64,000 bases of DNA. It comes from an uncultured Mycobacteriaceae bacterium (GTDB lineage: Bacteria; Actinomycetota; Actinomycetes; Mycobacteriales; Mycobacteriaceae). Every line of letters begins with the position of its first letter. The first letter of the stretch is position 1. The stretch spans positions 20,930-84,929 of the forward strand of contig CADEGF010000028.1 of assembly GCA_902826815.1 (NCBI GenBank). Reading direction: 5' to 3'. Of the stretch, positions 1 through 64,000 are shown piece by piece. The notes under the pieces are model-generated. The model searched no databases and had not been told where the DNA came from. It saw nothing but the letters and a program-made list of their open reading frames with translations. The position numbers and the translations under genes are program-made.

Positions 1-1
1 G

Positions 2-2176
2 CAGATCCTCGATGGTGATCCCGGACATCAGGTTGCGCCACCCACGTCACACGTTTCGGTCACCGCTCGGCCGCGCATCGGGTTACCGCGGCGCGCCACG
101 AGCTTCGTCGCACGCGAGGACGACATCGCGAGCGTCGCTGCTGCGCTTGGTGACAGCCCACTCGTAACGTTGACCGGCGTCGGTGGCGTCGGAAAGACAC
201 GCCTGGCCCTCGAGGTCGCGAGCCGCATAGAGCGTCGCTTCGACGACGGCGTGTGCTTCTGCGAACTCGCGCCGCTCGACGACGGTTCGGCCGTCGGCCA
301 CGCAATCGCGGCGGCGCTGAGACTGCAGCAACAGCAGGGGCTCGGCATCGAGGCCTCCGTCATCGAGTTTCTGCGGATGCACAAGATGTTGTTGCTCGTG
401 GACAACTGCGAGCATGTCCTACCGGCAGCGGCGCGGCTGGTCGACCAGATCGTTCGGCATTGTCCGGATGTCGTGGTACTGGCCACGAGTCGGGAAGGAC
501 TCGGTGTGGAGGGCGAGCGGATCCTGCCGGTTCCTCCGTTGCCGGTCGAGGACGCAACGGCGTTGTTCGCGGAGCGAGCCAAGGCGGGCAGGCCCGATTT
601 CGACCTCGACAAAGAGCCGGTCGGAGCCGTTGCCGAGATCTGTCGACGTCTCGACGGCCTGCCGCTGGCGATCGAACTGGCCGCCGCGCGAATGCGGGCG
701 ATGGGCAGCCTCGATGTGGCGCGTCGGCTGGACGGGCTTCGGCTGCTCAGCGGCGGAACCCGCGACGCACCCGCACGACAACAGAGCCTCGCCGCGACAA
801 TCGACTGGTCGTATCGCCTGCTCACCGACGCCGAACAGGCGATGTTCATCCGCCTGTCGCTATTCGCAGGCGGCTTCGATCTCGAGGCCGCGCACAGGGT
901 GTGCGGCGCAGACGGGGAGACGGATGACGACACGCTGGAACGGTTGACCGGACTGCTCGACAAGTCGATGGTGAAGATGCGGACCGGCACCGTTCGATCG
1001 CGATACTTCTTGCTTGAGACGCTGCGGGCATACGGGCGTGATCGGTTGCGGGAGAACGGTATTGCTGATGAATTGATATCCCGGCATGCGGAGTACTACA
1101 CAGACCTTGCCGAGCGAGCCGCGATCGGCATGCACGGCCCGCAGGAGGGGGCCTGGGTCGACCGGATGCTGCCCGATTACGACAACCTGCGCGTCGCCTT
1201 CGAGCACGTCGTTGCCGATGGCGACATCGGCAACGCACTTCGACTGGTCACCTCGCTGTCCGAATACGTCCATCTGCGAATCGGTTACGAGTCGTCCGGC
1301 TGGGCGGAGCGGACGGTCGAATTGGCCGAGCCCGACCACCCGCTCTTCGCCGCCGCCGTCGGTTTCGCCGCCAGGGGAGCATGGAACAAGGGCCAGTTCG
1401 AGCGGGCGCGTTCGTTGGCGAGCATGGCGCGCGGGCATGTCCCGGGCCGCGGCAACGGCCGCATTGCATATCCCGGCGATGTGCTTGCAGACCTCGCTCT
1501 ATACCAGGGTGACGCGGAGGCGGCGCTGACACACTACGAGGGGGAAAGGACGCGCGCCCGCGCCGACGACGACCCGATCCGATTGGTCTGGACGCTGTTC
1601 TATGTGGCGATATGCCACGCCGCACTGCGGGCCCCTGAAGACGGCATGGCCGCCGCGGAGGAGGCCGTCGCGATATCCGATACGACGGCCAATCCCACCG
1701 CCCGGTCGATGGCGCGCTACGCGCTCGGCCTGGTGCTGAAAAAGTCAGCGCCCGACCGAGCGCTGGCCTTGTTCGACGAGGCGGCTGACCTTGCCGCGTC
1801 CGTGCAGAATTTCTGGTGGCATGGCATCGCGCTCATGGAGGCCGCGGCCACCCGTGCCGTGCACGGCGAAATCGCAACGGCGGCCTACGCTCTCATCGAT
1901 GTCGTCGACCATTGGGATCGGGTGGGAGACTGGAGCCAGCAGTGGCTCAACCTCCGTTATGTGACGCGGTTCCTCGCGCGGGTCGGCGCCGACGATGAGG
2001 CGCGCGCACTGCATCACGCGCTCGCCGCCGAAGGCAAGGGTTCTCCGCTCACCGACGACCAAATCGCCCGTCTCGGCGCCCACGACGGCAAGAGCCCGAC
2101 CGGGCCGGAAGCGATCGCCCTGGCTCGCTCGGCGCTGACAACCCACGCATGTCGCGACCTAGGAAATGCACCCTGA
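2..2176 (+). CDS. AfsR/SARP-like ATPase transcriptional regulator (5' end outside window)
   Basis: The reading frame is open from base 2, so the start lies upstream of the window; about 724 residues are visible. Seen: an NB-ARC/STAND-type ATPase with P-loop GVGGVGKT (about residue 60), Walker B-like LLLVDNCEHV, and GLPLAIELAA, followed by a long helical, TPR-like C-terminal half. The first visible residues (ILDGDP, then LPRRATSFVARE) resemble the junction after a bacterial transcriptional activation domain in AfsR/SARP regulators, so the missing part probably holds a winged-helix DNA-binding domain plus BTAD. A LuxR- or cyclase-type N-terminus is the alternative. Proteins of this kind are ATP-driven signalling or transcription switches; the ligand is unknown. 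No partner gene is visible on the left. The gene ends 84 nt before a methyltransferase. Confidence 0.75.
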   Translation, partial: QILDGDPGHQVAPPTSHVSVTARPRIGLPRRATSFVAREDDIASVAAALGDSPLVTLTGVGGVGKTRLALEVASRIERRFDDGVCFCELAPLDDGSAVGHAIAAALRLQQQQGLGIEASVIEFLRMHKMLLLVDNCEHVLPAAARLVDQIVRHCPDVVVLATSREGLGVEGERILPVPPLPVEDATALFAERAKAGRPDFDLDKEPVGAVAEICRRLDGLPLAIELAAARMRAMGSLDVARRLDGLRLLSGGTRDAPARQQSLAATIDWSYRLLTDAEQAMFIRLSLFAGGFDLEAAHRVCGADGETDDDTLERLTGLLDKSMVKMRTGTVRSRYFLLETLRAYGRDRLRENGIADELISRHAEYYTDLAERAAIGMHGPQEGAWVDRMLPDYDNLRVAFEHVVADGDIGNALRLVTSLSEYVHLRIGYESSGWAERTVELAEPDHPLFAAAVGFAARGAWNKGQFERARSLASMARGHVPGRGNGRIAYPGDVLADLALYQGDAEAALTHYEGERTRARADDDPIRLVWTLFYVAICHAALRAPEDGMAAAEEAVAISDTTANPTARSMARYALGLVLKKSAPDRALALFDEAADLAASVQNFWWHGIALMEAAATRAVHGEIATAAYALIDVVDHWDRVGDWSQQWLNLRYVTRFLARVGADDEARALHHALAAEGKGSPLTDDQIARLGAHDGKSPTGPEAIALARSALTTHACRDLGNAP

Positions 2177-2260
2177 ACAGCGTATTTCATATTCGGCTAA
2201 CGGTTGCTCAACGCGGCAGGCGCAAAGTTTCAGCATCATCGAGTTGAAGGAGGAATGGAA

Positions 2261-3100
2261 ATGACCACCAGGATTGACGCCGACCGCGAACTCAAGGCCA
2301 AGCACCGCGCGCTGTGGGCATCCGGCGACTATCCGGCCGTCGCGGCCGAGCTGATTCCCGCATTCGGCCCCGAGCTCGTCCGCGCGTGCGGCATGAAGGT
2401 AGGCGACCGCGTCCTCGACATCGCCGCCGGATCGGGTAATGCCGCGATCCCCGCCGCGGAGACCGGCGCGATGGTCACGGCCAGTGACCTCACACCGGAG
2501 CTCTTCGACGCGGGACGGCGCATCGCCGCCGCGCGCGGTGTCGAGCTGGAATGGGTGGAGGCCGATGCCGAGGCGCTGCCGTTCGCCGACGACAGCTATG
2601 ACGTCGTGTTGTCTTCTGTCGGTGTGATGTTCGCACCGCACCACCAAGCGGCCGCCGACGAGCTGATCCGAGTCTGCCGGCCCGGCGGAACCATCGGATT
2701 GATCAACTGGACGCCGCAGGGCTTCATCGGCAACCTGTTCAAGACGATGAAGCCGTACGCGCCGCCGCCACCTCCCGGTGCCAGCCCGGCGCCGTTGTGG
2801 GGCGACGAGGACCACGTCCGCGAGTTGTTCGGCGACCGGGTGAGCGGCCTCGAGCTGCGACGCCAGGAGATCGTGATCGACTACAGCCCGACGCCCGAGG
2901 AGTTCCGGGAGTACTGGAAGCGAAACTACGGCCCGACGATAGCGGCGTACAAATTCAACGTCGATGACGCCGAACGGGTTGCGGCCCTTGACCGCGACTT
3001 CCTGGCGTTGCTCACGGAGTGGAATCGCTCAACCGGGCCGGGTAAGACGGCCTACCACGCCGAATATCTGCTCGTCACCGGAAAAAAGCGCGAGCGGTAG
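2261..3100 (+). CDS. class I SAM-dependent methyltransferase
   Basis: A protein of 279 residues with the Rossmann methyltransferase motif I (VLDIAAGSGNAAIP, about residue 50), an acidic residue at the end of strand 2, and the post-I motif DSYDVVLSSVGVMF, typical of the UbiE/MenG-like superfamily. The substrate cannot be read from sequence. The ATG at 2261 is chosen because GAAGGAGG (2246-2253) lies 7 nt upstream; an ATG at 2255 is too close to that site. A strong inverted repeat 18 nt after the stop (3118-3146) could end the transcript. It may be controlled by the preceding regulator, but that rests only on adjacency. Confidence 0.85.
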   Translation: MTTRIDADRELKAKHRALWASGDYPAVAAELIPAFGPELVRACGMKVGDRVLDIAAGSGNAAIPAAETGAMVTASDLTPELFDAGRRIAAARGVELEWVEADAEALPFADDSYDVVLSSVGVMFAPHHQAAADELIRVCRPGGTIGLINWTPQGFIGNLFKTMKPYAPPPPPGASPAPLWGDEDHVRELFGDRVSGLELRRQEIVIDYSPTPEEFREYWKRNYGPTIAAYKFNVDDAERVAALDRDFLALLTEWNRSTGPGKTAYHAEYLLVTGKKRER

Positions 3101-3117
3101 GGCATCCGACCGCGGTG

Positions 3118-3146
3118 ATCCAGCCGCCGGCCGGCGGCGGCTGGAT
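3118..3146 (+). terminator. strong GC-rich hairpin after methyltransferase gene
   Basis: Arms ATCCAGCCGCCG and CGGCGGCTGGAT pair perfectly over 12 bp around a 5-nt loop. No U-tract follows, as is common for mycobacterial intrinsic terminators. It lies between the methyltransferase stop (3100) and the probable ArsR start (3160/3172), so it could be a terminator or an operator for the ArsR gene. Its position makes an upstream GTG start at 3115 for the ArsR gene unlikely. Confidence 0.5.
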
Positions 3147-3159
3147 TACATTGTCAACA

Positions 3160-3489
3160 GTGGAGAAGCCCGTGAAAGAGCTGCTGGTCGAGCGTGCGTC
3201 GTCGGCATTGGCCGATGTCGACACCGTCGGCTGGACCGTGCGCTTCGATCTGCTGTCGGATCCCAACCGGCTGGAGATCCTGCTGTGCCTACACCGGGCA
3301 CCAGGGATCTGCGTCGGGGATCTGGCCGCGGCGCTCGGACGCTCTGAAAACGCGGTATCCCAAGCGCTTCGGGTGCTTCGGCAGCAGGGCTGGGTAACGT
3401 CCACCCGCGCGGGCCGGGAGGTCAGCTATCGACTCGAGGACGAGATCGTCCACGAGCTGCTGCACCGCATCGGCGCTCAGCACGGCTGA
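3160..3489 (+). CDS. ArsR/SmtB-family winged-helix regulator
   Basis: About 109 residues with a single ArsR-type winged helix: DLLSDPNRLEILLCL (helix 1-2), VGDLAAALGRSENAVSQALRVLRQQGWV (helix-turn-helix with recognition helix), and the wing TSTRAGREVSYRLED. The family senses metals, thiols or other small molecules. A single Cys (CVGDLAAAL) and His residues near the C-terminus (VHELLHRIGAQHG) could bind a metal, but the site is not obvious. GTG 3160 and GTG 3172 are both possible starts; GGAGAAG just before 3172 favours either weakly, and the far-upstream GTG 3115 would read through a hairpin. It is a neighbour of the KmtR cobalt/nickel locus; a metal role is inferred from this only. Confidence 0.8.
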   Translation: MEKPVKELLVERASSALADVDTVGWTVRFDLLSDPNRLEILLCLHRAPGICVGDLAAALGRSENAVSQALRVLRQQGWVTSTRAGREVSYRLEDEIVHELLHRIGAQHG

Positions 3490-3500
3490 CCGCCTGCCAC

Positions 3501-3704
3501 GTGGCGCTCTACCTGCTGCCGCGGCGTCATCCGGTGCTTGTGGCACGCCAACTCGCCAGCATCGGCGAGATTGCCGCTGGCCGACTGACTTTCGGGCTTC
3601 TCGCACGCCATGAATGTCTGGTGCGGGTTCGGAACCAGGCGCACGACCACAAGGCCGCGGTCAGCGCTGTTGCCAAGGTCCGGGCACTACTGACGGCAGG
3701 CTGA
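3501..3704 (+). pseudogene. remnant of a luciferase-like (LLM) flavin monooxygenase
   Basis: A 67-codon open stretch starts with YLLPRRHPVLVARQLASI followed by GEIAAGRLTFG. This closely matches the conserved segment of luciferase-like F420/FMN monooxygenases (typically YLLP-RHP-VARQLA-L-GGRL-FG), but the family is normally 280-350 residues. The upstream codons (TACH before VALY) still look like the family although the frame overlaps the ArsR stop. After TFG the sequence (HECLVRVRNQ and onward) no longer resembles it. I read it as a deletion remnant, not a functional gene. It separates the ArsR gene from kmtR. Confidence 0.55.
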
Positions 3705-3710
3705 CTGCGC

Positions 3711-3735
3711 TATTATCTGCGTATGAATGCGGATA
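3711..3735 (+). promoter_or_regulatory. kmtR leaderless promoter and candidate self-operator
   Basis: A -10 hexamer TATTAT (3711-3716) lies 6 nt before the kmtR ATG (3723), so transcription would begin at the start codon. An imperfect inverted repeat (arms TATCTGCGT and ATGCGGATA, two mismatches, 4-nt centre, 3714-3735) overlaps both the -10 and the first codons. Binding there would block RNA polymerase, which is how ArsR-family repressors usually control themselves. Confidence 0.45.
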
Positions 3736-4103
3736 GTGGCGAACGCGCGCGGCTGCCTGATGACCAGGTGACGCTTGTCGTCGAGATCTTCCGCATGCTG
3801 GCCGATGCCACTCGTGTGCACGTGCTGTGGCTGCTGGCCGATCGCGAGCTGTCCGTCAACGAGCTCGCCGAAGAGATCGGAAAACCCGCGCCGTCGGTGT
3901 CGCAGCACCTGGCGAAGCTGCGGATGGCGCGTCTGGTCCGCACCCGCAGGGCGGGCACGACGATCTACTACAGCCTGGAGAACGACCACGTCCGACGGCT
4001 GGTCGTCGATGCCGTCTTCAACGCCGAGCACGCGGGCCCAGGGGTGCCGCGTCATCACCGTGACTCCCGCGACCTGCACATCGTGGAGCAGGACAGTTCG
4101 TGA
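3723..4103 (+). CDS. kmtR: KmtR-type nickel/cobalt-sensing ArsR repressor
   Basis: A 126-residue ArsR/SmtB regulator nearly colinear with M. tuberculosis KmtR as I recall it: LPDDQVTLVVEIFRMLADATR, SVNELAEEIGKPAPSVSQHLAKLRMARLV (helix-turn-helix), RTRRAGTTIYYSLEN (wing), and a C-terminal tail AEHAGPGVPRHH carrying the His residues used for metal binding. KmtR releases DNA on binding Ni(II) or Co(II) and in M. tuberculosis represses a cation-efflux gene and itself. Here it precedes a His-rich peptide gene by 21 nt and a CbiM-type importer by about 330 nt, so it probably controls cobalt/nickel handling locally. The gene appears leaderless. Orthology is from memory of the sequence, not a search. 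Confidence 0.85.
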   Translation: MNADSGERARLPDDQVTLVVEIFRMLADATRVHVLWLLADRELSVNELAEEIGKPAPSVSQHLAKLRMARLVRTRRAGTTIYYSLENDHVRRLVVDAVFNAEHAGPGVPRHHRDSRDLHIVEQDSS

Positions 4104-4124
4104 ATCAACGAGAGAGGGATCGAT

Positions 4125-4328
4125 ATGACCGAACAGCACAGCCACGACGAGGCTCATGTGCACGAACACAGCCATGGTGGCGACACCCACTCCCACGCGC
4201 ATAGCGCCCATGACCACGAGCACGTCCAGCACGAGCACTCGCACTCGCACGACGGCGGGGCCGAGCACACGCATGAGCACGTGCACCAGTCAGGGCTCGA
4301 GACGGAGCACGCGCACGCCCATTCGTAG
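4125..4328 (+). CDS. histidine-rich metal-binding peptide
   Basis: A 67-residue protein with 23 His (34%), mostly in HxH and HEH units separated by Ser, Asp, Glu and Ala; no Cys, no signal peptide, no membrane segment. The composition resembles Hpn-like or metallochaperone tails that bind Ni(II), Co(II) or Zn(II). AGAGAGGGA (4110-4118) gives a good ribosome site for the ATG. It follows kmtR by 21 nt on the same strand and stops 16 nt before the palindrome that precedes cbiM, so it is probably cotranscribed with kmtR and serves as a cytoplasmic store or buffer for the metal imported by the next genes. Function is inferred from composition and context. Confidence 0.75.
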   Translation: MTEQHSHDEAHVHEHSHGGDTHSHAHSAHDHEHVQHEHSHSHDGGAEHTHEHVHQSGLETEHAHAHS

Positions 4329-4343
4329 GGTTAACAACCTCTC

Positions 4344-4365
4344 CATCTGAACAGCTAGACAGATG
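4344..4365 (+). promoter_or_regulatory. 22-bp palindromic operator upstream of cbiM, shared with sodA
   Basis: CATCTG and CAGATG are perfect 6-bp arms around AACAGCTAGA. Reading in the direction of the downstream gene, 20 of 22 bases agree with the site upstream of sodA (7666-7687, minus strand). It ends 70 nt before the likely cbiM ATG. Two nearly identical palindromes in a 64-kb window, both in front of metal-related genes and in the same orientation, suggest a common regulator. Confidence 0.65.
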
Positions 4366-4435
4366 AGAAGGTCGCGGCATAACCTGAGCTGTGCCCGGCA
4401 CCGAGTTCTCCGCCTCCACTGTCAGCTTCTCCGCG

Positions 4436-5122
4436 ATGCACATGAGCGACGGCATCGTCAACGCCCCGACTTCTCTGGGCTTCGGCGTGCTCGCCATCGT
4501 CGCCCTGGCGGTCTGCGCGTGGCGCGCCCGCTCTGAGCTCGACGAGAGAACCGTCCCGTTGGCAGGCCTTGTCGCCGCATTCATCTTCGCGGTCCAGATG
4601 GTCAACTTTCCGATCCTGCCCGGCGTCAGCGGACACCTGCTGGGTGGCGCGTTGGCCGCGATCCTGGTCGGCCCGTTCACCGGCGCCCTGTGCGTGGCGA
4701 TCGTGCTTGTCGTGCAGTCCCTGCTGTTCGCCGACGGCGGTGTGACGGCACTGGGCACGAACATCACGAACATGGCCCTCATCGGCGTCGCCGCGGGCTA
4801 CTCGACAGCGGTGCTTCTCTATGCGGTCGCCCGACGTCGCCGCGGCGACGTGCCGGTAGCCGGACTCGGCGTCATCGCATTCATCGCGGCGGTGGTGGGA
4901 ACAGTCTGCGCATCAATGGGATTCGTCATCGAGTACGCGCTCGGCGGGGCGGCGACGACGTCGCTGGGCACAGTGGCGAGCTATATGCTCGGCACACACG
5001 TTCTGATCGGAATCGGTGAGGGTGTGATCACTGCGCTCACTGTCATGGCCGTGGCCAGGGCCCGGCCAGATCTCGTCTATCTGTTACGGAGTTCACGCGT
5101 CGACGCGGAGGTGTCGGTATGA
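4436..5122 (+). CDS. cbiM: CbiM-type ECF cobalt/nickel transporter substrate-binding membrane subunit
   Basis: 228 residues with about seven hydrophobic segments and the CbiM signature MHMSDGIVNAP at the start and FPILPGVSGHLLGGALAAIL inside. In CbiM/NikM the free N-terminus and His at position 2 coordinate the metal, which argues for the ATG at 4436 although the frame is open back to a GTG at 4391 and no clear Shine-Dalgarno is seen. CbiM binds Co(II) or Ni(II) in the membrane and works with CbiN-like, CbiQ and CbiO subunits, all encoded directly downstream; its stop overlaps the next ATG (ATGA at 5119). A palindrome at 4344-4365 probably regulates the operon. Whether the ion is cobalt or nickel cannot be decided; cobalamin genes 7 kb away favour cobalt, KmtR allows both. 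Confidence 0.88.
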   Translation: MHMSDGIVNAPTSLGFGVLAIVALAVCAWRARSELDERTVPLAGLVAAFIFAVQMVNFPILPGVSGHLLGGALAAILVGPFTGALCVAIVLVVQSLLFADGGVTALGTNITNMALIGVAAGYSTAVLLYAVARRRRGDVPVAGLGVIAFIAAVVGTVCASMGFVIEYALGGAATTSLGTVASYMLGTHVLIGIGEGVITALTVMAVARARPDLVYLLRSSRVDAEVSV

Positions 5123-5484
5123 CTGCCACTTCGTCGCAGCATCGCTGGCTGTTCTGGATCGGCTTCGCAGTCGTCACCTTGATCGTCGCGGGCGGCGTCT
5201 CCTACCTCGCGAGCCCCAGTCCGGACGGACTCGACTCGGTGACCCTGAAGGGTTGTCAAGTCGTCGATGTCAACGGAACGGAAGAACTACAGGGCAGCTG
5301 CATCGCGCAGCACGCCGACAACCACGCGATGTCCGGCTCGCCGCTCGCTGACTACGCGATCGGCGGCAAGGACGGCACGGGTGGATTGGCAGGCATCGTC
5401 GGCGTTTTGGCGACCGTCGCGCTCGCAGGCGGTGCGTTCTGGCTGATCTCGCGGTCGAAGTCCAAATCGACCGTTGGTGACTGA
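5119..5484 (+). CDS. PDGLE-domain CbiN-like subunit of cobalt/nickel importer
   Basis: 121 residues with two transmembrane helices (about residues 13-32 and 92-112) flanking an extracytoplasmic loop. The loop starts with PSPDGLDSV, the PDGLE-type motif found in CbiN/NikN-like small subunits fused to or placed beside CbiM. Two Cys and one HADNH cluster lie in the loop. The ATG overlaps the cbiM stop (ATGA), and cbiQ follows after 2 nt, so translation is coupled. The family stabilises the CbiM substrate site during ion loading. Confidence 0.82.
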   Translation: MTATSSQHRWLFWIGFAVVTLIVAGGVSYLASPSPDGLDSVTLKGCQVVDVNGTEELQGSCIAQHADNHAMSGSPLADYAIGGKDGTGGLAGIVGVLATVALAGGAFWLISRSKSKSTVGD

Positions 5485-5486
5485 CC

Positions 5487-6260
5487 GTGGGTGCCGGTCA
5501 CGCGCATCCGCTGTACCGTGACGGCGACTCACCGCTGCATCGCGCGCCCGCCGAGGTCAAGATCGTCTGCCTGGTCGTCTTCGTTCTCGCGGTCGTCGCG
5601 ACGCCCCGTGATTTGTTCTGGCCCTTCGCGGTGTACGCCGCGATCATCCTGCTCGTCTGGCGAATCGCGCAGATTCCGCTGCGCTGGATTCTGCCGCGGA
5701 TGCTGATCGAGGCTCCGTTTCTGATACTCGCTGTGCTGCTGCCGTTCTCGGAGGGGGGCGAGCGCGTACAGTTCGCCGGCATGCACCTTTCGGTAGCGGG
5801 GCTTTATGCGGCGTGGGGGATCGTCATCAAGGGCACGCTCGGTGTGGCGGCTTCGCTGACGGTGGCCGCCACCACGTCGGCCAGGGAGCTCCCACTTGGG
5901 CTGAGCAGATTGGGTGTTCCTGCCGTGATCACGTCCATGCTGGTGCTGATGATCCGCTACATCGATGTGCTCACCGCGGAAGCGAGTCGCATGCGGATGG
6001 CCAGGATATCGCGCGGAGACTCACCGCGTGCAATCCATCAGGCCGGAGCGATCGCGAAAAGTGTTGGTGCGCTGTTCCTTCGGTCCTACGAGCGAGGCGA
6101 ACGGGTGTACGTGGCGATGCTGTCCCGTGGCTTCGACGGCAGCGTGCCGGACCTCGCGATGGGCACAGATGGTCGCGCCGGAGCGCGGCAGTGGTCGGTG
6201 GCGATGCTGCCTGCGATCGCGGCGGTGACGGTCGCCGCGTCGGCCTGGATGATGCGATGA
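5487..6260 (+). CDS. cbiQ: CbiQ-type ECF transporter transmembrane coupling protein
   Basis: 257 residues starting at GTG 5487, with hydrophobic segments at about 25-60, 65-85, 100-130 and a terminal helix. It has the EcfT coupling-helix signature with Ala-Arg-Gly-type residues, here MRMARISRGDSPRA and ERVYVAMLSRGFDG. It transmits ATP hydrolysis in CbiO to the CbiM subunit. GTG follows the PDGLE gene stop by 2 nt, and its own stop overlaps the cbiO ATG (ATGA at 6257). Length and motif order are normal for the family. Confidence 0.87.
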   Translation: MGAGHAHPLYRDGDSPLHRAPAEVKIVCLVVFVLAVVATPRDLFWPFAVYAAIILLVWRIAQIPLRWILPRMLIEAPFLILAVLLPFSEGGERVQFAGMHLSVAGLYAAWGIVIKGTLGVAASLTVAATTSARELPLGLSRLGVPAVITSMLVLMIRYIDVLTAEASRMRMARISRGDSPRAIHQAGAIAKSVGALFLRSYERGERVYVAMLSRGFDGSVPDLAMGTDGRAGARQWSVAMLPAIAAVTVAASAWMMR

Positions 6261-6997
6261 AAACGCCGAACGCAATCGACATCGAGGGTCTGCGACATGT
6301 CTATCCCGACGGACATGTCGCTCTCGCAGGCCTTGACCTGACGATCTCAGCGGGGGAGCGGGTGGCGGTGCTCGGCCCAAACGGTGCAGGCAAGACCACC
6401 CTGATGCTGCATCTCAACGGCGTGTTGTCGGCCACCTCGGGATCGGTCAAGATCAGCGGAATATCGGTGAACCGCAAGACTCTTCGCGATATCAGGCCGC
6501 GCGTCGGCCTGGTTTTCCAGGATCCCGACGATCAGTTGTTCATGCCCACCGTGGCGCAGGACATCGCATTCGGCCCCGCGAACTTCGGCCTGAGGGGTGA
6601 CGCGCTGGCCGAACGCGTGCGCAGGGCACTGGAAACCGTGTCGTTGACCGATCAGGCAGACCGCAGCCCCGCGCACCTCTCGGCCGGCCAGCGGCGCAGG
6701 GCAGCGCTCGCCACGGTGCTCGCGTGTGAGCCCGAGGTCCTTGTGCTCGACGAGCCGTCTGCCAACCTCGATCCGTTGGCCCGGCGCGAGCTCGCCGAGA
6801 CCTTGAGGGGCCTGGATGCCACCATGCTGATCGTCACCCACGACCTGCCGTACGCGGCGCAACTGTGTGACCGAGCGGTTGTGATGGCCGAAGGCGTCGT
6901 CGTCGCCGACGGCCCGATCAACGAGATCCTCAACGACGCACCGCTGCTCGAGGCCAACCGACTTGAACTGCCTTGGGGTTTCGTCGCACCACGCTAG
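6257..6997 (+). CDS. cbiO: CbiO-type ATPase of cobalt/nickel ECF transporter
   Basis: 246 residues with Walker [10 protein letters not shown] (about residue 38), Q-loop [13 protein letters not shown] (the DPDDQ form is typical of CbiO/EcfA), signature [12 protein letters not shown] (Ala replaces the usual Gly), Walker [14 protein letters not shown] and switch His IVTHD. It powers the CbiM/Q complex. The frame extends far upstream to 5813, but that part is out-of-frame cbiQ; the ATG at 6257 overlaps the cbiQ stop. It ends one codon-length short of the convergent sodA stop (6994), with a 4-bp overlap of the two genes. Confidence 0.9.
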
Positions 6998-7614
6998 AAG
7001 ATCAGGCCCTGTGCCTTGCCGGTCGCAGCGTTGAACCGATCCTGCACGTCGACCCAGTTCACAACGTTCCAGAAGGCCTTGACGTAGTCGGCCTTCACAT
7101 TCTTGTACTGCAAGTAGTAGGCGTGTTCCCACATGTCGACCTGGAGCAGCGGGATGATGCCGAGGGGCACGTTGGCCTGCTGGTCGTACAGCTGGAACGT
7201 GAGCAGACGCTGACCCATCGTGTCGTAGCCGAGTACGGCCCAGCCCGACCCCTGCAGTCCGTTCGCGGCGGCGGTGAACTGCGCCCGGAACTTGTCGAAC
7301 GATCCGAACTGGTCGTCGATTGCGGCGGCCAGTTCTCCGGTCGGCTTGTCACCGCCGTTGGGGGACAGGTTCTTCCACCAGATCGAGTGGTTGACGTGAC
7401 CGCCGAGGTGGAATGCCAGGTTCTTCTCGTTGAGGAAGATCGCGCCGTGGTCGCCGTTGGCGCGTGCCTCTTCCAGCTTGGCGATCGCGTCGTTGAGACC
7501 CTTCACGTACGTGGCGTGGTGCTTGCCGTGGTGGATCTCGTTGATCTGGCCGGATATGTGCGGTTCCAGCGCGCCGTAATCGTAGTCCAGGTCAGGCAGG
7601 GTGTACTCGGCCAT
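6994..7614 (-). CDS. sodA: manganese/iron superoxide dismutase
   Basis: 206 residues of the Fe/Mn SOD family: N-terminal [19 protein letters not shown] with metal-ligand His, HGKHHATYV (His ligand region), and [15 protein letters not shown] (Asp and His ligands). It converts superoxide to peroxide and oxygen. The residue equivalent to His145 of the M. tuberculosis iron enzyme appears to be Gln here ([11 protein letters not shown]), which in related mycobacteria accompanies manganese use; that is a memory-based inference. No signal peptide. The ATG at 7614 has AGAGAGGAAC 5-6 nt upstream; longer versions of the frame lack a start with a ribosome site. A palindrome 52 nt upstream (7666-7687) matches the one before cbiM. 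The gene converges with cbiO. Confidence 0.93.
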
Positions 7615-7665
7615 GAAGTTCCTCTCTGATCTTCCATTCGCGGTCTCTCTTCTGCAGCCTACAGA

Positions 7666-7687
7666 CATCTGTCCAACTGTTCAGATG
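7666..7687 (-). promoter_or_regulatory. 22-bp palindromic operator upstream of sodA
   Basis: Read toward sodA it is CATCTG, then AACAGTTGGA, then CAGATG; flanking bases extend the pairing to 7-bp arms (ACATCTG/CAGATGT). It matches the cbiM site at 20 of 22 positions in the same orientation. It sits 51 nt upstream of the sodA start, within the likely promoter region. Candidate binders are the ArsR proteins nearby or a Fur/Nur-family protein elsewhere. Confidence 0.65.
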
Positions 7688-7797
7688 TTGTGATAGCGTG
7701 AAATTGCGGGTTGGCCGCGCTCCGGGTCGATGCAGCAATCGGTTTCCGACTCCAGATGAGGCGGTAGCGGCGATGTGGCCGACCCGCGCCAAAAGCG

Positions 7798-8625
7798 CTA
7801 CAGCCCCGCCTGTTCCAGCGCTTCGTCGAATACTTCCATCGCGTCTTTCGCGCTCTTACCCTCGCCGAGTGCCGCGGTGTAGACCGAATACAGTTCTGCG
7901 CCAACCCGAGCGAACTGTGTGTCCCAGTCGGCGGAATGACGCCGCCAGTAGCCCATCACGTCGAGTTGGTCCATCTCCCAGCGCAGTTCGCGGCGCAGGT
8001 ACTTGCGCACAAGCCGTGCCTCGCTCGCCTCGCCTGCGAACCAGCAGTAGCCGGCGCTGTCGGCTCGGGCGTATGCCGCGACCCGCGCTGCAAGCGCACC
8101 GTTGGCCGTGCCGAACAGGGGGACCGTCTGCACATCCGGCCGATTCGGGAGGTAGCCGAGATCAGCCTGGTCGACCACCTCGACGATGGCGATGGTCGGA
8201 ATCCGCGGTGCTTCCTCGATGATGCGGGCCAGCGCAGGCAAGCCCGCCATATCGGCGACGAGCAACTGCCAGACCGTCGTCCCCGGCGGCCGATACCACG
8301 AATTCGCATGGGCCAGAATGACCTTGTCACCGTCTGATACGTGGCTCGCCCAGCCGGTTCCGATGCCGTCTCCGTGCATGAGGATGTCGACGGTGATGCG
8401 TCCTTTGCGGCGATCGTCGTGTCGAACGGTGTAGGTCCGGCCCGGTGCGGCGTGACTTCCACCGAAGTAGATCCCGACGGCGGTGTCGGCGCCATGCGGC
8501 AGATTCAACCGCGTCGTATCGGGCACGTCGAGCACCACTCGCGTGAAATGTGGGCTGACAGAACCGGACTCGACGACCGAGCCGACAGCATGATCGGGGA
8601 TCAATGGCGGCGGGCGGGCGGCCAC
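7798..8625 (-). CDS. siderophore-interacting protein (FAD/NADPH ferric-siderophore reductase family)
   Basis: 275 residues of the SIP/ViuB family: an N-terminal FAD-binding barrel with RTYTVRHDD (about residue 63), then an NAD(P)H-binding half with LLVADMAGLPALARIIEE, and the C-terminal signature WFAGEASEARLVRKYLRRE followed by MGYWRR. The family reduces ferric siderophores in the cytoplasm to release iron. The GTG at 8625 lies inside the 3' end of mtr, overlapping it by 25 nt, so the two are probably translationally coupled. It is the last gene of the minus-strand group hydrolase-mtr-SIP. Substrate siderophore is unknown. Confidence 0.85.
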   Translation of the reverse strand: MAARPPPLIPDHAVGSVVESGSVSPHFTRVVLDVPDTTRLNLPHGADTAVGIYFGGSHAAPGRTYTVRHDDRRKGRITVDILMHGDGIGTGWASHVSDGDKVILAHANSWYRPPGTTVWQLLVADMAGLPALARIIEEAPRIPTIAIVEVVDQADLGYLPNRPDVQTVPLFGTANGALAARVAAYARADSAGYCWFAGEASEARLVRKYLRRELRWEMDQLDVMGYWRRHSADWDTQFARVGAELYSVYTAALGEGKSAKDAMEVFDEALEQAGL

Positions 8626-10013
8626 GGCGGCTCACCGCACAGCGCGAGCAGTGCGTTCTCGATGACTTCCGGCAGGGCGGGATGGATCCAGTACTGGCCG
8701 CGGGCCATATCCTGGGCGCCCAGCCCGAAGCTCATCGCCTGAATGACCGGTTGGATCAACGACGACGCCTGATGGCCCATGATGTGTGCGCCCAAGATCA
8801 ACCCCGAGTCGTCGTCGACGATGATCTTGGCGATGCCTGTCGTGTCCTCCATCGCCCAGCCGTAGGCGACGTCGCCGAAGTCCTGCACCTTCGATCTGAC
8901 ATTAAAGCCCTTTGCGCGGGCCTGGTTTTCGGTGAGTCCCACCATCGCGATCTGCGGATCGGTGAAGACCGCGGAAGGCACATACCGGTGATCGGTCGCC
9001 TTGAGGGACTGTGTGTCGTCCCAGTCCAGCAACAGGTTCTCCCGGACCGTGCGGGACTCGTGATTGGCCACGTGCTTGAGTTGGTAGTCCGAGCTCACAT
9101 CGCCCAGTGCGTAGATTCCGCGGGCAGTGGTGCGTTGGTACTCGTCGACGACGATGCTGCCGTCGCGGACATCGACGCCCGCCTGTTCCGCATTCAGCAG
9201 ATCTGCGTTCGGAATCCGGCCTGTCGCAACGAGAATGGTGTCGCCTTGCAGTGTCGCGCCGTTGTCCATCGTCAGCCTGATTCCGTCGGCGTCCTGACTG
9301 GCACCTGTGACGTTGCAGTGGTTGTGGATCTCCCACTTCTTCGACGCGATGTCGGTGAACCGCTCGCAGAGCGTGTCGTCGCACTGGCGCAGCAGCGTTC
9401 CGCCGCGGATGACGAGAGAGACCCGGCTGCCCAGCGCCGAGAACACGTGGGCGAATTCGGCGGCGATGAACCCGCCGCCGACGATGACGAGGTGCTTGGG
9501 GAGTTCGCCGATCCGCATGATGTTGTCGCTGGTGTAGTACTCGACACCGCATTCCCTGATCGCGTCGGGCACATTCGCGCGGGCACCTGCGGCAATGACG
9601 ACCTGATCGGCGGTGAACTCGTCACCGGCCTCGGTGCGCAGCGTATGGCGACCGTCGGGCTGCGGCCTGCCGAATCGGGTGTGGGTGTCGTAAACGGTGA
9701 CGTGCGGTGACGAGCGGCGGTAGTTCTCGCCGCCCATCGCTATCGGGTCGATGCGGCCGAACACTCGCGAGACGATGTCGTTCCAACGGACGTTGTCGAG
9801 CGTCGCGTCGACACCGAAGCGCGCTGCATCCCTGATGGTTTGGGCCACCTCGGCCGCGTAGACGAACATCTTGGTCGGGATGCAGCCGACGTTGAGGCAC
9901 GTCCCGCCGAATGTGCCCTGTTCGCATATCGCAACGCGCTTGTCGGCATACCGGTCGTCGAGGATCGAGTTTCCCGAGCCGGTGCCGATGATCGCGAGGT
10001 CGAAATGTTCCAT
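8601..10013 (-). CDS. mtr: mycothione reductase
   Basis: 470 residues, a flavin disulfide reductase. Seen: FAD motif DLAIIGTGSGN at the N-terminus, redox-active pair GGTCLNVGCIPTK (about residue 38), NADPH motif VIVGGGFIAAEF, second FAD motif GIYALGDVSSDYQLKHVA, and the C-terminal dimer-partner motif HPALPEVIENAL with catalytic His and Glu. It reduces mycothiol disulfide with NADPH, keeping mycothiol in the thiol form. The ATG at 10013 is preferred because AAGGATG lies about 6 nt upstream and the protein then starts like M. tuberculosis Mtr; an ATG at 10022 overlapping the hydrolase stop (ATGA) is the alternative. Neighbours match the Rv2854-Rv2855 order. Confidence 0.93.
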   Translation of the reverse strand: MEHFDLAIIGTGSGNSILDDRYADKRVAICEQGTFGGTCLNVGCIPTKMFVYAAEVAQTIRDAARFGVDATLDNVRWNDIVSRVFGRIDPIAMGGENYRRSSPHVTVYDTHTRFGRPQPDGRHTLRTEAGDEFTADQVVIAAGARANVPDAIRECGVEYYTSDNIMRIGELPKHLVIVGGGFIAAEFAHVFSALGSRVSLVIRGGTLLRQCDDTLCERFTDIASKKWEIHNHCNVTGASQDADGIRLTMDNGATLQGDTILVATGRIPNADLLNAEQAGVDVRDGSIVVDEYQRTTARGIYALGDVSSDYQLKHVANHESRTVRENLLLDWDDTQSLKATDHRYVPSAVFTDPQIAMVGLTENQARAKGFNVRSKVQDFGDVAYGWAMEDTTGIAKIIVDDDSGLILGAHIMGHQASSLIQPVIQAMSFGLGAQDMARGQYWIHPALPEVIENALLALCGEPPWPPARRH

Positions 10014-10018
10014 TCGGG

Positions 10019-11044
10019 TCATCCTTGTTCGGATTGTGCTGCGGTGCCTGCCGATTGTGACCATTCGGCATACCAGTCCAGCCAGTGGGCTAATTCGCGG
10101 AACGCTGCGGCGCGGGGCTCGGCCAGCGACAGGAACACGTCATGCTTGGCGTCGACGATCGGCACGATGGTGGTCCGGTTGCCGATGCAGCCGGCCCACC
10201 GCGCGATCTGTTTGACATCGAGTACCGCGTCGCCGCGCTGAATGATCTCGGGGTCGGGTACCTCGCGCACGCTGTGATCCGAGCGCAGGATCAGGTTCGG
10301 TACGCCGACGTCGAGACCGCGGTGCAGGCGGGCTTGACCGCGCCGGATCGCGTTGATCCAGCCGAACGTCACAGGAAAGCCGCCGACCGGCTTCCAGTTC
10401 AGGTCGTAGTCGAACTCGCCGTGGTAGTCGCGGTGCAACGAGGTGCCGTAACCGCCCTCGGTCGGCGGCCGGGCCACCAGCTTCTTGCGGAAGCGCGATA
10501 TCGCACCGATCGCCGCGGTGCCGACGGTGCGCAGGACCGCGGGTCCCTGGAGGTCCAGCCATGGGCTGTTCAGCACCAGGCCGTTGACGTTCCTTGCGGC
10601 GGTGGGGCCGCGGCGCCGCATCCGGTCCAGCCACAGCGACACGATGAGGCCGCCCGCGGAATGGCCGTACATCAGCACCTTCGCCCCGCCGGTGGAGGCG
10701 ACGATGATGTCGAGCGCGCGTTCCAGCTCGGCGTCGTAGCGCGATAGGTCGGTGGTGAAATGCGGTGTCTGGCCCTCTCGCCAGGACCGGCCGCACTTGT
10801 GCAGGTCGAGTGCGTAGAAGGCGAAGCCGCGGTCGATGAAGGCGTCGGCGACCTCGGTGTGGAAGAAGTAGTCGGTGAACCCGTGCACCAGTAACACGGC
10901 GTGCTTGGCGGGTCGGTCCCGCTCGCCGGTGCGAACCAGAGTGCTCACCAGGGCGCCTTCGCCGTCCGGATCGAATCCAAGGGCAAGGGTTTGCTGCCAG
11001 TAGCCGGGTAGAACATCGGGCTCCCAGGCGCTCACGTCAGCCAC
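10019..11044 (-). CDS. serine alpha/beta hydrolase (lysophospholipase-like)
   Basis: About 341 residues with the alpha/beta hydrolase fold: oxyanion region VLLVHGFTDYFFH, nucleophile elbow MYGHSAGGLIVS, likely acid near VPNLILRSDHS, and catalytic His in DAKHDVFLSLAEPR. It belongs to the Hydrolase_4/monoglyceride lipase-like group and resembles Rv2854, the gene before mtr in M. tuberculosis. No signal peptide. GTG 11044 or GTG 11035 (with AAGGTGG 5 nt upstream) is the start; the reading frame continues to 11347 but the extension consists of low-complexity repeat sequence. The stop overlaps or nearly touches the mtr start, so they form an operon. Confidence 0.82.
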   Translation of the reverse strand: MADVSAWEPDVLPGYWQQTLALGFDPDGEGALVSTLVRTGERDRPAKHAVLLVHGFTDYFFHTEVADAFIDRGFAFYALDLHKCGRSWREGQTPHFTTDLSRYDAELERALDIIVASTGGAKVLMYGHSAGGLIVSLWLDRMRRRGPTAARNVNGLVLNSPWLDLQGPAVLRTVGTAAIGAISRFRKKLVARPPTEGGYGTSLHRDYHGEFDYDLNWKPVGGFPVTFGWINAIRRGQARLHRGLDVGVPNLILRSDHSVREVPDPEIIQRGDAVLDVKQIARWAGCIGNRTTIVPIVDAKHDVFLSLAEPRAAAFRELAHWLDWYAEWSQSAGTAAQSEQG

Positions 11045-11125
11045 CTTAACCGCGGGCAGGTGGGCCGGTCGGCGCCCACGCCCGCGGGATAACCTGGGAA
11101 TCGTGTTCGCCACGGTGTTGCCTCT

Positions 11126-11227
11126 ATGACTTCCGAAGGCGAGCGCGAGTGAGGATCGCAGCGAAGCACCCGAAGACGATCGCGAGTGAGGATCGCAGCG
11201 AGGCACGAGCGAGGACCGGAGCGAGCG
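11126..11227 (+). repeat. dispersed intergenic repeat, one full and one partial copy plus a degenerate third
   Basis: The first copy (11126-11169) begins ATGACTTCCGAAGGCGA and contains GAGTGAGGATCGCAGCGA; a second partial copy (about 11171-11203) repeats GCGAGTGAGGATCGCAGCGA, and a degenerate unit (GAGCGAGGACCGGAGCGAGC) follows. The same element occurs at 60221-60265. Each full copy encodes an 8-codon frame, MTSEGERE then stop. It lies in the divergent region between the hydrolase and GNAT genes; nothing else is visible in 11045-11297. Confidence 0.7.
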
Positions 11228-11297
11228 GGCGTCGAGGCAACAACAGAGGACCGGTGGGCCCACGCCCGCAGGGCAGGGGACGAGTGGGAGGCGAGCA

Positions 11298-11759
11298 ATG
11301 ACCATTGCCTCGCGCCGTGCCTGGGCCAAGGATCTTGACACCGCCACGCTCTACGAGCTGCTCAAGCTGCGGGTCGAGGTGTTCGTCGTGGAGCAGGCAA
11401 CGCCGTACCCGGAGCTCGACGGGCGCGACCTGCTTGCCGAGACCCGCCATTTCTGGCTGGAGGGCGCCGACGGCGACGTGATCTGCACGCTGCGGTTGAT
11501 GGAAGAGCACACCGGTGGCGAGAAGGGATTCCGCATCGGGCGGGTCTGCACGAAGCGCACCGCGCGCGGGCACGGCCACGCGAATCGGTTGCTGCAGGCG
11601 GCGCTGGCCGAAGTGGGAGACTTCGCGTGCCGCATCGACGCCCAGACCTACCTGGAAGCCATGTACTCCAACCACGGCTTCCTCCGCGATGGCGACGAGT
11701 TCCTCGAGGACGGGATTCCGCACGTGCCGATGCTGCGCGGTGGAAGCGAGCAACCGTGA
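11298..11759 (+). CDS. GNAT-family N-acetyltransferase (ElaA-like)
   Basis: 153 residues with the ElaA/GNAT pattern: [16 protein letters not shown] (helix 1, typical of ElaA), CTLRLMEE (strand 4), [21 protein letters not shown] (acetyl-CoA pyrophosphate loop, motif A) and [18 protein letters not shown] at the C-terminus. It transfers an acetyl group from acetyl-CoA to an unknown amine. The ATG at 11298 follows GGGAGGCGAGCA. The stop overlaps the GTG of the chelatase-like gene (GTGA at 11756), as in the Rv2851c-Rv2850c pair, so it is the first gene of the corrinoid operon. Its link to cobalamin is unexplained. Confidence 0.83.
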
Positions 11760-13600
11760 CGCCGGGCTATCCGTTCAGCGCCATCGTCGGTCACGACCGG
11801 CTGCGGCTGGCACTGGTGCTGTGCGCGGTGCGACCCGAGATCGGCGGGGTGCTGATCCGCGGTGAGAAGGGCACAGCGAAGTCCACGGCGGTGCGCGGGC
11901 TTGCGCAGGTGCTCTCGGCGGTCGATTCGGATTCGGCGCTCGTCGAGTTGCCGATCGGGGCGACCGAGGACCGGGTCGTCGGTTCGCTGGATCTGCAACG
12001 AGTGCTGCGCGACGGGGAGCACGCCTTCTCGCCGGGTCTGCTTGCCCGTGCGCACGGCGGCGTGCTGTACGTCGACGAGGTCAACCTGCTGCACGATCAC
12101 CTTGTCGACGTGTTGCTCGACGCCGCCGCGATGGGTCGGGTGCACATCGAGCGCGACGGCGTATCGCACAGTCACGACGCCAGATTCGTGCTGATCGGCA
12201 CCATGAACCCGGAGGAGGGCGAACTGCGCCCGCAGCTGCTCGACCGGTTCGGACTCACCGTCGATGTGCACGCGTCGCGTGACGTCGATGTGCGCGCCGA
12301 TGTCATCCGCGCGCGGATGGCGTTCGAGGCCGATCCTGCCGGGTTCGCCGCGAAATACGCCGACCGCGACACCGAGCTGGCGGGCCGCATCGCAGACGCC
12401 CGCCGGGCCGTCGGCGATGTCGACTTGCCGGACAACGAGCTGCGCCGAATCGCCGCGCTGTGTGCGGCTTTCGACGTCGACGGAATGCGCGCCGACCTGG
12501 TGGTCGCGCGCACCGCGGTGGCGCACGCGGCGTGGCGAGGATCGTCGACGGTCGCCGAGGAGGACATCCGGGTCGCCGCGGAACTGGCGCTGCCGCATCG
12601 GCGCAGGCGCGACCCGTTCGACGATCCCGGGTTGGACCCTGCGCAGCTCGACGACGCGATGGCGCAGTCGCAGGAGCAGGCCGGCGAGCCCGATCCTGAG
12701 CCGGAGCCTGATCCGCCGAACGGGGGAGGGGCTTCGGCTTCCGATTCGGATCATTCGCCGCCGCAGGCTAATTCGTCGACGTCGTCGTCGAAGACGCGGC
12801 CGAGTGCCGCGGCGTCGGGTGTCTTCCGAACCCGCACGCTGGTGGTTCCCGGTGTAGGGGAGGGAGCGCCAGGTCGACGGTCGCGTGCGCGAAACCGCAC
12901 GGGAACGACGGTGTCGTCGACGTCGGAACCCGACGAGGGACACGGCGTGCACGTCTTCGCGACGCTGCTGGCGGCCGCACGCAGACAGCAGCGGCCCGGT
13001 CGTCCCCGCCCGGAGCCCGACGATGTCCGGCGAGCGATTCGCGAAGGCCGCGAAGGGAACCTGGTGATATTCGTCGTCGACGCGTCAGGCTCGATGGCGG
13101 CACGCGACCGGATGTCGGCGGTCAGCGGCGCAACCCTTTCCCTGCTGCGCGACGCCTATCAGCGCCGCGACAAGGTCGCGGTGATCACGTTCCGCGGGCA
13201 GAACGCCGCGGTGCTGCTACCGCCGACGTCGTCGGTGCACATCGCAGGGCGCAGGCTGGCGCGGTTCGACACCGGCGGGAAAACACCGCTGGCGCAGGGG
13301 CTGCTGGCCGCACGAGACGTAGTCGTGCGGGAGAAGGCGCGTGACCGTGCCCGACGCTGCCTCGTGGTCGTCCTCACCGACGGACGCGCTACAGGTGGTC
13401 CGGATCCGCTCGGACGGGCCAGGATCGCCGCCGCGCGGCTGGTCGCCGAAGGCGCGGCCGCCGTCGTCGTCGACTGCGAAACATCCTTCGTACGGCTCGG
13501 TTTGGCCGAGGAGCTGGCGCGCCAGTTGGGTGCGCCCGCGGTTCGGCTTTCGCAGCTGCGAGCCGAGAACCTCACCGCCGTGGTCCGCACCGCCGCGTAA
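11756..13600 (+). CDS. ChlI/ChlD-like AAA+ and VWA-domain metal chelatase component
   Basis: 614 residues in two parts. N-terminal AAA+ ATPase: Walker [14 protein letters not shown] (about residue 35), Walker [16 protein letters not shown], sensor [21 protein letters not shown] Pro/Ser-rich linker (about 300-400) leads to a C-terminal von Willebrand A domain with MIDAS motif [12 protein letters not shown] and [11 protein letters not shown]. This is the arrangement of fused magnesium-chelatase I/D subunits. In mycobacteria the genomic setting with cobO and cobB suggests it acts as the ATPase partner of the CobN cobaltochelatase, inserting Co(II) into hydrogenobyrinate diamide. GTG start overlaps the GNAT stop; cobO follows after 10 nt. 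Confidence 0.87.
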
Positions 13601-13610
13601 GGAGGACCAG

Positions 13611-14225
13611 ATGCCTCAGGGTCAACCGCTCACCGTCCCCGACGACGGGTTGACGACTCGCGCCAGGCGCAATGCACCCCTGTTGGCCGTGCACACGGGC
13701 GCGGGCAAGGGTAAGTCGACGGCTGCGTTCGGAATGGCGCTGCGCGCGTGGAACCAGGGTTTTGATGTCGCCGTGTTCCAGTTCGTCAAGAGCGCGAAGT
13801 GGAAAGTGGGGGAGGAGGCGGCCTTTCGCGAGCTCGGCAGGGTGCATGAGGAGCACGGCGTCGGCGGACCGGTCGAGTGGCACAAGATGGGGTCCGGCTG
13901 GTCGTGGTCGCGCAAGGAGGGCACCGACGTCGACCATGCCACAGCCGCCGCCGACGGCTGGACGGAGATCGCAACGCGATTGGCCGAGGAGCGCCACGAC
14001 TTCTATGTTCTCGACGAGTTCACCTACCCGCTGAAGTGGGGCTGGATCGACACCGACGAGGTGATCGCGACTCTCGCAGCGCGGCCCGGCATGCAGCACG
14101 TCGTGATCACCGGCCGCGACGCGCCACAGCCGCTGGTGGACGCCGCCGACCTGGTCACCGAGATGACCAAGGTGAAGCACCCGATGGACGCGGGCCGCAA
14201 GGGCCAGAAGGGTATCGAGTGGTGA
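13611..14225 (+). CDS. cobO: cob(I)yrinic acid a,c-diamide adenosyltransferase
   Basis: 204 residues of the CobA/CobO/BtuR family. P-loop VHTGAGKGKSTAAFGMALR near residue 25, then FQFVKSAKWKVGEE, FYVLDEFTYPLKWGW (Walker B-like) and VITGRDAPQPLVDAADLVTEM at the end. It transfers the adenosyl group of ATP to Co(I) corrinoids, making the upper ligand of coenzyme B12. A strong GGAGGA site (13601-13606) precedes the ATG. The gene is downstream of the chelatase-like gene and 103 nt upstream of cobB; a 62-bp inverted repeat fills that gap. Length is normal. Confidence 0.93.
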   Translation: MPQGQPLTVPDDGLTTRARRNAPLLAVHTGAGKGKSTAAFGMALRAWNQGFDVAVFQFVKSAKWKVGEEAAFRELGRVHEEHGVGGPVEWHKMGSGWSWSRKEGTDVDHATAAADGWTEIATRLAEERHDFYVLDEFTYPLKWGWIDTDEVIATLAARPGMQHVVITGRDAPQPLVDAADLVTEMTKVKHPMDAGRKGQKGIEW

Positions 14226-14250
14226 GCTTTTTTCTCGCGAGCTGGGCCCT

Positions 14251-14312
14251 CGCGAGCAGACGCAAAAGTGCCACTTTCCGCGGCGTGTCGGGTGTTTTTG
14301 CGTCTGCTCGCG
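14251..14312 (+). repeat. intergenic inverted repeat, copy 1 (between cobO and cobB)
   Basis: Perfect 17-bp arms CGCGAGCAGACGCAAAA and its complement (14251-14267, 14296-14312) around a 28-nt centre containing GGCGTGTCGGG. Copies with the same arm core occur at 44185-44242 and 56699-56758. It lies inside an operon, so full termination is unlikely; attenuation or RNA processing is possible. The last arm ends 16 nt before the cobB ATG. Confidence 0.8.
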
Positions 14313-14328
14313 CGGGAACGGGAGGCAC

Positions 14329-15708
14329 ATGAGCGGCGTGACGACGGCTGTGGTGATCGCCGCTCCGGCGTCGGGCAGCGGAAAGACCACTGTGGCAACG
14401 GGTTTGATCGGTGCACTGCGACAGGCCGGCCACCGGGTGGCGCCGTTCAAGGTCGGCCCGGACTACATCGACCCCGGTTATCACACGCTCGCGGCGGGCA
14501 GGCCCGGCCGCAACCTCGACCCGGTGCTGGTCGGGGAGGACCTCGTCGGCCCGCTGTACCGGCACGGCAGCGACGGGTGCGACATCGCCGTCGTCGAAGG
14601 AGTGATGGGCCTTTTCGACGGACGCATCGACGGCGCGATGGCCGGACCAGCGGTGGGTTCGACCGCACACGTGGCCACTCTGCTCGGCGCGCCGGTGATC
14701 CTGGTCGTCGACGCCAAGGGGCAGAGCCACAGCATGGCGGCGCTGCTGCACGGCTTTTCGACGTTCGACGACTCCACCCGGATCGCAGGGGTGATCCTCA
14801 ACCGGGTCGGCTCGCCGCGGCACGCCGAAGTGCTGCGGCAGGCCTGCGAGCACGCGGGCATACCCGTACTGGGAGTGCTTCCGCGACTCGACCAGCTGAG
14901 CGTCCCGTCACGGCATCTCGGCCTGGTCACCGCCGTCGAGCACGGTGAACGCGCCCGCGACGCGGTCGATGCGATGACCGCCCTCGTCGCGTCGCATGTC
15001 GACCTGGCAGCCGTCGTCACCGCAGCGGGCGGATGCGTCGCCGCGAAACCGTGGAGTGCCGAGCACGCCATCGCTTTTCGCGCGGACGATCCCGTTACCG
15101 TGGCCCTGGCCGCCGGACAGGCGTTCAGCTTCTCTTACGCGGAGCACGTCGAACTGCTGCGCGCGGCAGGCGCCGACGTCGTCGAGTTCGACCCGCTGAC
15201 CGAGCGGCTTCCCCCCGATACCGCTGCGGTTGTGCTGCCTGGCGGGTTCCCCGAGGAGTTCGGCGCCGAACTTTCGGCCAATGAAGGCCTTCGACACCGG
15301 ATCGCCGAGCTGGCCGCGGGTGGCGCGCCAGTGCACGCTGAATGTGGCGGGTTGGCCTATCTGGTCGACGAACTCGACGGACACCCGATGTGCGGTGTGC
15401 TCGCGGGCAAGGCTCGTTTCACTGAGAAGCTCACGATCGGCTACCGCGATGCCGTCGCACCTGAGGCCTCGTCGCTGTATGAGGAGGGGGAGCGCGCTGT
15501 CGGCCACGAATTCCACCGCACCGCGGTCACGTTCACCGACAGCTACCAGTCCGCCTGGGTGTTCCGCGGCCGCGACGCGCCCATCGCCCGCGACGGCGCC
15601 GTGCATGCCGGTGTGCATGCGAGCTATCTGCACACCCATCCGGCGGGACACCCGCATGCGGTGACACGCTTCGTCGCCGCCGCCGCTACCTCTAGGCTCG
15701 CCGGATGA
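14329..15708 (+). CDS. cobB: cobyrinic/hydrogenobyrinic acid a,c-diamide synthase
   Basis: 459 residues. N-terminal DRTGG ATPase: APASGSGKTTVATGLIGAL (P-loop), KVGPDYIDPGYH, VVEGVMGLFDG. C-terminal class I glutamine amidotransferase: nucleophile Cys in HAECGGLAYLVDEL (about residue 340) and His in HASYLHTHPAGHP. It amidates the a and c side chains of the corrin ring with glutamine and ATP. The ATG has GGGAGG 5 nt upstream. Its final ATGA overlaps cysG. Together with cobO and the chelatase-like gene it covers consecutive steps around cobalt insertion in the aerobic pathway. Confidence 0.93.
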   Translation: MSGVTTAVVIAAPASGSGKTTVATGLIGALRQAGHRVAPFKVGPDYIDPGYHTLAAGRPGRNLDPVLVGEDLVGPLYRHGSDGCDIAVVEGVMGLFDGRIDGAMAGPAVGSTAHVATLLGAPVILVVDAKGQSHSMAALLHGFSTFDDSTRIAGVILNRVGSPRHAEVLRQACEHAGIPVLGVLPRLDQLSVPSRHLGLVTAVEHGERARDAVDAMTALVASHVDLAAVVTAAGGCVAAKPWSAEHAIAFRADDPVTVALAAGQAFSFSYAEHVELLRAAGADVVEFDPLTERLPPDTAAVVLPGGFPEEFGAELSANEGLRHRIAELAAGGAPVHAECGGLAYLVDELDGHPMCGVLAGKARFTEKLTIGYRDAVAPEASSLYEEGERAVGHEFHRTAVTFTDSYQSAWVFRGRDAPIARDGAVHAGVHASYLHTHPAGHPHAVTRFVAAAATSRLAG

Positions 15709-16901
15709 CCGATAACGCCTACCTCGCAGGCCTGCGACTGACGGGCAAGAAGGTCGTAGTCGTCGGCGGGGGCACGGTCGCGCAGCGCCGCCTCCCGTTA
15801 CTGGTCGCCACCGGCGCGCAGGTACACGTCATCTCCAGGTCCGCGACACCATCCGTCGAGGCGATGAACGGAATCACGTTGACGTTGAGACCTTTTGAAG
15901 AACGGGACCTCGACGGCGCGTGGTACGTCATCGCCGCCACCGATGATCCGGACGTCAACGCGGCAGTGGCGGACGAGGCCGAACGTCGCCGGATTTTCTG
16001 CGTCCGCGCCGACGCGGGAACCGAAGGCTCCGCGGTCACGCCCGCGACGTTCGAGTACGAAGGCCTCACCGTCGGCGTGCTGGCAGGCGGGGAGCACAGG
16101 CGCTCGGCGGCCATCCGGTCTGCCATCCACGAGGCCTTCCAGCAGGGCCTGATCACCGCCGAAGCGCCAGGCGTCGTGCACGGCGGGGTGGCGCTGGTCG
16201 GCGGTGGCCCCGGTGATCCCGAGCTGATCACGGTGCGGGGCAGGCGTCTGCTCGCCAACGCCGATGTGGTGGTCGCCGATCGGCTGGCGCCGCCGGAACT
16301 GCTGGCCGAACTGCCCCCGCACGTCGAGGTCATCGACGCCGCGAAGATCCCGTACGGCCGGGCGATGGCGCAGGAGGCGATCAATGCCGTGCTCATCGAG
16401 CGGGCCAAGGAAGGCAAGTTCGTCGTCCGGCTCAAGGGCGGGGACCCGTTTGTCTTCGCGCGCGGATACGAGGAAGTGATCGCTCTCGCCGATGCCGGCA
16501 TTCCGGTCACCGTCGTGCCGGGTGTGACAAGTGCCATAGCAGTTCCTGCGATGGCGGGCGTTCCGGTCACTCATCGGGCGATAACGCATGAGTTCGTGGT
16601 GGTCAGCGGCCATGTTGCGCCGGGGCACCCCGAATCGTTAGTGAATTGGGATGCGCTGGCCGCGATGTCAGGCACCATCGTGTTGCTGATGGCTGTCGAG
16701 CGGGTCGAACAATTCGCCAAGGTGCTGCTGGATGGCGGCCGACCTGCGGATACGCCGGTTCTGGTGGTGCAACAGGGCACGACATCCGCACAGCGAACGT
16801 TGCGGACCACGCTGCGCGACGCGCCCGATGACATCCGGGCCGAGGGTGTGAGACCCCCCGCAATCATCGTGATCGGCCCTGTTGCGGCCTTCGGCGGATA
16901 A
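15705..16901 (+). CDS. cysG: siroheme synthase: precorrin-2 dehydrogenase and uroporphyrinogen-III methyltransferase
   Basis: 398 residues in two domains. N-terminal NAD-dependent dehydrogenase/ferrochelatase part with KVVVVGGGTVAQRRLPLL and CVRADAGTEGSAVTPA. C-terminal SAM:uroporphyrinogen III C-methyltransferase with VALVGGGPGDPELITVRG, AKIPYGRAMAQEAIN and RLKGGDPFVFARGYEE. It makes precorrin-2 and can carry it on to siroheme, shared by B12 synthesis and sulfite/nitrite reductases. The protein is shorter than enteric CysG (about 457), as usual in mycobacteria. The ATG overlaps the cobB stop; TAGGCT (15693-15698) 6 nt upstream could also start a separate leaderless transcript inside cobB. 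Confidence 0.92.
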   Translation: MTDNAYLAGLRLTGKKVVVVGGGTVAQRRLPLLVATGAQVHVISRSATPSVEAMNGITLTLRPFEERDLDGAWYVIAATDDPDVNAAVADEAERRRIFCVRADAGTEGSAVTPATFEYEGLTVGVLAGGEHRRSAAIRSAIHEAFQQGLITAEAPGVVHGGVALVGGGPGDPELITVRGRRLLANADVVVADRLAPPELLAELPPHVEVIDAAKIPYGRAMAQEAINAVLIERAKEGKFVVRLKGGDPFVFARGYEEVIALADAGIPVTVVPGVTSAIAVPAMAGVPVTHRAITHEFVVVSGHVAPGHPESLVNWDALAAMSGTIVLLMAVERVEQFAKVLLDGGRPADTPVLVVQQGTTSAQRTLRTTLRDAPDDIRAEGVRPPAIIVIGPVAAFGG

Positions 16902-16905
16902 AGGG

Positions 16906-16928
16906 ATCTTAAGATTACTGTAAGGTAA
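16906..16928 (+). promoter_or_regulatory. AT-rich efpA promoter region with palindrome
   Basis: Between the cysG stop and the efpA ATG is an unusually AT-rich stretch holding the 10-bp palindrome ATCTTAAGAT (16906-16915). It is followed by TTAC and GTAA half-sites 6 nt apart and a -10 hexamer TAAGGT (16921-16926) 8 nt before the ATG. It is probably the efpA promoter with an operator; it does not match the IdeR consensus. Confidence 0.4.
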
Positions 16929-16934
16929 CCCGCT

Positions 16935-18515
16935 ATGACGGCTCTCAATGATGCAGAGCGCGCCGCCATCCGACGTGACGCTCGAGGCGCCTCCGCCCGG
17001 GCGCTACCGGAGCAGGTGAAACCCTCCGCGGCAGCGAAAACCGGCAGGTACCCGGCCTGGATGCCCTCTCGGCGCTTCATCGCCGCGGTCATCGCGATCG
17101 GCGGCATGCAGCTGCTGGCAACCATGGACAGCACGGTCGCGATCGTTGCGCTTCCTAAGATCCAGGACGAGCTGAGCCTCTCCGACGCCGGCCGCAGCTG
17201 GGTCATCACGGCTTATGTGCTGACCTTCGGCGGCCTGATGCTGCTTGGCGGACGCCTCGGCGACGTCATCGGTCGTAAGCGCACCTTCATCGTCGGCGTC
17301 GCGCTGTTCACCATCGCCTCGATCCTGTGCGGCATCGCATGGGACGAGACGACGTTGGTCATCGCCCGCCTGCTGCAGGGTGTCGGGTCGGCGATCGCCT
17401 CACCGACCGGTCTTGCGCTGGTAGCCACCACCTTCCCCAAGGGGCCCGCCCGCAATGCCGCGACCGCCGTATTCGGTGCGATGACGGCCATCGGTTCGGT
17501 GATGGGACTTGTCGTCGGCGGCGCGCTGACCGAGGTGTCCTGGCGATGGGCGTTCCTCGTCAACGTGCCTGTCGGCATCGTGATGATCTACCTGGCCCGC
17601 ACCAGCCTGCGCGAGACGCACAAGGAGCGGATGAAGCTCGACGCGACAGGTGCCATCCTGGCCACCCTCGGCTGCACCGCAGCGGTGTTCGGCTTCTCCA
17701 TGGGACCCGAGAAGGGTTGGCTCACGCCGGTCACCCTCGGCTCGATCGCGGCAGCGGGCGTCTTCTTCATCGCGTTCGTCATCGCCGAGCGCAGCGCCCA
17801 GAACCCCGTCGTACCGTTCGAGTTGTTCAAGGACCGCAACCGGCTGGCGACCTTCGTCGCGATCTTCCTTGCGGGCGGTGTGCTGTTCACACTGACCGTG
17901 ACCATCGGGCTGTATGTGCAGGACATCCTCGGATACAGCGCGCTTCGGGCCGGCATCGGCTTCATCCCGTTCGTCCTCGCGATGGGCGTCGGCCTTGCCG
18001 TGTCGTCACAGCTGGTGTCCGTGTTCTCGCCGCGCGTGCTGACGATCGCAGGCGGTGTGCTTGTGCTCGGCGCCATGCTGTACGGCTCCACCCTGAACGC
18101 AGGCATCCCGTACTTCCCGAACCTCGTCGCGCCGATCACGATCGGCGGCGTCGGGATCGGCTTGATCGTCGTCCCGTTGACCCTCTCGGCGATCGCCGGT
18201 GTCGGCTTCGACCAGATCGGCCCGGTCTCGGCGATCGCGCTGATGCTGCAGAACCTCGGCGGACCGCTTGTGCTCGCCATCATCCAGGCCGTGATCACGT
18301 CGCGGACGCTGTATCTGGGCGGCACCACCGGACCGGTGAAGAACATGGACTCCTTCCAGATGCACGCGCTTGACCAGGGCTACGCGTACGGCCTGCTGTG
18401 GGTCGCCGCGGTGGCCGTTGCGGTCGGTGCGGTGGCGCTGTTCATCGGCTACACCGCCGAACAGGTCGGGCATGCGCAGGAAGTCAAGGACGCGATCGAT
18501 CAGGGCGACCTCTAA
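16935..18515 (+). CDS. efpA: EfpA family drug efflux pump (MFS, DHA2)
   Basis: 526 residues with about 14 transmembrane segments after a 45-residue polar N-terminus. MFS motif A appears as GGRLGDVIGRKRTF, motif C-like as GLVVGGALTEVSWRWAFLVNVPVG; LATMDSTVAIVALPKIQDEL is typical of DHA2 pumps. It corresponds to EfpA (Rv2846c), a proton-driven exporter conserved across mycobacteria, which in the literature is induced by isoniazid and is near-essential in M. tuberculosis. It follows cysG as in M. tuberculosis. A closely similar gene follows in tandem. Confidence 0.92.
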   Translation: MTALNDAERAAIRRDARGASARALPEQVKPSAAAKTGRYPAWMPSRRFIAAVIAIGGMQLLATMDSTVAIVALPKIQDELSLSDAGRSWVITAYVLTFGGLMLLGGRLGDVIGRKRTFIVGVALFTIASILCGIAWDETTLVIARLLQGVGSAIASPTGLALVATTFPKGPARNAATAVFGAMTAIGSVMGLVVGGALTEVSWRWAFLVNVPVGIVMIYLARTSLRETHKERMKLDATGAILATLGCTAAVFGFSMGPEKGWLTPVTLGSIAAAGVFFIAFVIAERSAQNPVVPFELFKDRNRLATFVAIFLAGGVLFTLTVTIGLYVQDILGYSALRAGIGFIPFVLAMGVGLAVSSQLVSVFSPRVLTIAGGVLVLGAMLYGSTLNAGIPYFPNLVAPITIGGVGIGLIVVPLTLSAIAGVGFDQIGPVSAIALMLQNLGGPLVLAIIQAVITSRTLYLGGTTGPVKNMDSFQMHALDQGYAYGLLWVAAVAVAVGAVALFIGYTAEQVGHAQEVKDAIDQGDL

Positions 18516-18590
18516 GCGATTTGGGGCGCGCTCGCGTGCGCGCAGCGTCGGTAAGCGCGCCGAACCGGCCTCTGGGTAGGCTGGCAACTC

Positions 18591-20135
18591 ATGTCTTCGG
18601 CGGGGGGTTCCAGCGGGTCGACGGACCACTCCGCACAGCGTCTGACAACGCATGTGTTAGGAATCGCGATCTTCGCGATCACCGGCATGCAGTTGATGTC
18701 GACGCTCGACGGAACCATCGTGATCGTCGCGCTGCCCCGGCTGCAGGCCGAACTCGACCTTTCCGACGCAGGCAAGAGCTGGGTCATCACCGCCTACGTG
18801 CTCACCTTCGGCGGCCTGTTGTTGATCGGCGGCCGCGTCGGCGACGCCATCGGTCACAAGCGCGCGTTCCTCTCCGGTGTCGGCGTCTTCACGATCGCAT
18901 CGCTGGTGTGCGGGCTGGCCACCGACGGCCTCACCCTGATCATTGCCAGGGCGGTGCAGGGCACCGGCGCTGCCGTCGCCGCGCCGACCGGGCTGGCTCT
19001 TATCGCGACGACGTATGCCGTCGGACACGCCCGAAACCGCGCGTTCGCTGTCTCGGCCGCCATGCAGGCCTCGGGGTCGGTGCTTGGCCTGGTGCTTGGC
19101 GGCGCGCTGACCGTCGTCTCGTGGCGGCTGGCGTTCCTGATCAACATCCCGATCGGCATCGTCATCGTCTGGATCGCGGCCACCAGGCTCTCCGAGACCA
19201 CCCACGAGAGGCTGAAACTCGACGTCACCGGTGCGTCGCTGGCGACGCTGGCGTGCACTTCGGCGGTGCTGGTGTTCACCCAGGGCCCGTCGCGCGGCTG
19301 GATCGACCCGTGGGTGATCGGCGCTGGCGTCGCCGCGGTGGTGTTCCTTGCCGCATTCCTGCTCGTCGAGCGAACCGCCGAGCACCCGATCGTTCCGTTC
19401 TCGGTGTTCGACAACCGCAGTCGCGTCATGACGTTCGTGTCGTTGTTCATGGCGGGCGGTGTGATGCTGACCGCGACCGTGATCATCGGGCTGTATGTCC
19501 AAGACGTGATGGGGTATTCGGCACTGCGGGCCGGTGTCGCCTTCCTGCCGTTCGCGGGAGCCTTCGGGTTGGGCACCCTGCTGGCGACACACGTGGCACC
19601 GCGGATCGCTCCGCGGTGGCTGATCATCGGATGCGGTGTGCTGGTGCTCGCGGCGATGTTGTACGGCTCGACACTTGACCGGTCAATTTCGTATTTCCCC
19701 GACTTCGTCGCGCTGATCGTGGTGGGCGGCTTCGGAATTGGCGTGATCTCGGTGGTGCTGCCGCTCTGTGCGGTTGCCGGCGTCGGGCCTCGCGAGATCG
19801 GGCCGGTGTCGGCGATCCAGCTGATGGTCTACAACCTCGGCGGGCCACTTGTGCTCGTGGTGATCCAGGCGGTGCAGACGTCGCGCACCCTCTACCTCGG
19901 TGGCACGACGGGGCCGGTCGCCGATATGACCTCAAGCCAGCTCGACGCGCTGGACGCCGGCTACACTTATTCGCTGCTGTGGGTCGCGGGCATCGCGGTC
20001 GTTGTCGGCGCCGCGGCGCTCGGGATCGGTTTCACCGCCCGCCAGATTGCCGCCGCCCAGCACACCCGCGAGGCGTTCGAGGCGGGCGAGCTGGAGGAAG
20101 ACGTGGAGGATGACCTGGAAGAAGACTCGGTGTAG
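18591..20135 (+). CDS. tandem EfpA-like MFS transporter paralogue
   Basis: 514 residues, about 14 membrane segments, with the same layout as EfpA: STLDGTIVIVALPRLQAEL, SWVITAYVLTFGGLLLIGGRVG, LGGALTVVSWRLAFLINIPIG, and SRTLYLGGTTGPVADM near the end, nearly repeating EfpA's counterpart. The C-terminal tail is very acidic (about 12 Glu/Asp in the last 18 residues), which EfpA lacks. It starts 75 nt after efpA and looks like a local duplication with later divergence. TAGGCT (18577-18582) 8 nt before the ATG suggests its own leaderless promoter. Substrate unknown. Confidence 0.88.
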   Translation: MSSAGGSSGSTDHSAQRLTTHVLGIAIFAITGMQLMSTLDGTIVIVALPRLQAELDLSDAGKSWVITAYVLTFGGLLLIGGRVGDAIGHKRAFLSGVGVFTIASLVCGLATDGLTLIIARAVQGTGAAVAAPTGLALIATTYAVGHARNRAFAVSAAMQASGSVLGLVLGGALTVVSWRLAFLINIPIGIVIVWIAATRLSETTHERLKLDVTGASLATLACTSAVLVFTQGPSRGWIDPWVIGAGVAAVVFLAAFLLVERTAEHPIVPFSVFDNRSRVMTFVSLFMAGGVMLTATVIIGLYVQDVMGYSALRAGVAFLPFAGAFGLGTLLATHVAPRIAPRWLIIGCGVLVLAAMLYGSTLDRSISYFPDFVALIVVGGFGIGVISVVLPLCAVAGVGPREIGPVSAIQLMVYNLGGPLVLVVIQAVQTSRTLYLGGTTGPVADMTSSQLDALDAGYTYSLLWVAGIAVVVGAAALGIGFTARQIAAAQHTREAFEAGELEEDVEDDLEEDSV

Positions 20136-20175
20136 AAGCCCGATTTCGTAGCCGTGCGCGTGTCACACTTTCGGC

Positions 20176-21510
20176 GTGAGCGTAGGACGCGTCAAATACG
20201 CACGCAACGGCGACATCCGGCTCGCCTACCGAGAGATGGGCGACGGCGACATCCCCGTCGTGCTGGTTCCCGGTTGGGTCAGCAATGTCGACCTCTACGA
20301 CGACCCCACCACTCTTTACGCCGGCATCGCCGAGCGACTCAGCCGACACGTGCGGCTGATCCTCTGGGACAAGCGAGGCACGGGCCTGTCGGATCCGGTG
20401 TCCCACGTGCCGCCCATCGATGAGCGGATGGACGACCTGCGCGCGGTCCTTGACGCCGCCGACGTCGAATTCCCGGCGCTGGTAGGCGTTTCCGAGGGCG
20501 GTCCGATGAGCCTCGTCTTCGCCGCGACGTACCCGGAACGGGTGCGGTCGCTGTTGCTCGTCGGCACCACCGCCCGGTTTTCCCAGGACCTGCCCAACCG
20601 GCCATGGGGCTTCACACCCGAACAGATGGACGCGGTCTTCGAGGACATCGAAAACCACTGGGGCGAAGGGGCTATGGCGGAGTGGTTCTTCGGACCGATC
20701 GCCGAGGTGCCCGGTGTCCGCGACATGTTCGGTAGGGAGCAGCGGGCCTGTGCGAGCCCCATGATGGCGAAGTTGATGTGGCAGGCGGTCAGGGATATCG
20801 ATGTCCGCGGTGTGCTCGGCAGCGTCCGCACACCGACGATGGTGCTTGCCCGCAGGGGTGACCGCATCGCGCCGTTCGAGGCCGCACAGGAGCTGGCTGC
20901 CAAGATTCCGAATGCGGAGCTTCGCGAGCTGCCGCCGGGCGAGCACTACGCGACCGATCTCCTCGAGCTGCTTCCTCAGGCGACGCTGGAATTCGTTGGC
21001 CAGCAGGCAGACGCGATGCCTGCAGAGCGTGTGCTGAGCACTGTGTTGTTCACCGACATCGTCGGCTCGACGGAAATGCTGGCCGCTGAAGGGGACGACC
21101 ATTGGCGCCGACATCTCGACGATCACGACCGTCTCGTCGACACCGTGCTGGCGCGGTACGGCGGCCGTCGCGCCAAACACACCGGCGACGGGATCTTCGC
21201 CTTGTTCGACGGCCCGACAAAGGCGGCCCGGTGCGGGCTGGACCTGGTTCCTGCGCTGGCCACCCACGGCATCCCGATCCGGGCCGGCGTGCACATCGGA
21301 GAGTGCGAGAAGCGCGGCGACGAGTGGAGCGGGATGGCGGTGCACGTCGGCGCGCGGATCGGTGCGATGGCCGGTGCGGGGGAGGTCTTCACCAGCCGCA
21401 CCGTTCGTGACCTCTCGGTCGGGTCCGGACTTGTCTTCGAAGGACTCGGAGCGCACCGGCTCAAGGGCCTGCCCGAGGACACCGAGGTGTTCCGCGTCAA
21501 GGTCGCTTGA
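20176..21510 (+). CDS. alpha/beta hydrolase fused to class III adenylate/guanylate cyclase domain
   Basis: 444 residues. Residues about 1-275 form an alpha/beta hydrolase: VVLVPGWVSN, RGTGLSDP, nucleophile elbow LVGVSEGGPMS, and PPGEHYA with the likely His. Residues about 283-444 are a cyclase homology domain: VLFTDIVGSTEMLA (first metal Asp), RAKHTGDGIFALFDG (second metal Asp), and AVHVGARIGAMAGAGEV. The Arg of the transition-state pair is present, but its partner Asn position appears to be His (VHVGAR). The layout is that of M. tuberculosis Rv1900c (LipJ). The domain may be a weak or non-canonical cyclase; the hydrolase part may sense or process a lipid-like ligand. GTG start, no clear ribosome site. 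Confidence 0.85.
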   Translation: MSVGRVKYARNGDIRLAYREMGDGDIPVVLVPGWVSNVDLYDDPTTLYAGIAERLSRHVRLILWDKRGTGLSDPVSHVPPIDERMDDLRAVLDAADVEFPALVGVSEGGPMSLVFAATYPERVRSLLLVGTTARFSQDLPNRPWGFTPEQMDAVFEDIENHWGEGAMAEWFFGPIAEVPGVRDMFGREQRACASPMMAKLMWQAVRDIDVRGVLGSVRTPTMVLARRGDRIAPFEAAQELAAKIPNAELRELPPGEHYATDLLELLPQATLEFVGQQADAMPAERVLSTVLFTDIVGSTEMLAAEGDDHWRRHLDDHDRLVDTVLARYGGRRAKHTGDGIFALFDGPTKAARCGLDLVPALATHGIPIRAGVHIGECEKRGDEWSGMAVHVGARIGAMAGAGEVFTSRTVRDLSVGSGLVFEGLGAHRLKGLPEDTEVFRVKVA

Positions 21511-21533
21511 AGCGCTCACTAAGCTAGCGGGCT

Positions 21534-23279
21534 GTGATCACCCGCATGTCCGAGCTGTTCCTGCGCACGCTGCGCGACGACCCCGCCGACGCCGAGGTTC
21601 CCAGCCATAAACTGCTGATCCGCGCAGGCTACGTGCGCCCTGTCGGACCCGGGCTGTACAGCTGGCAGCCCCTGGGTCTGCGGGTGCTCCGCAACGTCGA
21701 GCGTGTCGTGCGCGAAGAGATGAACGCGATCGGCGGGCAGGAGATCCTGTTTCCCGCGCTGCTTCCGCGCGCCCCCTACGAGACCACGAACCGGTGGACC
21801 GAGTACGGCGACACCCTCTTCCGACTGAAGGACCGTCGCAAGAACGACTACCTGCTCGGCCCCACTCACGAGGAGCTCTTCACGCTGACGGTGAAGGGGG
21901 AGTACAGCAGCTACAAGGACTTCCCGGTGCTGCTGTACCAGATCCAGACGAAGTATCGCGACGAGGCGCGACCGCGTGCGGGCATCCTGCGCGGCCGTGA
22001 GTTCGTCATGAAGGACTCGTACTCTTTCGACGTCGACGACGAAGGTCTCCGGGCGGTCTATCACCGGCACCGCGACGCCTACCAGCGCATCTTCGGCACG
22101 TTGGGGGTTCGCTACGTCATCGTCTCCGCCGTTTCGGGTGCGATGGGCGGCAGCGCCTCGGAGGAGTTTCTCGCCGAGAGCGAGGTCGGCGAGGACACCT
22201 TCGTGCGCTGCCTGGAGTCCGGGTACGCCGCGAACGTCGAGGCGATCGTGACCGCGGCGCCCGAGGCGCTGCCGATCGAGGGCCTGCCGGAGGCCAAGGT
22301 GTTCGAAACCCCGGACACTCCGACCATCGCCACGCTGGTCGACTGGGCCAACACCGTTGACCTCGGGCGCGAGATCGGCGCCGCCGACACTCTCAAGAAC
22401 GTCCTACTCAAAACTCGTCAGCCCGGCGGCGAATGGGAGCTGCTCGCCATCGGCGTTCCTGGCGACCGTGAGGTCGACGAGAAGCGCCTCGGTGCGGCGC
22501 TCGACCCCGCCGAGTACGCACTGCTCGACGATGCCGACTTCGCCAAGAACCCCTTCCTGGTGAAGGGCTATGTGGGTCCGAAGGCGTTGCAGGACAACGG
22601 TGTTCGATATCTGGTCGATCCGCGAATCGTCGAAGGAACGGCGTGGATCACGGGTGCGGATGCCCCCAACAAGCACGTCGTCGGCCTGGTGATGGGACGT
22701 GACTTCACCGCCGACGGCACCATCGAGGCCGCCGATGTCCGCGACGGCGACCCGTCCCCGGACGGCGCCGGTGCGCTGGTGTCGGCACGTGGCATCGAGA
22801 TCGGCCACATCTTCCAGCTGGGCCGCAAGTACACCGAAGCCTTCGCCGTCGATGTGCTGGCCGAGGACGGTAAGCCGGTTCGGCCGACCATGGGGTCCTA
22901 CGGCATCGGGGTGTCCCGGCTGGTGGCCGTGATCGCCGAACAGCATCACGACGAGCTGGGCCTTCGCTGGCCGTCGTCGGTGTCGCCGTTCGACGTCCAC
23001 GTCGTCATCGCCAACAAGGACGACGCAGCGCGCGCAGGTGCCGGTGAGCTGGCCGATGAACTGGACCGGCTCGGTGTCGAGGTGCTGCTCGACGATCGGA
23101 AAGCGTCACCCGGCGTGAAGTTCAAGGACGCCGAACTGCTCGGGATGCCGTGGATCGTGGTGGTGGGCCGCGGCTGGGCCGACGGGGTCGTCGAGCTGCG
23201 CAACCGGTTCAGCAGTGACTCGCGCGAGGTTGCTGTCGACGGTGCGGCCGTTGCGATCGCCGCGGCACTCGCCGGCTGA
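21534..23279 (+). CDS. proS: prolyl-tRNA synthetase
   Basis: 581 residues, bacterial type with editing insertion. Class II motifs: [18 protein letters not shown] (motif 1), [20 protein letters not shown] (motif 2), [13 protein letters not shown] (motif 3), and GPTHEELFT. The central insertion spans about residues 230-400. The anticodon-binding domain is at the C-terminus ([16 protein letters not shown]). It charges tRNA-Pro. GTG 21534 is chosen because the N-terminus then matches the family; TAAGCT (21520-21525) 8 nt upstream suggests a leaderless start. The stop meets the convergent gene's stop with no spacing. Confidence 0.95.
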
Positions 23280-23747
23280 CTACTCGGATCCGCCGGGGAA
23301 GGCCACGGTGACCGGCCGCACGCCGAGCACCTTGCTCCAGCGCGCGGCGGTAACGGCCGTCTGTGTCAGCGCCTTGACCGCGAAGGTGCGCTCCTCGGTG
23401 GTCGTCGCCTGTTCCAGCACCGCCCGCCAAGCCACGGCGGAGTCCTCTTCCATCCGCACCGCGAGGTTCGCCGCATCGGTCGGGTTGTCCACCTGTGTCG
23501 GCACCTGATAGCCGGCTGCAGGCAGCGGCGGCTCCACGCCGCGCCCCTTGAGCATCTCGATCGCGGCTTCGCGACGTTCGCGGTGTTCCCTCATCGCCGT
23601 CGCCACCAGGTCGTTGTCTTCTGGGGTGGAATGCGCCGACACGAGCCCGTAGCCGTAGATCGCGCCGTGTTCGGTGGTAAGGGCGTCGAACAGCGCCGCG
23701 GCATCGGCATCGGGGGGCCGGGCCGGCGTGGGTTCGGCCGATGTCAC
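23280..23747 (-). CDS. ferritin-like DUF4439 protein
   Basis: 155 residues, mostly helical, with a ferritin-like pattern: [44 protein letters not shown] and [12 protein letters not shown]. Glu and His residues sit where a di-iron site would be (EHGAIY, EHRERR). This resembles Rv2844, the gene next to proS in M. tuberculosis. No signal peptide; its partner upstream is a predicted Tat lipoprotein whose stop overlaps this ATG (ATGA at 23744-23747), so the two are coupled. Function is unknown. Confidence 0.72.
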
Positions 23748-24256
23748 GGTGCTCCGCCCCTGGACGCGAGCGCCACCGTGTAGGCCGCCGTGCAGGACGC
23801 GGCGATCGAGCCGAGCAGCCCGGCGCGGTATCCGGACATCCTGACCGCCAACTGACCCGCGCTCTCGGCCGACTTCTTCAATGCGGCGACGACGTCCTTG
23901 GTGGTCGGCGCGCTGGCCTGCGCGGCGGCGGTGGCACTTGTCGTCGTCGTCACCGAGGTCGACGTGGCAGGCTCGCCCGTCAATCGGGCGATCTCATTGG
24001 ACAGCGCTTCTGCGTGCTTGGACCGGTCCGACGACACGGCGGCCAGCGCGGGTCGCTGCGGCGGTTTCGCGGCGTCGGCGGCATCACTGGCGAGCTGACT
24101 GTCGCTGTGGGCCATATCGAGCTGCGTGGTGAGGTCGGCGAGCTCCGGCGGCGGCGACGGCTTGCCGCATGCGACGCCGGTGGCGCCCACCGCCGCAAGG
24201 GCCGCCGCCCCGACCAGCAAGCGCCGCCTGCTGACGACGGGGAGGGCACTCGGCAC
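23744..24256 (-). CDS. predicted Tat-exported lipoprotein
   Basis: 170 residues starting at GTG 24256 (AGGATGG 5 nt upstream). The N-terminus has a twin-arginine stretch [19 protein letters not shown] ending in VAC, a lipobox-like cleavage site at about residue 29. The mature part is helical ([22 protein letters not shown]) with a Thr/Ala-rich linker ([14 protein letters not shown]). It corresponds to the Rv2843 position beside rimP. It is cotranscribed with the DUF4439 gene and divergent from rimP, 129 nt away. Function unknown; anchored at the outer face of the membrane if the signal works. Confidence 0.68.
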
Positions 24257-24385
24257 AGCGCCATCCTGCCATTGCCGAAATCGGCGCTGTGCATTCGCTG
24301 GGCGCCGCAGCGAGATTGCAGTTCGCCTGCAGTTCACTGGCGTATCGTTGGCCCGGTCGGAACAATTCAACATGAGGAGCTCGCC

Positions 24386-24943
24386 GTGGCATCGGATCCG
24401 CAGCTGCGGACTGCGAAATTGCCTTCGCAGAAGCAGGTGATCGAGCTACTCGACGGTGAGTTCGCGCGCGCAGGATACGAAATCGAAGACGTCGTCATCG
24501 ACGCCGCCGCGCGCCCGCCGCGCATCACCGTGATTGCTGACGGCGACGACGGGCTCGATCTCGATTCGATCGCCACCCTCTCGCGGTCTGCATCCGAAAA
24601 GCTCGACGCGGTGGACTCGGCGAATTCCGGAACGCCCTACGTCCTCGAGGTGACATCGCCGGGTGTGGACCGGCCGCTCACCGAGCAGAAGCATTTCCGG
24701 CGAGCGCGCGGCCGCAAGGTCGAGTTGACGCTGACCGACGGATCACAGTTGACCGGACGGCTTGGCGAGACCCGGGACGATACGGTCAGTGTGGTGGTGC
24801 CCGAAGGGCGAAGGGGGGACTACTCGGTCCGCGACTTGCCACTCAGCGAGATCGACAAAGCCGTTGTCCAGGTGGAGTTTTCACCACCGAACCAGCGTGA
24901 GCTCGAGCTGGCCGGCCAAACGGGTAAGGGGGCTGGAGCATGA
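24386..24943 (+). CDS. rimP: ribosome maturation factor RimP
   Basis: 185 residues of the RimP/YhbC family: [60 protein letters not shown] (most conserved segment), and a C-terminal SH3-like barrel with [11 protein letters not shown] and [11 protein letters not shown]. It helps assemble the 30S subunit. GTG 24386 has GAGGAGC about 6 nt upstream; the longer frame upstream belongs to nothing. The last ATGA overlaps nusA. It opens the rimP-nusA-ylxR-infB block. Confidence 0.92.
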
Positions 24944-25983
24944 ATATCGACATGGCTGCACTGCACGCCATCGAGGCCGACAAGGGCATCACGGTGGATG
25001 TCGTCGTCGAGACCATCAAGTCCGCGTTGCTCACCGCCTATCGCCACACCGAGGGCCATGAAGCCGACGCGCGTATCGAGATCGATCGCAAGACCGGTGT
25101 GGTGCAGGTGCTGGCGCGCGAAACCGACGAAGACGGCAACGTCCTCAACGAATGGGATGACACCCCAGAGGGATTCGGCCGGATTGCGGCCACCACTGCG
25201 CGCCAGGTGATCCTGCAGCGGCTGCGCGATGCCGAGAACGAGAAGAACTACGGCGAGTTCTCCACCCGCGAGGGGGAGATCGTCGGTGGTGTCATCCAGC
25301 GTGACAGCCGCGCCAACGCCCGGGGCCTCGTCGTCGTCCGGATGGGTAGCGAGACGAAGGGCTCCGAGGGCGTGATTCCGTCGGCCGAGCAGGTCCCAGG
25401 CGAGAGCTACGAACACGGCGACAGGCTGCGTTGCTACGTCGTCGGTGTCTCCCGCGGCGCCCGCGAACCGCTGATCACGTTGTCGCGCACGCACCCCAAC
25501 CTGGTCCGCAAGCTGTTCTCGCTTGAGGTGCCCGAGATCGCCGACGGTTCCGTCGAGATCGTCGCGGTCGCGCGCGAGGCGGGACACCGGTCCAAGATCG
25601 CGGTGACGTCCCGCGCGCCCGGCCTCAACGCCAAGGGTGCATGCATCGGGCCGATGGGCCAGCGGGTGCGCAACGTGATGAGCGAGCTGTCCGGCGAGAA
25701 GATCGACATCATCGACTACGACGAGGACCCGGCCAAGTTCGTCGCCAACGCGCTGTCACCGGCCAAGGTGGTGTCCGTACAGGTCATCGACGAGGCCGGC
25801 CGCGCAGCGCGGGTGGTGGTGCCCGACTTCCAGCTGTCGCTGGCCATCGGCAAGGAGGGCCAGAACGCCCGTCTGGCCGCCCGGTTGACCGGTTGGCGGA
25901 TCGACATCAGAAGCGACGCGGCCGCCCCGCCGGAGGCCTCGCCGAGTCCCGGCGCGACACACGGCGCTGTGCACGACCGATAG
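24940..25983 (+). CDS. nusA: transcription termination/antitermination factor NusA
   Basis: 347 residues: an N-terminal RNA polymerase-binding domain ([20 protein letters not shown]), S1 domain (about 110-180, [19 protein letters not shown]), and two KH domains with [21 protein letters not shown] and [20 protein letters not shown]. No C-terminal acidic repeats, as in other actinobacteria. It modulates pausing, termination and rRNA antitermination. The ATG overlaps rimP (ATGA at 24940). Confidence 0.95.
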
Positions 25984-25997
25984 CCGATTTCGGCCGG

Positions 25998-26027
25998 TTC
26001 GGTCCGCAGGAGCGCAGACGGTAGACT
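25998..26027 (+). promoter_or_regulatory. candidate leaderless promoter for ylxR-infB
   Basis: TTCGGT (25998-26003) and TAGACT (26022-26027) are separated by 18 bp, close to the mycobacterial SigA pattern. The -10 ends 5 nt before the ylxR GTG, so the transcript would start at or next to the start codon. It would let ylxR and infB be expressed apart from nusA. Confidence 0.45.
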
Positions 26028-26032
26028 CAGGC

Positions 26033-26392
26033 GTGATCCAGCGCGAGACTTCGGCTTCGCCGCATCGAAGTACGGATGGACCCGTACGGACGTGCGTCGG
26101 CTGCCGGAAGCGAGAGCTGGCCGTCGAACTGCTTCGGGTAGTTGCTGCGGGCGACGGGAATGGCAATTACGCCGTAACCGTTGACGCAGCGGGTAACCTG
26201 CCTGGGCGGGGCGCTTGGTTGCACCTTGACCAGCAGTGTTTGCGCGCAGCAATCCGACGGCGAGCATTCGCTCGAGCGTTGCGCATCACCGGCTCACCGG
26301 AAACATCCGCGGTGCTGGAGTACTTCGAATCATTCGAAGCGCCTCAACACCCGGCTACAGAACAGGCAGCGAAGAACATGAGCACACCGTGA
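26033..26392 (+). CDS. ylxR: YlxR (RnpM)-family RNA-binding protein
   Basis: 119 residues with the DUF448 signature [46 protein letters not shown]; length is normal apart from a short C-terminal tail. In other bacteria YlxR/RnpM binds the RNase P RNA. It sits between nusA and infB, its usual place. GTG 26033 is preceded by TAGACT and no ribosome site, which suggests a leaderless transcript. Ends 80 nt before infB. Confidence 0.88.
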
Positions 26393-26472
26393 AGTCCAGA
26401 CGATGACCATGCGTCATAGCTAAACCCGAGGCGCGGCCCTACCACCGCTGTCGCCTCTAAGACAGGAGAGAA

Positions 26473-29181
26473 GTGGCAGGCAAGGCCCGCGTACACGAGT
26501 TGGCTAAGGAACTCGGTGTAACCAGCAAGGAAGTACTCGCCCGACTGAGCGAACAGGGCGAATTCGTTAAATCCGCATCCTCCACGGTGGAGGCCCCCGT
26601 CGCGCGCAGGCTGCGCGAATCCCTCGGCGGACCGAAGCCCGCGGCGGAGAAGGCAAAGGCCGACGGCAATGGCGCGCCCGCCAAGAAGGCGCCCGCCAAG
26701 GCAGCACCCGCGCCGGAGGCGGCGCCGGCAGCAGCCAAGCCGGCAGCTCCGGCAGCCCCTGCGGCTCCGGCACCCGCCGAGCCCGAGCCAGAGGCGCCCG
26801 CACCCGCCGCGCCGGCGGCCGCACCCGCAGACGCGCCCGCGCGTCCCGGCCCGACCCCCGGTCCCAGGCCGGCAACGCCTGGCCCCAAGCCCGCACCGCG
26901 TACTCCGCGCGTCGGCAACAACCCGTTCTCGTCGGCGCAGCCGGTCGAGCGGGCCATTCCACGGCCACAGGCCCCCCGGCCCGGCGCCCCGCGTCCCGGC
27001 GGCGGCCCACGTCCCGGCGCTTCGCCAGGCAATATGCCGCCGCGTCCGGCCGGCGGCGCCCGGCCACGTCCAGGCGGTGGCCCTCGGCCAGCGGCGGGTG
27101 GTCGCGGTCCCGGCGGCGGTGCAGGCGGCGGAGGTCGTCCCGGCGGCGGTGGCGGCAACTACCGCACCGGTGGACCCGGCGGCGGTGGCGGTGCCCCGGC
27201 AGGCGGTGGCGGCGGCTACCGCGGTCGTCCCGGTGGCGGCGGTCGTCCCGGTCAGCGCGGCGGCGCAGCGGGTGCGTTCGGCCGTCCCGGCGGCGCACCA
27301 AAGCGCGGCCGTAAGTCGAAGAGGGCGAAACGCGCCGAGTACGAGAACATGCAGGCACCGGTCGTCGGTGGCGTGCGGTTGCCGCACGGCAACGGCGAGA
27401 CCATCCGACTGGCCCGCGGCGCATCGCTTTCGGATTTCGCCGAGAAGATCGACGCCAACCCGGCCGCGTTGGTGCAGGCGCTGTTCAACCTCGGCGAGAT
27501 GGTCACCGCTACCCAGTCGGTCGGCGATGACACGCTGGAGCTGCTCGGCAGCGAGATGAACTACAAGGTTCAGGTCGTGTCGCCCGAGGACGAGGACCGC
27601 GAGCTGCTCGAGTCCTTCGACCTCACCTACGGCGAGGACGAGGGCGACGAGTCCGATCTGGAGAGCCGCCCACCGGTGGTCACCGTGATGGGTCACGTCG
27701 ACCACGGCAAGACCCGACTGCTCGACACCATCCGCCAGGCCAACGTCCGCGAGGAGGAGGCCGGCGGCATCACCCAGCACATCGGCGCCTACCAGGTCGC
27801 GGTCGATTTCGACGGCGGCGAGCGGCTGATCACCTTCATCGACACCCCTGGTCACGAGGCGTTCACCGCCATGCGTGCCCGCGGCGCCAAGGCGACCGAC
27901 ATCGCGATCCTCGTCGTCGCGGCCGACGACGGCGTCATGCCGCAGACGGTGGAGGCCATCAACCACGCACAGGCGGCCGAGGTGCCGATCGTGGTTGCGG
28001 TCAACAAGATCGACAAGGAAGGTGCCGATCCGTCGAAGATCCGCGGCCAGCTGACCGAATACGGTCTGGTGCCAGAGGAGTTCGGCGGCGACACCATGTT
28101 CGTCGACATCTCCGCCAAGCAGGGCACCAACATCGCGGCGCTGGAGGAAGCGGTTCTGCTGACCGCCGACGCCGCCCTCGATCTGCGGGCCAACCCCGAG
28201 ATGGAGGCCCAGGGTGTCGCGATCGAGGCGCACCTGGACCGCGGTCGCGGACCGGTGGCCACCGTGCTTATCTCGCGCGGCACGCTGAAGGTCGGCGACT
28301 CGATCGTCGCAGGGGACGCCTACGGCCGCGTCCGCCGCATGGTCGACGAGCACGGCGAGGACGTGGAGGCGGCGCTGCCGTCGCGGCCGGTGCAGGTCAT
28401 CGGCTTCACGTCGGTCCCTGGTGCCGGTGACAACCTGCTCGTCGTCGACGAGGACCGCATCGCGCGGCAGATCGCCGACCGTCGCAGTGCGCGCAAGCGC
28501 AACGCGTTGGCCGCGCGCAGCCGCAAGCGGATCAGCCTCGAGGACCTGGATTCGGCGCTGAAGGAAACCAGCCAGCTGAACCTGATCCTGAAGGGCGACA
28601 ACGCAGGCACCGTCGAGGCGCTCGAGGAGGCCCTGCTTGGCATCCAGATCGACGACGAGGTGGAGCTGCGCGTCATCGACCGCGGCGTCGGCGGCGTCAC
28701 TGAGACCAACGTCAACCTGGCGTCGGCGTCGGATGCGGTGATCATCGGCTTCAACGTCCGTGCCGAGGGCAAGGCCACCGAGCTGGCCAACCGCGACGGC
28801 GTCGAGATCCGCTACTACTCGGTGATCTACCAGGCCATCGATGAGATCGAGAGCGCGCTGAAGGGCATGCTCAAGCCGATCTACGAGGAGAAGGAGCTGG
28901 GCCGCGCCGAGATCCGGGCGATCTTCCGGTCGTCCAAGGTCGGCAACATCGCCGGCTGCCTCGTCACCTCCGGTGTCATCCGCCGCAACTCCAAGGCGCG
29001 GCTGCTGCGCGACAGCGTCGTGGTCGCCGAGACCATGACCGTGTCCTCGCTGCGGCGAGAGAAGGACGACGTCACCGAGGTCCGCGACGGTTACGAGTGT
29101 GGTTTGACGCTGACGTACTCCGACATCAAGGAAGGCGACGTCATCGAGACCTACGAGCTCGTCGAGAAGGAACGGACGTGA
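26473..29181 (+). CDS. infB: translation initiation factor IF-2
   Basis: 902 residues. An IF2N domain ([20 protein letters not shown]) is followed by a long disordered stretch (about residues 55-285) very rich in Pro, Ala, Gly and Arg, including RPGGG repeats. Then come a second IF2N-like domain ([21 protein letters not shown]) and the GTPase domain with GHVDHGKT (about residue 406), [11 protein letters not shown] and [12 protein letters not shown]. Domains II-IV end at [10 protein letters not shown]. It places fMet-tRNA on the 30S subunit. GTG start with GACAGGAGAGAA upstream. The Pro/Gly/Arg-rich stretch also makes a very long open frame on the other strand, which is not a gene. Confidence 0.96.
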
Positions 29182-29214
29182 TGAGCCGCCAGGCGAAGAA
29201 CAGAGCGCCTGGGT

Positions 29215-30694
<1,480 letters not shown>

Positions 30695-30711
30695 CGGCCG
30701 CCAGCGGCACC

Positions 30712-32046
30712 TTGGCTGACCCCGGCCAGAATCTTCCGGTCGCTCCCGCGACCGGCCGCCGCATCGCCGGGTTGGCGCTGCCCGCGCTCGGGGTGCTGGC
30801 CGCCGAACCCATCTACCTGCTTTTCGACCTGGCGATCGTCGGGCGGCTCGGCGCTGTCACCCTGGCAGGCCTCGCCATCGGCGGGCTGATTCTGAGCACG
30901 TTGAGTTCGCAGATGACATTCCTGTCCTACGGCACCACGGCGCGCTCGGCGCGTCTCTTCGGCGCGGGAAACCGTCCGGCCGCGGTCCGTGAAGGGGTGC
31001 AGGCCAGCTGGCTCGCCGTCGGGATCGGCGTGTTGGTCATCGCTGTGTTCCAGATCGTGGCGGTACCACTGGTTTCTGTGCTTGCGGCGGGCGGCGACAT
31101 CGCTTCGGCTGCCCTGCCGTGGGTGCGGATCGCGATATTCGGCGTGCCGGCAATCCTGATCTCGGCGGCAGGCAACGGCTGGATGCGCGGCGTGCAGGAC
31201 ACCATGAGACCGCTGCGCTACGTCGTCTTCGGGTTCGCCGTGTCGGCGGTGCTGTGCCCGCTGCTCGTGTACGGCTTGCTCGGCATGCCGCGTCTGGAAC
31301 TCGCCGGCTCGGCCATCGCCAACCTCGTCGGCCAATGGCTGGCGGCGCTGCTGTTCTGTCGCGCCCTTCTGGTCGAGCGGGTTCCGCTGCGAATCGAGCC
31401 GAAAGTGCTTCGCGCACAGGTGGTGATGGGTCGCGACCTCTTACTGCGGACGCTTGCGTTTCAGGCCTGCTTCGTCTCGGCCGGAGCCGTCGCCGCCCGC
31501 TTCGGTGCGGCTGCGGTCGCTGCCCACCAGGTGGTGCTGCAGTTGTGGAGTTTCCTTGCGCTGGTGCTGGACTCGCTTGCGATCGCGGCGCAGTCGCTGG
31601 TGGGTGCCGCGCTCGGAGCAGGCGAATTGGCGCACGCCAAGTCGGTCGCATGGCGGGTGACCATCTTCTCCGCCCTCGCCTCCGCGGTGCTGGCCGGTGT
31701 CTTCGCCGTCGGCGCGTCGGTGTTTCCGACCGTGTTCACCGATGACCGCTCCGTACTCGACGCCATCGGGGTGCCATGGTGGTTCATGGTCGCCCAATTG
31801 CCTGTCGCCGGAATCGTTTTCGCCCTCGACGGGGTGCTGCTCGGCGCGGGGGACGCGAAGTTCATGCGCAACGCGACGTTGGTCAGCGCGCTCGTCGGCT
31901 TCCTGCCGCTGATCTGGCTGTCGCTGATCTTCGGTTGGGGCCTGCTCGGCATCTGGTCGGGCCTGAGCACCTTCATGGTGCTGCGGCTCGTCTTCGTCGG
32001 CTGGCGCGCCTTCTCCGGTCGCTGGCTGGTGCCGGGAACGGCTTAG
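30712..32046 (+). CDS. dinF: MATE-family efflux transporter (DinF-like)
   Basis: 444 residues with 12 predicted membrane segments and MATE features: LALPALGVLAAEPIYLLFDL at the start, GNGWMRGVQDTMRPL (loop 4-5), GAAAVAAHQVVLQLWSFLALVLDS, and AAQSLVGAALGAGE. It is a cation/drug antiporter of the DinF branch; substrate unknown. TTG 30712 is the only plausible start that keeps the first membrane segment. It matches Rv2836c, the gene after nrnA in M. tuberculosis, so it ends the conserved block. Confidence 0.88.
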   Translation: MADPGQNLPVAPATGRRIAGLALPALGVLAAEPIYLLFDLAIVGRLGAVTLAGLAIGGLILSTLSSQMTFLSYGTTARSARLFGAGNRPAAVREGVQASWLAVGIGVLVIAVFQIVAVPLVSVLAAGGDIASAALPWVRIAIFGVPAILISAAGNGWMRGVQDTMRPLRYVVFGFAVSAVLCPLLVYGLLGMPRLELAGSAIANLVGQWLAALLFCRALLVERVPLRIEPKVLRAQVVMGRDLLLRTLAFQACFVSAGAVAARFGAAAVAAHQVVLQLWSFLALVLDSLAIAAQSLVGAALGAGELAHAKSVAWRVTIFSALASAVLAGVFAVGASVFPTVFTDDRSVLDAIGVPWWFMVAQLPVAGIVFALDGVLLGAGDAKFMRNATLVSALVGFLPLIWLSLIFGWGLLGIWSGLSTFMVLRLVFVGWRAFSGRWLVPGTA

Positions 32047-32162
32047 ATGCTGTTTGCGGGATCGCGTGTCGGCTCTGTCGGCTGGGTCACAGGTGAGAAC
32101 AGGAACACTGCGAGTCGTAGAAACTCTTATTCTCCTGACGCGCAATGGGCTTCGAGACTCGG

Positions 32163-32510
32163 TTACAGCGGCGCCATCTGTCGCGGTGGGTCGATCACCA
32201 CATTGGGCGGTCCGGTGAGGGTGCGGCGGCAAGCGCAACGTCCTCTGTGGAAACTGACGCTCCGAGGGCCACTGCGGCGACAGCGCCGCCGGTGCGACAG
32301 GTGCAGGCACCTCAACGGTCGGTTGCGGAGATGGCTGTGGATCGCTCATGGCCGGCATCACTGGCGGCGGTGCCGGGCTCTCGCTGGTCTGAACCAGCGC
32401 CACGGCGGCGGTGTCGGGCGACTGCAGCCACACCGTCGTCAGTCCAACCGCGGCGATCAGCGCCGCGGCGAACAGCGCGGCAGGAAGCTTCGAACTTAGG
32501 GTGTGCCAAG
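32163..32510 (-). pseudogene. decayed gene for a small Pro-rich anchored protein
   Basis: On the minus strand from about 32510 one frame reads KLPAALFAAALIAAVGLTTV followed by WLQSPDTAAVALVQ and a Pro-rich stretch (PAPPPVMPAMSDPQPSPQ), like the membrane anchor and linker of small mycobacterial surface proteins. It has no usable start codon after the in-frame stop upstream; the first is GTG 32433, after the anchor. The plausible C-terminus (GPPNVVIDPPRQMAPL, stop at 32163) lies in a different frame. At least one frameshift and loss of the start are needed, so I read it as degraded. Nothing else is seen in 32047-32495, a 449-nt stretch. Confidence 0.35.
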
Positions 32511-33548
32511 TACCACTGTCGTGGTCGCCGGATTACGGGCAGGAGCTGGATTTGGAGAATCGTCACGGACGGCATCGGTTTGTCCCTCGATCGTGATAGG
32601 CCGAGGCGCGCGGTCCAAGGTGAGGTCGGTCAGGCCCTTGGACGGTGACGACGAGCTTGCCGCGAGCATGGCGGGTCTCGGTCTTCTCAACGCCGTCAGT
32701 GCTTCGGCGAACGGGTAGACGTGCTCGAGGACCAACACGATGCGCCCAGCGGTGATGTCGTCGACCAAGGCCGCCTTCTCACCAGCGGTCTCGGCACGGT
32801 GCATGAACTGCTTCACCCGGATGCCGCGCTCAGACGGGCAGGTGTCGCCCGACACGGTGATCACCCGACCGCCGTCGCGCACGACGCTCTGGGCGGAAGG
32901 GGCGGTACCCGGCTGGATGGCCAGGGCGGCGTCGACGCCACCGGGCGTCCACGCTCGCACCTGATCGGGCCATTGGCCATCGCGGTAGTCGACGGCGCGC
33001 TCCGCGCCCATCGCTCGGAGATGGTCGTGGTTGGGCGCGGACGCCGATCCGACCACGCGTGCGCCGCGCTGCGCGGCCATCTGCATCACCAGGGAGCCGA
33101 TGGCGCCGGACGCGCCGGCCACGTAAAGGGTTTCACCGGGTTTCAGGTCGAGGGCGTGGATGCTCTCCAACGCGGTGCCGCCGGCTACGGGTATGCCGGC
33201 TGCAGTGGTGAAGTCGAGTCCGTCGGGCATCAGGCTGATGCCTGCTTGTTCGACCACCGCAGACTCGGCCCAGGTGCCGCCCTTGGGGTGCATGGCAGTG
33301 GACACCATCACCCGTGAGCCGACCTCGATGCCGATCACATCGGGTCCGACCGCAGCGACGACGCCCGCACCCTCGATGCCGATCACGTAGGGGAACGGTC
33401 CGTTCGGGGAGATGAAGTAGCGGTCGTGGATACCGACCCCGAAGGCCTCCATGGTCACCGCCACTTGGCCGACCTCCGCCTCGGGAGCGGGGATGTCGGC
33501 CAGCCTCACGGTCTGGGAGTCGGCATCGATCCTGACAAAGGCCTGCAT
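32496..33548 (-). CDS. MDR-family NAD(P)H oxidoreductase with frameshifted C-terminus
   Basis: 350 residues as read. GroES-like N-terminal domain (YVIGIEGAGVVAAVGPDVIG) and Rossmann domain (YVAGASGAIGSLVMQMAAQRGA, VVGSASAPNHDHLRAMGAERAVDY); catalytic zinc ligands are absent, so it belongs to the quinone-reductase branch. After FAEALTALRR the frame turns into Ser/Pro-rich nonsense. One base shift at 32682-32690 restores a family-like ending (EKTETRHARGKLVVTV) stopping at 32563. This is either a real frameshift that replaces about 40 residues with about 65 unrelated ones, or a sequencing error. The likely promoter TAGCTT (33555-33560) is 6 nt from the ATG, a leaderless pattern. Confidence 0.8.
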   Translation of the reverse strand: MQAFVRIDADSQTVRLADIPAPEAEVGQVAVTMEAFGVGIHDRYFISPNGPFPYVIGIEGAGVVAAVGPDVIGIEVGSRVMVSTAMHPKGGTWAESAVVEQAGISLMPDGLDFTTAAGIPVAGGTALESIHALDLKPGETLYVAGASGAIGSLVMQMAAQRGARVVGSASAPNHDHLRAMGAERAVDYRDGQWPDQVRAWTPGGVDAALAIQPGTAPSAQSVVRDGGRVITVSGDTCPSERGIRVKQFMHRAETAGEKAALVDDITAGRIVLVLEHVYPFAEALTALRRPRPAMLAASSSSPSKGLTDLTLDRAPRPITIEGQTDAVRDDSPNPAPARNPATTTVVLGTP

Positions 33549-33774
33549 ACGGTCAAGCTACCGGCGGGTCGGCGCATCGGGACAGTCTCATCGGTCGACG
33601 GGTCGCGAGTCCGACGAGATGCTGCAGTGGCAAGGGACAGAATCTGGGCGGAGATGAAACACGTTCGAGCTTTCGGAGGGTCGCGCAGCCGGCAATTGAG
33701 ACGACGATGCGCTCTCCGGACAGTTTTCGCGAAGTCGGTTGTGGGCGCCGCCGGCGCACGGAAGGATCGACGCG

Positions 33775-34230
33775 GTGAACAGGCTCGTCTATGGCGCCGC
33801 TGCGATGGCACTGGTGAGCCTGATCCAGATGCCGCAGGCAGCGGCAGAGCCTGAAACCGTCGGCACCGCCGTCAACGTGGTGATACACACATCGTTCGAG
33901 CAGACCGCCGATGCCGACCAATGTGTTGGGACCGGCGCCCTGGTCCCCGTCCGCCGAGGATCGTCGGTGGTCCTCCTGGAGGGATCGGTTTCGCCCGATG
34001 CACCCAAGGTGGCCGTCGGCCAGTTCTTCCGTTCCAGGCTCAACGATGGCGTGTGCCAGGTGCTGTACATAACCAGTGCACCCGTCATGGGAAGCTTCAA
34101 CGTTCAATTCGTCGGCCCTGGCGGCGAGCAGAGTTCAGTGTTCGGCCCGAACAGGTCCGAGCCCGTCACCGACCAGCCGGGCATCCAGCAGGTGGTTCAC
34201 ATCGACCTGGGGTTCGAGCCGCAGCCCTAG
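33775..34230 (+). CDS. small secreted protein of unknown function
   Basis: 151 residues from GTG 33775 (GAAGGATCG about 7 nt upstream). A Sec signal peptide is clear: NRLVYGAAAMALVSLI followed by QMPQAAAEP with cleavage after AAA. The mature part has two Cys (DQCVGTG and VCQVLYIT, probably one disulfide) and beta-rich segments such as SSVVLLEGSVSPDAPKV and VQFVGPGGEQSS. I do not recognise the family; it looks like the many small exported mycobacterial proteins. It is divergent from the MDR gene and its stop interlocks with the convergent methyltransferase stop (CTAG at 34227-34230). Confidence 0.7.
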   Translation: MNRLVYGAAAMALVSLIQMPQAAAEPETVGTAVNVVIHTSFEQTADADQCVGTGALVPVRRGSSVVLLEGSVSPDAPKVAVGQFFRSRLNDGVCQVLYITSAPVMGSFNVQFVGPGGEQSSVFGPNRSEPVTDQPGIQQVVHIDLGFEPQP

Positions 34231-34793
34231 CCGGCGACGCGCGCGATGACTCCCCAGCCGAACTCGGTGGTGCGCACATCAATATCGCTGAACCCGGCGG
34301 CGGAGAGGCGGGCGGGCAGGGTGGCCGGATCGACAGGGTTATAGGTGTCGCCCTCGTGATGCGCCGCGAGTTCCTCGCTGCCCAAACTGTCGCTGGCCAC
34401 CAGCGGGGCACCCGGTTGCAGCACGCGGGCGATCTCGGAGAACAGCCGATCCTGCAGATCGATGGTCGGCACGTGGTGCAGCATCGTGAAGCACGCCGCC
34501 CCGGAGAACCTGTCGTCGTCATAGGTGAGCGACGTCGCGTCGGCGTTGACGATCTCGACCGAAGGGAAGTCGGCGAAGCGATCGGTCAGCATGGCTGCCA
34601 GCTCGTCATCGATCTCGACCGACGTGAGCCGCGGCACCGCCCGGCTCAGTACGTCGGTGGTGGCGCCATAGCCCGGCCCGACCTCGAGCACATCGTCGCC
34701 GAGGTCGGTGTCGTTGAGCGCCCACGGCAGGATCACTTCCCGGATCGCCTGCCGCCACTCATCGCTGCCGCACTTCTCGTGTGCTTTGTTCAC
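34227..34793 (-). CDS. SAM-dependent methyltransferase
   Basis: 188 residues starting VNKAHEKCGSDEWRQAI, the N-terminus typical of a mycobacterial class I methyltransferase group. Motif I is DVLEVGPGYGATTDVLS, then TSVEIDDELAAML (acidic loop), and FSGAACFTMLHHVPTID (post-I). Substrate unknown. GTG 34793 is supported by this N-terminus; TAGGCT (34801-34806 on this strand) 7 nt upstream suggests a leaderless transcript. It is 20 nt downstream of the enoyl-CoA hydratase gene on the same strand. Confidence 0.82.
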   Translation of the reverse strand: MNKAHEKCGSDEWRQAIREVILPWALNDTDLGDDVLEVGPGYGATTDVLSRAVPRLTSVEIDDELAAMLTDRFADFPSVEIVNADATSLTYDDDRFSGAACFTMLHHVPTIDLQDRLFSEIARVLQPGAPLVASDSLGSEELAAHHEGDTYNPVDPATLPARLSAAGFSDIDVRTTEFGWGVIARVAG

Positions 34794-34813
34794 ACCCGGC
34801 AGCCTATGCGCGG

Positions 34814-35575
34814 TCAGCGCACCTGCGCACGGCCCCGCTGGATGACGGCGTCCCGATTGGCGGCGATGTCGTCTCCGCTCGCGGTATTCATCCACCTCCG
34901 CGCTGATGCCGCCTCGATCCAGAGACCCTGGTCGGTCTGCGACTCGTCGATGCGGTGATAGGACGCCAGCAGCGCCTGCACGGCCTTGGGATTGTTGCCG
35001 ACGATCGACGCGGCGATCCGCCGCGCCGCAGGTAGCAGCTCCTGGTGGGCGACCACCTCGGTGACCAGTCCGGCGCGCAGCGCGTCGGTGGCCGAAAGGT
35101 AGTCGCCGGTCAGGCTCATCCGGCGGGCCATGCCGACACCGACCTTCTGTGGCAGCCGCACCGACAGACCCCAGGTCGGCAGCAGCCCCACCCTGGCGTG
35201 GGTGTCGGCGAACCGGGCCAGTTCGGATGCGATCAGGACGTCGCAGTACAGCGCCAGCTCGAGCCCGCCGGTGACCGCGGCGCCGTTGATGGCGCCGATC
35301 ACCGGTTTGGTCATCGGCGGCCACTTCGGCGAGATATCGGGCAGCTCGGTGGTGTCGCCGAGCTCCTTGAGGTCAAGGCCCGCGCAGAACACGGGGTCGG
35401 CGCCGGTCAGGATGACGACGTCGACGGCGTCGTCGGCCTCGGCATCGCGCAACGCGGCGAAGAACTGTTTACGCAGCGCAGACGACAGCGCATTGCGCGA
35501 TTGCGGGCGGTTCAGCGTCAGGGTGCGCACCCGGTCTGTGGTCTCGATGAGCAGGACGTCACCAGCGTTCGTCAT
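34814..35575 (-). CDS. enoyl-CoA hydratase/isomerase family protein
   Basis: 253 residues of the crotonase family: LTLNRPQSRNALSSALRKQF, ADPVFCAGLDLKELGD (oxyanion loop 1), KPVIGAINGAAVTGGLELAL (oxyanion loop 2 with GGLEL), and ADTHARVGLLPTWGLSVRLP with the catalytic-region Glu position replaced by other residues in part of the family. It handles acyl-CoA double bonds in lipid or amino acid breakdown; exact substrate is unknown. It resembles EchA16 (Rv2831) in this neighbourhood. Its ATG is 22 nt from the ATG of the divergent DUF2277 gene. Confidence 0.85.
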   Translation of the reverse strand: MTNAGDVLLIETTDRVRTLTLNRPQSRNALSSALRKQFFAALRDAEADDAVDVVILTGADPVFCAGLDLKELGDTTELPDISPKWPPMTKPVIGAINGAAVTGGLELALYCDVLIASELARFADTHARVGLLPTWGLSVRLPQKVGVGMARRMSLTGDYLSATDALRAGLVTEVVAHQELLPAARRIAASIVGNNPKAVQALLASYHRIDESQTDQGLWIEAASARRWMNTASGDDIAANRDAVIQRGRAQVR

Positions 35576-35597
35576 GGCCTGAACCTATCGTGGACCC
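35576..35597. promoter_or_regulatory. 22-bp divergent leaderless promoter pair
   Basis: Between the start codons of the enoyl-CoA hydratase (35575, minus) and DUF2277 (35598, plus), the minus -10 reads TAGGTT (35582-35587) and the plus -10 reads TATCGT (35586-35591). Each is 6 nt from its own ATG, and they overlap by 2 bp. The two promoters could hardly be occupied together, which would tie the two genes' expression inversely. Confidence 0.5.
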
Positions 35598-35888
35598 ATG
35601 TGCCGAAACATCACCGAGCTGCGCGGGCTGGAACCGGCCGCGACCGACGAGGAAGTCGAGGCCGCCGCGCGGCAATACGTCAGGAAGGTCAGCGGCGTGA
35701 CGCGGCCGTCGGCGGCCAACGTCGATGCCTTCGAGGCCGCGGTCGCTGAGGTCACCGCCACGACCGCGCGGCTGCTGGCGTCCTTGCCGCCGCGAAAGCA
35801 GCCACCCAAGAGCGTTCCGCCGTTGCGGCGCCCCGAGGTGCGGGCCCGCATCGAGGCCCGAGCAGCCCAAGCCGCCGGCACGGGGTGA
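35598..35888 (+). CDS. DUF2277 protein
   Basis: 96 residues beginning MCRNITELRGLEPAATDEEV, the hallmark of DUF2277 (MCRNI-LR), followed by a helical AAARQYVRKVSGVTRPSAAN and a basic, Pro-containing tail (RKQPPKSVPPLRRPEVRAR). The family is of unknown function and common in actinobacteria. Its stop overlaps the GTG of the DUF1802 gene, so they form an operon. The start is leaderless with TATCGT 6 nt upstream. Confidence 0.8.
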   Translation: MCRNITELRGLEPAATDEEVEAAARQYVRKVSGVTRPSAANVDAFEAAVAEVTATTARLLASLPPRKQPPKSVPPLRRPEVRARIEARAAQAAGTG

Positions 35889-36448
35889 CCGCGAAGACGC
35901 TGACCCAGCCCGCGCTCAAGGAATGGAGCGCGGCGGTGCATGCGATGCTCGCCGGCCGCCAGACGGTGTTGTTGCGCAAAGGCGGGATCCACGAGAAGCG
36001 CTTCACCCTCGACTCGCCGCACTTCCTGTTCTTCCCGACGGTCGCCCACAGCCATGCGCAGCGGGTCCGGCCCGAGCATCGTGATCTGCTCGACCCGGCC
36101 GCCGATGACAGCACCGCGGGCGAGATCGTGCTGCGGGCGGGCGCGAAGGTCGTCGCCGCGATCGAGGTCAATCGTTCAGAAGGGCTAAAAGACATTGCGC
36201 CGCTGCATATCTGGACCGCCGAATCGGTGCAGGCCGACCGGCTGGACTTCCGGCCGAAGCACCGGCTGACGGTGCTTGTCGTTCAGGTCAGCCCGCTGGC
36301 CGAACCGGAACGCCTACCTCGCCTGCCGGAGTACGCCGGCTGCACCAGCTGGGTACCGCTTCCGGTCAACCCGATGTGGTCGACGCCGGTGCACGACGAT
36401 GCGACGCTGCGCGACATCGCATTACGCGTGCGCGCGTCAGTTGCGTGA
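35885..36448 (+). CDS. DUF1802 protein
   Basis: 187 residues with the DUF1802 pattern: LKEWSAAVHAMLAGRQTVLLRKGGIHEKRF near the N-terminus, FLFFPTVAHSHAQRVRPEH, and later AGCTSWVPLP. Function is unknown. GTG 35885 overlaps the DUF2277 TGA. It converges with the CocE-like gene, overlapping it by 12 nt. Related proteins sit beside DNA-processing genes in some cyanobacteria, but no such link exists here. Confidence 0.75.
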   Translation: MTAKTLTQPALKEWSAAVHAMLAGRQTVLLRKGGIHEKRFTLDSPHFLFFPTVAHSHAQRVRPEHRDLLDPAADDSTAGEIVLRAGAKVVAAIEVNRSEGLKDIAPLHIWTAESVQADRLDFRPKHRLTVLVVQVSPLAEPERLPRLPEYAGCTSWVPLPVNPMWSTPVHDDATLRDIALRVRASVA

Positions 36449-38074
36449 CGGCAGCCGCCCCGCAGGCAGTCGCAGCCGCGACGCTCCCTCCCCGAGGTGC
36501 ACGGTATGCGTGGCGGGTCGCAGCTGCCGTGCGGTGAGCAGGGGCTCGTCGGTGCCGAGATTGCGCGCGAACCGGGGATGTGAGCCGCCTGCGACCAGCA
36601 CCCTGATGCGCGAGCCCGCGCGAAACCGGTGTGCGACCGGGTCCAGTTCCAAGGTCACCACGCCGGAATCAGGTGTGCCACGGCGATATCCGTCGCTGAC
36701 GTTGCGTGAACGTCCCTTGGCGTCGACCTCGCTGACCCGGACGAACAGGTCGTTGTGCGGGTTGTCGCACGAGTGGGAGAGTTCGAGGACGGGATTGCCG
36801 ACGACGTAGAGGTCCTTCGACAGTGTGTCGCCGGTGAACGTCAGCACATCGGTGCGGCCCGCGAGCTTGTCATCCTTGCGGTAGCCGCCATCGGGGGAGA
36901 GCAGCCGCCCACCGATGGTCGGCGTCGGGTCCATAGGGTCGTAGGTGAACGTCGACGCAGGCGCGGTGTCGGGTGGCACCGCATCACCGAGGCGTCCGCC
37001 CGGCTGCAGATGCCGCACCAGCTCGGGCATCGGCGGCGGCCACTCGTCGAGTTCGAGCCAACGGTCGTGGTTGACGCGGATGCGCACGCGGCTGCGTTCG
37101 TCGCCGCCGTTGCCGGCCAGGTGGGTGTCCAGCCAGGCCAGCGACTCGCGAAGCACGGTCGGCGCGCCCGTGGTCAGCATGTTCGCGTGGGTCCAGGTCC
37201 CGATGGTCATCGCAACAGGGACGTCGCGTTGGCGCAGCTGCGCGTACTGCTCGAGTGTCTGCTCGACGAATACGTCCTGCCAGCCGGTGAGCAGCAGCAC
37301 GGGGACCGTCGCGCGCTCCAACGCGGCCCGCAGTTGAGTGCCCGTCCAGAACGGGTCGTCGTGATCGGGGTGTTCGAGCCAGGACTCGTACCACGGCGCG
37401 GCCCCGCCGAGCAGTCGCCTGCCCGCCTCGCCCGCAGGCAGGGCCGCCGTCGCGCGCGCGACCAGCCGCCTGGCCCGAACCATCCGCACGACGTTGCGGA
37501 CCCGGCCCTTGTCCTCCTGGTGGGCCATCGAGTCGTTCCAGCCGAGGAAATCGTTGAGCCCGAACGACCCTGTGCCCCAGCGTGGCCCGCTGAGGTCATG
37601 CGGCCCGACGGTGATGATCGCGGCAGCCATCTCCGGCGGCGGGTCGGTCAGCAGCGCCCACTGCGTGAAGCCGAGATACGAAGCGCCCATGGTGGCGAAG
37701 GTTCCGGTGAACCACGGCTCGTCGCGAAGCCACGCCGCGGTGTCGGCGCCGTCGTCGATCTCGTGCACGAAGGGGCTGAAATCGCCGCCGGAACCGAACG
37801 TGCCGCGAACGCTCTGCACGACGACGTGGTAGCCGCGGGCCGCGTAGATGCTTCCGAACAGCACCGACACCGGATAGCCGCGACTGTAAGGCGTGCGAAC
37901 CAGAAGTGTCCCCGCCGGATTCAGGGTGAGCGGCCGGTAGTGGTCGGCGAGCAGCTCGACGCCGTCGCGCATCGGCACGCGCAGATCACGGGCAACGTCG
38001 TATTCACAGACGTGCGGCGGCAGGCCAAGCACGCGGCCAACCGTTCGACCGATGAGGTTCTTGGCATTAGTCAC
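36437..38074 (-). CDS. CocE/NonD-family hydrolase (X-Pro dipeptidyl-peptidase S15 domain)
   Basis: 545 residues. N-terminal S15 alpha/beta hydrolase: VPMRDGVELLADHYRP, GTLLVRTPYSRGYP, nucleophile elbow ATMGASYLGFTQWALL, and VLLLTGWQDVFVEQTL with the acid. A C-terminal jelly-roll (X-Pro_C) includes LYVVGNPVLELSHSCDNPHNDLFVRVSEV and GSRIRVLVAGGSHPRFARN. The group hydrolyses esters or peptides; the likely match is Rv2800. Intracellular (no signal peptide). GTG 38074 lies 7 nt after TAGCCT (38082-38087), so the message may be leaderless, with its promoter overlapping the tetR stop. Confidence 0.86.
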   Translation of the reverse strand: MTNAKNLIGRTVGRVLGLPPHVCEYDVARDLRVPMRDGVELLADHYRPLTLNPAGTLLVRTPYSRGYPVSVLFGSIYAARGYHVVVQSVRGTFGSGGDFSPFVHEIDDGADTAAWLRDEPWFTGTFATMGASYLGFTQWALLTDPPPEMAAAIITVGPHDLSGPRWGTGSFGLNDFLGWNDSMAHQEDKGRVRNVVRMVRARRLVARATAALPAGEAGRRLLGGAAPWYESWLEHPDHDDPFWTGTQLRAALERATVPVLLLTGWQDVFVEQTLEQYAQLRQRDVPVAMTIGTWTHANMLTTGAPTVLRESLAWLDTHLAGNGGDERSRVRIRVNHDRWLELDEWPPPMPELVRHLQPGGRLGDAVPPDTAPASTFTYDPMDPTPTIGGRLLSPDGGYRKDDKLAGRTDVLTFTGDTLSKDLYVVGNPVLELSHSCDNPHNDLFVRVSEVDAKGRSRNVSDGYRRGTPDSGVVTLELDPVAHRFRAGSRIRVLVAGGSHPRFARNLGTDEPLLTARQLRPATHTVHLGEGASRLRLPAGRLPSRN

Positions 38075-38084
38075 TGCATCCAGG

Positions 38085-38702
38085 CTACGCAGGAGGCGGG
38101 TCGCCCTTCTCGACCGCCTCGATGACCATGGCCATCAGCCAGTTGACGGCGTCGGAGGCAGTGGATCCGTCGACGCCCCACACCCCGACGAGTCGCTCAT
38201 AGCTGGGGAGGTTCCACAGCACGTCCAAAAGCCCTGCGGTGACCCGTTGTTCGTCCGCGGTCAAGTGCGGCGCGGATGCGGTGACCGCTCGCAACAGCGC
38301 CTCGCGTCTGCGGGCGTCGACGCCGACGAAGGTCGGGTCACGGGGTGTGTCGACGGACTCGTGGACCGCGAACCGCTGCAGCGACGCGAAGACGCGGGCG
38401 GTCACCTCGCCGAGATTGCCGAGGTCCACGTCTTCGTACGAGATACCTGCTTCGGACTCCAGGCGCTGCATGACGGCGTCGTGAAGATGGCGTTCGGTGG
38501 GGAAGTGGCGATACACCGTGCGCTCACCGACGCCCGCACGCTCGGCGACGGATCGAAACGTCAGGTCTCGCCAGTTCCAGCTGTCGAATGCGTGCACGAG
38601 GTCGCTGCCCGCGGCGACGATGCGCTCGCGGGTCTGCGCGGCCTTCTCGGCCCGCGCACGGTTGTCGTACCGGCGCCGACTCTCTATTGACGATCCACTC
38701 AC
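38085..38702 (-). CDS. TetR-family transcriptional regulator
   Basis: 205 residues with an N-terminal TetR helix-turn-helix: AQTRERIVAAGSDLV, LTFRSVAERAGVGERTVYRHFPTERHL, then a helical ligand domain (LLRAVTASAPHLTADEQ). It starts at GTG 38702, 5 nt from a perfect operator-like palindrome that also covers its own -10 (TACACT). Divergent to the sulfotransferase, so it probably represses that gene and itself. CocE-like gene follows on the same strand after 10 nt. Confidence 0.85.
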   Translation of the reverse strand: MSGSSIESRRRYDNRARAEKAAQTRERIVAAGSDLVHAFDSWNWRDLTFRSVAERAGVGERTVYRHFPTERHLHDAVMQRLESEAGISYEDVDLGNLGEVTARVFASLQRFAVHESVDTPRDPTFVGVDARRREALLRAVTASAPHLTADEQRVTAGLLDVLWNLPSYERLVGVWGVDGSTASDAVNWLMAMVIEAVEKGDPPPA

Positions 38703-38706
38703 AATG

Positions 38707-38724
38707 GTGACAGTGTACTGTCAC
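38707..38724. promoter_or_regulatory. TetR operator between tetR and sulfotransferase genes
   Basis: GTGACAG TGTA CTGTCAC: perfect 7-bp arms around a 4-bp centre. It overlaps the presumed tetR -10 (TACACT on the minus strand, 38712-38717) and lies 22 nt before the sulfotransferase GTG. Position and symmetry are those of a TetR-family autoregulatory operator. Confidence 0.7.
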
Positions 38725-38746
38725 GAATTTCGGTTGGAGGTGCACT

Positions 38747-39889
38747 GTGGCATCACCGGGCGAGTTGATGGCCGCTGCCGTCGAGCGAACGGGGCTCGAG
38801 GACTTCGGCGACGACTCCTACCGCGAGGGTTTGGAGATCCTCGTCACGGCGCTGCGCGACGAGGCCAGGCTCAACGAGCGGGGCGAGGGTTTCATCTATG
38901 CGCGCATCGGCATGCACCTTCGGCAGCGGCTGCAGGTAGAGGACTGGTACCGCCGCCACCCCGAGATCGACGACGTGCCGATCGACGCGCCGCTGTTCGG
39001 GCTCGGCCTGCCCCGAACCGGATCGACCGCGCTGTCCTTTCTGCTCGCCCAGGATCCACACGTGCGGTACCTGCGCAGCTGGGAGTCGAGTGAACCGTGC
39101 CCGCCGCCGTCCACGGTCGTCGGCGACGACCCGCGAATACCGCCGGAGCAGCGGACAGTTCTGGTGGGCAGCAGGAACCACGTACCTGCCGACATCCACG
39201 GCCCGATGGAGTGCCTCGACCTGATGGCGCTAGAATTCAAGTCCCAGATCTTCCAGGCCTTCGCCCAGATCCCGACGTACTCCGAATGGCTTGTCGACAA
39301 AGCCGATTACACCTCGACCTATCGTTACGAGCGGCGCGTCCTCAAGCTTCTGCAGTGGGGCGAGCCGAACCGCCCGTGGCGGCTGAAGTCGCCCGCGCAT
39401 GTGTTGGCGCTGGACCATCTGGACCGCGTGTTCCCCGACGCCCGATTTGTGATGACGCACCGTGACCCGACCGATGTGCTGCTGTCGGTCGCCGACGTAT
39501 ATGCCGACATCGCAGGCGGTTTCACCGACCACCTCGACCGGCGGTACCTCGGCGAGCTCAACGTCGGCCACTGGTCGGTCGGCGTCGACAGGGCGGTGAA
39601 GTTCCGTGACGGCGGCGCCGACCACCGCTTCTTCGACATCGACTTCCGCGCCATGCCGGCCGACCCGATCGGCGAGGTACGCCGACTGTACGCATGGCTC
39701 GGCGAATCGGTCAGCGACGAATTCGAGGCGAGGATGCGTACCTGGTGGGCGCAGAACGCGGAGAGTCGCGAACCGTACACGCACGCCGCTCCGGAGGCGT
39801 TCGGACTCGAGCTGGACGCGGTGCGGCCGCTGTTCGCCACCTACGTCGAGCATTCGCACCGCTGGCTCGCCAAGAACCCAAAGTCTTGA
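38747..39889 (+). CDS. PAPS-dependent sulfotransferase family protein
   Basis: 380 residues with the 5'-phosphosulfate loop GLGLPRTGSTALSFLLAQ (about residue 85), KSPAHVLALDHLDRVFPDARFVMTHRDP (3'-phosphate/PAPS region) and LRRLYAWLGES-like features (EVRRLYAWLGESVS). It is the Sulfotransfer_3 type common in actinobacteria, often working on sterols, lipids or phenols. GTG 38747 has GGAGG 8 nt upstream. The TetR operator precedes it, and a DUF-type gene follows within 20 nt, so they form an operon. Substrate unknown. Confidence 0.85.
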   Translation: MASPGELMAAAVERTGLEDFGDDSYREGLEILVTALRDEARLNERGEGFIYARIGMHLRQRLQVEDWYRRHPEIDDVPIDAPLFGLGLPRTGSTALSFLLAQDPHVRYLRSWESSEPCPPPSTVVGDDPRIPPEQRTVLVGSRNHVPADIHGPMECLDLMALEFKSQIFQAFAQIPTYSEWLVDKADYTSTYRYERRVLKLLQWGEPNRPWRLKSPAHVLALDHLDRVFPDARFVMTHRDPTDVLLSVADVYADIAGGFTDHLDRRYLGELNVGHWSVGVDRAVKFRDGGADHRFFDIDFRAMPADPIGEVRRLYAWLGESVSDEFEARMRTWWAQNAESREPYTHAAPEAFGLELDAVRPLFATYVEHSHRWLAKNPKS

Positions 39890-39908
39890 AGGAGAAGTGA
39901 ACGCACCC

Positions 39909-40976
39909 ATGGCAATCGACTTGACCGGCGGTATCGACCCCGCGCGCGAATTCATGTTCGCCGAGCGCCCCACAGATCCCGAGATGCGGGATTCGGTGAG
40001 CTTCTGGGTCTTTGACGACGGCGGCCGCGTTGGGCTGCCCCGCGTGGGCGTCGAGGCGGTCGCGTCGAACTGGGACGAACACAGCATCCAGGTCAACGTC
40101 GCATTCCCCGACGGTCGCGTATACCGACTGCGCGACGAGGGTAAGAGCTGGCCCGTCGACGGTCCAGGTGGAAACCCGGCGGTGCTCGGCGGTGGCCCGC
40201 TGGCGTTCACGTGCGTGAAGCCCTTCGGGGTCTGGACGATGACGTTCGACGGGAAGGCCGTGCAGACGACGTCAGCCGATCTCGCCGCGGGTCGCAAGGA
40301 CGGGCCGCTTGTCGATCTGCATTTCGACGTGGAGGCCACGATCGCGGTGCCGCCGTGGGTGCAGGGTGCACTGCAGGCCGACGCCGCCTCGGCGCTGGAA
40401 ACCTCCGTCGAGGGCGACCTGATGGGCGGCGACCGCTACGAACAACTTTTCCGGGCGACGGGCACCGTGCGCGTGGCAGGCGAGGAGCATGTCTTCACCG
40501 GGAGCGGGTTGCGGATCAGGCGGCAAGGTGTGCGCAGGCTGGAGGGATTCTGGGGGCACTGCTGGCAGTCCGCACTCTTCCCGAGCGGCCGGGCTTTCGG
40601 CTACATCGCCTATCCGCCGCGGCCCGACGGCCAACCGACCTTCAACGAGGGATACCTCTTCGATCCGGATACGGGAGACGACCTGATCCCCGCGCGCGTT
40701 GTCGAGGCGCCGTGGCTGCGCCGCCTCGAGCCGAGAGGTGAGGACGTGTCGGTCGTGCTGGAGACCTCAGCCGGGATCGAGCGGATCGAAGGGGAGACGG
40801 TGTTGTCGACCCATGACATCACCGATCCCAGCGAGGTGCCCGCGGAGCTGCTCGTCAAGATGGCCAACTGGACGTTCCCGGCGCTTCAGCAGGCAGGCGT
40901 GCGCTACCGGTGGGAGGGCGAACAGACCTACGGCATGCTCGAGCGCTCGAGTCCGATGGACAAGATCACTCGTTAG
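39909..40976 (+). CDS. conserved protein downstream of sulfotransferase (DUF7064-like)
   Basis: 355 residues without signal peptide or membrane segments. Seen: ERPTDPEMRDSVSFWVFDD, FTCVKPFGVWTMTFDG, RYEQLFRATGTVRVAGEEHVF, RRLEGFWGHCWQSALFPSG, and EGYLFDPDTGDDL. The W/G-rich beta pattern resembles lipocalin- or cyclase-like DUF7064 proteins found with fatty-acid, terpenoid or steroid genes. The ATG at 39909 is 14 nt from AAGGAG; GTG 39897, 2 nt from it, is an alternative. Cotranscribed with the sulfotransferase; probably binds or modifies the same hydrophobic substrate, by inference. Its end overlaps the convergent gene by 11 nt. Confidence 0.7.
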   Translation: MAIDLTGGIDPAREFMFAERPTDPEMRDSVSFWVFDDGGRVGLPRVGVEAVASNWDEHSIQVNVAFPDGRVYRLRDEGKSWPVDGPGGNPAVLGGGPLAFTCVKPFGVWTMTFDGKAVQTTSADLAAGRKDGPLVDLHFDVEATIAVPPWVQGALQADAASALETSVEGDLMGGDRYEQLFRATGTVRVAGEEHVFTGSGLRIRRQGVRRLEGFWGHCWQSALFPSGRAFGYIAYPPRPDGQPTFNEGYLFDPDTGDDLIPARVVEAPWLRRLEPRGEDVSVVLETSAGIERIEGETVLSTHDITDPSEVPAELLVKMANWTFPALQQAGVRYRWEGEQTYGMLERSSPMDKITR

Positions 40977-41568
40977 AGGCCTTGTCGAACTTGTAGTAAG
41001 GCGCGAGCTCGTGGGCGCGCTGCAGGTTGGTCTGCATGCAGTCGACGTCGTCGGGGGTGTAGGTGGGCGCGTAGAAGAGCGACTGCTGAATCAGCCCGTA
41101 GTCGGTCTTGAACGCGATCGCGCAGGTAATCCACCACCGGTTGTTCCAATCGGTCGGCTTCATCAACCAGAACTGAGCCGCGCGGTGGCCGTCGATGTCG
41201 AGTTCGATGGCGTCGCCAGGCAGGCTCTCCTCGTAGGTGCGCCAGACGAAGGCCTCGACCGCCATCTGATAGTTCCCGGCGTCGTAATGGCAGCGCAGGC
41301 TGTCCTCGGGCTCGGGCGGTGTGAACGCAAGGCCGATGCGCTGGATGACGTCGAAGGGGATGTCGCGGCACGGGTCGAACGGGTCGGCGTCGGTGAGGTC
41401 GATGACCGGCCACTTGATGGTCGTGGTCGCAATCGGCAGCGGCGCCGATGTCGAGCGCAGTTGCACCGGATCGGGCGTTGGCACCGTCAGCGGTCCGCTC
41501 TGCATGACCAGAATCACCGCCGTCACCAGCGCGCCGAACGCCGCGAACAATCGGATCCTGGTGGCCAT
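40966..41568 (-). CDS. DUF3558-like anchored or secreted protein
   Basis: 200 residues. N-terminal hydrophobic segment (IRLFAAFGALVTAVILVMQ) with no lipobox Cys, so a signal anchor. The outside part has the DUF3558 pattern DADPFDPCRDIPFDVIQRIG, then SLRCHYDAGNYQMAVEAFVW, WWITCAIAF and DDVDCMQTN, giving four conserved Cys. Related mycobacterial proteins (LppV-like) are lipoproteins; here the anchor differs. The ATG at 41568 has GAGGGGA upstream. It sits in the Rv2796c position next to the phosphoesterase. The intergenic DNA to the next gene holds a KstR-like palindrome. Confidence 0.7.
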   Translation of the reverse strand: MATRIRLFAAFGALVTAVILVMQSGPLTVPTPDPVQLRSTSAPLPIATTTIKWPVIDLTDADPFDPCRDIPFDVIQRIGLAFTPPEPEDSLRCHYDAGNYQMAVEAFVWRTYEESLPGDAIELDIDGHRAAQFWLMKPTDWNNRWWITCAIAFKTDYGLIQQSLFYAPTYTPDDVDCMQTNLQRAHELAPYYKFDKASNE

Positions 41569-41640
41569 GAAATCCCCTCGCTGATCGCCGACCCCTGCGG
41601 GGACTATACAAGTCGACCCGAACGCACCGGAGCGGATAAC

Positions 41641-41654
41641 GAGAACACGTTCTA
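41641..41654. promoter_or_regulatory. KstR-like palindrome
   Basis: GAGAACACGTTCTA fits the KstR consensus TNNAACNNGTTNNA at all fixed positions except the first T. It lies between the DUF3558-like gene (start 41568, minus) and the phosphoesterase (start 41701, plus; possible -10 TAGGCT at 41687). KstR controls sterol catabolism in mycobacteria; whether it acts here is untested. Confidence 0.4.
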
Positions 41655-41700
41655 GTTGTGGGTCGGGCCACGCCGCCACGCGCAAGTAGGCTGGTCGGCT

Positions 41701-42645
41701 GTGGCGACACTTTGGGCGATCAGCGACCTGCATACGGGTCACACCGGAAACAAGCCGGTCACCGAGTCGATCCACCCCTCGTCGCCTGACGACTGGCTGA
41801 TCGTCGCCGGCGACGTCGCGGAGCGCACCGATGAGATCCGATGGGCGCTTGATCTGCTGCGCAAGCGGTTCGCCAAGGTCATCTGGGTGCCTGGCAACCA
41901 CGAGCTGTGGACCACGACCAAGGACCCGATGCAGGTGTTCGGCCGTGCGCGCTACGACTACCTCGTCAACATGTGCGACGAACTCGGGGTGGTCAGCCCC
42001 GAGCATCCCTTTCCGGTGTGGACCGATGCCGGAGGCCCGGCCACGATCGTGCCGATGTTCCTGCTCTATGACTACACGTTCTTGCCAGAGGGCGCGGCGA
42101 CGAAGGCCGAGGGCCTGGCCATCGCCAGGGAGAACAACGTGGTGGCCACCGACGAGTTCGTGCTCTCCAATGAGCCGTACGCAACGAAGGATGCGTGGTG
42201 CCGCGAGCGGGTGGAGGTCACCCGCAAGCGGCTGGAGGACCTGGACTGGGTGACGCCGACGGTTCTGGTGAACCACTTCCCGTTGGTGCGCGAACCCTGC
42301 GATGCGCTGTTCTATCCAGAGTTCTCGCTCTGGTGCGGAACCACCGCCACCGCCGACTGGCACACCCGGTACAACGCGATCTGCTCGGTGTACGGACACC
42401 TGCACATTCCGCGAACCACGTGGTACGACGGCGTGCGCTTCGAAGAGGTATCCGTCGGCTATCCGCGTGAGTGGCGGCGCCGCAAGCCGTACCGCTGGCT
42501 GCGCCAGGTGCTGCCCGACCCGGAGTACCCGTCCGGATATCTCAACGAGTTCGGCGGCCATTTCGAGATCACGCAGGAGATGCGGACCAGCGCGCAAAAG
42601 ATCCAGGAGCGCATCGCCAACCGGCAGGCGACGCGGGCGAGATGA
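41701..42645 (+). CDS. metallophosphoesterase (Rv2795c-like)
   Basis: 314 residues of the calcineurin-like phosphoesterase fold: TLWAISDLHTGH (DxH motif), IVAGDVAERTDE (GDxx), VIWVPGNHELW (GNHE) and VNHFPL/YGHLHIPRT (H-x-H-x). Two metal ions are expected. Found next to pptT in mycobacteria. Its stop overlaps the pptT ATG (ATGA at 42642), so the two are translationally coupled. In M. tuberculosis Rv2795c is reported to hydrolyse phosphopantetheine from carrier proteins (PptH), which would counter PptT; that is recalled knowledge. GTG 41701, with TAGGCT 8 nt upstream, is leaderless. Confidence 0.85.
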   Translation: MATLWAISDLHTGHTGNKPVTESIHPSSPDDWLIVAGDVAERTDEIRWALDLLRKRFAKVIWVPGNHELWTTTKDPMQVFGRARYDYLVNMCDELGVVSPEHPFPVWTDAGGPATIVPMFLLYDYTFLPEGAATKAEGLAIARENNVVATDEFVLSNEPYATKDAWCRERVEVTRKRLEDLDWVTPTVLVNHFPLVREPCDALFYPEFSLWCGTTATADWHTRYNAICSVYGHLHIPRTTWYDGVRFEEVSVGYPREWRRRKPYRWLRQVLPDPEYPSGYLNEFGGHFEITQEMRTSAQKIQERIANRQATRAR

Positions 42646-43301
42646 CGCTGCTGTCTCGCGTGCTGCCGGAGACGGTCTCTGCCGCCGAGTTGTACACCGA
42701 CCCACCGGATCTGGCGCCGCTTCCCGAGGAGGAGCCGCTGATCGCGAAGTCGGTGGCCAAACGCCGCAACGAGTTCATCACGGTGCGGTACTGCGCGCGG
42801 CTGGCGCTCGAAGACCTCGGCGTGCCGCCGGTGCCGATCCTCAAGGGCGAAAAGGGCGAGCCGTGTTGGCCCGACGGCGTGGTGGGCAGCCTGACCCATA
42901 CCGAGGGCTTTCGCGGCGCCGCGGTCGGCAGGCACGACGCGGTGCGGTCGGTCGGCATCGACGCCGAACCCCACGGCGTGCTTCCGGACGGGGTGCTCGA
43001 CGCCATCAGCCTGCCCGCCGAGCGCGCCGAGATCAGCGCCCTTCCCGCGGGTCTGCATTGGGATCGAATCCTGTTCTGCGCCAAGGAGGCAACGTACAAG
43101 GCGTGGTTTCCGGTCACCCGTCGCTGGCTGGGATTCGAGGACGCCCACATCGTCTTCGACGTCGATGAGGGCGCGACGACAGGCGGCTTCGAATCCCGCA
43201 TCCTGATCGATCCGGCCGCATTGTCAGGACCGCCGTTGACCACGCTGCGCGGCCGCTGGTCGGTACGTGACGGACTGGCGCTGACGGCGATCGTGTTGTG
43301 A
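42642..43301 (+). CDS. pptT: 4'-phosphopantetheinyl transferase PptT
   Basis: 219 residues of the Sfp/EntD type: [17 protein letters not shown] (substrate region), [15 protein letters not shown], metal-binding VGIDAEPHG and [14 protein letters not shown] (KEAxYK). It moves the phosphopantetheine arm from CoA to acyl carrier proteins of mycolate and siderophore enzymes. The ATG overlaps the phosphoesterase stop; the truB GTG overlaps its own stop (GTGA at 43298). These three genes are thus one tightly coupled unit. Confidence 0.93.
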
Positions 43302-44179
43302 CCGAACCAGGCCTGGTGGTGGTCGACAAGTCGGCGGGGATGACGAGTCACGACGTGGTGTCCCGATGTCGGCGCATCTTCGCCACCCGCAAGGTCGGGC
43401 ACGCCGGGACGTTGGACCCGATGGCCACCGGTGTGCTTGTGGTCGGGATCGAGCGGGCGACCAAGATCCTTGGCCTGCTGACCGCCACCGACAAGTCATA
43501 CGCGGCGACGATTCGGCTGGGTCAGACGACCGACACCGAGGACGCTGACGGCGAAGTGCTGCAGACGGTTTCGGCGTCAGAGGTCACCGATGCGGGCATC
43601 GAGGCCGCAGTGGCCGCGCTGCGCGGCGACATCATGCAGGTTCCGTCGGCGGTCAGCGCCATCAAGGTGGGTGGCAAGCGGGCCTACAAGCTCGCTCGCG
43701 AAGGCAAGGTCGTCGAGTTGGCCGCCAGGCCCGTACGAATCGAGCGCCTCGAGGTGCGCGAGGTCCGGCGGTCAGCCGACCGTGTCGATGTCGACGTCGA
43801 GGTAGACTGCTCCAGCGGAACCTACATTCGGGCGTTGGCCCGTGACATCGGCGAAACCCTGGGCGTCGGTGGACATCTCACCGCGCTGCGGCGTAGCCGC
43901 GTCGGCAGATACGGTCTCGACGAGGCGCGCACGATCGAGGCGCTGGCCCACAAGCCACAGCTGTCCTACAGCCTCGACGAGGCCTGTCTGCTCGGGTTCC
44001 CACGTCGGGATCTGACCGCCGATGAGGCGGAGTACGCCCGTCACGGGCGGGCGTTGGATCCGGCGGGGATCGACGGCGTGTACGCCGCGACTGCGCCTGA
44101 TGGCCAGGTGATATCGCTGCTGCGTGACGAGGGCGACCGGGCGAAATCTGTGGTGGTGATTCGTCCGGCGACGCTTTGA
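43298..44179 (+). CDS. truB: tRNA pseudouridine-55 synthase
   Basis: 293 residues: [20 protein letters not shown] at the start, catalytic [17 protein letters not shown] (Asp about residue 41), [36 protein letters not shown], and a C-terminal actinobacterial TruB_C2 domain. It makes Psi55 in the T loop of tRNAs. GTG overlaps the pptT stop. A 58-bp inverted repeat begins 6 nt after its stop. Confidence 0.94.
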
Positions 44180-44184
44180 CTGCG

Positions 44185-44242
44185 CGAGCAGACGCAAAAT
44201 CACGATATTCGACGGCGTGTCGCGCGATTTTGCGTCTGCTCG
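44185..44242 (+). repeat. intergenic inverted repeat, copy 2 (between truB and P450 genes)
   Basis: 17-bp arms CGAGCAGACGCAAAATC and its complement (44185-44201, 44226-44242) with a centre holding CGGCGTGTCG, shared with copy 1. It lies between the convergent truB and P450 genes; the P450 stop codon (44200-44202) and the last codons before it lie within the element. It could act as a bidirectional terminator. Confidence 0.8.
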
Positions 44243-45570
44243 TGGGGATACGGCGGGACGCAGGCAGCCTGTCGCCGCGGTGTCAGCTGGACGTCCATCC
44301 GCGTCAGCCCGCGCAGGTTGGGGTTGGTGGTCCAGGCCGGGGTGCCGACCACCTCGATCTTCTCGATGTGGTCGACGATTTCGCGCAGCACAGCCTGACC
44401 CTCCATGCGGGCGAGTTGTGCGCCGAGGCACAGATGTACGCCGGAGCCGAATGCCACATGCCCGGTCGGATTGCGGTCGGCCCGAAACACATCGGGATCG
44501 TCGAACTGGCGTGGGTCGCGGTTGGCCGCGCCCCAGGCAAGCAACACGCGCGCACCCTTCGGAATGACGGCGGATCCGACGGGATAGTCGGCAAGCGCTG
44601 TGCGGTAGAAGCTTTGGATCGGTGACGCGACGCGCAGCTGTTCCTCGATCGCCGAACCGATGAGCTCGGGCCGTTCGCGAAGCAGCTCGAGTTGGTCCGG
44701 TCGCTGGGCGAGCGTGAGGAACAGCGTGCTCAGCATGTTGGTGGTGGTTTCGTTGCCCGCGAGCAACAGCAGCACCGCGATGAAGAACATCTCGTCGTAG
44801 GAGAGCCGGCCGTCCTCGGTATGTTGCGCCAGCCGACCAAGGACGGTGTCCTCACCGAGCAGTTCACCCTTGCTCAGCTTCTCGGTGAAGAACGCGTGCA
44901 TCGCCCGAAATCCCATGAACGCCGGAACAAGTTCGCGGAGACCGGATTTCGAGATGTTGACGTCGGCGACCTTCACGGTGTCATTCGACCACCGGCGGAA
45001 TGCCGCCTGGTCTTCGTCGCCGATACCGAGGATGTGCGCGATCATTCCCATCGGCATCGGCACGGCCAGCGCGGACACCACATCGGCCTGTGGTCGCGCG
45101 ATCAGGTCGGCGACGAGCGTGCGCGCCAGGTGATCGACCATCGGCCGCCACGTTTCGAGCGCACCGCGGGTGAACGCGGGCATGGCCTGCTTGCGCATCC
45201 GGGTATGTCGCGGGGCATCGGTCGTCAACAACACCGGCAATTTCATTTTCCCGTAGGTGACGCCGTCGGCGCTCGACAGCGCGTGGTCGGCGCGTGCGGC
45301 GGCGCGCACGTCGGCGTATCGGGACAGGATGAAGATGCTGCGGTCGGGGTTGTAGTGCACCGGCCCACCCGCGAGCAGTTTGCGGTAGTGCGGGTACGGG
45401 TCGGCGGCCGTCGCCCGGTCGAACGGGTCGAAGTCGGTGAGCTCGATGTTCGGCGGTACCGGTCGCGGTCGCCTTCGATGCTTCGCCTCGCGGACCATGT
45501 TGGCCGCAAGGGTTTTGGCGGTCAGCGGTCCGTACTTTCTGGCCAGCCGGACATCGCTGGTGATCGTCAT
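44200..45570 (-). CDS. cytochrome P450
   Basis: 456 residues with I-helix LLLLAGNETTTNML (about residue 250), ExxR in EEQLRVASP, PERF-like region FRADRNPTGHVAFGSG, and the haem loop AFGSGVHLCLGAQLARME with proximal Cys. It is a monooxygenase; family assignment and substrate are unknown. The ATG at 45570 follows TACCGT 6 nt upstream. About the last 15 residues (EQTQNRATRRRIS) are encoded by the inverted repeat at 44185-44242 and do not resemble P450 sequence. It is divergent from an AraC regulator, 73 nt away. Confidence 0.9.
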   Translation of the reverse strand: MTITSDVRLARKYGPLTAKTLAANMVREAKHRRRPRPVPPNIELTDFDPFDRATAADPYPHYRKLLAGGPVHYNPDRSIFILSRYADVRAAARADHALSSADGVTYGKMKLPVLLTTDAPRHTRMRKQAMPAFTRGALETWRPMVDHLARTLVADLIARPQADVVSALAVPMPMGMIAHILGIGDEDQAAFRRWSNDTVKVADVNISKSGLRELVPAFMGFRAMHAFFTEKLSKGELLGEDTVLGRLAQHTEDGRLSYDEMFFIAVLLLLAGNETTTNMLSTLFLTLAQRPDQLELLRERPELIGSAIEEQLRVASPIQSFYRTALADYPVGSAVIPKGARVLLAWGAANRDPRQFDDPDVFRADRNPTGHVAFGSGVHLCLGAQLARMEGQAVLREIVDHIEKIEVVGTPAWTTNPNLRGLTRMDVQLTPRRQAACVPPYPHEQTQNRATRRRIS

Positions 45571-45643
45571 GATCTGACGGTAGGACCAGGCCGGTGCGCC
45601 AATGATGCTGCTTTGGGACAATTGATTGATATTTTCGGACACG

Positions 45644-46675
45644 ATGACTACCCCGTCCACCGTGCTCCGCCGTCCTGTCGTCGCCGCTCGGGTGCTGTGC
45701 GCGGTTGCCGCAGATATGGGCGTGCCCGTCGCCGATGTGCTCGCAGGAACCTCGGTGACGCAGACCGACCTGGGCGATCCTGAAGGCGATATCTCCACAG
45801 CCGACGAGGTCACGATGGCGCGCAATGCGCTGCGGGCCGTAGCCGATCCCGCGAGCTTCGGTGTGACCGTCGGCGGCCGGATCAATCTGACGAACCTGGG
45901 CATGTTCGGTTTCGCCGCGATGGCGTCGGGCACCCTGCGTGAGCTCATCTCGATCGGGCTGCGCTTCTTCTCGCTGTCAACTCTGCACGTTTCGATCCAG
46001 TTGTCCGAGGGGCCTGCCGACTGCGAGATCGTGCTTGACGCAAGCCATCTGCCGGACGACGTCCGCCGGTTCTTCACCGAGCGCGATATCGCCGCGATCG
46101 TCGCCACCGTGCCCTCATTCGTCCACCCGGTGCTGGCTCGACACGTCGACCAGATCCGGGTCGAGCTCGCCCTCGATGAGGAGTACCTGCGTCCGTTGTT
46201 CGACAGCGTCGCCATCCGCCAGGTGGAGTTCGACCGCGACCGCACCGCGATTCGCTTCCCACGAGAGATCCTCGACGAACCGCTACCCCAGGCCGATGCC
46301 CATACGCTGGCCGTCTGCGTCGCGCAGTGCGAACAGATTCTCGAGCGCCGTCAGCGCCGGTATGGGCTTGCGGCGCAAGTGCGAGCGGAACTCCTGTGTG
46401 CGCCGGGGGAGATGCCGGGACTCGACACCGTCGCCGCGTCGCTCAACCTGCACCCGCGCACCCTGCGCCGCAGGCTGGCCGAGGAGGGCACGTCGTTTCG
46501 GGCTTTGACCAACGACGTGCGCGCGACGCTGGCCACTGAGTTGTTATCGCAAGTAGGGCTGACCGTCGAACAAGTCGCACGGCGGCTGGGTTACGCCGAG
46601 ACCGCGGCGTTCAACCACGCGTTCTCGCGCTGGTTCGGTGTCGCGCCGAACGAATTCCGGCGCAGGCAGGGCTAA
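45644..46675 (+). CDS. AraC-family transcriptional regulator
   Basis: 343 residues. An N-terminal arabinose-binding-like domain of the OruR/ArgR type (DADE-like STADEVTMARNAL, GMFGFAAMASGTLRELISIGLRFFS) and a C-terminal AraC helix-turn-helix pair (GLDTVAASLNLHPRTLRRRLAEEGTSF, SQVGLTVEQVARRLGYAETAAFNHAFSRWFGVAP). ATG 45644 is chosen; TTG 45626 extends it by six residues. Divergent from the P450, so it probably controls that gene. Ligand unknown. Confidence 0.86.
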   Translation: MTTPSTVLRRPVVAARVLCAVAADMGVPVADVLAGTSVTQTDLGDPEGDISTADEVTMARNALRAVADPASFGVTVGGRINLTNLGMFGFAAMASGTLRELISIGLRFFSLSTLHVSIQLSEGPADCEIVLDASHLPDDVRRFFTERDIAAIVATVPSFVHPVLARHVDQIRVELALDEEYLRPLFDSVAIRQVEFDRDRTAIRFPREILDEPLPQADAHTLAVCVAQCEQILERRQRRYGLAAQVRAELLCAPGEMPGLDTVAASLNLHPRTLRRRLAEEGTSFRALTNDVRATLATELLSQVGLTVEQVARRLGYAETAAFNHAFSRWFGVAPNEFRRRQG

Positions 46676-46681
46676 CATTTG

Positions 46682-46697
46682 ATCAGGAGATCCTGAT
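46682..46697 (+). promoter_or_regulatory. operator upstream of marR-MFS operon
   Basis: ATCAGGA GA TCCTGAT: perfect 7-bp arms with a 2-bp centre, ending 12 nt before the MarR start. A perfect palindrome immediately before a MarR gene followed by a drug-type transporter is the classical autoregulated arrangement. Confidence 0.65.
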
Positions 46698-46709
46698 AAG
46701 CCTAGCCTG

Positions 46710-47153
46710 ATGAATATGTCCGTCGATCGCCAGACCGAAACTGTGGCGAGGGCGTTACTTCTGTGCGTTGGTTTGCTCCGGCGGCGCCTGCGGCAGGCGC
46801 CTGTCGCCGGAGAGCTGACATTCCCGGAGACGGCGGCGCTCGGCCGTCTCGACCGCGGCGGACCCGCCGCCGCCGCCGACCTCGCCAGGCAGGAGCAGAT
46901 CAGCCCGCAGTCAATGGGCGCCACGCTGGGTGAGCTCGAAACCCGTGGCTTCGTCAAGCGTCAGCCCGATCCCGCTGACGGGAGGCGGATCCTGTTGTCC
47001 ATCAGTGCTACCGGCCGTAGGGAGCTCAACCGTCGGCGCAACGCCCGCGTCGAACAGCTCATCACGGGCCTGGCTGATTTCACCGAGGCCGAACTGAAGC
47101 AACTCGCGGCGGCGGCACCTTTGATCGAACGACTGGCATACCACCTGCGGTGA
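46710..47153 (+). CDS. MarR-family transcriptional regulator
   Basis: 147 residues: a winged helix with LTFPETAALGRLDRGGPAAAADLARQE, ISPQSMGATLGELETRGFVKRQPDPADGRR (recognition helix and wing with DGRR), and a C-terminal dimer helix (LADFTEAELKQLAAAAPLIERL). MarR proteins bind aromatic or drug-like ligands and derepress. ATG 46710 or 46716. Its stop overlaps the GTG of the MFS gene (GTGA at 47150). Confidence 0.87.
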   Translation: MNMSVDRQTETVARALLLCVGLLRRRLRQAPVAGELTFPETAALGRLDRGGPAAAADLARQEQISPQSMGATLGELETRGFVKRQPDPADGRRILLSISATGRRELNRRRNARVEQLITGLADFTEAELKQLAAAAPLIERLAYHLR

Positions 47154-48826
47154 CCGTCGACGAACACGAACAGACGCCCACCCGCGACAACTACCACTGG
47201 GTGGTGCTGACCAATACCACAGCGGCGGTCTTCATGTCGGCACTCGACGGGTCGATCGTGATCATCTCGCTGCCCGCGATCTTCCGCGGTATCCACCTGG
47301 ACCCGCTTGCTCCGGCCAACATCGCCTACCTGCTGTGGATGATCATGGGCTACCGGCTGGTGCAGTCGGTGCTGGTCGTCACGCTCGGCCGCATCGGCGA
47401 CATGTACGGCCGTGTGCGCGTCTACAACGTCGGCTTCACCGTCTTCACCGTCGCATCGATCCTGTTGTCGTTCGATCCCTTTGACGGTTCGGCCGCGGCT
47501 CAGTGGCTCATCGGCTGGCGTCTGCTTCAGGCGGTCGGAGGATCGATGCTGACGGCGAATTCGGCCGCGATACTCACCGATGCGTTTCCGCCCGATCGGC
47601 GTGGTTTCGCGCTCGGCTTCAACCAGGTCGCGGCGCTGGCCGGGCAGTTCATCGGACTGGTGGCAGGCGGACTGTTGGCCGCATGGGATTGGCGGGCGGT
47701 GTTCTGGGTGAACGTGCCGGTCGGCGTGTTCGGCACCATCTGGGCTTATCGGCGGCTGCGAGACAACGGCGAGCGATACCGTAGTCGCATCGACTGGTGG
47801 GGCAACATCACGTTCGCCGTCGGCCTGTCCGCCGTCCTCATCGCGATCACCACCGGAATACAACCGCACGGCGGCCATACCACTGGCTGGCACAGCCCGT
47901 TCGTGCTGGGAACCCTGGCGCTCGGCGTCGTTCTGCTGATCGCATTTGTGCTGATCGAGTCCAGGGTCGCCGAGCCGATGATCCGGTTGAGCCTGTTCAA
48001 GATTCGGGCGTTCAGCGCAGGCAATGCGGCGACGTTCGCAGCCGCCCTCGCTCAGGGCGGCCTGCAGTTCATGCTCATCATCTGGTTGCAGGGAATCTGG
48101 CTGCCGCTGCACGGCTACGACTACGCCGACACCCCGCTGTGGGCGGGCATCTTCATGCTGCCGCTGACGGCCGGATTCCTGATCGCGGGCCCGGCGGCGG
48201 GCGCACTCTCGGACCGACTAGGTGCCCGCGGGATCGCTTCGGCGGGCATGCTGCTGTTCGGGCTGAGCTTCGTCGGCTTGATGGTGCTGCCAATCAACTT
48301 CCAGTATTGGGCTTTCGCAATGCTGATCGCGCTCAACGGAATTGGCAGCGGGATGTTCGCCGCGCCAAACACCTCCGCGATCATGGGCAGCGTCCGGCCC
48401 AGCGAGCGCGGTGTGGTGTCGGGCATGCGCGCGACGTTCCAGAACAGCGGCACGGCGCTGTCGATCGGCGTGTTCTTCTCGTTGATGGTCGTCGGCCTGG
48501 CGGGCAGCCTGCCCGGCGCGCTCAGCGGCGGCCTACAGGAACACGGTGTGCCGCACGACGTGGCGCAGCAGGTGGCGGCGCTACCGCCGGTGTCGACGCT
48601 GTTCGCCGCGGTGCTCGGGGTCAACCCGCTGGAGCATCTGCTGGCGCCGAGCGGCGTGCTGACGCAGCTGCCGCCCGACAGCCAGGCGGTCATCACCGGG
48701 CACGACTTCTTCCCGAGCCTCATCTCGGGCCCGTTCCATCAGGGGTTGACGGTCGTCTTCGGTGCGTCGATCGCCCTTGCCGCGTTGGCCGCCGTCGCCT
48801 CGCTGGCCCGCGGCCGCGTGCGCTAG
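47150..48826 (+). CDS. DHA2-type MFS multidrug exporter
   Basis: 558 residues with 14 predicted membrane segments; VFMSALDGSIVIISLPAIFRGI (DHA2 start), LGRIGDMYGRVRVYN (motif A), GQFIGLVAGGLLAAWDWRAVFWVNVPVGVFG (motif C region), and a periplasmic loop with GVPHDVAQQVAALPPVST. GTG overlaps the marR stop, so expression should follow the regulator. Substrate unknown; the acidic-basic loop GHDFFPSLISGP is unusual but seen in relatives. The gene converges with sirR, overlapping it by 4 bp. Confidence 0.88.
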   Translation: MTVDEHEQTPTRDNYHWVVLTNTTAAVFMSALDGSIVIISLPAIFRGIHLDPLAPANIAYLLWMIMGYRLVQSVLVVTLGRIGDMYGRVRVYNVGFTVFTVASILLSFDPFDGSAAAQWLIGWRLLQAVGGSMLTANSAAILTDAFPPDRRGFALGFNQVAALAGQFIGLVAGGLLAAWDWRAVFWVNVPVGVFGTIWAYRRLRDNGERYRSRIDWWGNITFAVGLSAVLIAITTGIQPHGGHTTGWHSPFVLGTLALGVVLLIAFVLIESRVAEPMIRLSLFKIRAFSAGNAATFAAALAQGGLQFMLIIWLQGIWLPLHGYDYADTPLWAGIFMLPLTAGFLIAGPAAGALSDRLGARGIASAGMLLFGLSFVGLMVLPINFQYWAFAMLIALNGIGSGMFAAPNTSAIMGSVRPSERGVVSGMRATFQNSGTALSIGVFFSLMVVGLAGSLPGALSGGLQEHGVPHDVAQQVAALPPVSTLFAAVLGVNPLEHLLAPSGVLTQLPPDSQAVITGHDFFPSLISGPFHQGLTVVFGASIALAALAAVASLARGRVR

Positions 48827-49527
48827 GCGACGACCCAGATCGCCTCGGCGGCGGGGCTACCGAGGTCGACGGTGATGCCCGGGTCGTTCTCCTTGGCGTC
48901 GGCGCCCTTGATGGCGACCGAGATCATGCCTGCGAAATCGCGGCGGGCGAGCACCATCAGCCGCGAATCCAGGGTGATCCCGACGCTGTCGAAGTACCGC
49001 AGCATCTCGGGATCGGCGTCGGAGATCCTCGCCACCGTTCCCGACTCGCCGTCGGTGCACACCGACAGCTGGCGTGCGTCCGGCGTCGGCACGTGGCCGT
49101 CTGCGGCAGGGATCGGATCGCCGTGCGGATCGCGCTTCGGGTAACCGAGCTTGGCGTCGATGCGGTCCAGCATCCGGTCCGACACGGCGTGCTCGAGCAC
49201 CTCGGCCTCGTCGTGCACCTCGTCCCAGCTGTAGCCGAGCGTCCGGACCAGGAAGGTCTCCATCAGCCGGTGCCTTCGCACCATCGCCAGCGCCGCGTTG
49301 CGACCCGCTTGCGTCAGGGTCACCGCACCGTATTTCTCATGGTCGACCAGACCCTGGTCGGCAAGCTTGCGGATCGATTCCGACGCAGTGCTGGCGGACA
49401 CCCCGATGCGCTCGGCCAGCATCTTGGTGCTGACCTTCTCGTGCGACCACTCCTGCGCCGTCCAGATGGTTTTCAGGTAATCCTGGGCAACTGCGGTCAG
49501 GTCGCGCGGATCACCGTTAGGACTCAC
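48823..49527 (-). CDS. sirR: DtxR-family metal-dependent regulator SirR/MntR-like
   Basis: 234 residues: DtxR-type helix-turn-helix (YLKTIWTAQEWSHEKVSTKML, AERIGVSASTASESIRKL, ADQGLVDHEKYGAVTLTQAG), metal and dimer domain with HRLMETFLVRTLGYSWDEVHDEAEVLEHAVSD (His and Glu ligands), and a C-terminal FeoA-like SH3 domain (RLMVLARRDFAGMISVAIKG). SirR/MntR uses Mn(II) or Fe(II) as corepressor. In M. tuberculosis it is Rv2788. GTG 49527 is 8 nt after TAAACT (49536-49541), leaderless. It is divergent from ribF, 81 nt away. Confidence 0.86.
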   Translation of the reverse strand: MSPNGDPRDLTAVAQDYLKTIWTAQEWSHEKVSTKMLAERIGVSASTASESIRKLADQGLVDHEKYGAVTLTQAGRNAALAMVRRHRLMETFLVRTLGYSWDEVHDEAEVLEHAVSDRMLDRIDAKLGYPKRDPHGDPIPAADGHVPTPDARQLSVCTDGESGTVARISDADPEMLRYFDSVGITLDSRLMVLARRDFAGMISVAIKGADAKENDPGITVDLGSPAAEAIWVVA

Positions 49528-49608
49528 AGTGACAAAGTTTAGGCAATGGTCATCTGATCTGGGGATGTGGCGCAGCCAGGCCAGTCGGCGCGCCGTAGGC
49601 TTGCCCCT

Positions 49609-50583
49609 GTGCAGCGCTGGCGGGGCCAGGACGAGATCCCCACGGACTGGGGGCGATGCGTCGTCACCATCGGCGTGTTCGACGGGGTACACCGTGGACA
49701 CGCCGAGCTGATCAACCATGCCGTCAAGACGGGCAGGTCCCGCGGAATACCGACGGTGCTGATGACCTTCGACCCGCATCCGATGGAGGTCGTCTTCCCC
49801 GGTAGCCATCCCGCCCAGCTGACCACCCTGACCCGGCGCGCCGAGCTGGCCGAGGAACTGGGTGTCGACGTCTTCCTGGTCATGCCGTTCACGTCGGACT
49901 TCATGAAGCTCACGCCCGAGCGCTACATCCACGAGTTGCTGGTCGAGAACCTGCACGTCGTCGAGGTCGTGGTCGGCGAGAATTTCACCTTCGGCAAGAA
50001 GGCGGCGGGCAACGTCACCCTGCTGCGCAAAGCGGGTGAGCGGTTCGGGTTCGCGGTGGAGGGCATGTCGCTGGTCTCCGAGCACCACAGAGACGAGACC
50101 GTCACCTTCTCCTCGACCTACATCCGGTCCTGCGTGGACGCCGGCGACGTGGTGGCTGCGGCCGAGGCGCTTGGCCGTCCGCACCGCGTCGAGGGTGTGG
50201 TGGTCCGCGGCGACGGCCGCGGCAGGGTGCTGGGTTATCCGACCGCCAACGTCGCGCCGCCGATGTACTCGGCGATCCCCGCCGACGGCGTGTACGCCGC
50301 CTGGTTCACCGTGCTGGGCCACGGGCCGGTGGTAGGCACCGTCGTCCCAGGTGAGCGATATCAGGCGGCGGTCTCGGTCGGCACCAATCCGACGTTCTCC
50401 GGACGGACCCGCACCGTCGAGGCGTTCGTCCTCGACACCGAGGCCGATCTGTACGGACAGCACGTTGGAGTGGACTTCATCGCCCGGATCCGCGGCCAGG
50501 AGCGCTTCGACTCGGTCGACGACCTGATCACGGCCATGGGCGGCGACACGGAGCGGGCTCGCACCATCCTCAACGCCCAATAA
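49609..50583 (+). CDS. ribF: bifunctional riboflavin kinase/FMN adenylyltransferase
   Basis: 324 residues. N-terminal FAD synthetase: VVTIGVFDGVHRGHAELI (HxGH), MTFDPHPMEVVFPG, FTFGKKAAGNVTLL. C-terminal flavokinase: RGRVLGYPTANVAPP, DGVYAAWFTVLG, VSVGTNPTFSG and a conserved IRGQERFDSVDDLITAM. Makes FMN and FAD. GTG 49609, 7 nt after TAGGCT (49596-49601), gives the N-terminus VQRWRGQDEIPTDWG, the same as M. tuberculosis RibF as I recall it; a longer frame exists but lacks similarity. Confidence 0.93.
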   Translation: MQRWRGQDEIPTDWGRCVVTIGVFDGVHRGHAELINHAVKTGRSRGIPTVLMTFDPHPMEVVFPGSHPAQLTTLTRRAELAEELGVDVFLVMPFTSDFMKLTPERYIHELLVENLHVVEVVVGENFTFGKKAAGNVTLLRKAGERFGFAVEGMSLVSEHHRDETVTFSSTYIRSCVDAGDVVAAAEALGRPHRVEGVVVRGDGRGRVLGYPTANVAPPMYSAIPADGVYAAWFTVLGHGPVVGTVVPGERYQAAVSVGTNPTFSGRTRTVEAFVLDTEADLYGQHVGVDFIARIRGQERFDSVDDLITAMGGDTERARTILNAQ

Positions 50584-50600
50584 TGCCCAGTAGCGGCGAT

Positions 50601-50630
50601 TTCGCTGCTCAACCGTGGCGCTGCTAGACT
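50601..50630 (+). promoter_or_regulatory. candidate rpsO promoter
   Basis: TTCGCT (50601-50606) and TAGACT (50625-50630) are 18 bp apart, followed by a leader of roughly 90 nt before the rpsO GTG at 50728. The leader could carry S15 binding structure for autoregulation, which I cannot confirm. Confidence 0.4.
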
Positions 50631-50727
50631 TCACGGCGACCAAGCGTGTGCTGCAGTTCGCGGCGGCTACGTGTTTCGGGGCCACTCGCGGCCCTTCTCG
50701 CGGACCTATTGATGGAGAGATTGTTTC

Positions 50728-50997
50728 GTGGCGCTCACTGCCGAACAGAAAAAAGACATCCTGGGCTCGTACGGCCTTCATGACAGCGACACCGGTTCGC
50801 CGGAGGCGCAGGTCGCACTGCTGACCAAGCGGATCGCGGACCTGACCGAGCACCTCAAGGTGCACAAGCACGACCACCACTCGCGGCGCGGACTGCTGCT
50901 GCTTGTCGGCCGTCGCCGCCGCTTGCTCAAGTACGTCGCCCAGGTCGACGTGGAGCGCTACCGCTCCCTGATCGAACGCCTTGGCCTGCGTCGCTGA
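50728..50997 (+). CDS. rpsO: 30S ribosomal protein S15
   Basis: 89 residues, normal length: [60 protein letters not shown] and [25 protein letters not shown] ending. It binds 16S rRNA helix 22. GTG start. Between ribF and pnp, the usual bacterial place. Confidence 0.96.
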
Positions 50998-51000
50998 CGC

Positions 51001-51323
51001 ATCCCGGCATGTCTGCCGCGGCATAGCTGCGGTGTAGCATGAGTGCGTTCGGCAGCCGTCGGACATGATTCGGCGGCGCGAACAATCGGTGCGGTTCTCG
51101 CAGTCCCGCGTGCACCGCTCCTGCGTGTCCCTGACGGACCCCGCCTGATCGGGCGGTCTTCGGTAGTGGCAGCCGGGAGCCCCAAGAAATTGGGTAATAC
51201 CCCGGCCGCTTCGATCGATGGCCGTAGCCGTATCGAGGCCAGTGGTCTGACAGGTTGCTCGACGTTGAAGAGCATGACAACGCGAAACAGCTGAATAAGA
51301 CCAGAGAGGCCTTACGGACGTCT
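51001..51323 (+). other. 323-nt non-coding leader between rpsO and pnp
   Basis: No plausible gene on either strand; the lipoprotein gene that lies here in M. tuberculosis (lppU) is missing. The stretch has several short GC-rich inverted repeats and a possible -10 (TAGCAT, about 51035). It is likely the pnp leader, which in other bacteria is the target of autoregulation by polynucleotide phosphorylase and RNase III. That role is an inference. Confidence 0.35.
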
Positions 51324-53591
51324 ATGTCTGTAACTGAAATTGAAGAAGGCGTGTTCGAATCGACCGCCGTTATCGACAATGGGAGCTTCGGCTCCCGCAC
51401 CATCCGCTTCGAGACCGGTCGGCTGGCCAAGCAGGCCGCCGGCGCCGTCGTCGCCTATCTCGACGACGAGACCATGCTGCTGTCGGCCACCACGGCCAGC
51501 AAGACCCCCAAAGACCATTTCGACTTCTTCCCGTTGACGATCGACGTTGAAGAGCGCATGTATGCCGCCGGACGCATTCCCGGCTCGTTCTTCCGCCGCG
51601 AGGGTCGCCCCTCCACGGACGCGATCTTGACCTGCCGCCTGATCGACCGGCCGCTGCGCCCGACGTTCATCTCGGGTCTGCGCAACGAGATCCAGGTCGT
51701 TGTCACCATCCTGAGTCTGGATCCCAAGGATCTGTACGACGTGCTGGCGATCAACGCCGCGTCCGCGTCCACGCAGATCTCAGGGATTCCGTTCGCCGGC
51801 CCCGTCGGCGGCGTCCGCGTCGCGCTGATCGATGGTCAGTGGGTCGCCTTCCCGACCGTCGAGCAGCTCGAGGGAGCCGTATTCGACATGGTCGTCGCGG
51901 GCCGTAAAGCAGGTGACCCCGGAAACGAAGATGTCGCGATCATGATGGTCGAGGCCGAAGCCACCGACAAGGTCATCGAGCTGATCGCCGGCGGCGCCGG
52001 TGCTCCGACCGAGGCCGTCGTCGCGGAAGGCCTCGAGGCCGCCAAACCGTTCATCGCCGCGCTGTGCACCGCTCAGCAGGAGTTGGCCGAGAAGGCCGCG
52101 AAGCCGACCGCGGAGTACCCGGTGTTCCCGGACTATCAGGACGACGTGTTCTATTCGGTTTCCTCGGTGGCCACCGACGAGCTGTCCAAGGCGCTGACCA
52201 TTGCAGGTAAGGAAGAGCGCAACGATCGCACCGACGAGATCAAGGTCGAGGTACTCGAACGGCTCAGCGAGCAGTTCGCAGGCCGGGAGAAAGAGATCGG
52301 CGCCGCGTATCGGTCGCTGACCAAGAAGCTCGTCCGCCAGCGCATCCTGACCGACCACTTCCGCATCGACGGCCGCGGCATCACAGATATCCGCGCACTC
52401 TCGGCTGAGGTGGCCGTGATCCCGCGGGCGCACGGCAGCGCACTGTTCGAGCGTGGCGAGACCCAGATCATGGGTGTGACGACGTTGGACATGGTCAAGA
52501 TGGCGCAACAGATCGATTCGCTGGGACCGGAGACGTCCAAGCGCTACATGCACCACTACAACTTCCCGCCCTACTCGACCGGTGAAACCGGCCGCGTCGG
52601 CTCGCCCAAGCGGCGTGAAATCGGGCACGGCGCGCTGGCCGAGCGGGCACTCATGCCCGTGCTGCCGAGCGTCGAGGAGTTCCCGTACGCGATCCGCCAG
52701 GTGTCTGAAGCGTTGAGTTCCAACGGCTCGACGTCGATGGGCTCGGTGTGTGCGTCGACCCTGTCGCTGCTGAACGCGGGCGTTCCGCTTAAGGCTCCGG
52801 TCGCCGGCATCGCGATGGGCCTGGTATCCGATGACGTCGAGGTTGACGGCAAGACCGAGCGTCGCTTCGTCACCCTCACCGACATCCTCGGTGCCGAGGA
52901 TGCCTTCGGCGACATGGACTTCAAGTGCGCTGGCACCAAGGACTTCGTCACCGCGCTGCAGCTGGACACCAAGCTCGACGGCATTCCGTCGCAGGTGCTG
53001 GCCGGAGCGCTGGCGCAGGCCAAGGACGCCCGTATCACCATCCTCGAGGTCATGGCCGAGGCCATCGACGAGCCCGACGAGATGAGCCCGTACGCACCGC
53101 GCGTCACCGCGATCAAGGTGCCGGTCGACAAGATCGGCGAGGTCATCGGGCCGAAGGGCAAGATGATCAACTCGATCACCGAGGAGACCGGCGCCTCCAT
53201 CTCCATCGAGGATGACGGCACTGTCTTCGTCGGCGCGACCAACGGCGAGTCGGCGCAGGCCGCGATCGACAAGATCAACGCGATCGCCAACCCGCAGCTG
53301 CCCAAGATCGGCGAGCGGTTCCTCGGAACCGTCGTCAAGACAACCGATTTCGGCGCATTCGTGTCGCTGCTTCCGGGCCGTGACGGGCTTGTGCACATCT
53401 CGAAGCTCGGTAGGGGCAAGCGCATCGCCAAGGTCGAGGACGTGGTGAAGGTGGGCGACAAACTGCGGGTTGAGATCGCCGATATAGACAACCGCGGCAA
53501 GATCTCGCTCGTCCTGGTTGCAGAGGACGAGGAAAACTCAGCATCCGCGTCGTCCGAGTCGACGCCTGTCGATGCCACGACAGGAAGCTAG
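51324..53591 (+). CDS. pnp: polynucleotide phosphorylase / guanosine pentaphosphate synthetase
   Basis: 755 residues. Two RNase PH domains (first with [19 protein letters not shown], second with [19 protein letters not shown] and [27 protein letters not shown]), a KH domain ([20 protein letters not shown]) and an S1 domain ([20 protein letters not shown]). It degrades RNA 3'-5' with phosphate and is called GpsI in actinobacteria. The ATG at 51324 is chosen since the frame start at 51255 has no support. The last codons overlap pepR by 20 nt. Confidence 0.96.
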
Positions 53592-54924
53592 TGGGAAGGC
53601 GGCCCTGAGAAGGGTCCGCCGCGGCGCCGAGTCTGCGACCAAGTCCACACTGCGTCGCACCACCCTGCCGGGTGGTCTGCGCGTCGTCACCGAGTACATC
53701 CCGTCGGTGCGCTCCGCGTCGGTTGGTGTGTGGGTGGGTGTCGGTTCGCGCGACGAAGGCGCCAGCGTTGCCGGCGCCGCGCACTTCCTCGAGCACTTGT
53801 TGTTCAAATCCACCCCGACGCGCAGCGCGGTTGAGATCGCTCAGTCGGTGGACGCGGTCGGCGGTGAGCTGAACGCGTTCACCGCACGCGAGCACACCTG
53901 CTATTACGCGCATGTGCTCGACAGCGATCTGGATCTGGCGGTCGACCTGGTCGCCGACGTGGTGCTGCGGGGCGTGTGTGCGGCAGAGGATGTCGAGCTG
54001 GAACGCGCTGTGGTGCTCGAGGAGATCGCAATGCGCGACGACGATCCCGAGGACACGCTCGGCGACGTCTTCCTGTCGGCCATCTTCGGCGAACACCCGG
54101 TCGGGCGACCCGTGATCGGCAGCGCTGCATCGGTTTCGGGAATGACGCGATCGCAGTTGCACTCATTCCACGTCCGGCGCTACACACCAGAACGGATGGT
54201 GGTGGCGGTCGCTGGCAACGTCGAACACGATCGCGTGGTCGCGCTGGTACGTGAGCACTTCGGCGCGCACCTGATGCGTGACCGCACTGCGGTGTCACCC
54301 CGCAAGGGCACGGGACGGGTCGCAGGCCAACCGTCGCTCGAGGTCGTCACCCGTGACGCGGAACAGACTCACATGTCGCTAGGTGTGCGGGTGCCGGGTA
54401 GGCACTGGAACCAACGGTGGGCGCTGACCGTGCTCAATACCGCACTGGGTGGCGGCCTGAGTTCTCGCTTGTTCCAACAGATCCGCGAGACCCGCGGGCT
54501 TGCTTACTCGGTGTATTCGACGGTCGACACGTTCTCCGACAGCGGCGCGCTGTCGGTCTATGCCGCATGCCTGCCGGAGCGCTTCGCCGAGGTGGCCCGG
54601 GTCACCACCGACGTGCTGCAGACGGTCGCCCGCGACGGGATCACAGAAGCCGAATGCCGGATCGCCAAGGGCTCGCTTCGTGGCGGCCTGGTGCTGGGCC
54701 TGGAGGATTCCGGGTCGCGGATGAACCGTATCGGCCGCAGCGAACTGAACTACGGCGACCACCGAACCATCGACGAGACGCTCGAATTGATCGATGAGGT
54801 CACCCTCGAGCAGGTCAACGCGGTGGCACACCGCCTGCTGACCAGGCCGTACGGCGCTGCGGTACTGGGTCCATACCGGACCAAAAGGTCACTGCCGCAG
54901 CCGCTTCGGGCCATCGCGGGCTGA
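53572..54924 (+). CDS. pepR: M16-family zinc metallopeptidase PepR
   Basis: 450 residues with the inverted zinc motif HFLEHLLF (HxxEH) at about residue 74, the third ligand Glu region [20 protein letters not shown], and the R-Y region [20 protein letters not shown]. It is a mitochondrial-processing-peptidase-like enzyme of unknown physiological substrate; the gene follows pnp as in M. tuberculosis (Rv2782c). The ATG at 53572 lies within the pnp 3' end and gives [14 protein letters not shown], matching the short N-terminus of relatives; cytoplasmic. Confidence 0.92.
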
Positions 54925-54941
54925 TCGGTACGGTGGGAGCG

Positions 54942-55835
54942 GTGAAGCGACTCTCCCGACGCAGTGTGCTGGTCGGTGGCTTGGCCGCGGCCGGCCTCGC
55001 CGTCAGCTCCCAGAAGCCCGTCCTGGCCGAGCCCGTCCCACCGGTGCATGACCGCATCGAGGCGCTGCAGCGTCGGCACAACGCGAAGATCGGCGTGTAC
55101 GCCGTCGACTTCACCTCCGGCCGCACGGTGTCCCATCTCGATGGCGAATCGTTCGCGATGTGTTCGACATTCAAGGGGTACGCAGCCGCGCGGGTGCTGC
55201 AGATGGTGGGCGGCGGCGAGCTGACCTTGGAGCGACAGATCTTTGTCGACCCCAGCTGGGCCGCACTGCCGAACTCACCGAGGACCGCGCCGAACTCCGG
55301 CGGTCAGATGACGCTGGCCGAGCTGTGTGCGGCGGCCGTGCAGGTGAGCGACAATTGTGCGGGCAATCTGCTGCTTCAGACGATCGGCGGCCCTTCTGCC
55401 ATCACCGATTTCGCGCGCAGCATCGGCGATGATCGCACCCGGCTGGACCGGTGGGAGATCGAACTCAACACCGCGATACCCGGTGATCCGCGGGACACCA
55501 GCACCCCACGTGCCCTCGGTGGCGGCTATCGCGCGCTTTTGACCGGTGACGTGCTCGCGCCTCCGCAGCGTCAGCAGCTCGAGGACTGGCTGCGGGCCAA
55601 CGAGACGTCGAGCATGCGCGCCGGCCTTCCCGAGGGCTGGACAACCGCCGACAAGACGGGCAACGGCGACTACGGCAGCACCAATGACGTCGGCATCGCC
55701 TACGGCCCGACAGGCCAGAGACTGCTCCTGGCGATCATGACGCGGTCACAGGCTGACGACCCGAAGGCGCCGAACAATCGGCCGCTGATCGGCGAGGTCG
55801 CTTCGCTGGTCGTGCCGTGGCTCCTGGGAAACTGA
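54942..55835 (+). CDS. class A beta-lactamase with Tat signal
   Basis: 297 residues. A twin-arginine signal, [20 protein letters not shown], is followed by VLAEPV. Class A motifs: CSTFKGY with active-site Ser and Lys (SxxK), [10 protein letters not shown] (SDN), [16 protein letters not shown] (ExxLN) and [11 protein letters not shown] (KTG). It hydrolyses beta-lactams in the periplasm and resembles the chromosomal enzymes of rapid growers (BlaS, BlaF type). GTG 54942 is preferred over GTG 54933: TACGGT (54929-54934) lies 7 nt upstream and the shorter form keeps a normal Tat N-terminus. It sits between pepR and a rhomboid gene, a place occupied by other genes in M. tuberculosis. Confidence 0.93.
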
Positions 55836-55845
55836 GCGAGAGACG

Positions 55846-56667
55846 ATGACCACCGCAGCCCCGACCTGTTACCGGCATCCGGACCGGACGACCTATGTGC
55901 AGTGCACCCGGTGTCAGCGCTACATCTGTCCCGAGTGCATGCGCGACGCTGCGGTCGGTCACCAGTGCGCGGAGTGCGTCAGCGCCGGGGCGAAGTCGGT
56001 GCGCCAGCCGAAGGTGCGATCCGGCGGAGTTCGGGGTTCGACGGCACCGGTGGTCACCTATGTGCTGATCGCCATCAACGTGATCGCCTTCGTGGTCCAG
56101 ATGGCGTCGTCGCGCGTGGAGGCGGAGTTCGTCATGTGGTCGCCTGCCGTCGCCCATGGCGAGCTGTACCGCTTGCTCACGTCAGCGTTCTTGCACAGCG
56201 GGATCACACACATCCTGTTCAACATGTTCGCGTTGTTCGTGGTGGGTCCGCCGCTCGAGATCTGGCTGGGCCGTGTGCGTTTCATCGCGCTGTATCTGTT
56301 GAGCGCACTCGGCGGCTCGGTGCTCATCTACCTGTTCTCGCCGTTGAATGTGCCGACCCTCGGCGCGTCGGGCGCGGTGTTCGGGTTGTTCGCAGCCACT
56401 TTCGTGGTGGGCAAGAAGGTCAATGTCGATATCCGCTGGGTCGTCATCATGATCGTCATCAACCTCGTCATCACGTTCACGGTGCCGTCGATCAGCTGGC
56501 AGGGGCATCTCGGCGGGCTGGTGACGGGTGGTGTCGTGGCCTTCGCCTATGTGTATGCGCCTGCGAAGACTCGAATGCAGGTTCAGCTGGGCGCGACGGT
56601 CGCCATGGTCGCATTGTTCGCTGCGCTCATCTGGTGGCGAACCAGCTATCTGCTCGCGTTGGTCTAA
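55846..56667 (+). CDS. rhomboid intramembrane serine protease with N-terminal zinc finger
   Basis: 273 residues. The first 45 carry a B-box-type finger (CYRHPDRTTYVQCTRCQRYICPEC, then HQCAEC), binding zinc by Cys/His. Next come about six or seven membrane helices with rhomboid motifs: HSGITHILFNMFALFVVGPPLE, catalytic Ser in LGASGAVFGLFAATF and catalytic His in GHLGGLVTGGVVA. It cleaves within the membrane. The finger is common in actinobacterial rhomboids. It starts 10 nt after the beta-lactamase stop. The 222-nt gap to the next gene holds a repeat copy and a palindrome. Confidence 0.9.
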   Translation: MTTAAPTCYRHPDRTTYVQCTRCQRYICPECMRDAAVGHQCAECVSAGAKSVRQPKVRSGGVRGSTAPVVTYVLIAINVIAFVVQMASSRVEAEFVMWSPAVAHGELYRLLTSAFLHSGITHILFNMFALFVVGPPLEIWLGRVRFIALYLLSALGGSVLIYLFSPLNVPTLGASGAVFGLFAATFVVGKKVNVDIRWVVIMIVINLVITFTVPSISWQGHLGGLVTGGVVAFAYVYAPAKTRMQVQLGATVAMVALFAALIWWRTSYLLALV

Positions 56668-56698
56668 CGCACCTGCAGTGAGTCGTCACGGTCCTAGC

Positions 56699-56758
56699 GC
56701 GAGCAGACGCAAAAGTACCCTTAACCATGGGTTTTGGGTTACTTTTGCGTCTGCTCGC
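56699..56758 (+). repeat. intergenic inverted repeat, copy 3 (after the rhomboid gene)
   Basis: 19-bp arms GCGAGCAGACGCAAAAGTA and its complement (56699-56717, 56740-56758) around a 22-nt centre that itself pairs partly (ACCC/GGGT). The arm core is identical to copies 1 and 2 while the centre differs. It starts 32 nt after the rhomboid stop. Just after it, codons reading ILVIGLAVLMVLALPRRRP look like the tail of a lost membrane protein. Confidence 0.8.
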
Positions 56759-56848
56759 ACATTCTCGTCATCGGGCTCGCGGTGCTGATGGTCCTCGCAT
56801 TGCCGCGGCGCCGGCCAGCACGTCGGCAGGAACCATGCGCTGACAATA

Positions 56849-56864
56849 CTTGACAGGTGTCAAG
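56849..56864. promoter_or_regulatory. perfect palindrome upstream of YchJ-like gene
   Basis: CTTGACA GG TGTCAAG, 7-bp arms with a 2-bp centre, 25 nt before the GTG of the YchJ-like gene. TTGACA inside it is also a canonical -35. It looks like a TetR- or GntR-type operator, but no regulator gene lies beside it. Confidence 0.5.
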
Positions 56865-56889
56865 AATGTAATCGGCAAGACTGTGATCT

Positions 56890-57276
56890 GTGTCGGCGAC
56901 CGATGACTGCCCCTGTGGCAGTGGAGAGACGTTCGGCCGGTGCTGCGGGCCACTGCACGCGGGAGAGCGTTTGGCGGCGACAGCCGAGGAATTGATGCGA
57001 TCGCGGTACAGCGCCTACGCGCTGGGGCACATGGACTACGTCTGGCGGACCTGGCATCCGCGCACAAGGCCCGCTGAGGTGCGTCCGTCCGACGAAGAAT
57101 GGACAGGACTGGAAATCGTCGACACCGTGGCGGGCCTGCAGGGCGACGACGAGGGCGAGGTGGAGTTCCGCGCCCACTACGTCCGAAACCGACGAAGTGG
57201 GACGCTGCATGAGCGGTCCCACTTCGCCGTTAGAGCCCGTCGTTGGTTTTATGTGGACGGGGAATTGTTCGGTTGA
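56890..57276 (+). CDS. YchJ-family SEC-C motif protein (UPF0225)
   Basis: 128 residues: an N-terminal SEC-C type motif DDCPCGSGETFGRCCGPLH with four Cys that can bind zinc, then LMRSRYSAYALGHMDYVWRTWH and HERSHFAVRARRWFYVDGE, the NTF2-like YchJ core. Function unknown. It starts at GTG 56890 and converges with ald, 4 nt apart. A palindrome lies upstream. Confidence 0.85.
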   Translation: MSATDDCPCGSGETFGRCCGPLHAGERLAATAEELMRSRYSAYALGHMDYVWRTWHPRTRPAEVRPSDEEWTGLEIVDTVAGLQGDDEGEVEFRAHYVRNRRSGTLHERSHFAVRARRWFYVDGELFG

Positions 57277-57280
57277 TCGA

Positions 57281-58396
57281 TCAGGCCAGAACGGTGGCCG
57301 GATCGGTGAAGGGCAGGTCGAGGTCGGATGCCACCTGCTCGGAGAGCAGCGCACCCTCGTGCGTCGAAAGACCCTTGGCCAGAGATGAATCGGCCTGGCA
57401 GGCGCCGTTCCAGCCGCGCTCGGCGAGCTTGACCACATACGGCATGGTCGCGTTGGTCAGCGCGTAGGTCGACGTGCGCGGCACGGCACCGGGCATGTTG
57501 GCCACGCAGTAGAACACCGTGTCGTGCACCGGGAAGGTCGGGTCGTCGTGCGTGGTCGGTCGCGAATCCTCGAAGCAGCCACCCTGGTCGATCGCGATGT
57601 CGACCAGCACGGAACCCGGCTTCATGTGTGCGACAGTCGAATTGGTGACGAGCTTGGGCGCCTTGGCGCCAGGCACCAAGACCGCGCCGATGACGAGGTC
57701 GGCCTCCTTGACCGCGTCTTCCAGATCGAGGCGTGACGAGTAGCGGGTTTCGATGCTGCCGCCGTATTCGGCGTCGATCTTGCGCAGGGTGTTGATATTC
57801 AGGTCGAAGACGGTGACGCGAGCGCCCATGCCCTTGGCGACGGCGGCGGCGTTGTCGCCTGCCATTCCGCCGCCGATGACGACAACGTTGGCAGGCGCTA
57901 CACCGGGGACGCCGCCCATCAGGACACCGCGGCCACCGTGGGAGCGCATCAGGTGGTAGGCGCCGACCTGCGATGCGAGCCTGCCTGCGACCTCGCTCAT
58001 CGGGGCGAGCAGCGGCAGTGCACCGTCGGCGGTCTGCACGGTCTCGTATGCGATCGACGTGGTGCCCGACGACATGAGCGCATCGGTGCACGGCTTGGAG
58101 GCGGCGAGATGCAGATAAGTGAAGAGGGTCTGACCCCTGCGCAGCCGCGTGTACTCGGGCTCGATGGGCTCCTTGACCTTGAGCAGCAGGTCGGCCTCTT
58201 CCCAGACCTCGTCGACGCTGTTGATCATCTGCGCACCGGCACGCTTGAAGTCGGCGTCGGCGATCGCAGAACCTTCGCCTGCGCCTGCCTGAATGAGCAC
58301 CTCATGGCCGCGGTGGACCAGCTCTGCCACGCCGGCGGGCGTGATGGCAACTCGGAACTCGTTGTTCTTGATCTCGGTCGGGATGCCGACGCGCAT
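57281..58396 (-). CDS. ald: L-alanine dehydrogenase
   Basis: 371 residues. [20 protein letters not shown] at the start, [12 protein letters not shown] (catalytic Lys), TYLHLAASK (His), and [22 protein letters not shown] (NAD site). Converts L-alanine with NAD to pyruvate and ammonia, and glyoxylate to glycine in reverse. The ATG at 58396 has AGGAG 6 nt upstream; a GTG at 58402 is in frame but too close to the site. Divergent from aldR, which activates it in M. tuberculosis. Confidence 0.95.
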
Positions 58397-58453
58397 GTCC
58401 ACTCCTGATCGTCGATGGAATGTCTAAAATTGTGAAGAAGATTCGGCAGGTAG

Positions 58454-58466
58454 GCAATAGTATTGC
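58454..58466. promoter_or_regulatory. candidate AldR operator between ald and aldR
   Basis: GCAATA G TATTGC, a perfect 6-bp inverted repeat, lies in the 93-nt intergenic region between the two divergent genes, 24 nt from the aldR ATG and upstream of its -10 (TAGACT, 58478-58483). Lrp/AsnC proteins bind several such sites; other weaker half-sites may exist nearby. Confidence 0.5.
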
Positions 58467-58489
58467 TAAACATTCGATAGACTCGTGTC

Positions 58490-59005
58490 ATGACTGAAGA
58501 ATCATCGATTATGACAGCGGGACGGCCGCGTCCTCCGAAGGATGTTCGGGCCGCCGAGATCGACGACGTCGATCGGCGGATTCTGATCCTTCTGCACCGT
58601 GACGCCCGCATGCCCAACAGCGCGCTTGCGGATGCAGTCGGCATCGCGCCGTCGACGTGTCACGGCCGGGTGCGCCGTCTGCACGAACTGGGCGTCATCC
58701 GCGGTTTCTACGCCGACATCGATCCGGCCGCCATCGGGCTGCCGATGCAGGCGATGATCTCGGTCAGCCTGCAGGCCAACGCCCGCGCCAAGATTCGCAA
58801 CTTCATCGCGCAGATCCGCAGCAAGCCTCAAGTGATGGACGTGTACTTCCTGGCGGGCGCCGACGACTTTCTGCTACACGTCGCAGCTCGCGACACCGAG
58901 GACCTGCGGTCGTTCGTGGTCGAGAACCTCAACGCCGACTCCGATGTCGCGGGCACACAGACATCGCTGATCTTCGAGCACCTGCGGGGCGCTTCGCCGC
59001 TGTAA
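58490..59005 (+). CDS. aldR: Lrp/AsnC-family regulator of alanine dehydrogenase
   Basis: 171 residues: helix-turn-helix DDVDRRILILLHRDARMPNSALADAVGIAPSTCHGRVRRL, and RAM domain (SVSLQANARAKIRNFIAQIR, VMDVYFLAGADDFLLHV). It corresponds to Rv2779c, which binds L-alanine and controls ald. ATG 58490 is 6 nt from TAGACT, leaderless. The N-terminus is about 20 residues longer than a minimal Lrp. Confidence 0.9.
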   Translation: MTEESSIMTAGRPRPPKDVRAAEIDDVDRRILILLHRDARMPNSALADAVGIAPSTCHGRVRRLHELGVIRGFYADIDPAAIGLPMQAMISVSLQANARAKIRNFIAQIRSKPQVMDVYFLAGADDFLLHVAARDTEDLRSFVVENLNADSDVAGTQTSLIFEHLRGASPL

Positions 59006-59084
59006 CCCACGCTCCTATCTCGTGGTGACCCATCCGAGCGTCCAGCCGCACCGAATGACGTCCAACAACACGAGAGGGAGTCTG

Positions 59085-59381
59085 ATGAAATACATAATTG
59101 CCACGGGGGCAATGGCTTTGGCCGCCCTGAGTTTTGCCGGTGTCGCGAATGCGGTGCCAACGGGTCAGGCGACTGCATCGGAGACCGTTAGTTCGTTGCA
59201 GGCGGATGGTTTTCACGTGATCCTGAACAAGATCGGCACCGCTCCACTCGACCAGTGCTCGGTCGGTTCGGTGCGTCCGGGTCAGACGTTTGCCCGGATG
59301 GATTCTGGAGCGCCCGGTGCAGGCAGCAGCATCGTGACCACTGTGACGTCGAAGACCGTGTACGTGGACGTCAACTGCTGA
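59085..59381 (+). CDS. small secreted mycobacterial protein
   Basis: 98 residues from ATG 59085 (GAGAGGGAG upstream). Signal peptide KYIIATGAMALAALSFAGVA ending NAVP. The mature part (about 75 residues) has ASETVSSLQADGFHVILNKI and LDQCSVGSVRPGQ, plus VDVNC at the end; two Cys can form one disulfide. The ETVSSLQADGFHV pattern recurs in small exported mycobacterial proteins of unknown function. Between aldR and dapB, no operon link. Confidence 0.75.
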   Translation: MKYIIATGAMALAALSFAGVANAVPTGQATASETVSSLQADGFHVILNKIGTAPLDQCSVGSVRPGQTFARMDSGAPGAGSSIVTTVTSKTVYVDVNC

Positions 59382-59467
59382 CAGTGCGACAGGTAGATGC
59401 TGCCCGGTATCCCGTCACTCATTTTGCTGACGGCGACGTAAGCGAGGCGACCGCCTGCCGGGTCTAG

Positions 59468-60214
<747 letters not shown>

Positions 60215-60220
60215 CATGAC

Positions 60221-60265
60221 ATGACTTCCGAAGGCGAACGTGAGTGAGGATCGCAGCGAGGAACG
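60221..60265 (+). repeat. dispersed repeat with MTSEGERE mini-ORF (second location)
   Basis: Same element as at 11126-11169: starts ATGACTTCCGAAGGCGA and continues GAGTGAGGATCGCAGCGA. Inside the 8-codon frame both base changes relative to the other copy are synonymous (GAG/GAA, CGC/CGT). It lies between dapB and the next gene and would add a nonsense N-terminus if that gene started at GTG 60240. Confidence 0.7.
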
Positions 60266-60284
60266 AGCGAGCGAGAGCCGAGGG

Positions 60285-60755
60285 ATGAGCACCGAGGACG
60301 GGCGCTCGCTGCGCATCCAGCTGCTCATCGGCTTCATGTGCGTCGCGATGGTCGTCTACTTCCTGCTGCTCGGCCGCATCGCGTGGGCCTTCATCACGTC
60401 GGGCAGCGGGGCCGCGATCGGGCTGGGCCTGGCGATCCTGGTCATGCCGCTGATCGGGATCTGGGTGATGGTCAGCACACTGCAGGCCGGCTTGGCGCAT
60501 CAACGGCTGGCCCGTCTCGCCCGCGAGAAGGGCATGGAGCTCGATGTCAGTGAGCTGCCGAGGATGCCGTCGGGCCGTATCCAGCGCGATGCGGCCGACG
60601 CGCTGTTCGAGACCGTGCGCGACGAGGTCGAGCAGGAGCCGGGCAATTGGCTGCGGTGGTACCGCCTGGCACGGGCCTACGACTATGCGGGCGACCGCAG
60701 CCGTGCGCGCGAGACGATGAAGAAGGCTGTCGAACTGCAGGAGGCGGAGCGATGA
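60285..60755 (+). CDS. small membrane protein (Rv2772c-like) with TPR-like C-terminus
   Basis: 156 residues. Two transmembrane segments (IQLLIGFMCVAMVVYFLLLG and AAIGLGLAILVMPLIGIWVM) are followed by a soluble helical part with LARAYDYAGDRSRARETMKKAVELQEAER, a TPR-like hairpin. ATG 60285 is chosen; the frame opens at GTG 60240 but that part is repeat sequence. It overlaps the next gene (ATGA at 60752). It follows dapB as in M. tuberculosis. Function unknown. Confidence 0.78.
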   Translation: MSTEDGRSLRIQLLIGFMCVAMVVYFLLLGRIAWAFITSGSGAAIGLGLAILVMPLIGIWVMVSTLQAGLAHQRLARLAREKGMELDVSELPRMPSGRIQRDAADALFETVRDEVEQEPGNWLRWYRLARAYDYAGDRSRARETMKKAVELQEAER

Positions 60756-61207
60756 CCAAGCGGCTGTTGATCGTTCATCACACGCCGTCACCGCATACCC
60801 ATGAGATGTTCGAGGCGGTGGTGGCGGGTGCGACCGACCCCGAGATCGAAGGCGTCGAGGTGGTGCGGCGTCCCGCGCTGACGGTGTCGGCGACCGACAT
60901 GCTGGAGGCCGACGGCTACCTGCTGGGCACGCCCGCGAACCTCGGCTACATGAGCGGTGCGCTCAAGCATGCCTTCGATGTCTGCTACTACCCGTGCCTG
61001 GACGCCACGCGTGGGCGGCCGTTCGGCGTCTACCTCCACGGAAACGAGGGCACCGAAGGCGCCGAGCGCGGAATCGACTCGATCACCACCGGGCTGGGCT
61101 GGACGAAAGCTGCCGACACCGTCGTGGTCTCCGGGAAGCCGGGCAAGGACGATCTGGAGTCCTGTTGGAATCTCGGCGCCACCGTCGCCGCCCAGCTGAT
61201 GGAATGA
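60752..61207 (+). CDS. flavodoxin-like reductase-family protein (Rv2771c-like)
   Basis: 151 residues with a flavodoxin-like fold: LLIVHHTPSPHTHEMFEAV (FMN phosphate loop region), DGYLLGTPANLGYMSGALKHAFD and GRPFGVYLHGNEGTEGAERGI. It resembles NAD(P)H-dependent FMN reductases of the FMN_red type. ATG overlaps the preceding stop (60752-60755). No redox partner is evident. Substrate unknown. Confidence 0.8.
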   Translation: MTKRLLIVHHTPSPHTHEMFEAVVAGATDPEIEGVEVVRRPALTVSATDMLEADGYLLGTPANLGYMSGALKHAFDVCYYPCLDATRGRPFGVYLHGNEGTEGAERGIDSITTGLGWTKAADTVVVSGKPGKDDLESCWNLGATVAAQLME

Positions 61208-61262
61208 CACGCATGGCTGATAACGGCACCGCACGAGCCGTCGACACGATAGAAAGCTAGCT

Positions 61263-61718
61263 ATGCCAGGTATCGCCGAACTCGCTTTAGGTGCAGCGCC
61301 GATTGCGGGGGGTGCACTGTTGGGCGCCGCCGCTGGAACCTTCAAGGGACCCGACGTTCGCGCCATCATCGCCAAGGACATGGACTTGCTGGAGCGGATT
61401 CCAGACGATCAGCCCGAGCTGAAAGCCCGGCTGAAGGCCAGCATCGATGACCGCATCGACGACCTGATCGCGGCGACGGAGAAGAGTCGAGCCCTGCGTG
61501 AAGCCGCAGTATCCTATGGCGGCAATTGGCGCGACATAGTGGTTTTCATCTGCGCGATCCTCTTCACGATCATCTGGTGGAACGTCAGTCACAGCCGGAC
61601 CAACTGGCTCATCATGTTCATCGCGATGATCATTCTGTCGGTGGTCGCTGCCATCTATGCGGGCCGCGGTATAGCGCGCGCGATAGCCAATTTCATGCAC
61701 AGAAATGATCGCGACTAG
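61263..61718 (+). CDS. predicted membrane protein of unknown function
   Basis: 151 residues. A short N-terminal hydrophobic stretch (AELALGAAPIAGGALLGAAAG), a charged helical middle (MDLLERIPDDQPELKARLKASIDDRIDDLI), and two C-terminal membrane segments (DIVVFICAILFTIIWWNV, WLIMFIAMIILSVVAAIYAG). I do not recognise the family. A 15-codon frame (ATG 61213 to TAG 61260) ends 2 nt before the ATG and may tune its translation. It is 17 nt from the CitE-like gene, which converges. Confidence 0.65.
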   Translation: MPGIAELALGAAPIAGGALLGAAAGTFKGPDVRAIIAKDMDLLERIPDDQPELKARLKASIDDRIDDLIAATEKSRALREAAVSYGGNWRDIVVFICAILFTIIWWNVSHSRTNWLIMFIAMIILSVVAAIYAGRGIARAIANFMHRNDRD

Positions 61719-61734
61719 CAATCGCCGAACGCGG

Positions 61735-62673
61735 TCAGTAGTGGTAGGTGTCCGATGGCGCGGGGATGTGCGCGGGGTCGTCGACATCGTCGAATTCCGA
61801 CGGCTCGATGCCGTAGGACCGGGCCAGGTCCAGGATCTTGTTCGCGCGGGCGATACGCGGCAGGTCGGAACCGTTGCGGATCTCGCCGCCGTCGCGCTCG
61901 AACTCGGTGAAAAACTCCTTGGCCCAGGCGATCTCCTCGACCGACGGTGACAGCCCTTCGTTCACGGTTGCGCATTGGTCGGGCGTCAGGCAGATCTTGC
62001 CCGTCATGCCGAACTCCGTGGAGACCGCGGTGGCCTCGCTCAGTTTCAGCGCGCTGGTGCCGACGGTAGGGCCGTCGATGGCGCTCGGCAGGTGGGCGGC
62101 CTTGGCGGCGATCGTGAACCGCGACCGTGCGTAGGCCAGCGTCATCGGGTTGTCGCCGAAGCCGGTGTCCCTGCGGAAGTCGCCGATACCGAACGCCAAC
62201 CGGAACGTGCCTTTCGCCGCGGCAATCTCGGTGATCCGCTCGAGCCCGCGCGCCGTCTCGACCAGTGCCACGATCGGGACGCCGGGCAGCCGCTTGGCCG
62301 TCTCGGTGACATGGTCGACGGACTCGACCATCGCCAGCATCACCCCGCCGACCGACGAGCCCGACAGCAGATCGAGATCGTCCTGCCACCATTGCGTGCC
62401 GAAGCCGTTGACGCGGACCCAGTCGCTGTTGCCCTCGCCGAGCCACTTGATGACGTTGCCGCGCGCGGCGGCCTTGTCCTTGGGTGCCACCGCATCCTCG
62501 ATGTCGAGGACGACGATGTCCGCGCGGGAGTGCACGGCGGGGGCGAATCTCTCGTACTGCGCGCCGTTGACCAGCAGCCAGCTCCTGGCGAGTACGGGAT
62601 TTATCCGCGACCCGATGTCGGTGTCGTCCTGGGCGGTGCTGACCTCTTTGTCCACCCGAATATCGTCGCGCAC
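61735..62673 (-). CDS. HpcH/HpaI aldolase/citrate lyase beta-like (CitE family) lyase
   Basis: About 312 residues. ADIVVLDIEDAVAPKDKAAAR (metal-binding Asp/Glu), LVETARGLERITEIAAAKGT (conserved Glu), GFGIGDFRRDTGFG-type segment, and C-terminal ILDLARSYGIEP. The family cleaves or forms malyl-, citramalyl- or oxaloacetyl-CoA-like bonds. Start at GTG 62673 or 62655; neither has a strong ribosome site. It is 35 nt downstream of the dienelactone hydrolase on the same strand. Confidence 0.8.
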   Translation of the reverse strand: MRDDIRVDKEVSTAQDDTDIGSRINPVLARSWLLVNGAQYERFAPAVHSRADIVVLDIEDAVAPKDKAAARGNVIKWLGEGNSDWVRVNGFGTQWWQDDLDLLSGSSVGGVMLAMVESVDHVTETAKRLPGVPIVALVETARGLERITEIAAAKGTFRLAFGIGDFRRDTGFGDNPMTLAYARSRFTIAAKAAHLPSAIDGPTVGTSALKLSEATAVSTEFGMTGKICLTPDQCATVNEGLSPSVEEIAWAKEFFTEFERDGGEIRNGSDLPRIARANKILDLARSYGIEPSEFDDVDDPAHIPAPSDTYHY

Positions 62674-62708
62674 CGCGGCCTTCGGGCCAACAGCGGGGTC
62701 TGGCCAGG

Positions 62709-63446
62709 TCAGGCCAGCGAGGCGCCGAACAGCCGCTCCAGCGCGGCCCAGTGCCGGTCGGCTGCCGCCTTGTCGTAGGGCGGGTTGTCGGGAACCGCGA
62801 AACCGTGCGCGGCGGGGTAGAACTCGACCATGTGCTCGACACCGGCCGCGGTCAGCGCCTTGTCCAGCGTTTCGGCGTGCTCGGCGGTGAAGCCGCCGTC
62901 GTTCTGCGCGCCGGCGACGTAGACGGTCGCGGTCATCTTGTCGGCCAGCAGGTGGGGGCTGTTGGGGTCGTCGGTGACCAGGCCCCCGCCGTGGAAGGAG
63001 CCCGCGGCGGCGACGCGTTCGGGCTGGCGTCCGGCCACGATCACCGACGTCCGACCGCCCATGCAGTAGCCGAAGATGCCGAACCGCGACCCCTTGACCT
63101 CGGGCCGAGAATCGAGGAAGTCGAAGTACGCGCCCGCGTCGGTGGCGATCATGTCCGGTGTCACCGACCGGACCATCCCCATCAGCCGGGTGCGTTCCTC
63201 CTGATCGGTGAACGCGGTGCGCATGTCGAACGGCTTCCAGTCGCCGTGGCGGTAGTAGACGTCGGGCAGCAGCACGGCGTAGCCCTGGTCGGCCAGGTGC
63301 TGGGCCATGTCGTGCATGGTGTCGCGGACGCCGCCTGCGTCGACGTACATGACGGCACCCGGCCACGGGCCATCGCCTTCGGGGGTGTGCAGGGTGACGG
63401 GGCAGGTGCCGTCCGGCGTGGCGACGGAAGCTGAGACACTCGGCAT
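62709..63446 (-). CDS. dienelactone hydrolase family protein
   Basis: 245 residues: [39 protein letters not shown], nucleophile elbow [18 protein letters not shown] with Cys as nucleophile, and [19 protein letters not shown] with His. It hydrolyses lactones or related esters. The ATG at 63446 is the only ATG near the family start; the frame goes on to 63575 over thyA but without similarity. It matches Rv2765 in position beside thyA. Substrate unknown. Confidence 0.86.
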
Positions 63447-63489
63447 GCTTGTAGTTCTACGCCACCGGTCTGGACGTAAGCTGGGCGGC

Positions 63490-64000
63490 GTGCCGATCGC
63501 CACTCCGTACGAGGATCTGCTGCGCGTGGTGCTTGAGCGCGGCACACCGAAATCGGATCGCACCGGCACCGGCACCCGCAGCCTGTTCGGCCACCAGCTG
63601 CGCTACGACCTGTCGGCGGGCTTCCCGCTGATCACCACCAAGAAGGTGCACACCAAGTCGGTGATCTACGAGCTGTTGTGGTTCCTGCGCGGCGACTCGA
63701 ACGTGCGCTGGCTGCAGGAGCGAGGCGTCACCATCTGGGACGAATGGGCCAGCGAGGCAGGCGATCTCGGCCCGGTCTACGGCGTGCAGTGGCGATCCTG
63801 GCCGACGCCGTCCGGTGAGCACATCGACCAGATCAGCGCGGCGCTCGAGCTGCTGAAGTCCGACCCGGACTCGCGACGCAACATCGTCTCGGCGTGGAAC
63901 GTCGGCGAGATCCCGCAGATGGCGTTGCCGCCGTGCCACGCGTTCTTCCAGTTCTACGTGGCCGACGGCAGGCTGTCGTGTCAGCTCTACCAGCGCAGCG
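63490..64000 (+). CDS. thyA: thymidylate synthase ThyA (3' end outside window)
   Basis: 170 residues visible from GTG 63490. [37 protein letters not shown] (folate/dUMP entrance), [56 protein letters not shown], and the catalytic Cys in [13 protein letters not shown], then SCQLYQRS. It converts dUMP to dTMP with methylene-tetrahydrofolate. The stop is beyond base 64000. TAAGCT (63477-63482) 7 nt upstream suggests a leaderless start. It is divergent from the dienelactone hydrolase, with only 43 nt between the starts. Confidence 0.95.

Follow-up and report, generated by a model that had tools for sequence, protein, structure and literature searches.

A conserved palindrome before nickel importer genes and sodA in mycobacteria: candidate operator of a small nickel regulon

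In Streptomyces coelicolor the nickel regulator Nur acts on both nickel import and a superoxide dismutase (SOD) of the Fe/Mn family, and a nickel SOD (NiSOD) is also present, according to the accessible portions of two papers (PMC3919588, PMC7055735). The SrnR/SrnQ system of Streptomyces griseus links an ArsR/SmtB-family protein with the control, by nickel, of a SOD gene of the Fe/Mn family (PMC7055735, in excerpt). As far as the excerpts go, the mycobacterial proteins NmtR and KmtR are ArsR-family nickel and cobalt sensors that regulate efflux and come off DNA in the presence of metal (PMC7055735, PMC10961391), and the usual ArsR/SmtB protein leaves DNA when it binds metal and controls efflux (PMC10961391, PMC7055735).

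The locus described here resembles the Nur system in that nickel import and an Fe/Mn-family SOD appear to stand under a common operator, and SrnR/SrnQ in that an ArsR-family protein is linked to nickel and an Fe/Mn-family SOD. It differs from the former because Nur belongs to the Fur family, whereas here the candidate regulator is of the ArsR family, the palindrome is another one and the SOD is of the Mn type. It differs from the latter in that importers also stand under the same operator. Within the open literature searched (titles and the starts of abstracts, most subscription papers being outside its scope), this ArsR protein, its operator and a mycobacterial NiSOD regulon were not described.

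The palindrome pair and its locus

The window is a stretch of 64,000 nucleotides from an uncultured Mycobacteriaceae bacterium. Sites were scored with a matrix built from 11 training sites, none of them before sodA. The features of the locus are:

3160..3489, plus strand: ArsR-family regulator, the proposed sensor and repressor; HTH_5 and NF033788 above cut-offs; longest frame from 3115
3723..4103, plus strand: KmtR-like gene of the ArsR family (the genome has two); from its distribution probably not the regulator of the operator
4125..4328, plus strand: predicted His-rich small reading frame of 67 codons, past the KmtR-like gene and ahead of operator 1
4344-4365, plus strand: putative operator 1, CATCTGAACAGCTAGACAGATG, before cbiM; 35.9 bits, itself one of the 11 training sites
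4356..4361, plus strand: TAGACA, -35-like box within operator 1, 18 bp before TAACCT
4380..4385, plus strand: TAACCT, -10-like box (TANNNT) starting at the 15th base past operator 1
4391..5122, plus strand: cbiM, substrate component of a Co/Ni ECF importer; PF01891, 4.8e-55
5119..5484, plus strand: cbiN; PF13190, CbiN-type PDGLE domain
5487..6260, plus strand: cbiQ; PF02361, and TIGR02454 over its cut-off
6257..6997, plus strand: cbiO ATPase; PF00005; ECF ATPase models match best, yet below their own cut-offs
6994..7614, minus strand: sodA, Mn-type Fe/Mn SOD; PF00081/PF02777, YDQQ at the metal-selective position
7656..7661, minus strand: TAGGCT, predicted -10-like box, 4 bp past operator 2 as against the usual gap of 13-14 bp
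7666-7687, minus strand: putative operator 2, CATCTGAACAGTTGGACAGATG, ending 51 bp ahead of the sodA start codon; 30.3 bits, with no sodA site in the training set

The name KmtR for the gene at 3723..4103 is our presumption, and Gln at the metal-selective position of the SOD is what we take to mark the Mn type. In a FastTree of 27 sodA sequences, 26 carry this Gln, the exception being G029; the same tree gave no separate clade of sodA genes under the operator. A NiSOD is present elsewhere in the source genome, outside the window. The cbiM mRNA is perhaps leaderless, the first possible start being the GTG at 4391.

The sequence-only reading had described the pair as agreeing at 20 of 22 bases, oriented alike to their own genes and forming CATCTG/CAGATG inverted repeats, between genes that are convergent neighbours. 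All of this is borne out by the window sequence, in which the ends of cbiO and sodA are at 6997 and 6994, respectively. A scan that left the 3 central bases free and allowed up to 3 mismatches returned exactly these two sites (0.02 expected), and none of 100 shuffled windows held two palindrome matches. Across the whole genome (6.87 Mb, 141 contigs) they are the sole copies at up to 2 mismatches. The genome-wide search found a single further match (L003), with 3 mismatches and within a reading frame; beyond it, no further regulon members were found in the source genome. The motif is thus not scattered in this genome, and the earlier judgement that chance or a repeat was less likely is strengthened by the window counts and by retention of the site in relatives. 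From its sequence, the pair is beyond chance and looks like a conserved operator.

The putative operator across the genus

We compared 198 genomes of the genus. An orthologue of the ArsR gene and a NiSOD occur together in 76 (ArsR only 30, NiSOD only 2, neither 90). For ArsR and cbiM the corresponding counts are both 62, ArsR only 44, cbiM only 1 and neither 91, and for ArsR and a match to the palindrome with up to 3 mismatches they are both 93, ArsR only 13, match only 18 and neither 74. Five of the 13 ArsR genomes without such a match (G002, G013, G127, G161 and G176) have matrix sites. The 18 genomes with a match and no ArsR are paralleled by a reversed control, which also gave 18 genomes.

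The usual order is ArsR, operator, nickel/cobalt importer, the last being cbiMNQO or NicT. Where ArsR and a transporter occur together, the operator lies ahead of the latter in 35 of 36 loci; it is absent from all three ArsR loci without a transporter. Among named loci (the best 80 of 159 confirmed, partly overlapping the first set) it precedes the transporter in 67 of 68; the other 12 have no transporter in the fetched stretch, and one of these (L243) has a site. In another genus (g9) it stands before the transporter in 3 of 3 loci. G055 and L302 have no site ahead of cbiM. The NicT importers, which score above their equivalog cut-off, carry the same operator, and NikA-like genes have the site in four genomes and at about 200 bp in a fifth. 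Several sites in relatives, some of them strong, have targets that are not explained. Since transporter sites partly trained the matrix, the transporter counts are less independent than those for sodA.

The promoter geometry of the importer sites is uniform. The -35 and -10 boxes are 17-18 bp apart in 36 of 36 transporter sites, and the -10 box starts at the 14th-15th base after the operator in 36/36 and 67/67 importer sites (the second set from the best 80 of 159). At this fixed distance the operator covers the -35 box, which is the geometry of a repressor. Before sodA the -10 box keeps the usual distance in only 18 of 37 sites, and the sodA of the window is not among these.

Is the operator also kept before sodA? 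Among the matches listed, it precedes 41 of 46 sodA copies in genomes with both NiSOD and ArsR (the copies representing 41 of the 76 such genomes), at 20 bits or more in 35 cases and at 14-20 bits in six. It precedes none of 34 copies, again among the matches listed, from 28 of the 30 genomes with ArsR only, and none of 21 copies that we picked from the 90 genomes with neither gene. The scan covered 500 bp ahead of sodA (627-766 bp, neighbouring ArsR genes included, in L063, L064, L066, L067 and L085), and its shuffles preserve base content only. In G171, G183 and G054 an ArsR paralogue is divergent from sodA with the site between them, and in G038 the order is sodA, ArsR, site, cbiM. Genomes G034 and G136 have a second sodA copy without a site. 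Genomes without sodA have NiSOD in 19 of 20 cases among the matches listed.

G026 lacks ArsR but has NiSOD, of the common type, and G005 (84% complete) has NiSOD without ArsR. In G062, G108 and G086 both NiSOD and ArsR are present and the sodA site is missing; the NiSOD of these three genomes and of G005 is of another type. The species compared are related to one another, and a 35-row mtr tree offered only three independent contrasts, none opposed and not significant. In the source genome no operator was found at sodN (best 1.0 bits across the surrounding 9 kb), and in a search there for s-SodF-like pairing of the sodA 3' RNA with the start of sodN, a feature of the Nur regulon, the longest pairing was 9 nt, with 30 of 200 shuffles as long.

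The upstream regions of relatives thus show the motif conserved before importer genes and before sodA. This comparative evidence for a common operator supports the earlier suggestion of a link between Ni/Co uptake and SOD that is similar to that of Nur yet independent. The comparison shows that the palindrome is conserved, that it stands over importer -35 boxes and near one ArsR-family gene, and that it marks nickel importers and, in most NiSOD genomes examined, sodA.

The candidate regulator and its metal

The ArsR protein at 3160-3489 belongs to the ArsR/SmtB family by PF01022 (37.6 bits against a cut-off of 22) and NF033788 (76.4 against 55). Its structure model (helix-helix-helix-helix-helix-strand-strand-helix, mean pLDDT 85.9) informs on fold class only. 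Among solved structures it matches NmtR at 1.3e-10; SrnR is not among its matches at E<=0.001, and the KmtR-like protein of the window matches SrnR at 5.6e-8. The canonical alpha-5 motif of the family is D-x-H-x10-H. In an alignment of 53 rows, with some genomes duplicated and residues given in its own numbering, H113 and H117 are present in 53 of 53, H123 in 48 and Asp109 in 50, and the displayed rows have no His two residues past Asp109, so that the canonical motif is absent. The spacing of histidines 113, 117 and 123 is unlike that of this motif, and in this the protein would differ from NmtR and KmtR. Its putative targets are importers and sodA, not the efflux or detoxification genes of the family. 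The half-sites around TGAACA/TGTTCA perhaps resemble the smt operator of SmtB; a search of the open literature for that operator string gave no match.

We consider it likely that the palindrome serves as operator for a small nickel regulon, in which a nickel-sensing ArsR repressor shuts off import and MnSOD when nickel is sufficient. The ArsR at 3160 is the best candidate for this regulator, ahead of KmtR or a Fur/Nur protein, judging from gene order and distribution. It would bind the palindrome as a dimer. With enough nickel in the cytosol, Ni-loaded ArsR would repress cbiMNQO, NicT or NikA-like import and also MnSOD, because NiSOD could then serve in its place; under nickel scarcity, ArsR would leave the DNA, import would rise and MnSOD would stand in for unloaded NiSOD. 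Here we infer the metal, the direction of the response and the DNA binding. Of these steps the least certain is the role of metal as co-repressor, which runs opposite to usual ArsR logic.

The foremost alternative keeps the regulon and the ArsR with that usual logic, as a metal-free repressor released by metal or a metal-free activator of import and sodA. This would be the normal behaviour of the family in the excerpts cited (PMC7055735, PMC10961391), but we think it unlikely: every transporter promoter of the two sets (36, and 67 from the best 80 of 159) has its -35 box under the operator, unlike a typical activator site, and the sodA link is seen only where NiSOD exists. Moreover, as the targets are importers, nickel-induced import would be maladaptive.

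It is less probable still that cobalt is sensed and that SOD is regulated only incidentally, through the common operator. Profile models name cbiMNQO a cobalt importer, and nickel as well as cobalt is sensed by the related ArsR proteins NmtR and KmtR (PMC7055735, in excerpt); however, NicT and NikA-like importers have the same site, and the sodA site tracks NiSOD, a nickel-requiring enzyme.

Could KmtR or a Fur/Nur protein act instead of the ArsR? A KmtR-like gene lies before operator 1, and Nur has the equivalent role in Streptomyces (PMC3919588, PMC7055735, in excerpt). However, at least eight site-bearing genomes (G011, G064, G067, G076, G027, G028, G020 and G054) have no KmtR-like protein at E<=1e-30, and many genomes without the ArsR orthologue do have one. 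Of the two Fur proteins encoded in the source genome, one has a katG-like frame as its neighbour and the other an ArsR frame, presumably the FurA and Zur settings; neither is near cbi or sodA, and no Fur/Nur candidate was found near these genes. We regard either regulator as very improbable. Chance or a dispersed repeat, to which the mere two copies in the source genome might point, can practically be dismissed, as it is already contradicted by conservation of the site ahead of orthologous genes genus-wide and by the single site of at least 14 bits in 1 Mb of Markov sequence.

To return to the nickel-loaded ArsR repressor, the operator common to nickel importers and the MnSOD gene suggests that the cell probably chooses its antioxidant enzyme by nickel supply. 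We lean, by a narrow margin, towards the broader view that mycobacteria evolved their own SOD nickel switch, with a reversed-logic ArsR with a non-canonical His site replacing Nur, sodA recruited where NiSOD is present, and, in some lineages, a still intact operator followed by mere fragments of the MnSOD target. If true, this would be a second solution to the problem of Ni-SOD versus Fe/Mn-SOD, reached through a different regulator family, and an ArsR-family protein would govern metal import, not efflux. It would also provide a natural series of promoter-site gains and losses tracking enzyme content, and would predict when environmental mycobacteria use NiSOD.

The palindrome and the genes it precedes

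The two 22-bp palindromes lie at the positions assigned by the sequence-only reading, are identical at 20 of 22 bases and share the same orientation relative to their own genes. The features concerned are:

3160-3489, plus strand: ArsR-family gene (ArsR), the proposed sensor and repressor
within 3723-4328, downstream of the ArsR gene and ahead of the operator: KmtR-like gene (3723-4103, plus strand) and a 67-codon His-rich frame
4344-4365, plus strand: operator before cbiM
4391-6997, plus strand: cbiMNQO, cobalt/nickel importer
6994-7614, minus strand: sodA, encoding a manganese superoxide dismutase (MnSOD)
7666-7687, minus strand: operator before sodA

Chance or a dispersed repeat had been named as possible sources of the match. 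A search with the three central bases free and up to three mismatches found only these two sites in the window, against 0.02 matches in the shuffled window, and the whole genome added a single match, with three mismatches and within a reading frame. The operator is also kept before both cbiM and sodA in relatives: among the 198 genomes of the genus, the window's included, 111 have a match with up to three mismatches, against 18 (our own count from the table) for the reversed motif. In 13 of thirty loci taken from this search the site adjoins an importer gene or sodA (8 cbiM, 3 sodA and 2 NicT-type nickel permeases, the latter type passing the NicT equivalog model); many of the other 17 are three-mismatch matches. 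In another genus of the same family the order ArsR, operator, cbiM is found in all three loci, and at the single locus examined in a further genus (L194) neither part of this arrangement is present.

Other targets occur in some genomes. In G132, G062, G041 and G084 the site and the beginning of a long solute-binding-protein frame overlap; in G076 some 200 bp separate it from a similar stretch. Pfam assigns SBP_bac_5 to three of these frames (L217, L218, L220); for the two submitted to NCBIfam the best model was nickel NikA, with a score under the model cut-off. In G171, G183 and G054 an ArsR paralogue is divergent from sodA with the site in between, and G038 has the order sodA, ArsR, site, cbiM. 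Strong sites with no adjoining importer or sodA (L014, L022, L023, L221, L224, L236), some of them next to small secreted proteins or a sigma-factor-like frame, are perhaps relics of lost targets.

The candidate regulator and the promoter

Which protein acts at the operator? Of the genome's two Fur proteins, one adjoins a katG-like frame and the other an ArsR frame. KmtR-like proteins occur in 142 of the 198 genomes and are missing from at least eight that bear the operator. The genome's other KmtR-like copy is on contig 35, and such genes are also found near cbi genes in G038, G040, G055, G083 and L302.

The ArsR orthologues (106/198 genomes, E <1e-37) form a sharply bounded group, the next ArsR matches being at about 1e-13 or worse. 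ArsR and a match with up to three mismatches occur together in 93 genomes, ArsR only in 13, the match only in 18 and neither in 74; the 18 are about the rate of the reversed control, and five of the 13 carry sites by the later site matrix. ArsR is present in 62 of the 63 genomes with cbiM (exception G174). A transporter is found in 36 of 39 fetched ArsR loci, preceded by the operator in 35 (exception G055), and the three loci lacking a transporter (G054, G012, G182) have no operator site. The distance from ArsR to the importer can reach several kb (G011, G065). In a named set of 80 loci, the best 80 of 159, which partly overlaps the genomes of the genus and includes Mycolicibacterium agri, M. 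stellerae, M. vaccae, M. aurum and M. litorale, 68 have a downstream transporter and 67 of these also the operator; the remaining one, L302, has a 21-bit site before a second importer. The gene at 2255-3100, which from our own inspection we take to be methyltransferase-like, often neighbours ArsR/importer loci.

ArsR matches HTH_5 and a metalloregulator profile, both above cut-offs, and in its structure model helices and strands follow one another as in ArsR proteins. In aligned orthologues His113 and His117 are invariant and His123 nearly so, a spacing that differs from the alpha-5 motif of SmtB and CzrA. The known ArsR protein tied to superoxide dismutase and nickel, SrnR of Streptomyces griseus, does not appear among the solved-structure matches of the window's ArsR at E <=0.001.

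Most of 73 sites have T[A/G]GACA at positions 13-18. A TANNNT box begins at the 14th or 15th base past the site in 36/36 transporter sites, 67/67 sites of the named set and 18/37 sodA sites; at the window's sodA it is just 4 bp from the operator. A protein bound at the operator would obstruct the importer -35 box, so repression fits better than activation. At the cbiM promoter (4380-4393) the predicted RNA start is at about GTG 4391, which suggests a leaderless cbiM mRNA. The tails of cbiO and sodA overlap by 4 bp (6994-6997), and their RNAs may therefore overlap.

Nickel superoxide dismutase and the sodA operator

The genome encodes a nickel superoxide dismutase (NiSOD) outside the window (TIGR02753, 130 bits against 90), with no operator near its gene. 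NiSOD is found in 78 of the 198 genomes, 76 of which have the ArsR orthologue. About 500 bp before each sodA was scanned at a cut-off of 14 bits, using a matrix derived from 11 importer sites (Table).

Table. Operator sites before sodA by NiSOD and ArsR content
NiSOD and ArsR: 41/46 sodA copies, in 38/41 genomes (35/46 copies at 20 bits or more)
ArsR without NiSOD: 0/34 copies; top score 7.8
Neither: 0/21 copies; top score 0.0
Shuffled controls, 20 per upstream sequence: top score 13.65

An mtr tree of 35 rows requires seven changes (at least four of them forced) for NiSOD presence and four for the sodA site; the three independent contrasts, too few for significance, gave agreement in 2.5 on average and opposition in none.

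The three genomes with NiSOD and ArsR and no sodA site (G062, G108, G086) all have the NiSOD hook HCDLPCGVY. Comparison at L040-L045, L166, L232 and L233 distinguished two NiSOD types in the genus, one with this hook (also G005) and one with HCDLYCGVY (G000, G171, G052 and G026), which is the hook of the window's genome. A Tyr in place of the hook's Pro is, to our knowledge, unusual.

NiSOD was present in 19 of the 20 sodA-less genomes listed, out of 34 such genomes. In four NiSOD-bearing genomes (G155, G103, G024, G150; loci L223, L225, L227, L228) sodA was matched in pieces only, behind an intact operator of 23-33 bits. It looks as if MnSOD loss is ongoing there, and draft assemblies could contribute to the fragmentary matches.

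A proposed nickel-responsive operator

Comparison among genomes establishes the operator, its predicted overlap with the promoter, its targets, its partner gene and the link to NiSOD. The nearest working model is Nur of Streptomyces coelicolor, a Fur-family protein with the equivalent role (PMC3919588, PMC7055735). The functions would be alike, yet the candidate regulator here lies outside Nur's family. We consider it likely that a nickel-regulated ArsR operator governs the importers and sodA; the atypical -10 spacing at the window's sodA speaks very slightly against it. Nickel would be the sensed metal and the nickel-loaded ArsR protein the repressor form, so that under nickel shortage MnSOD would stand in for NiSOD.
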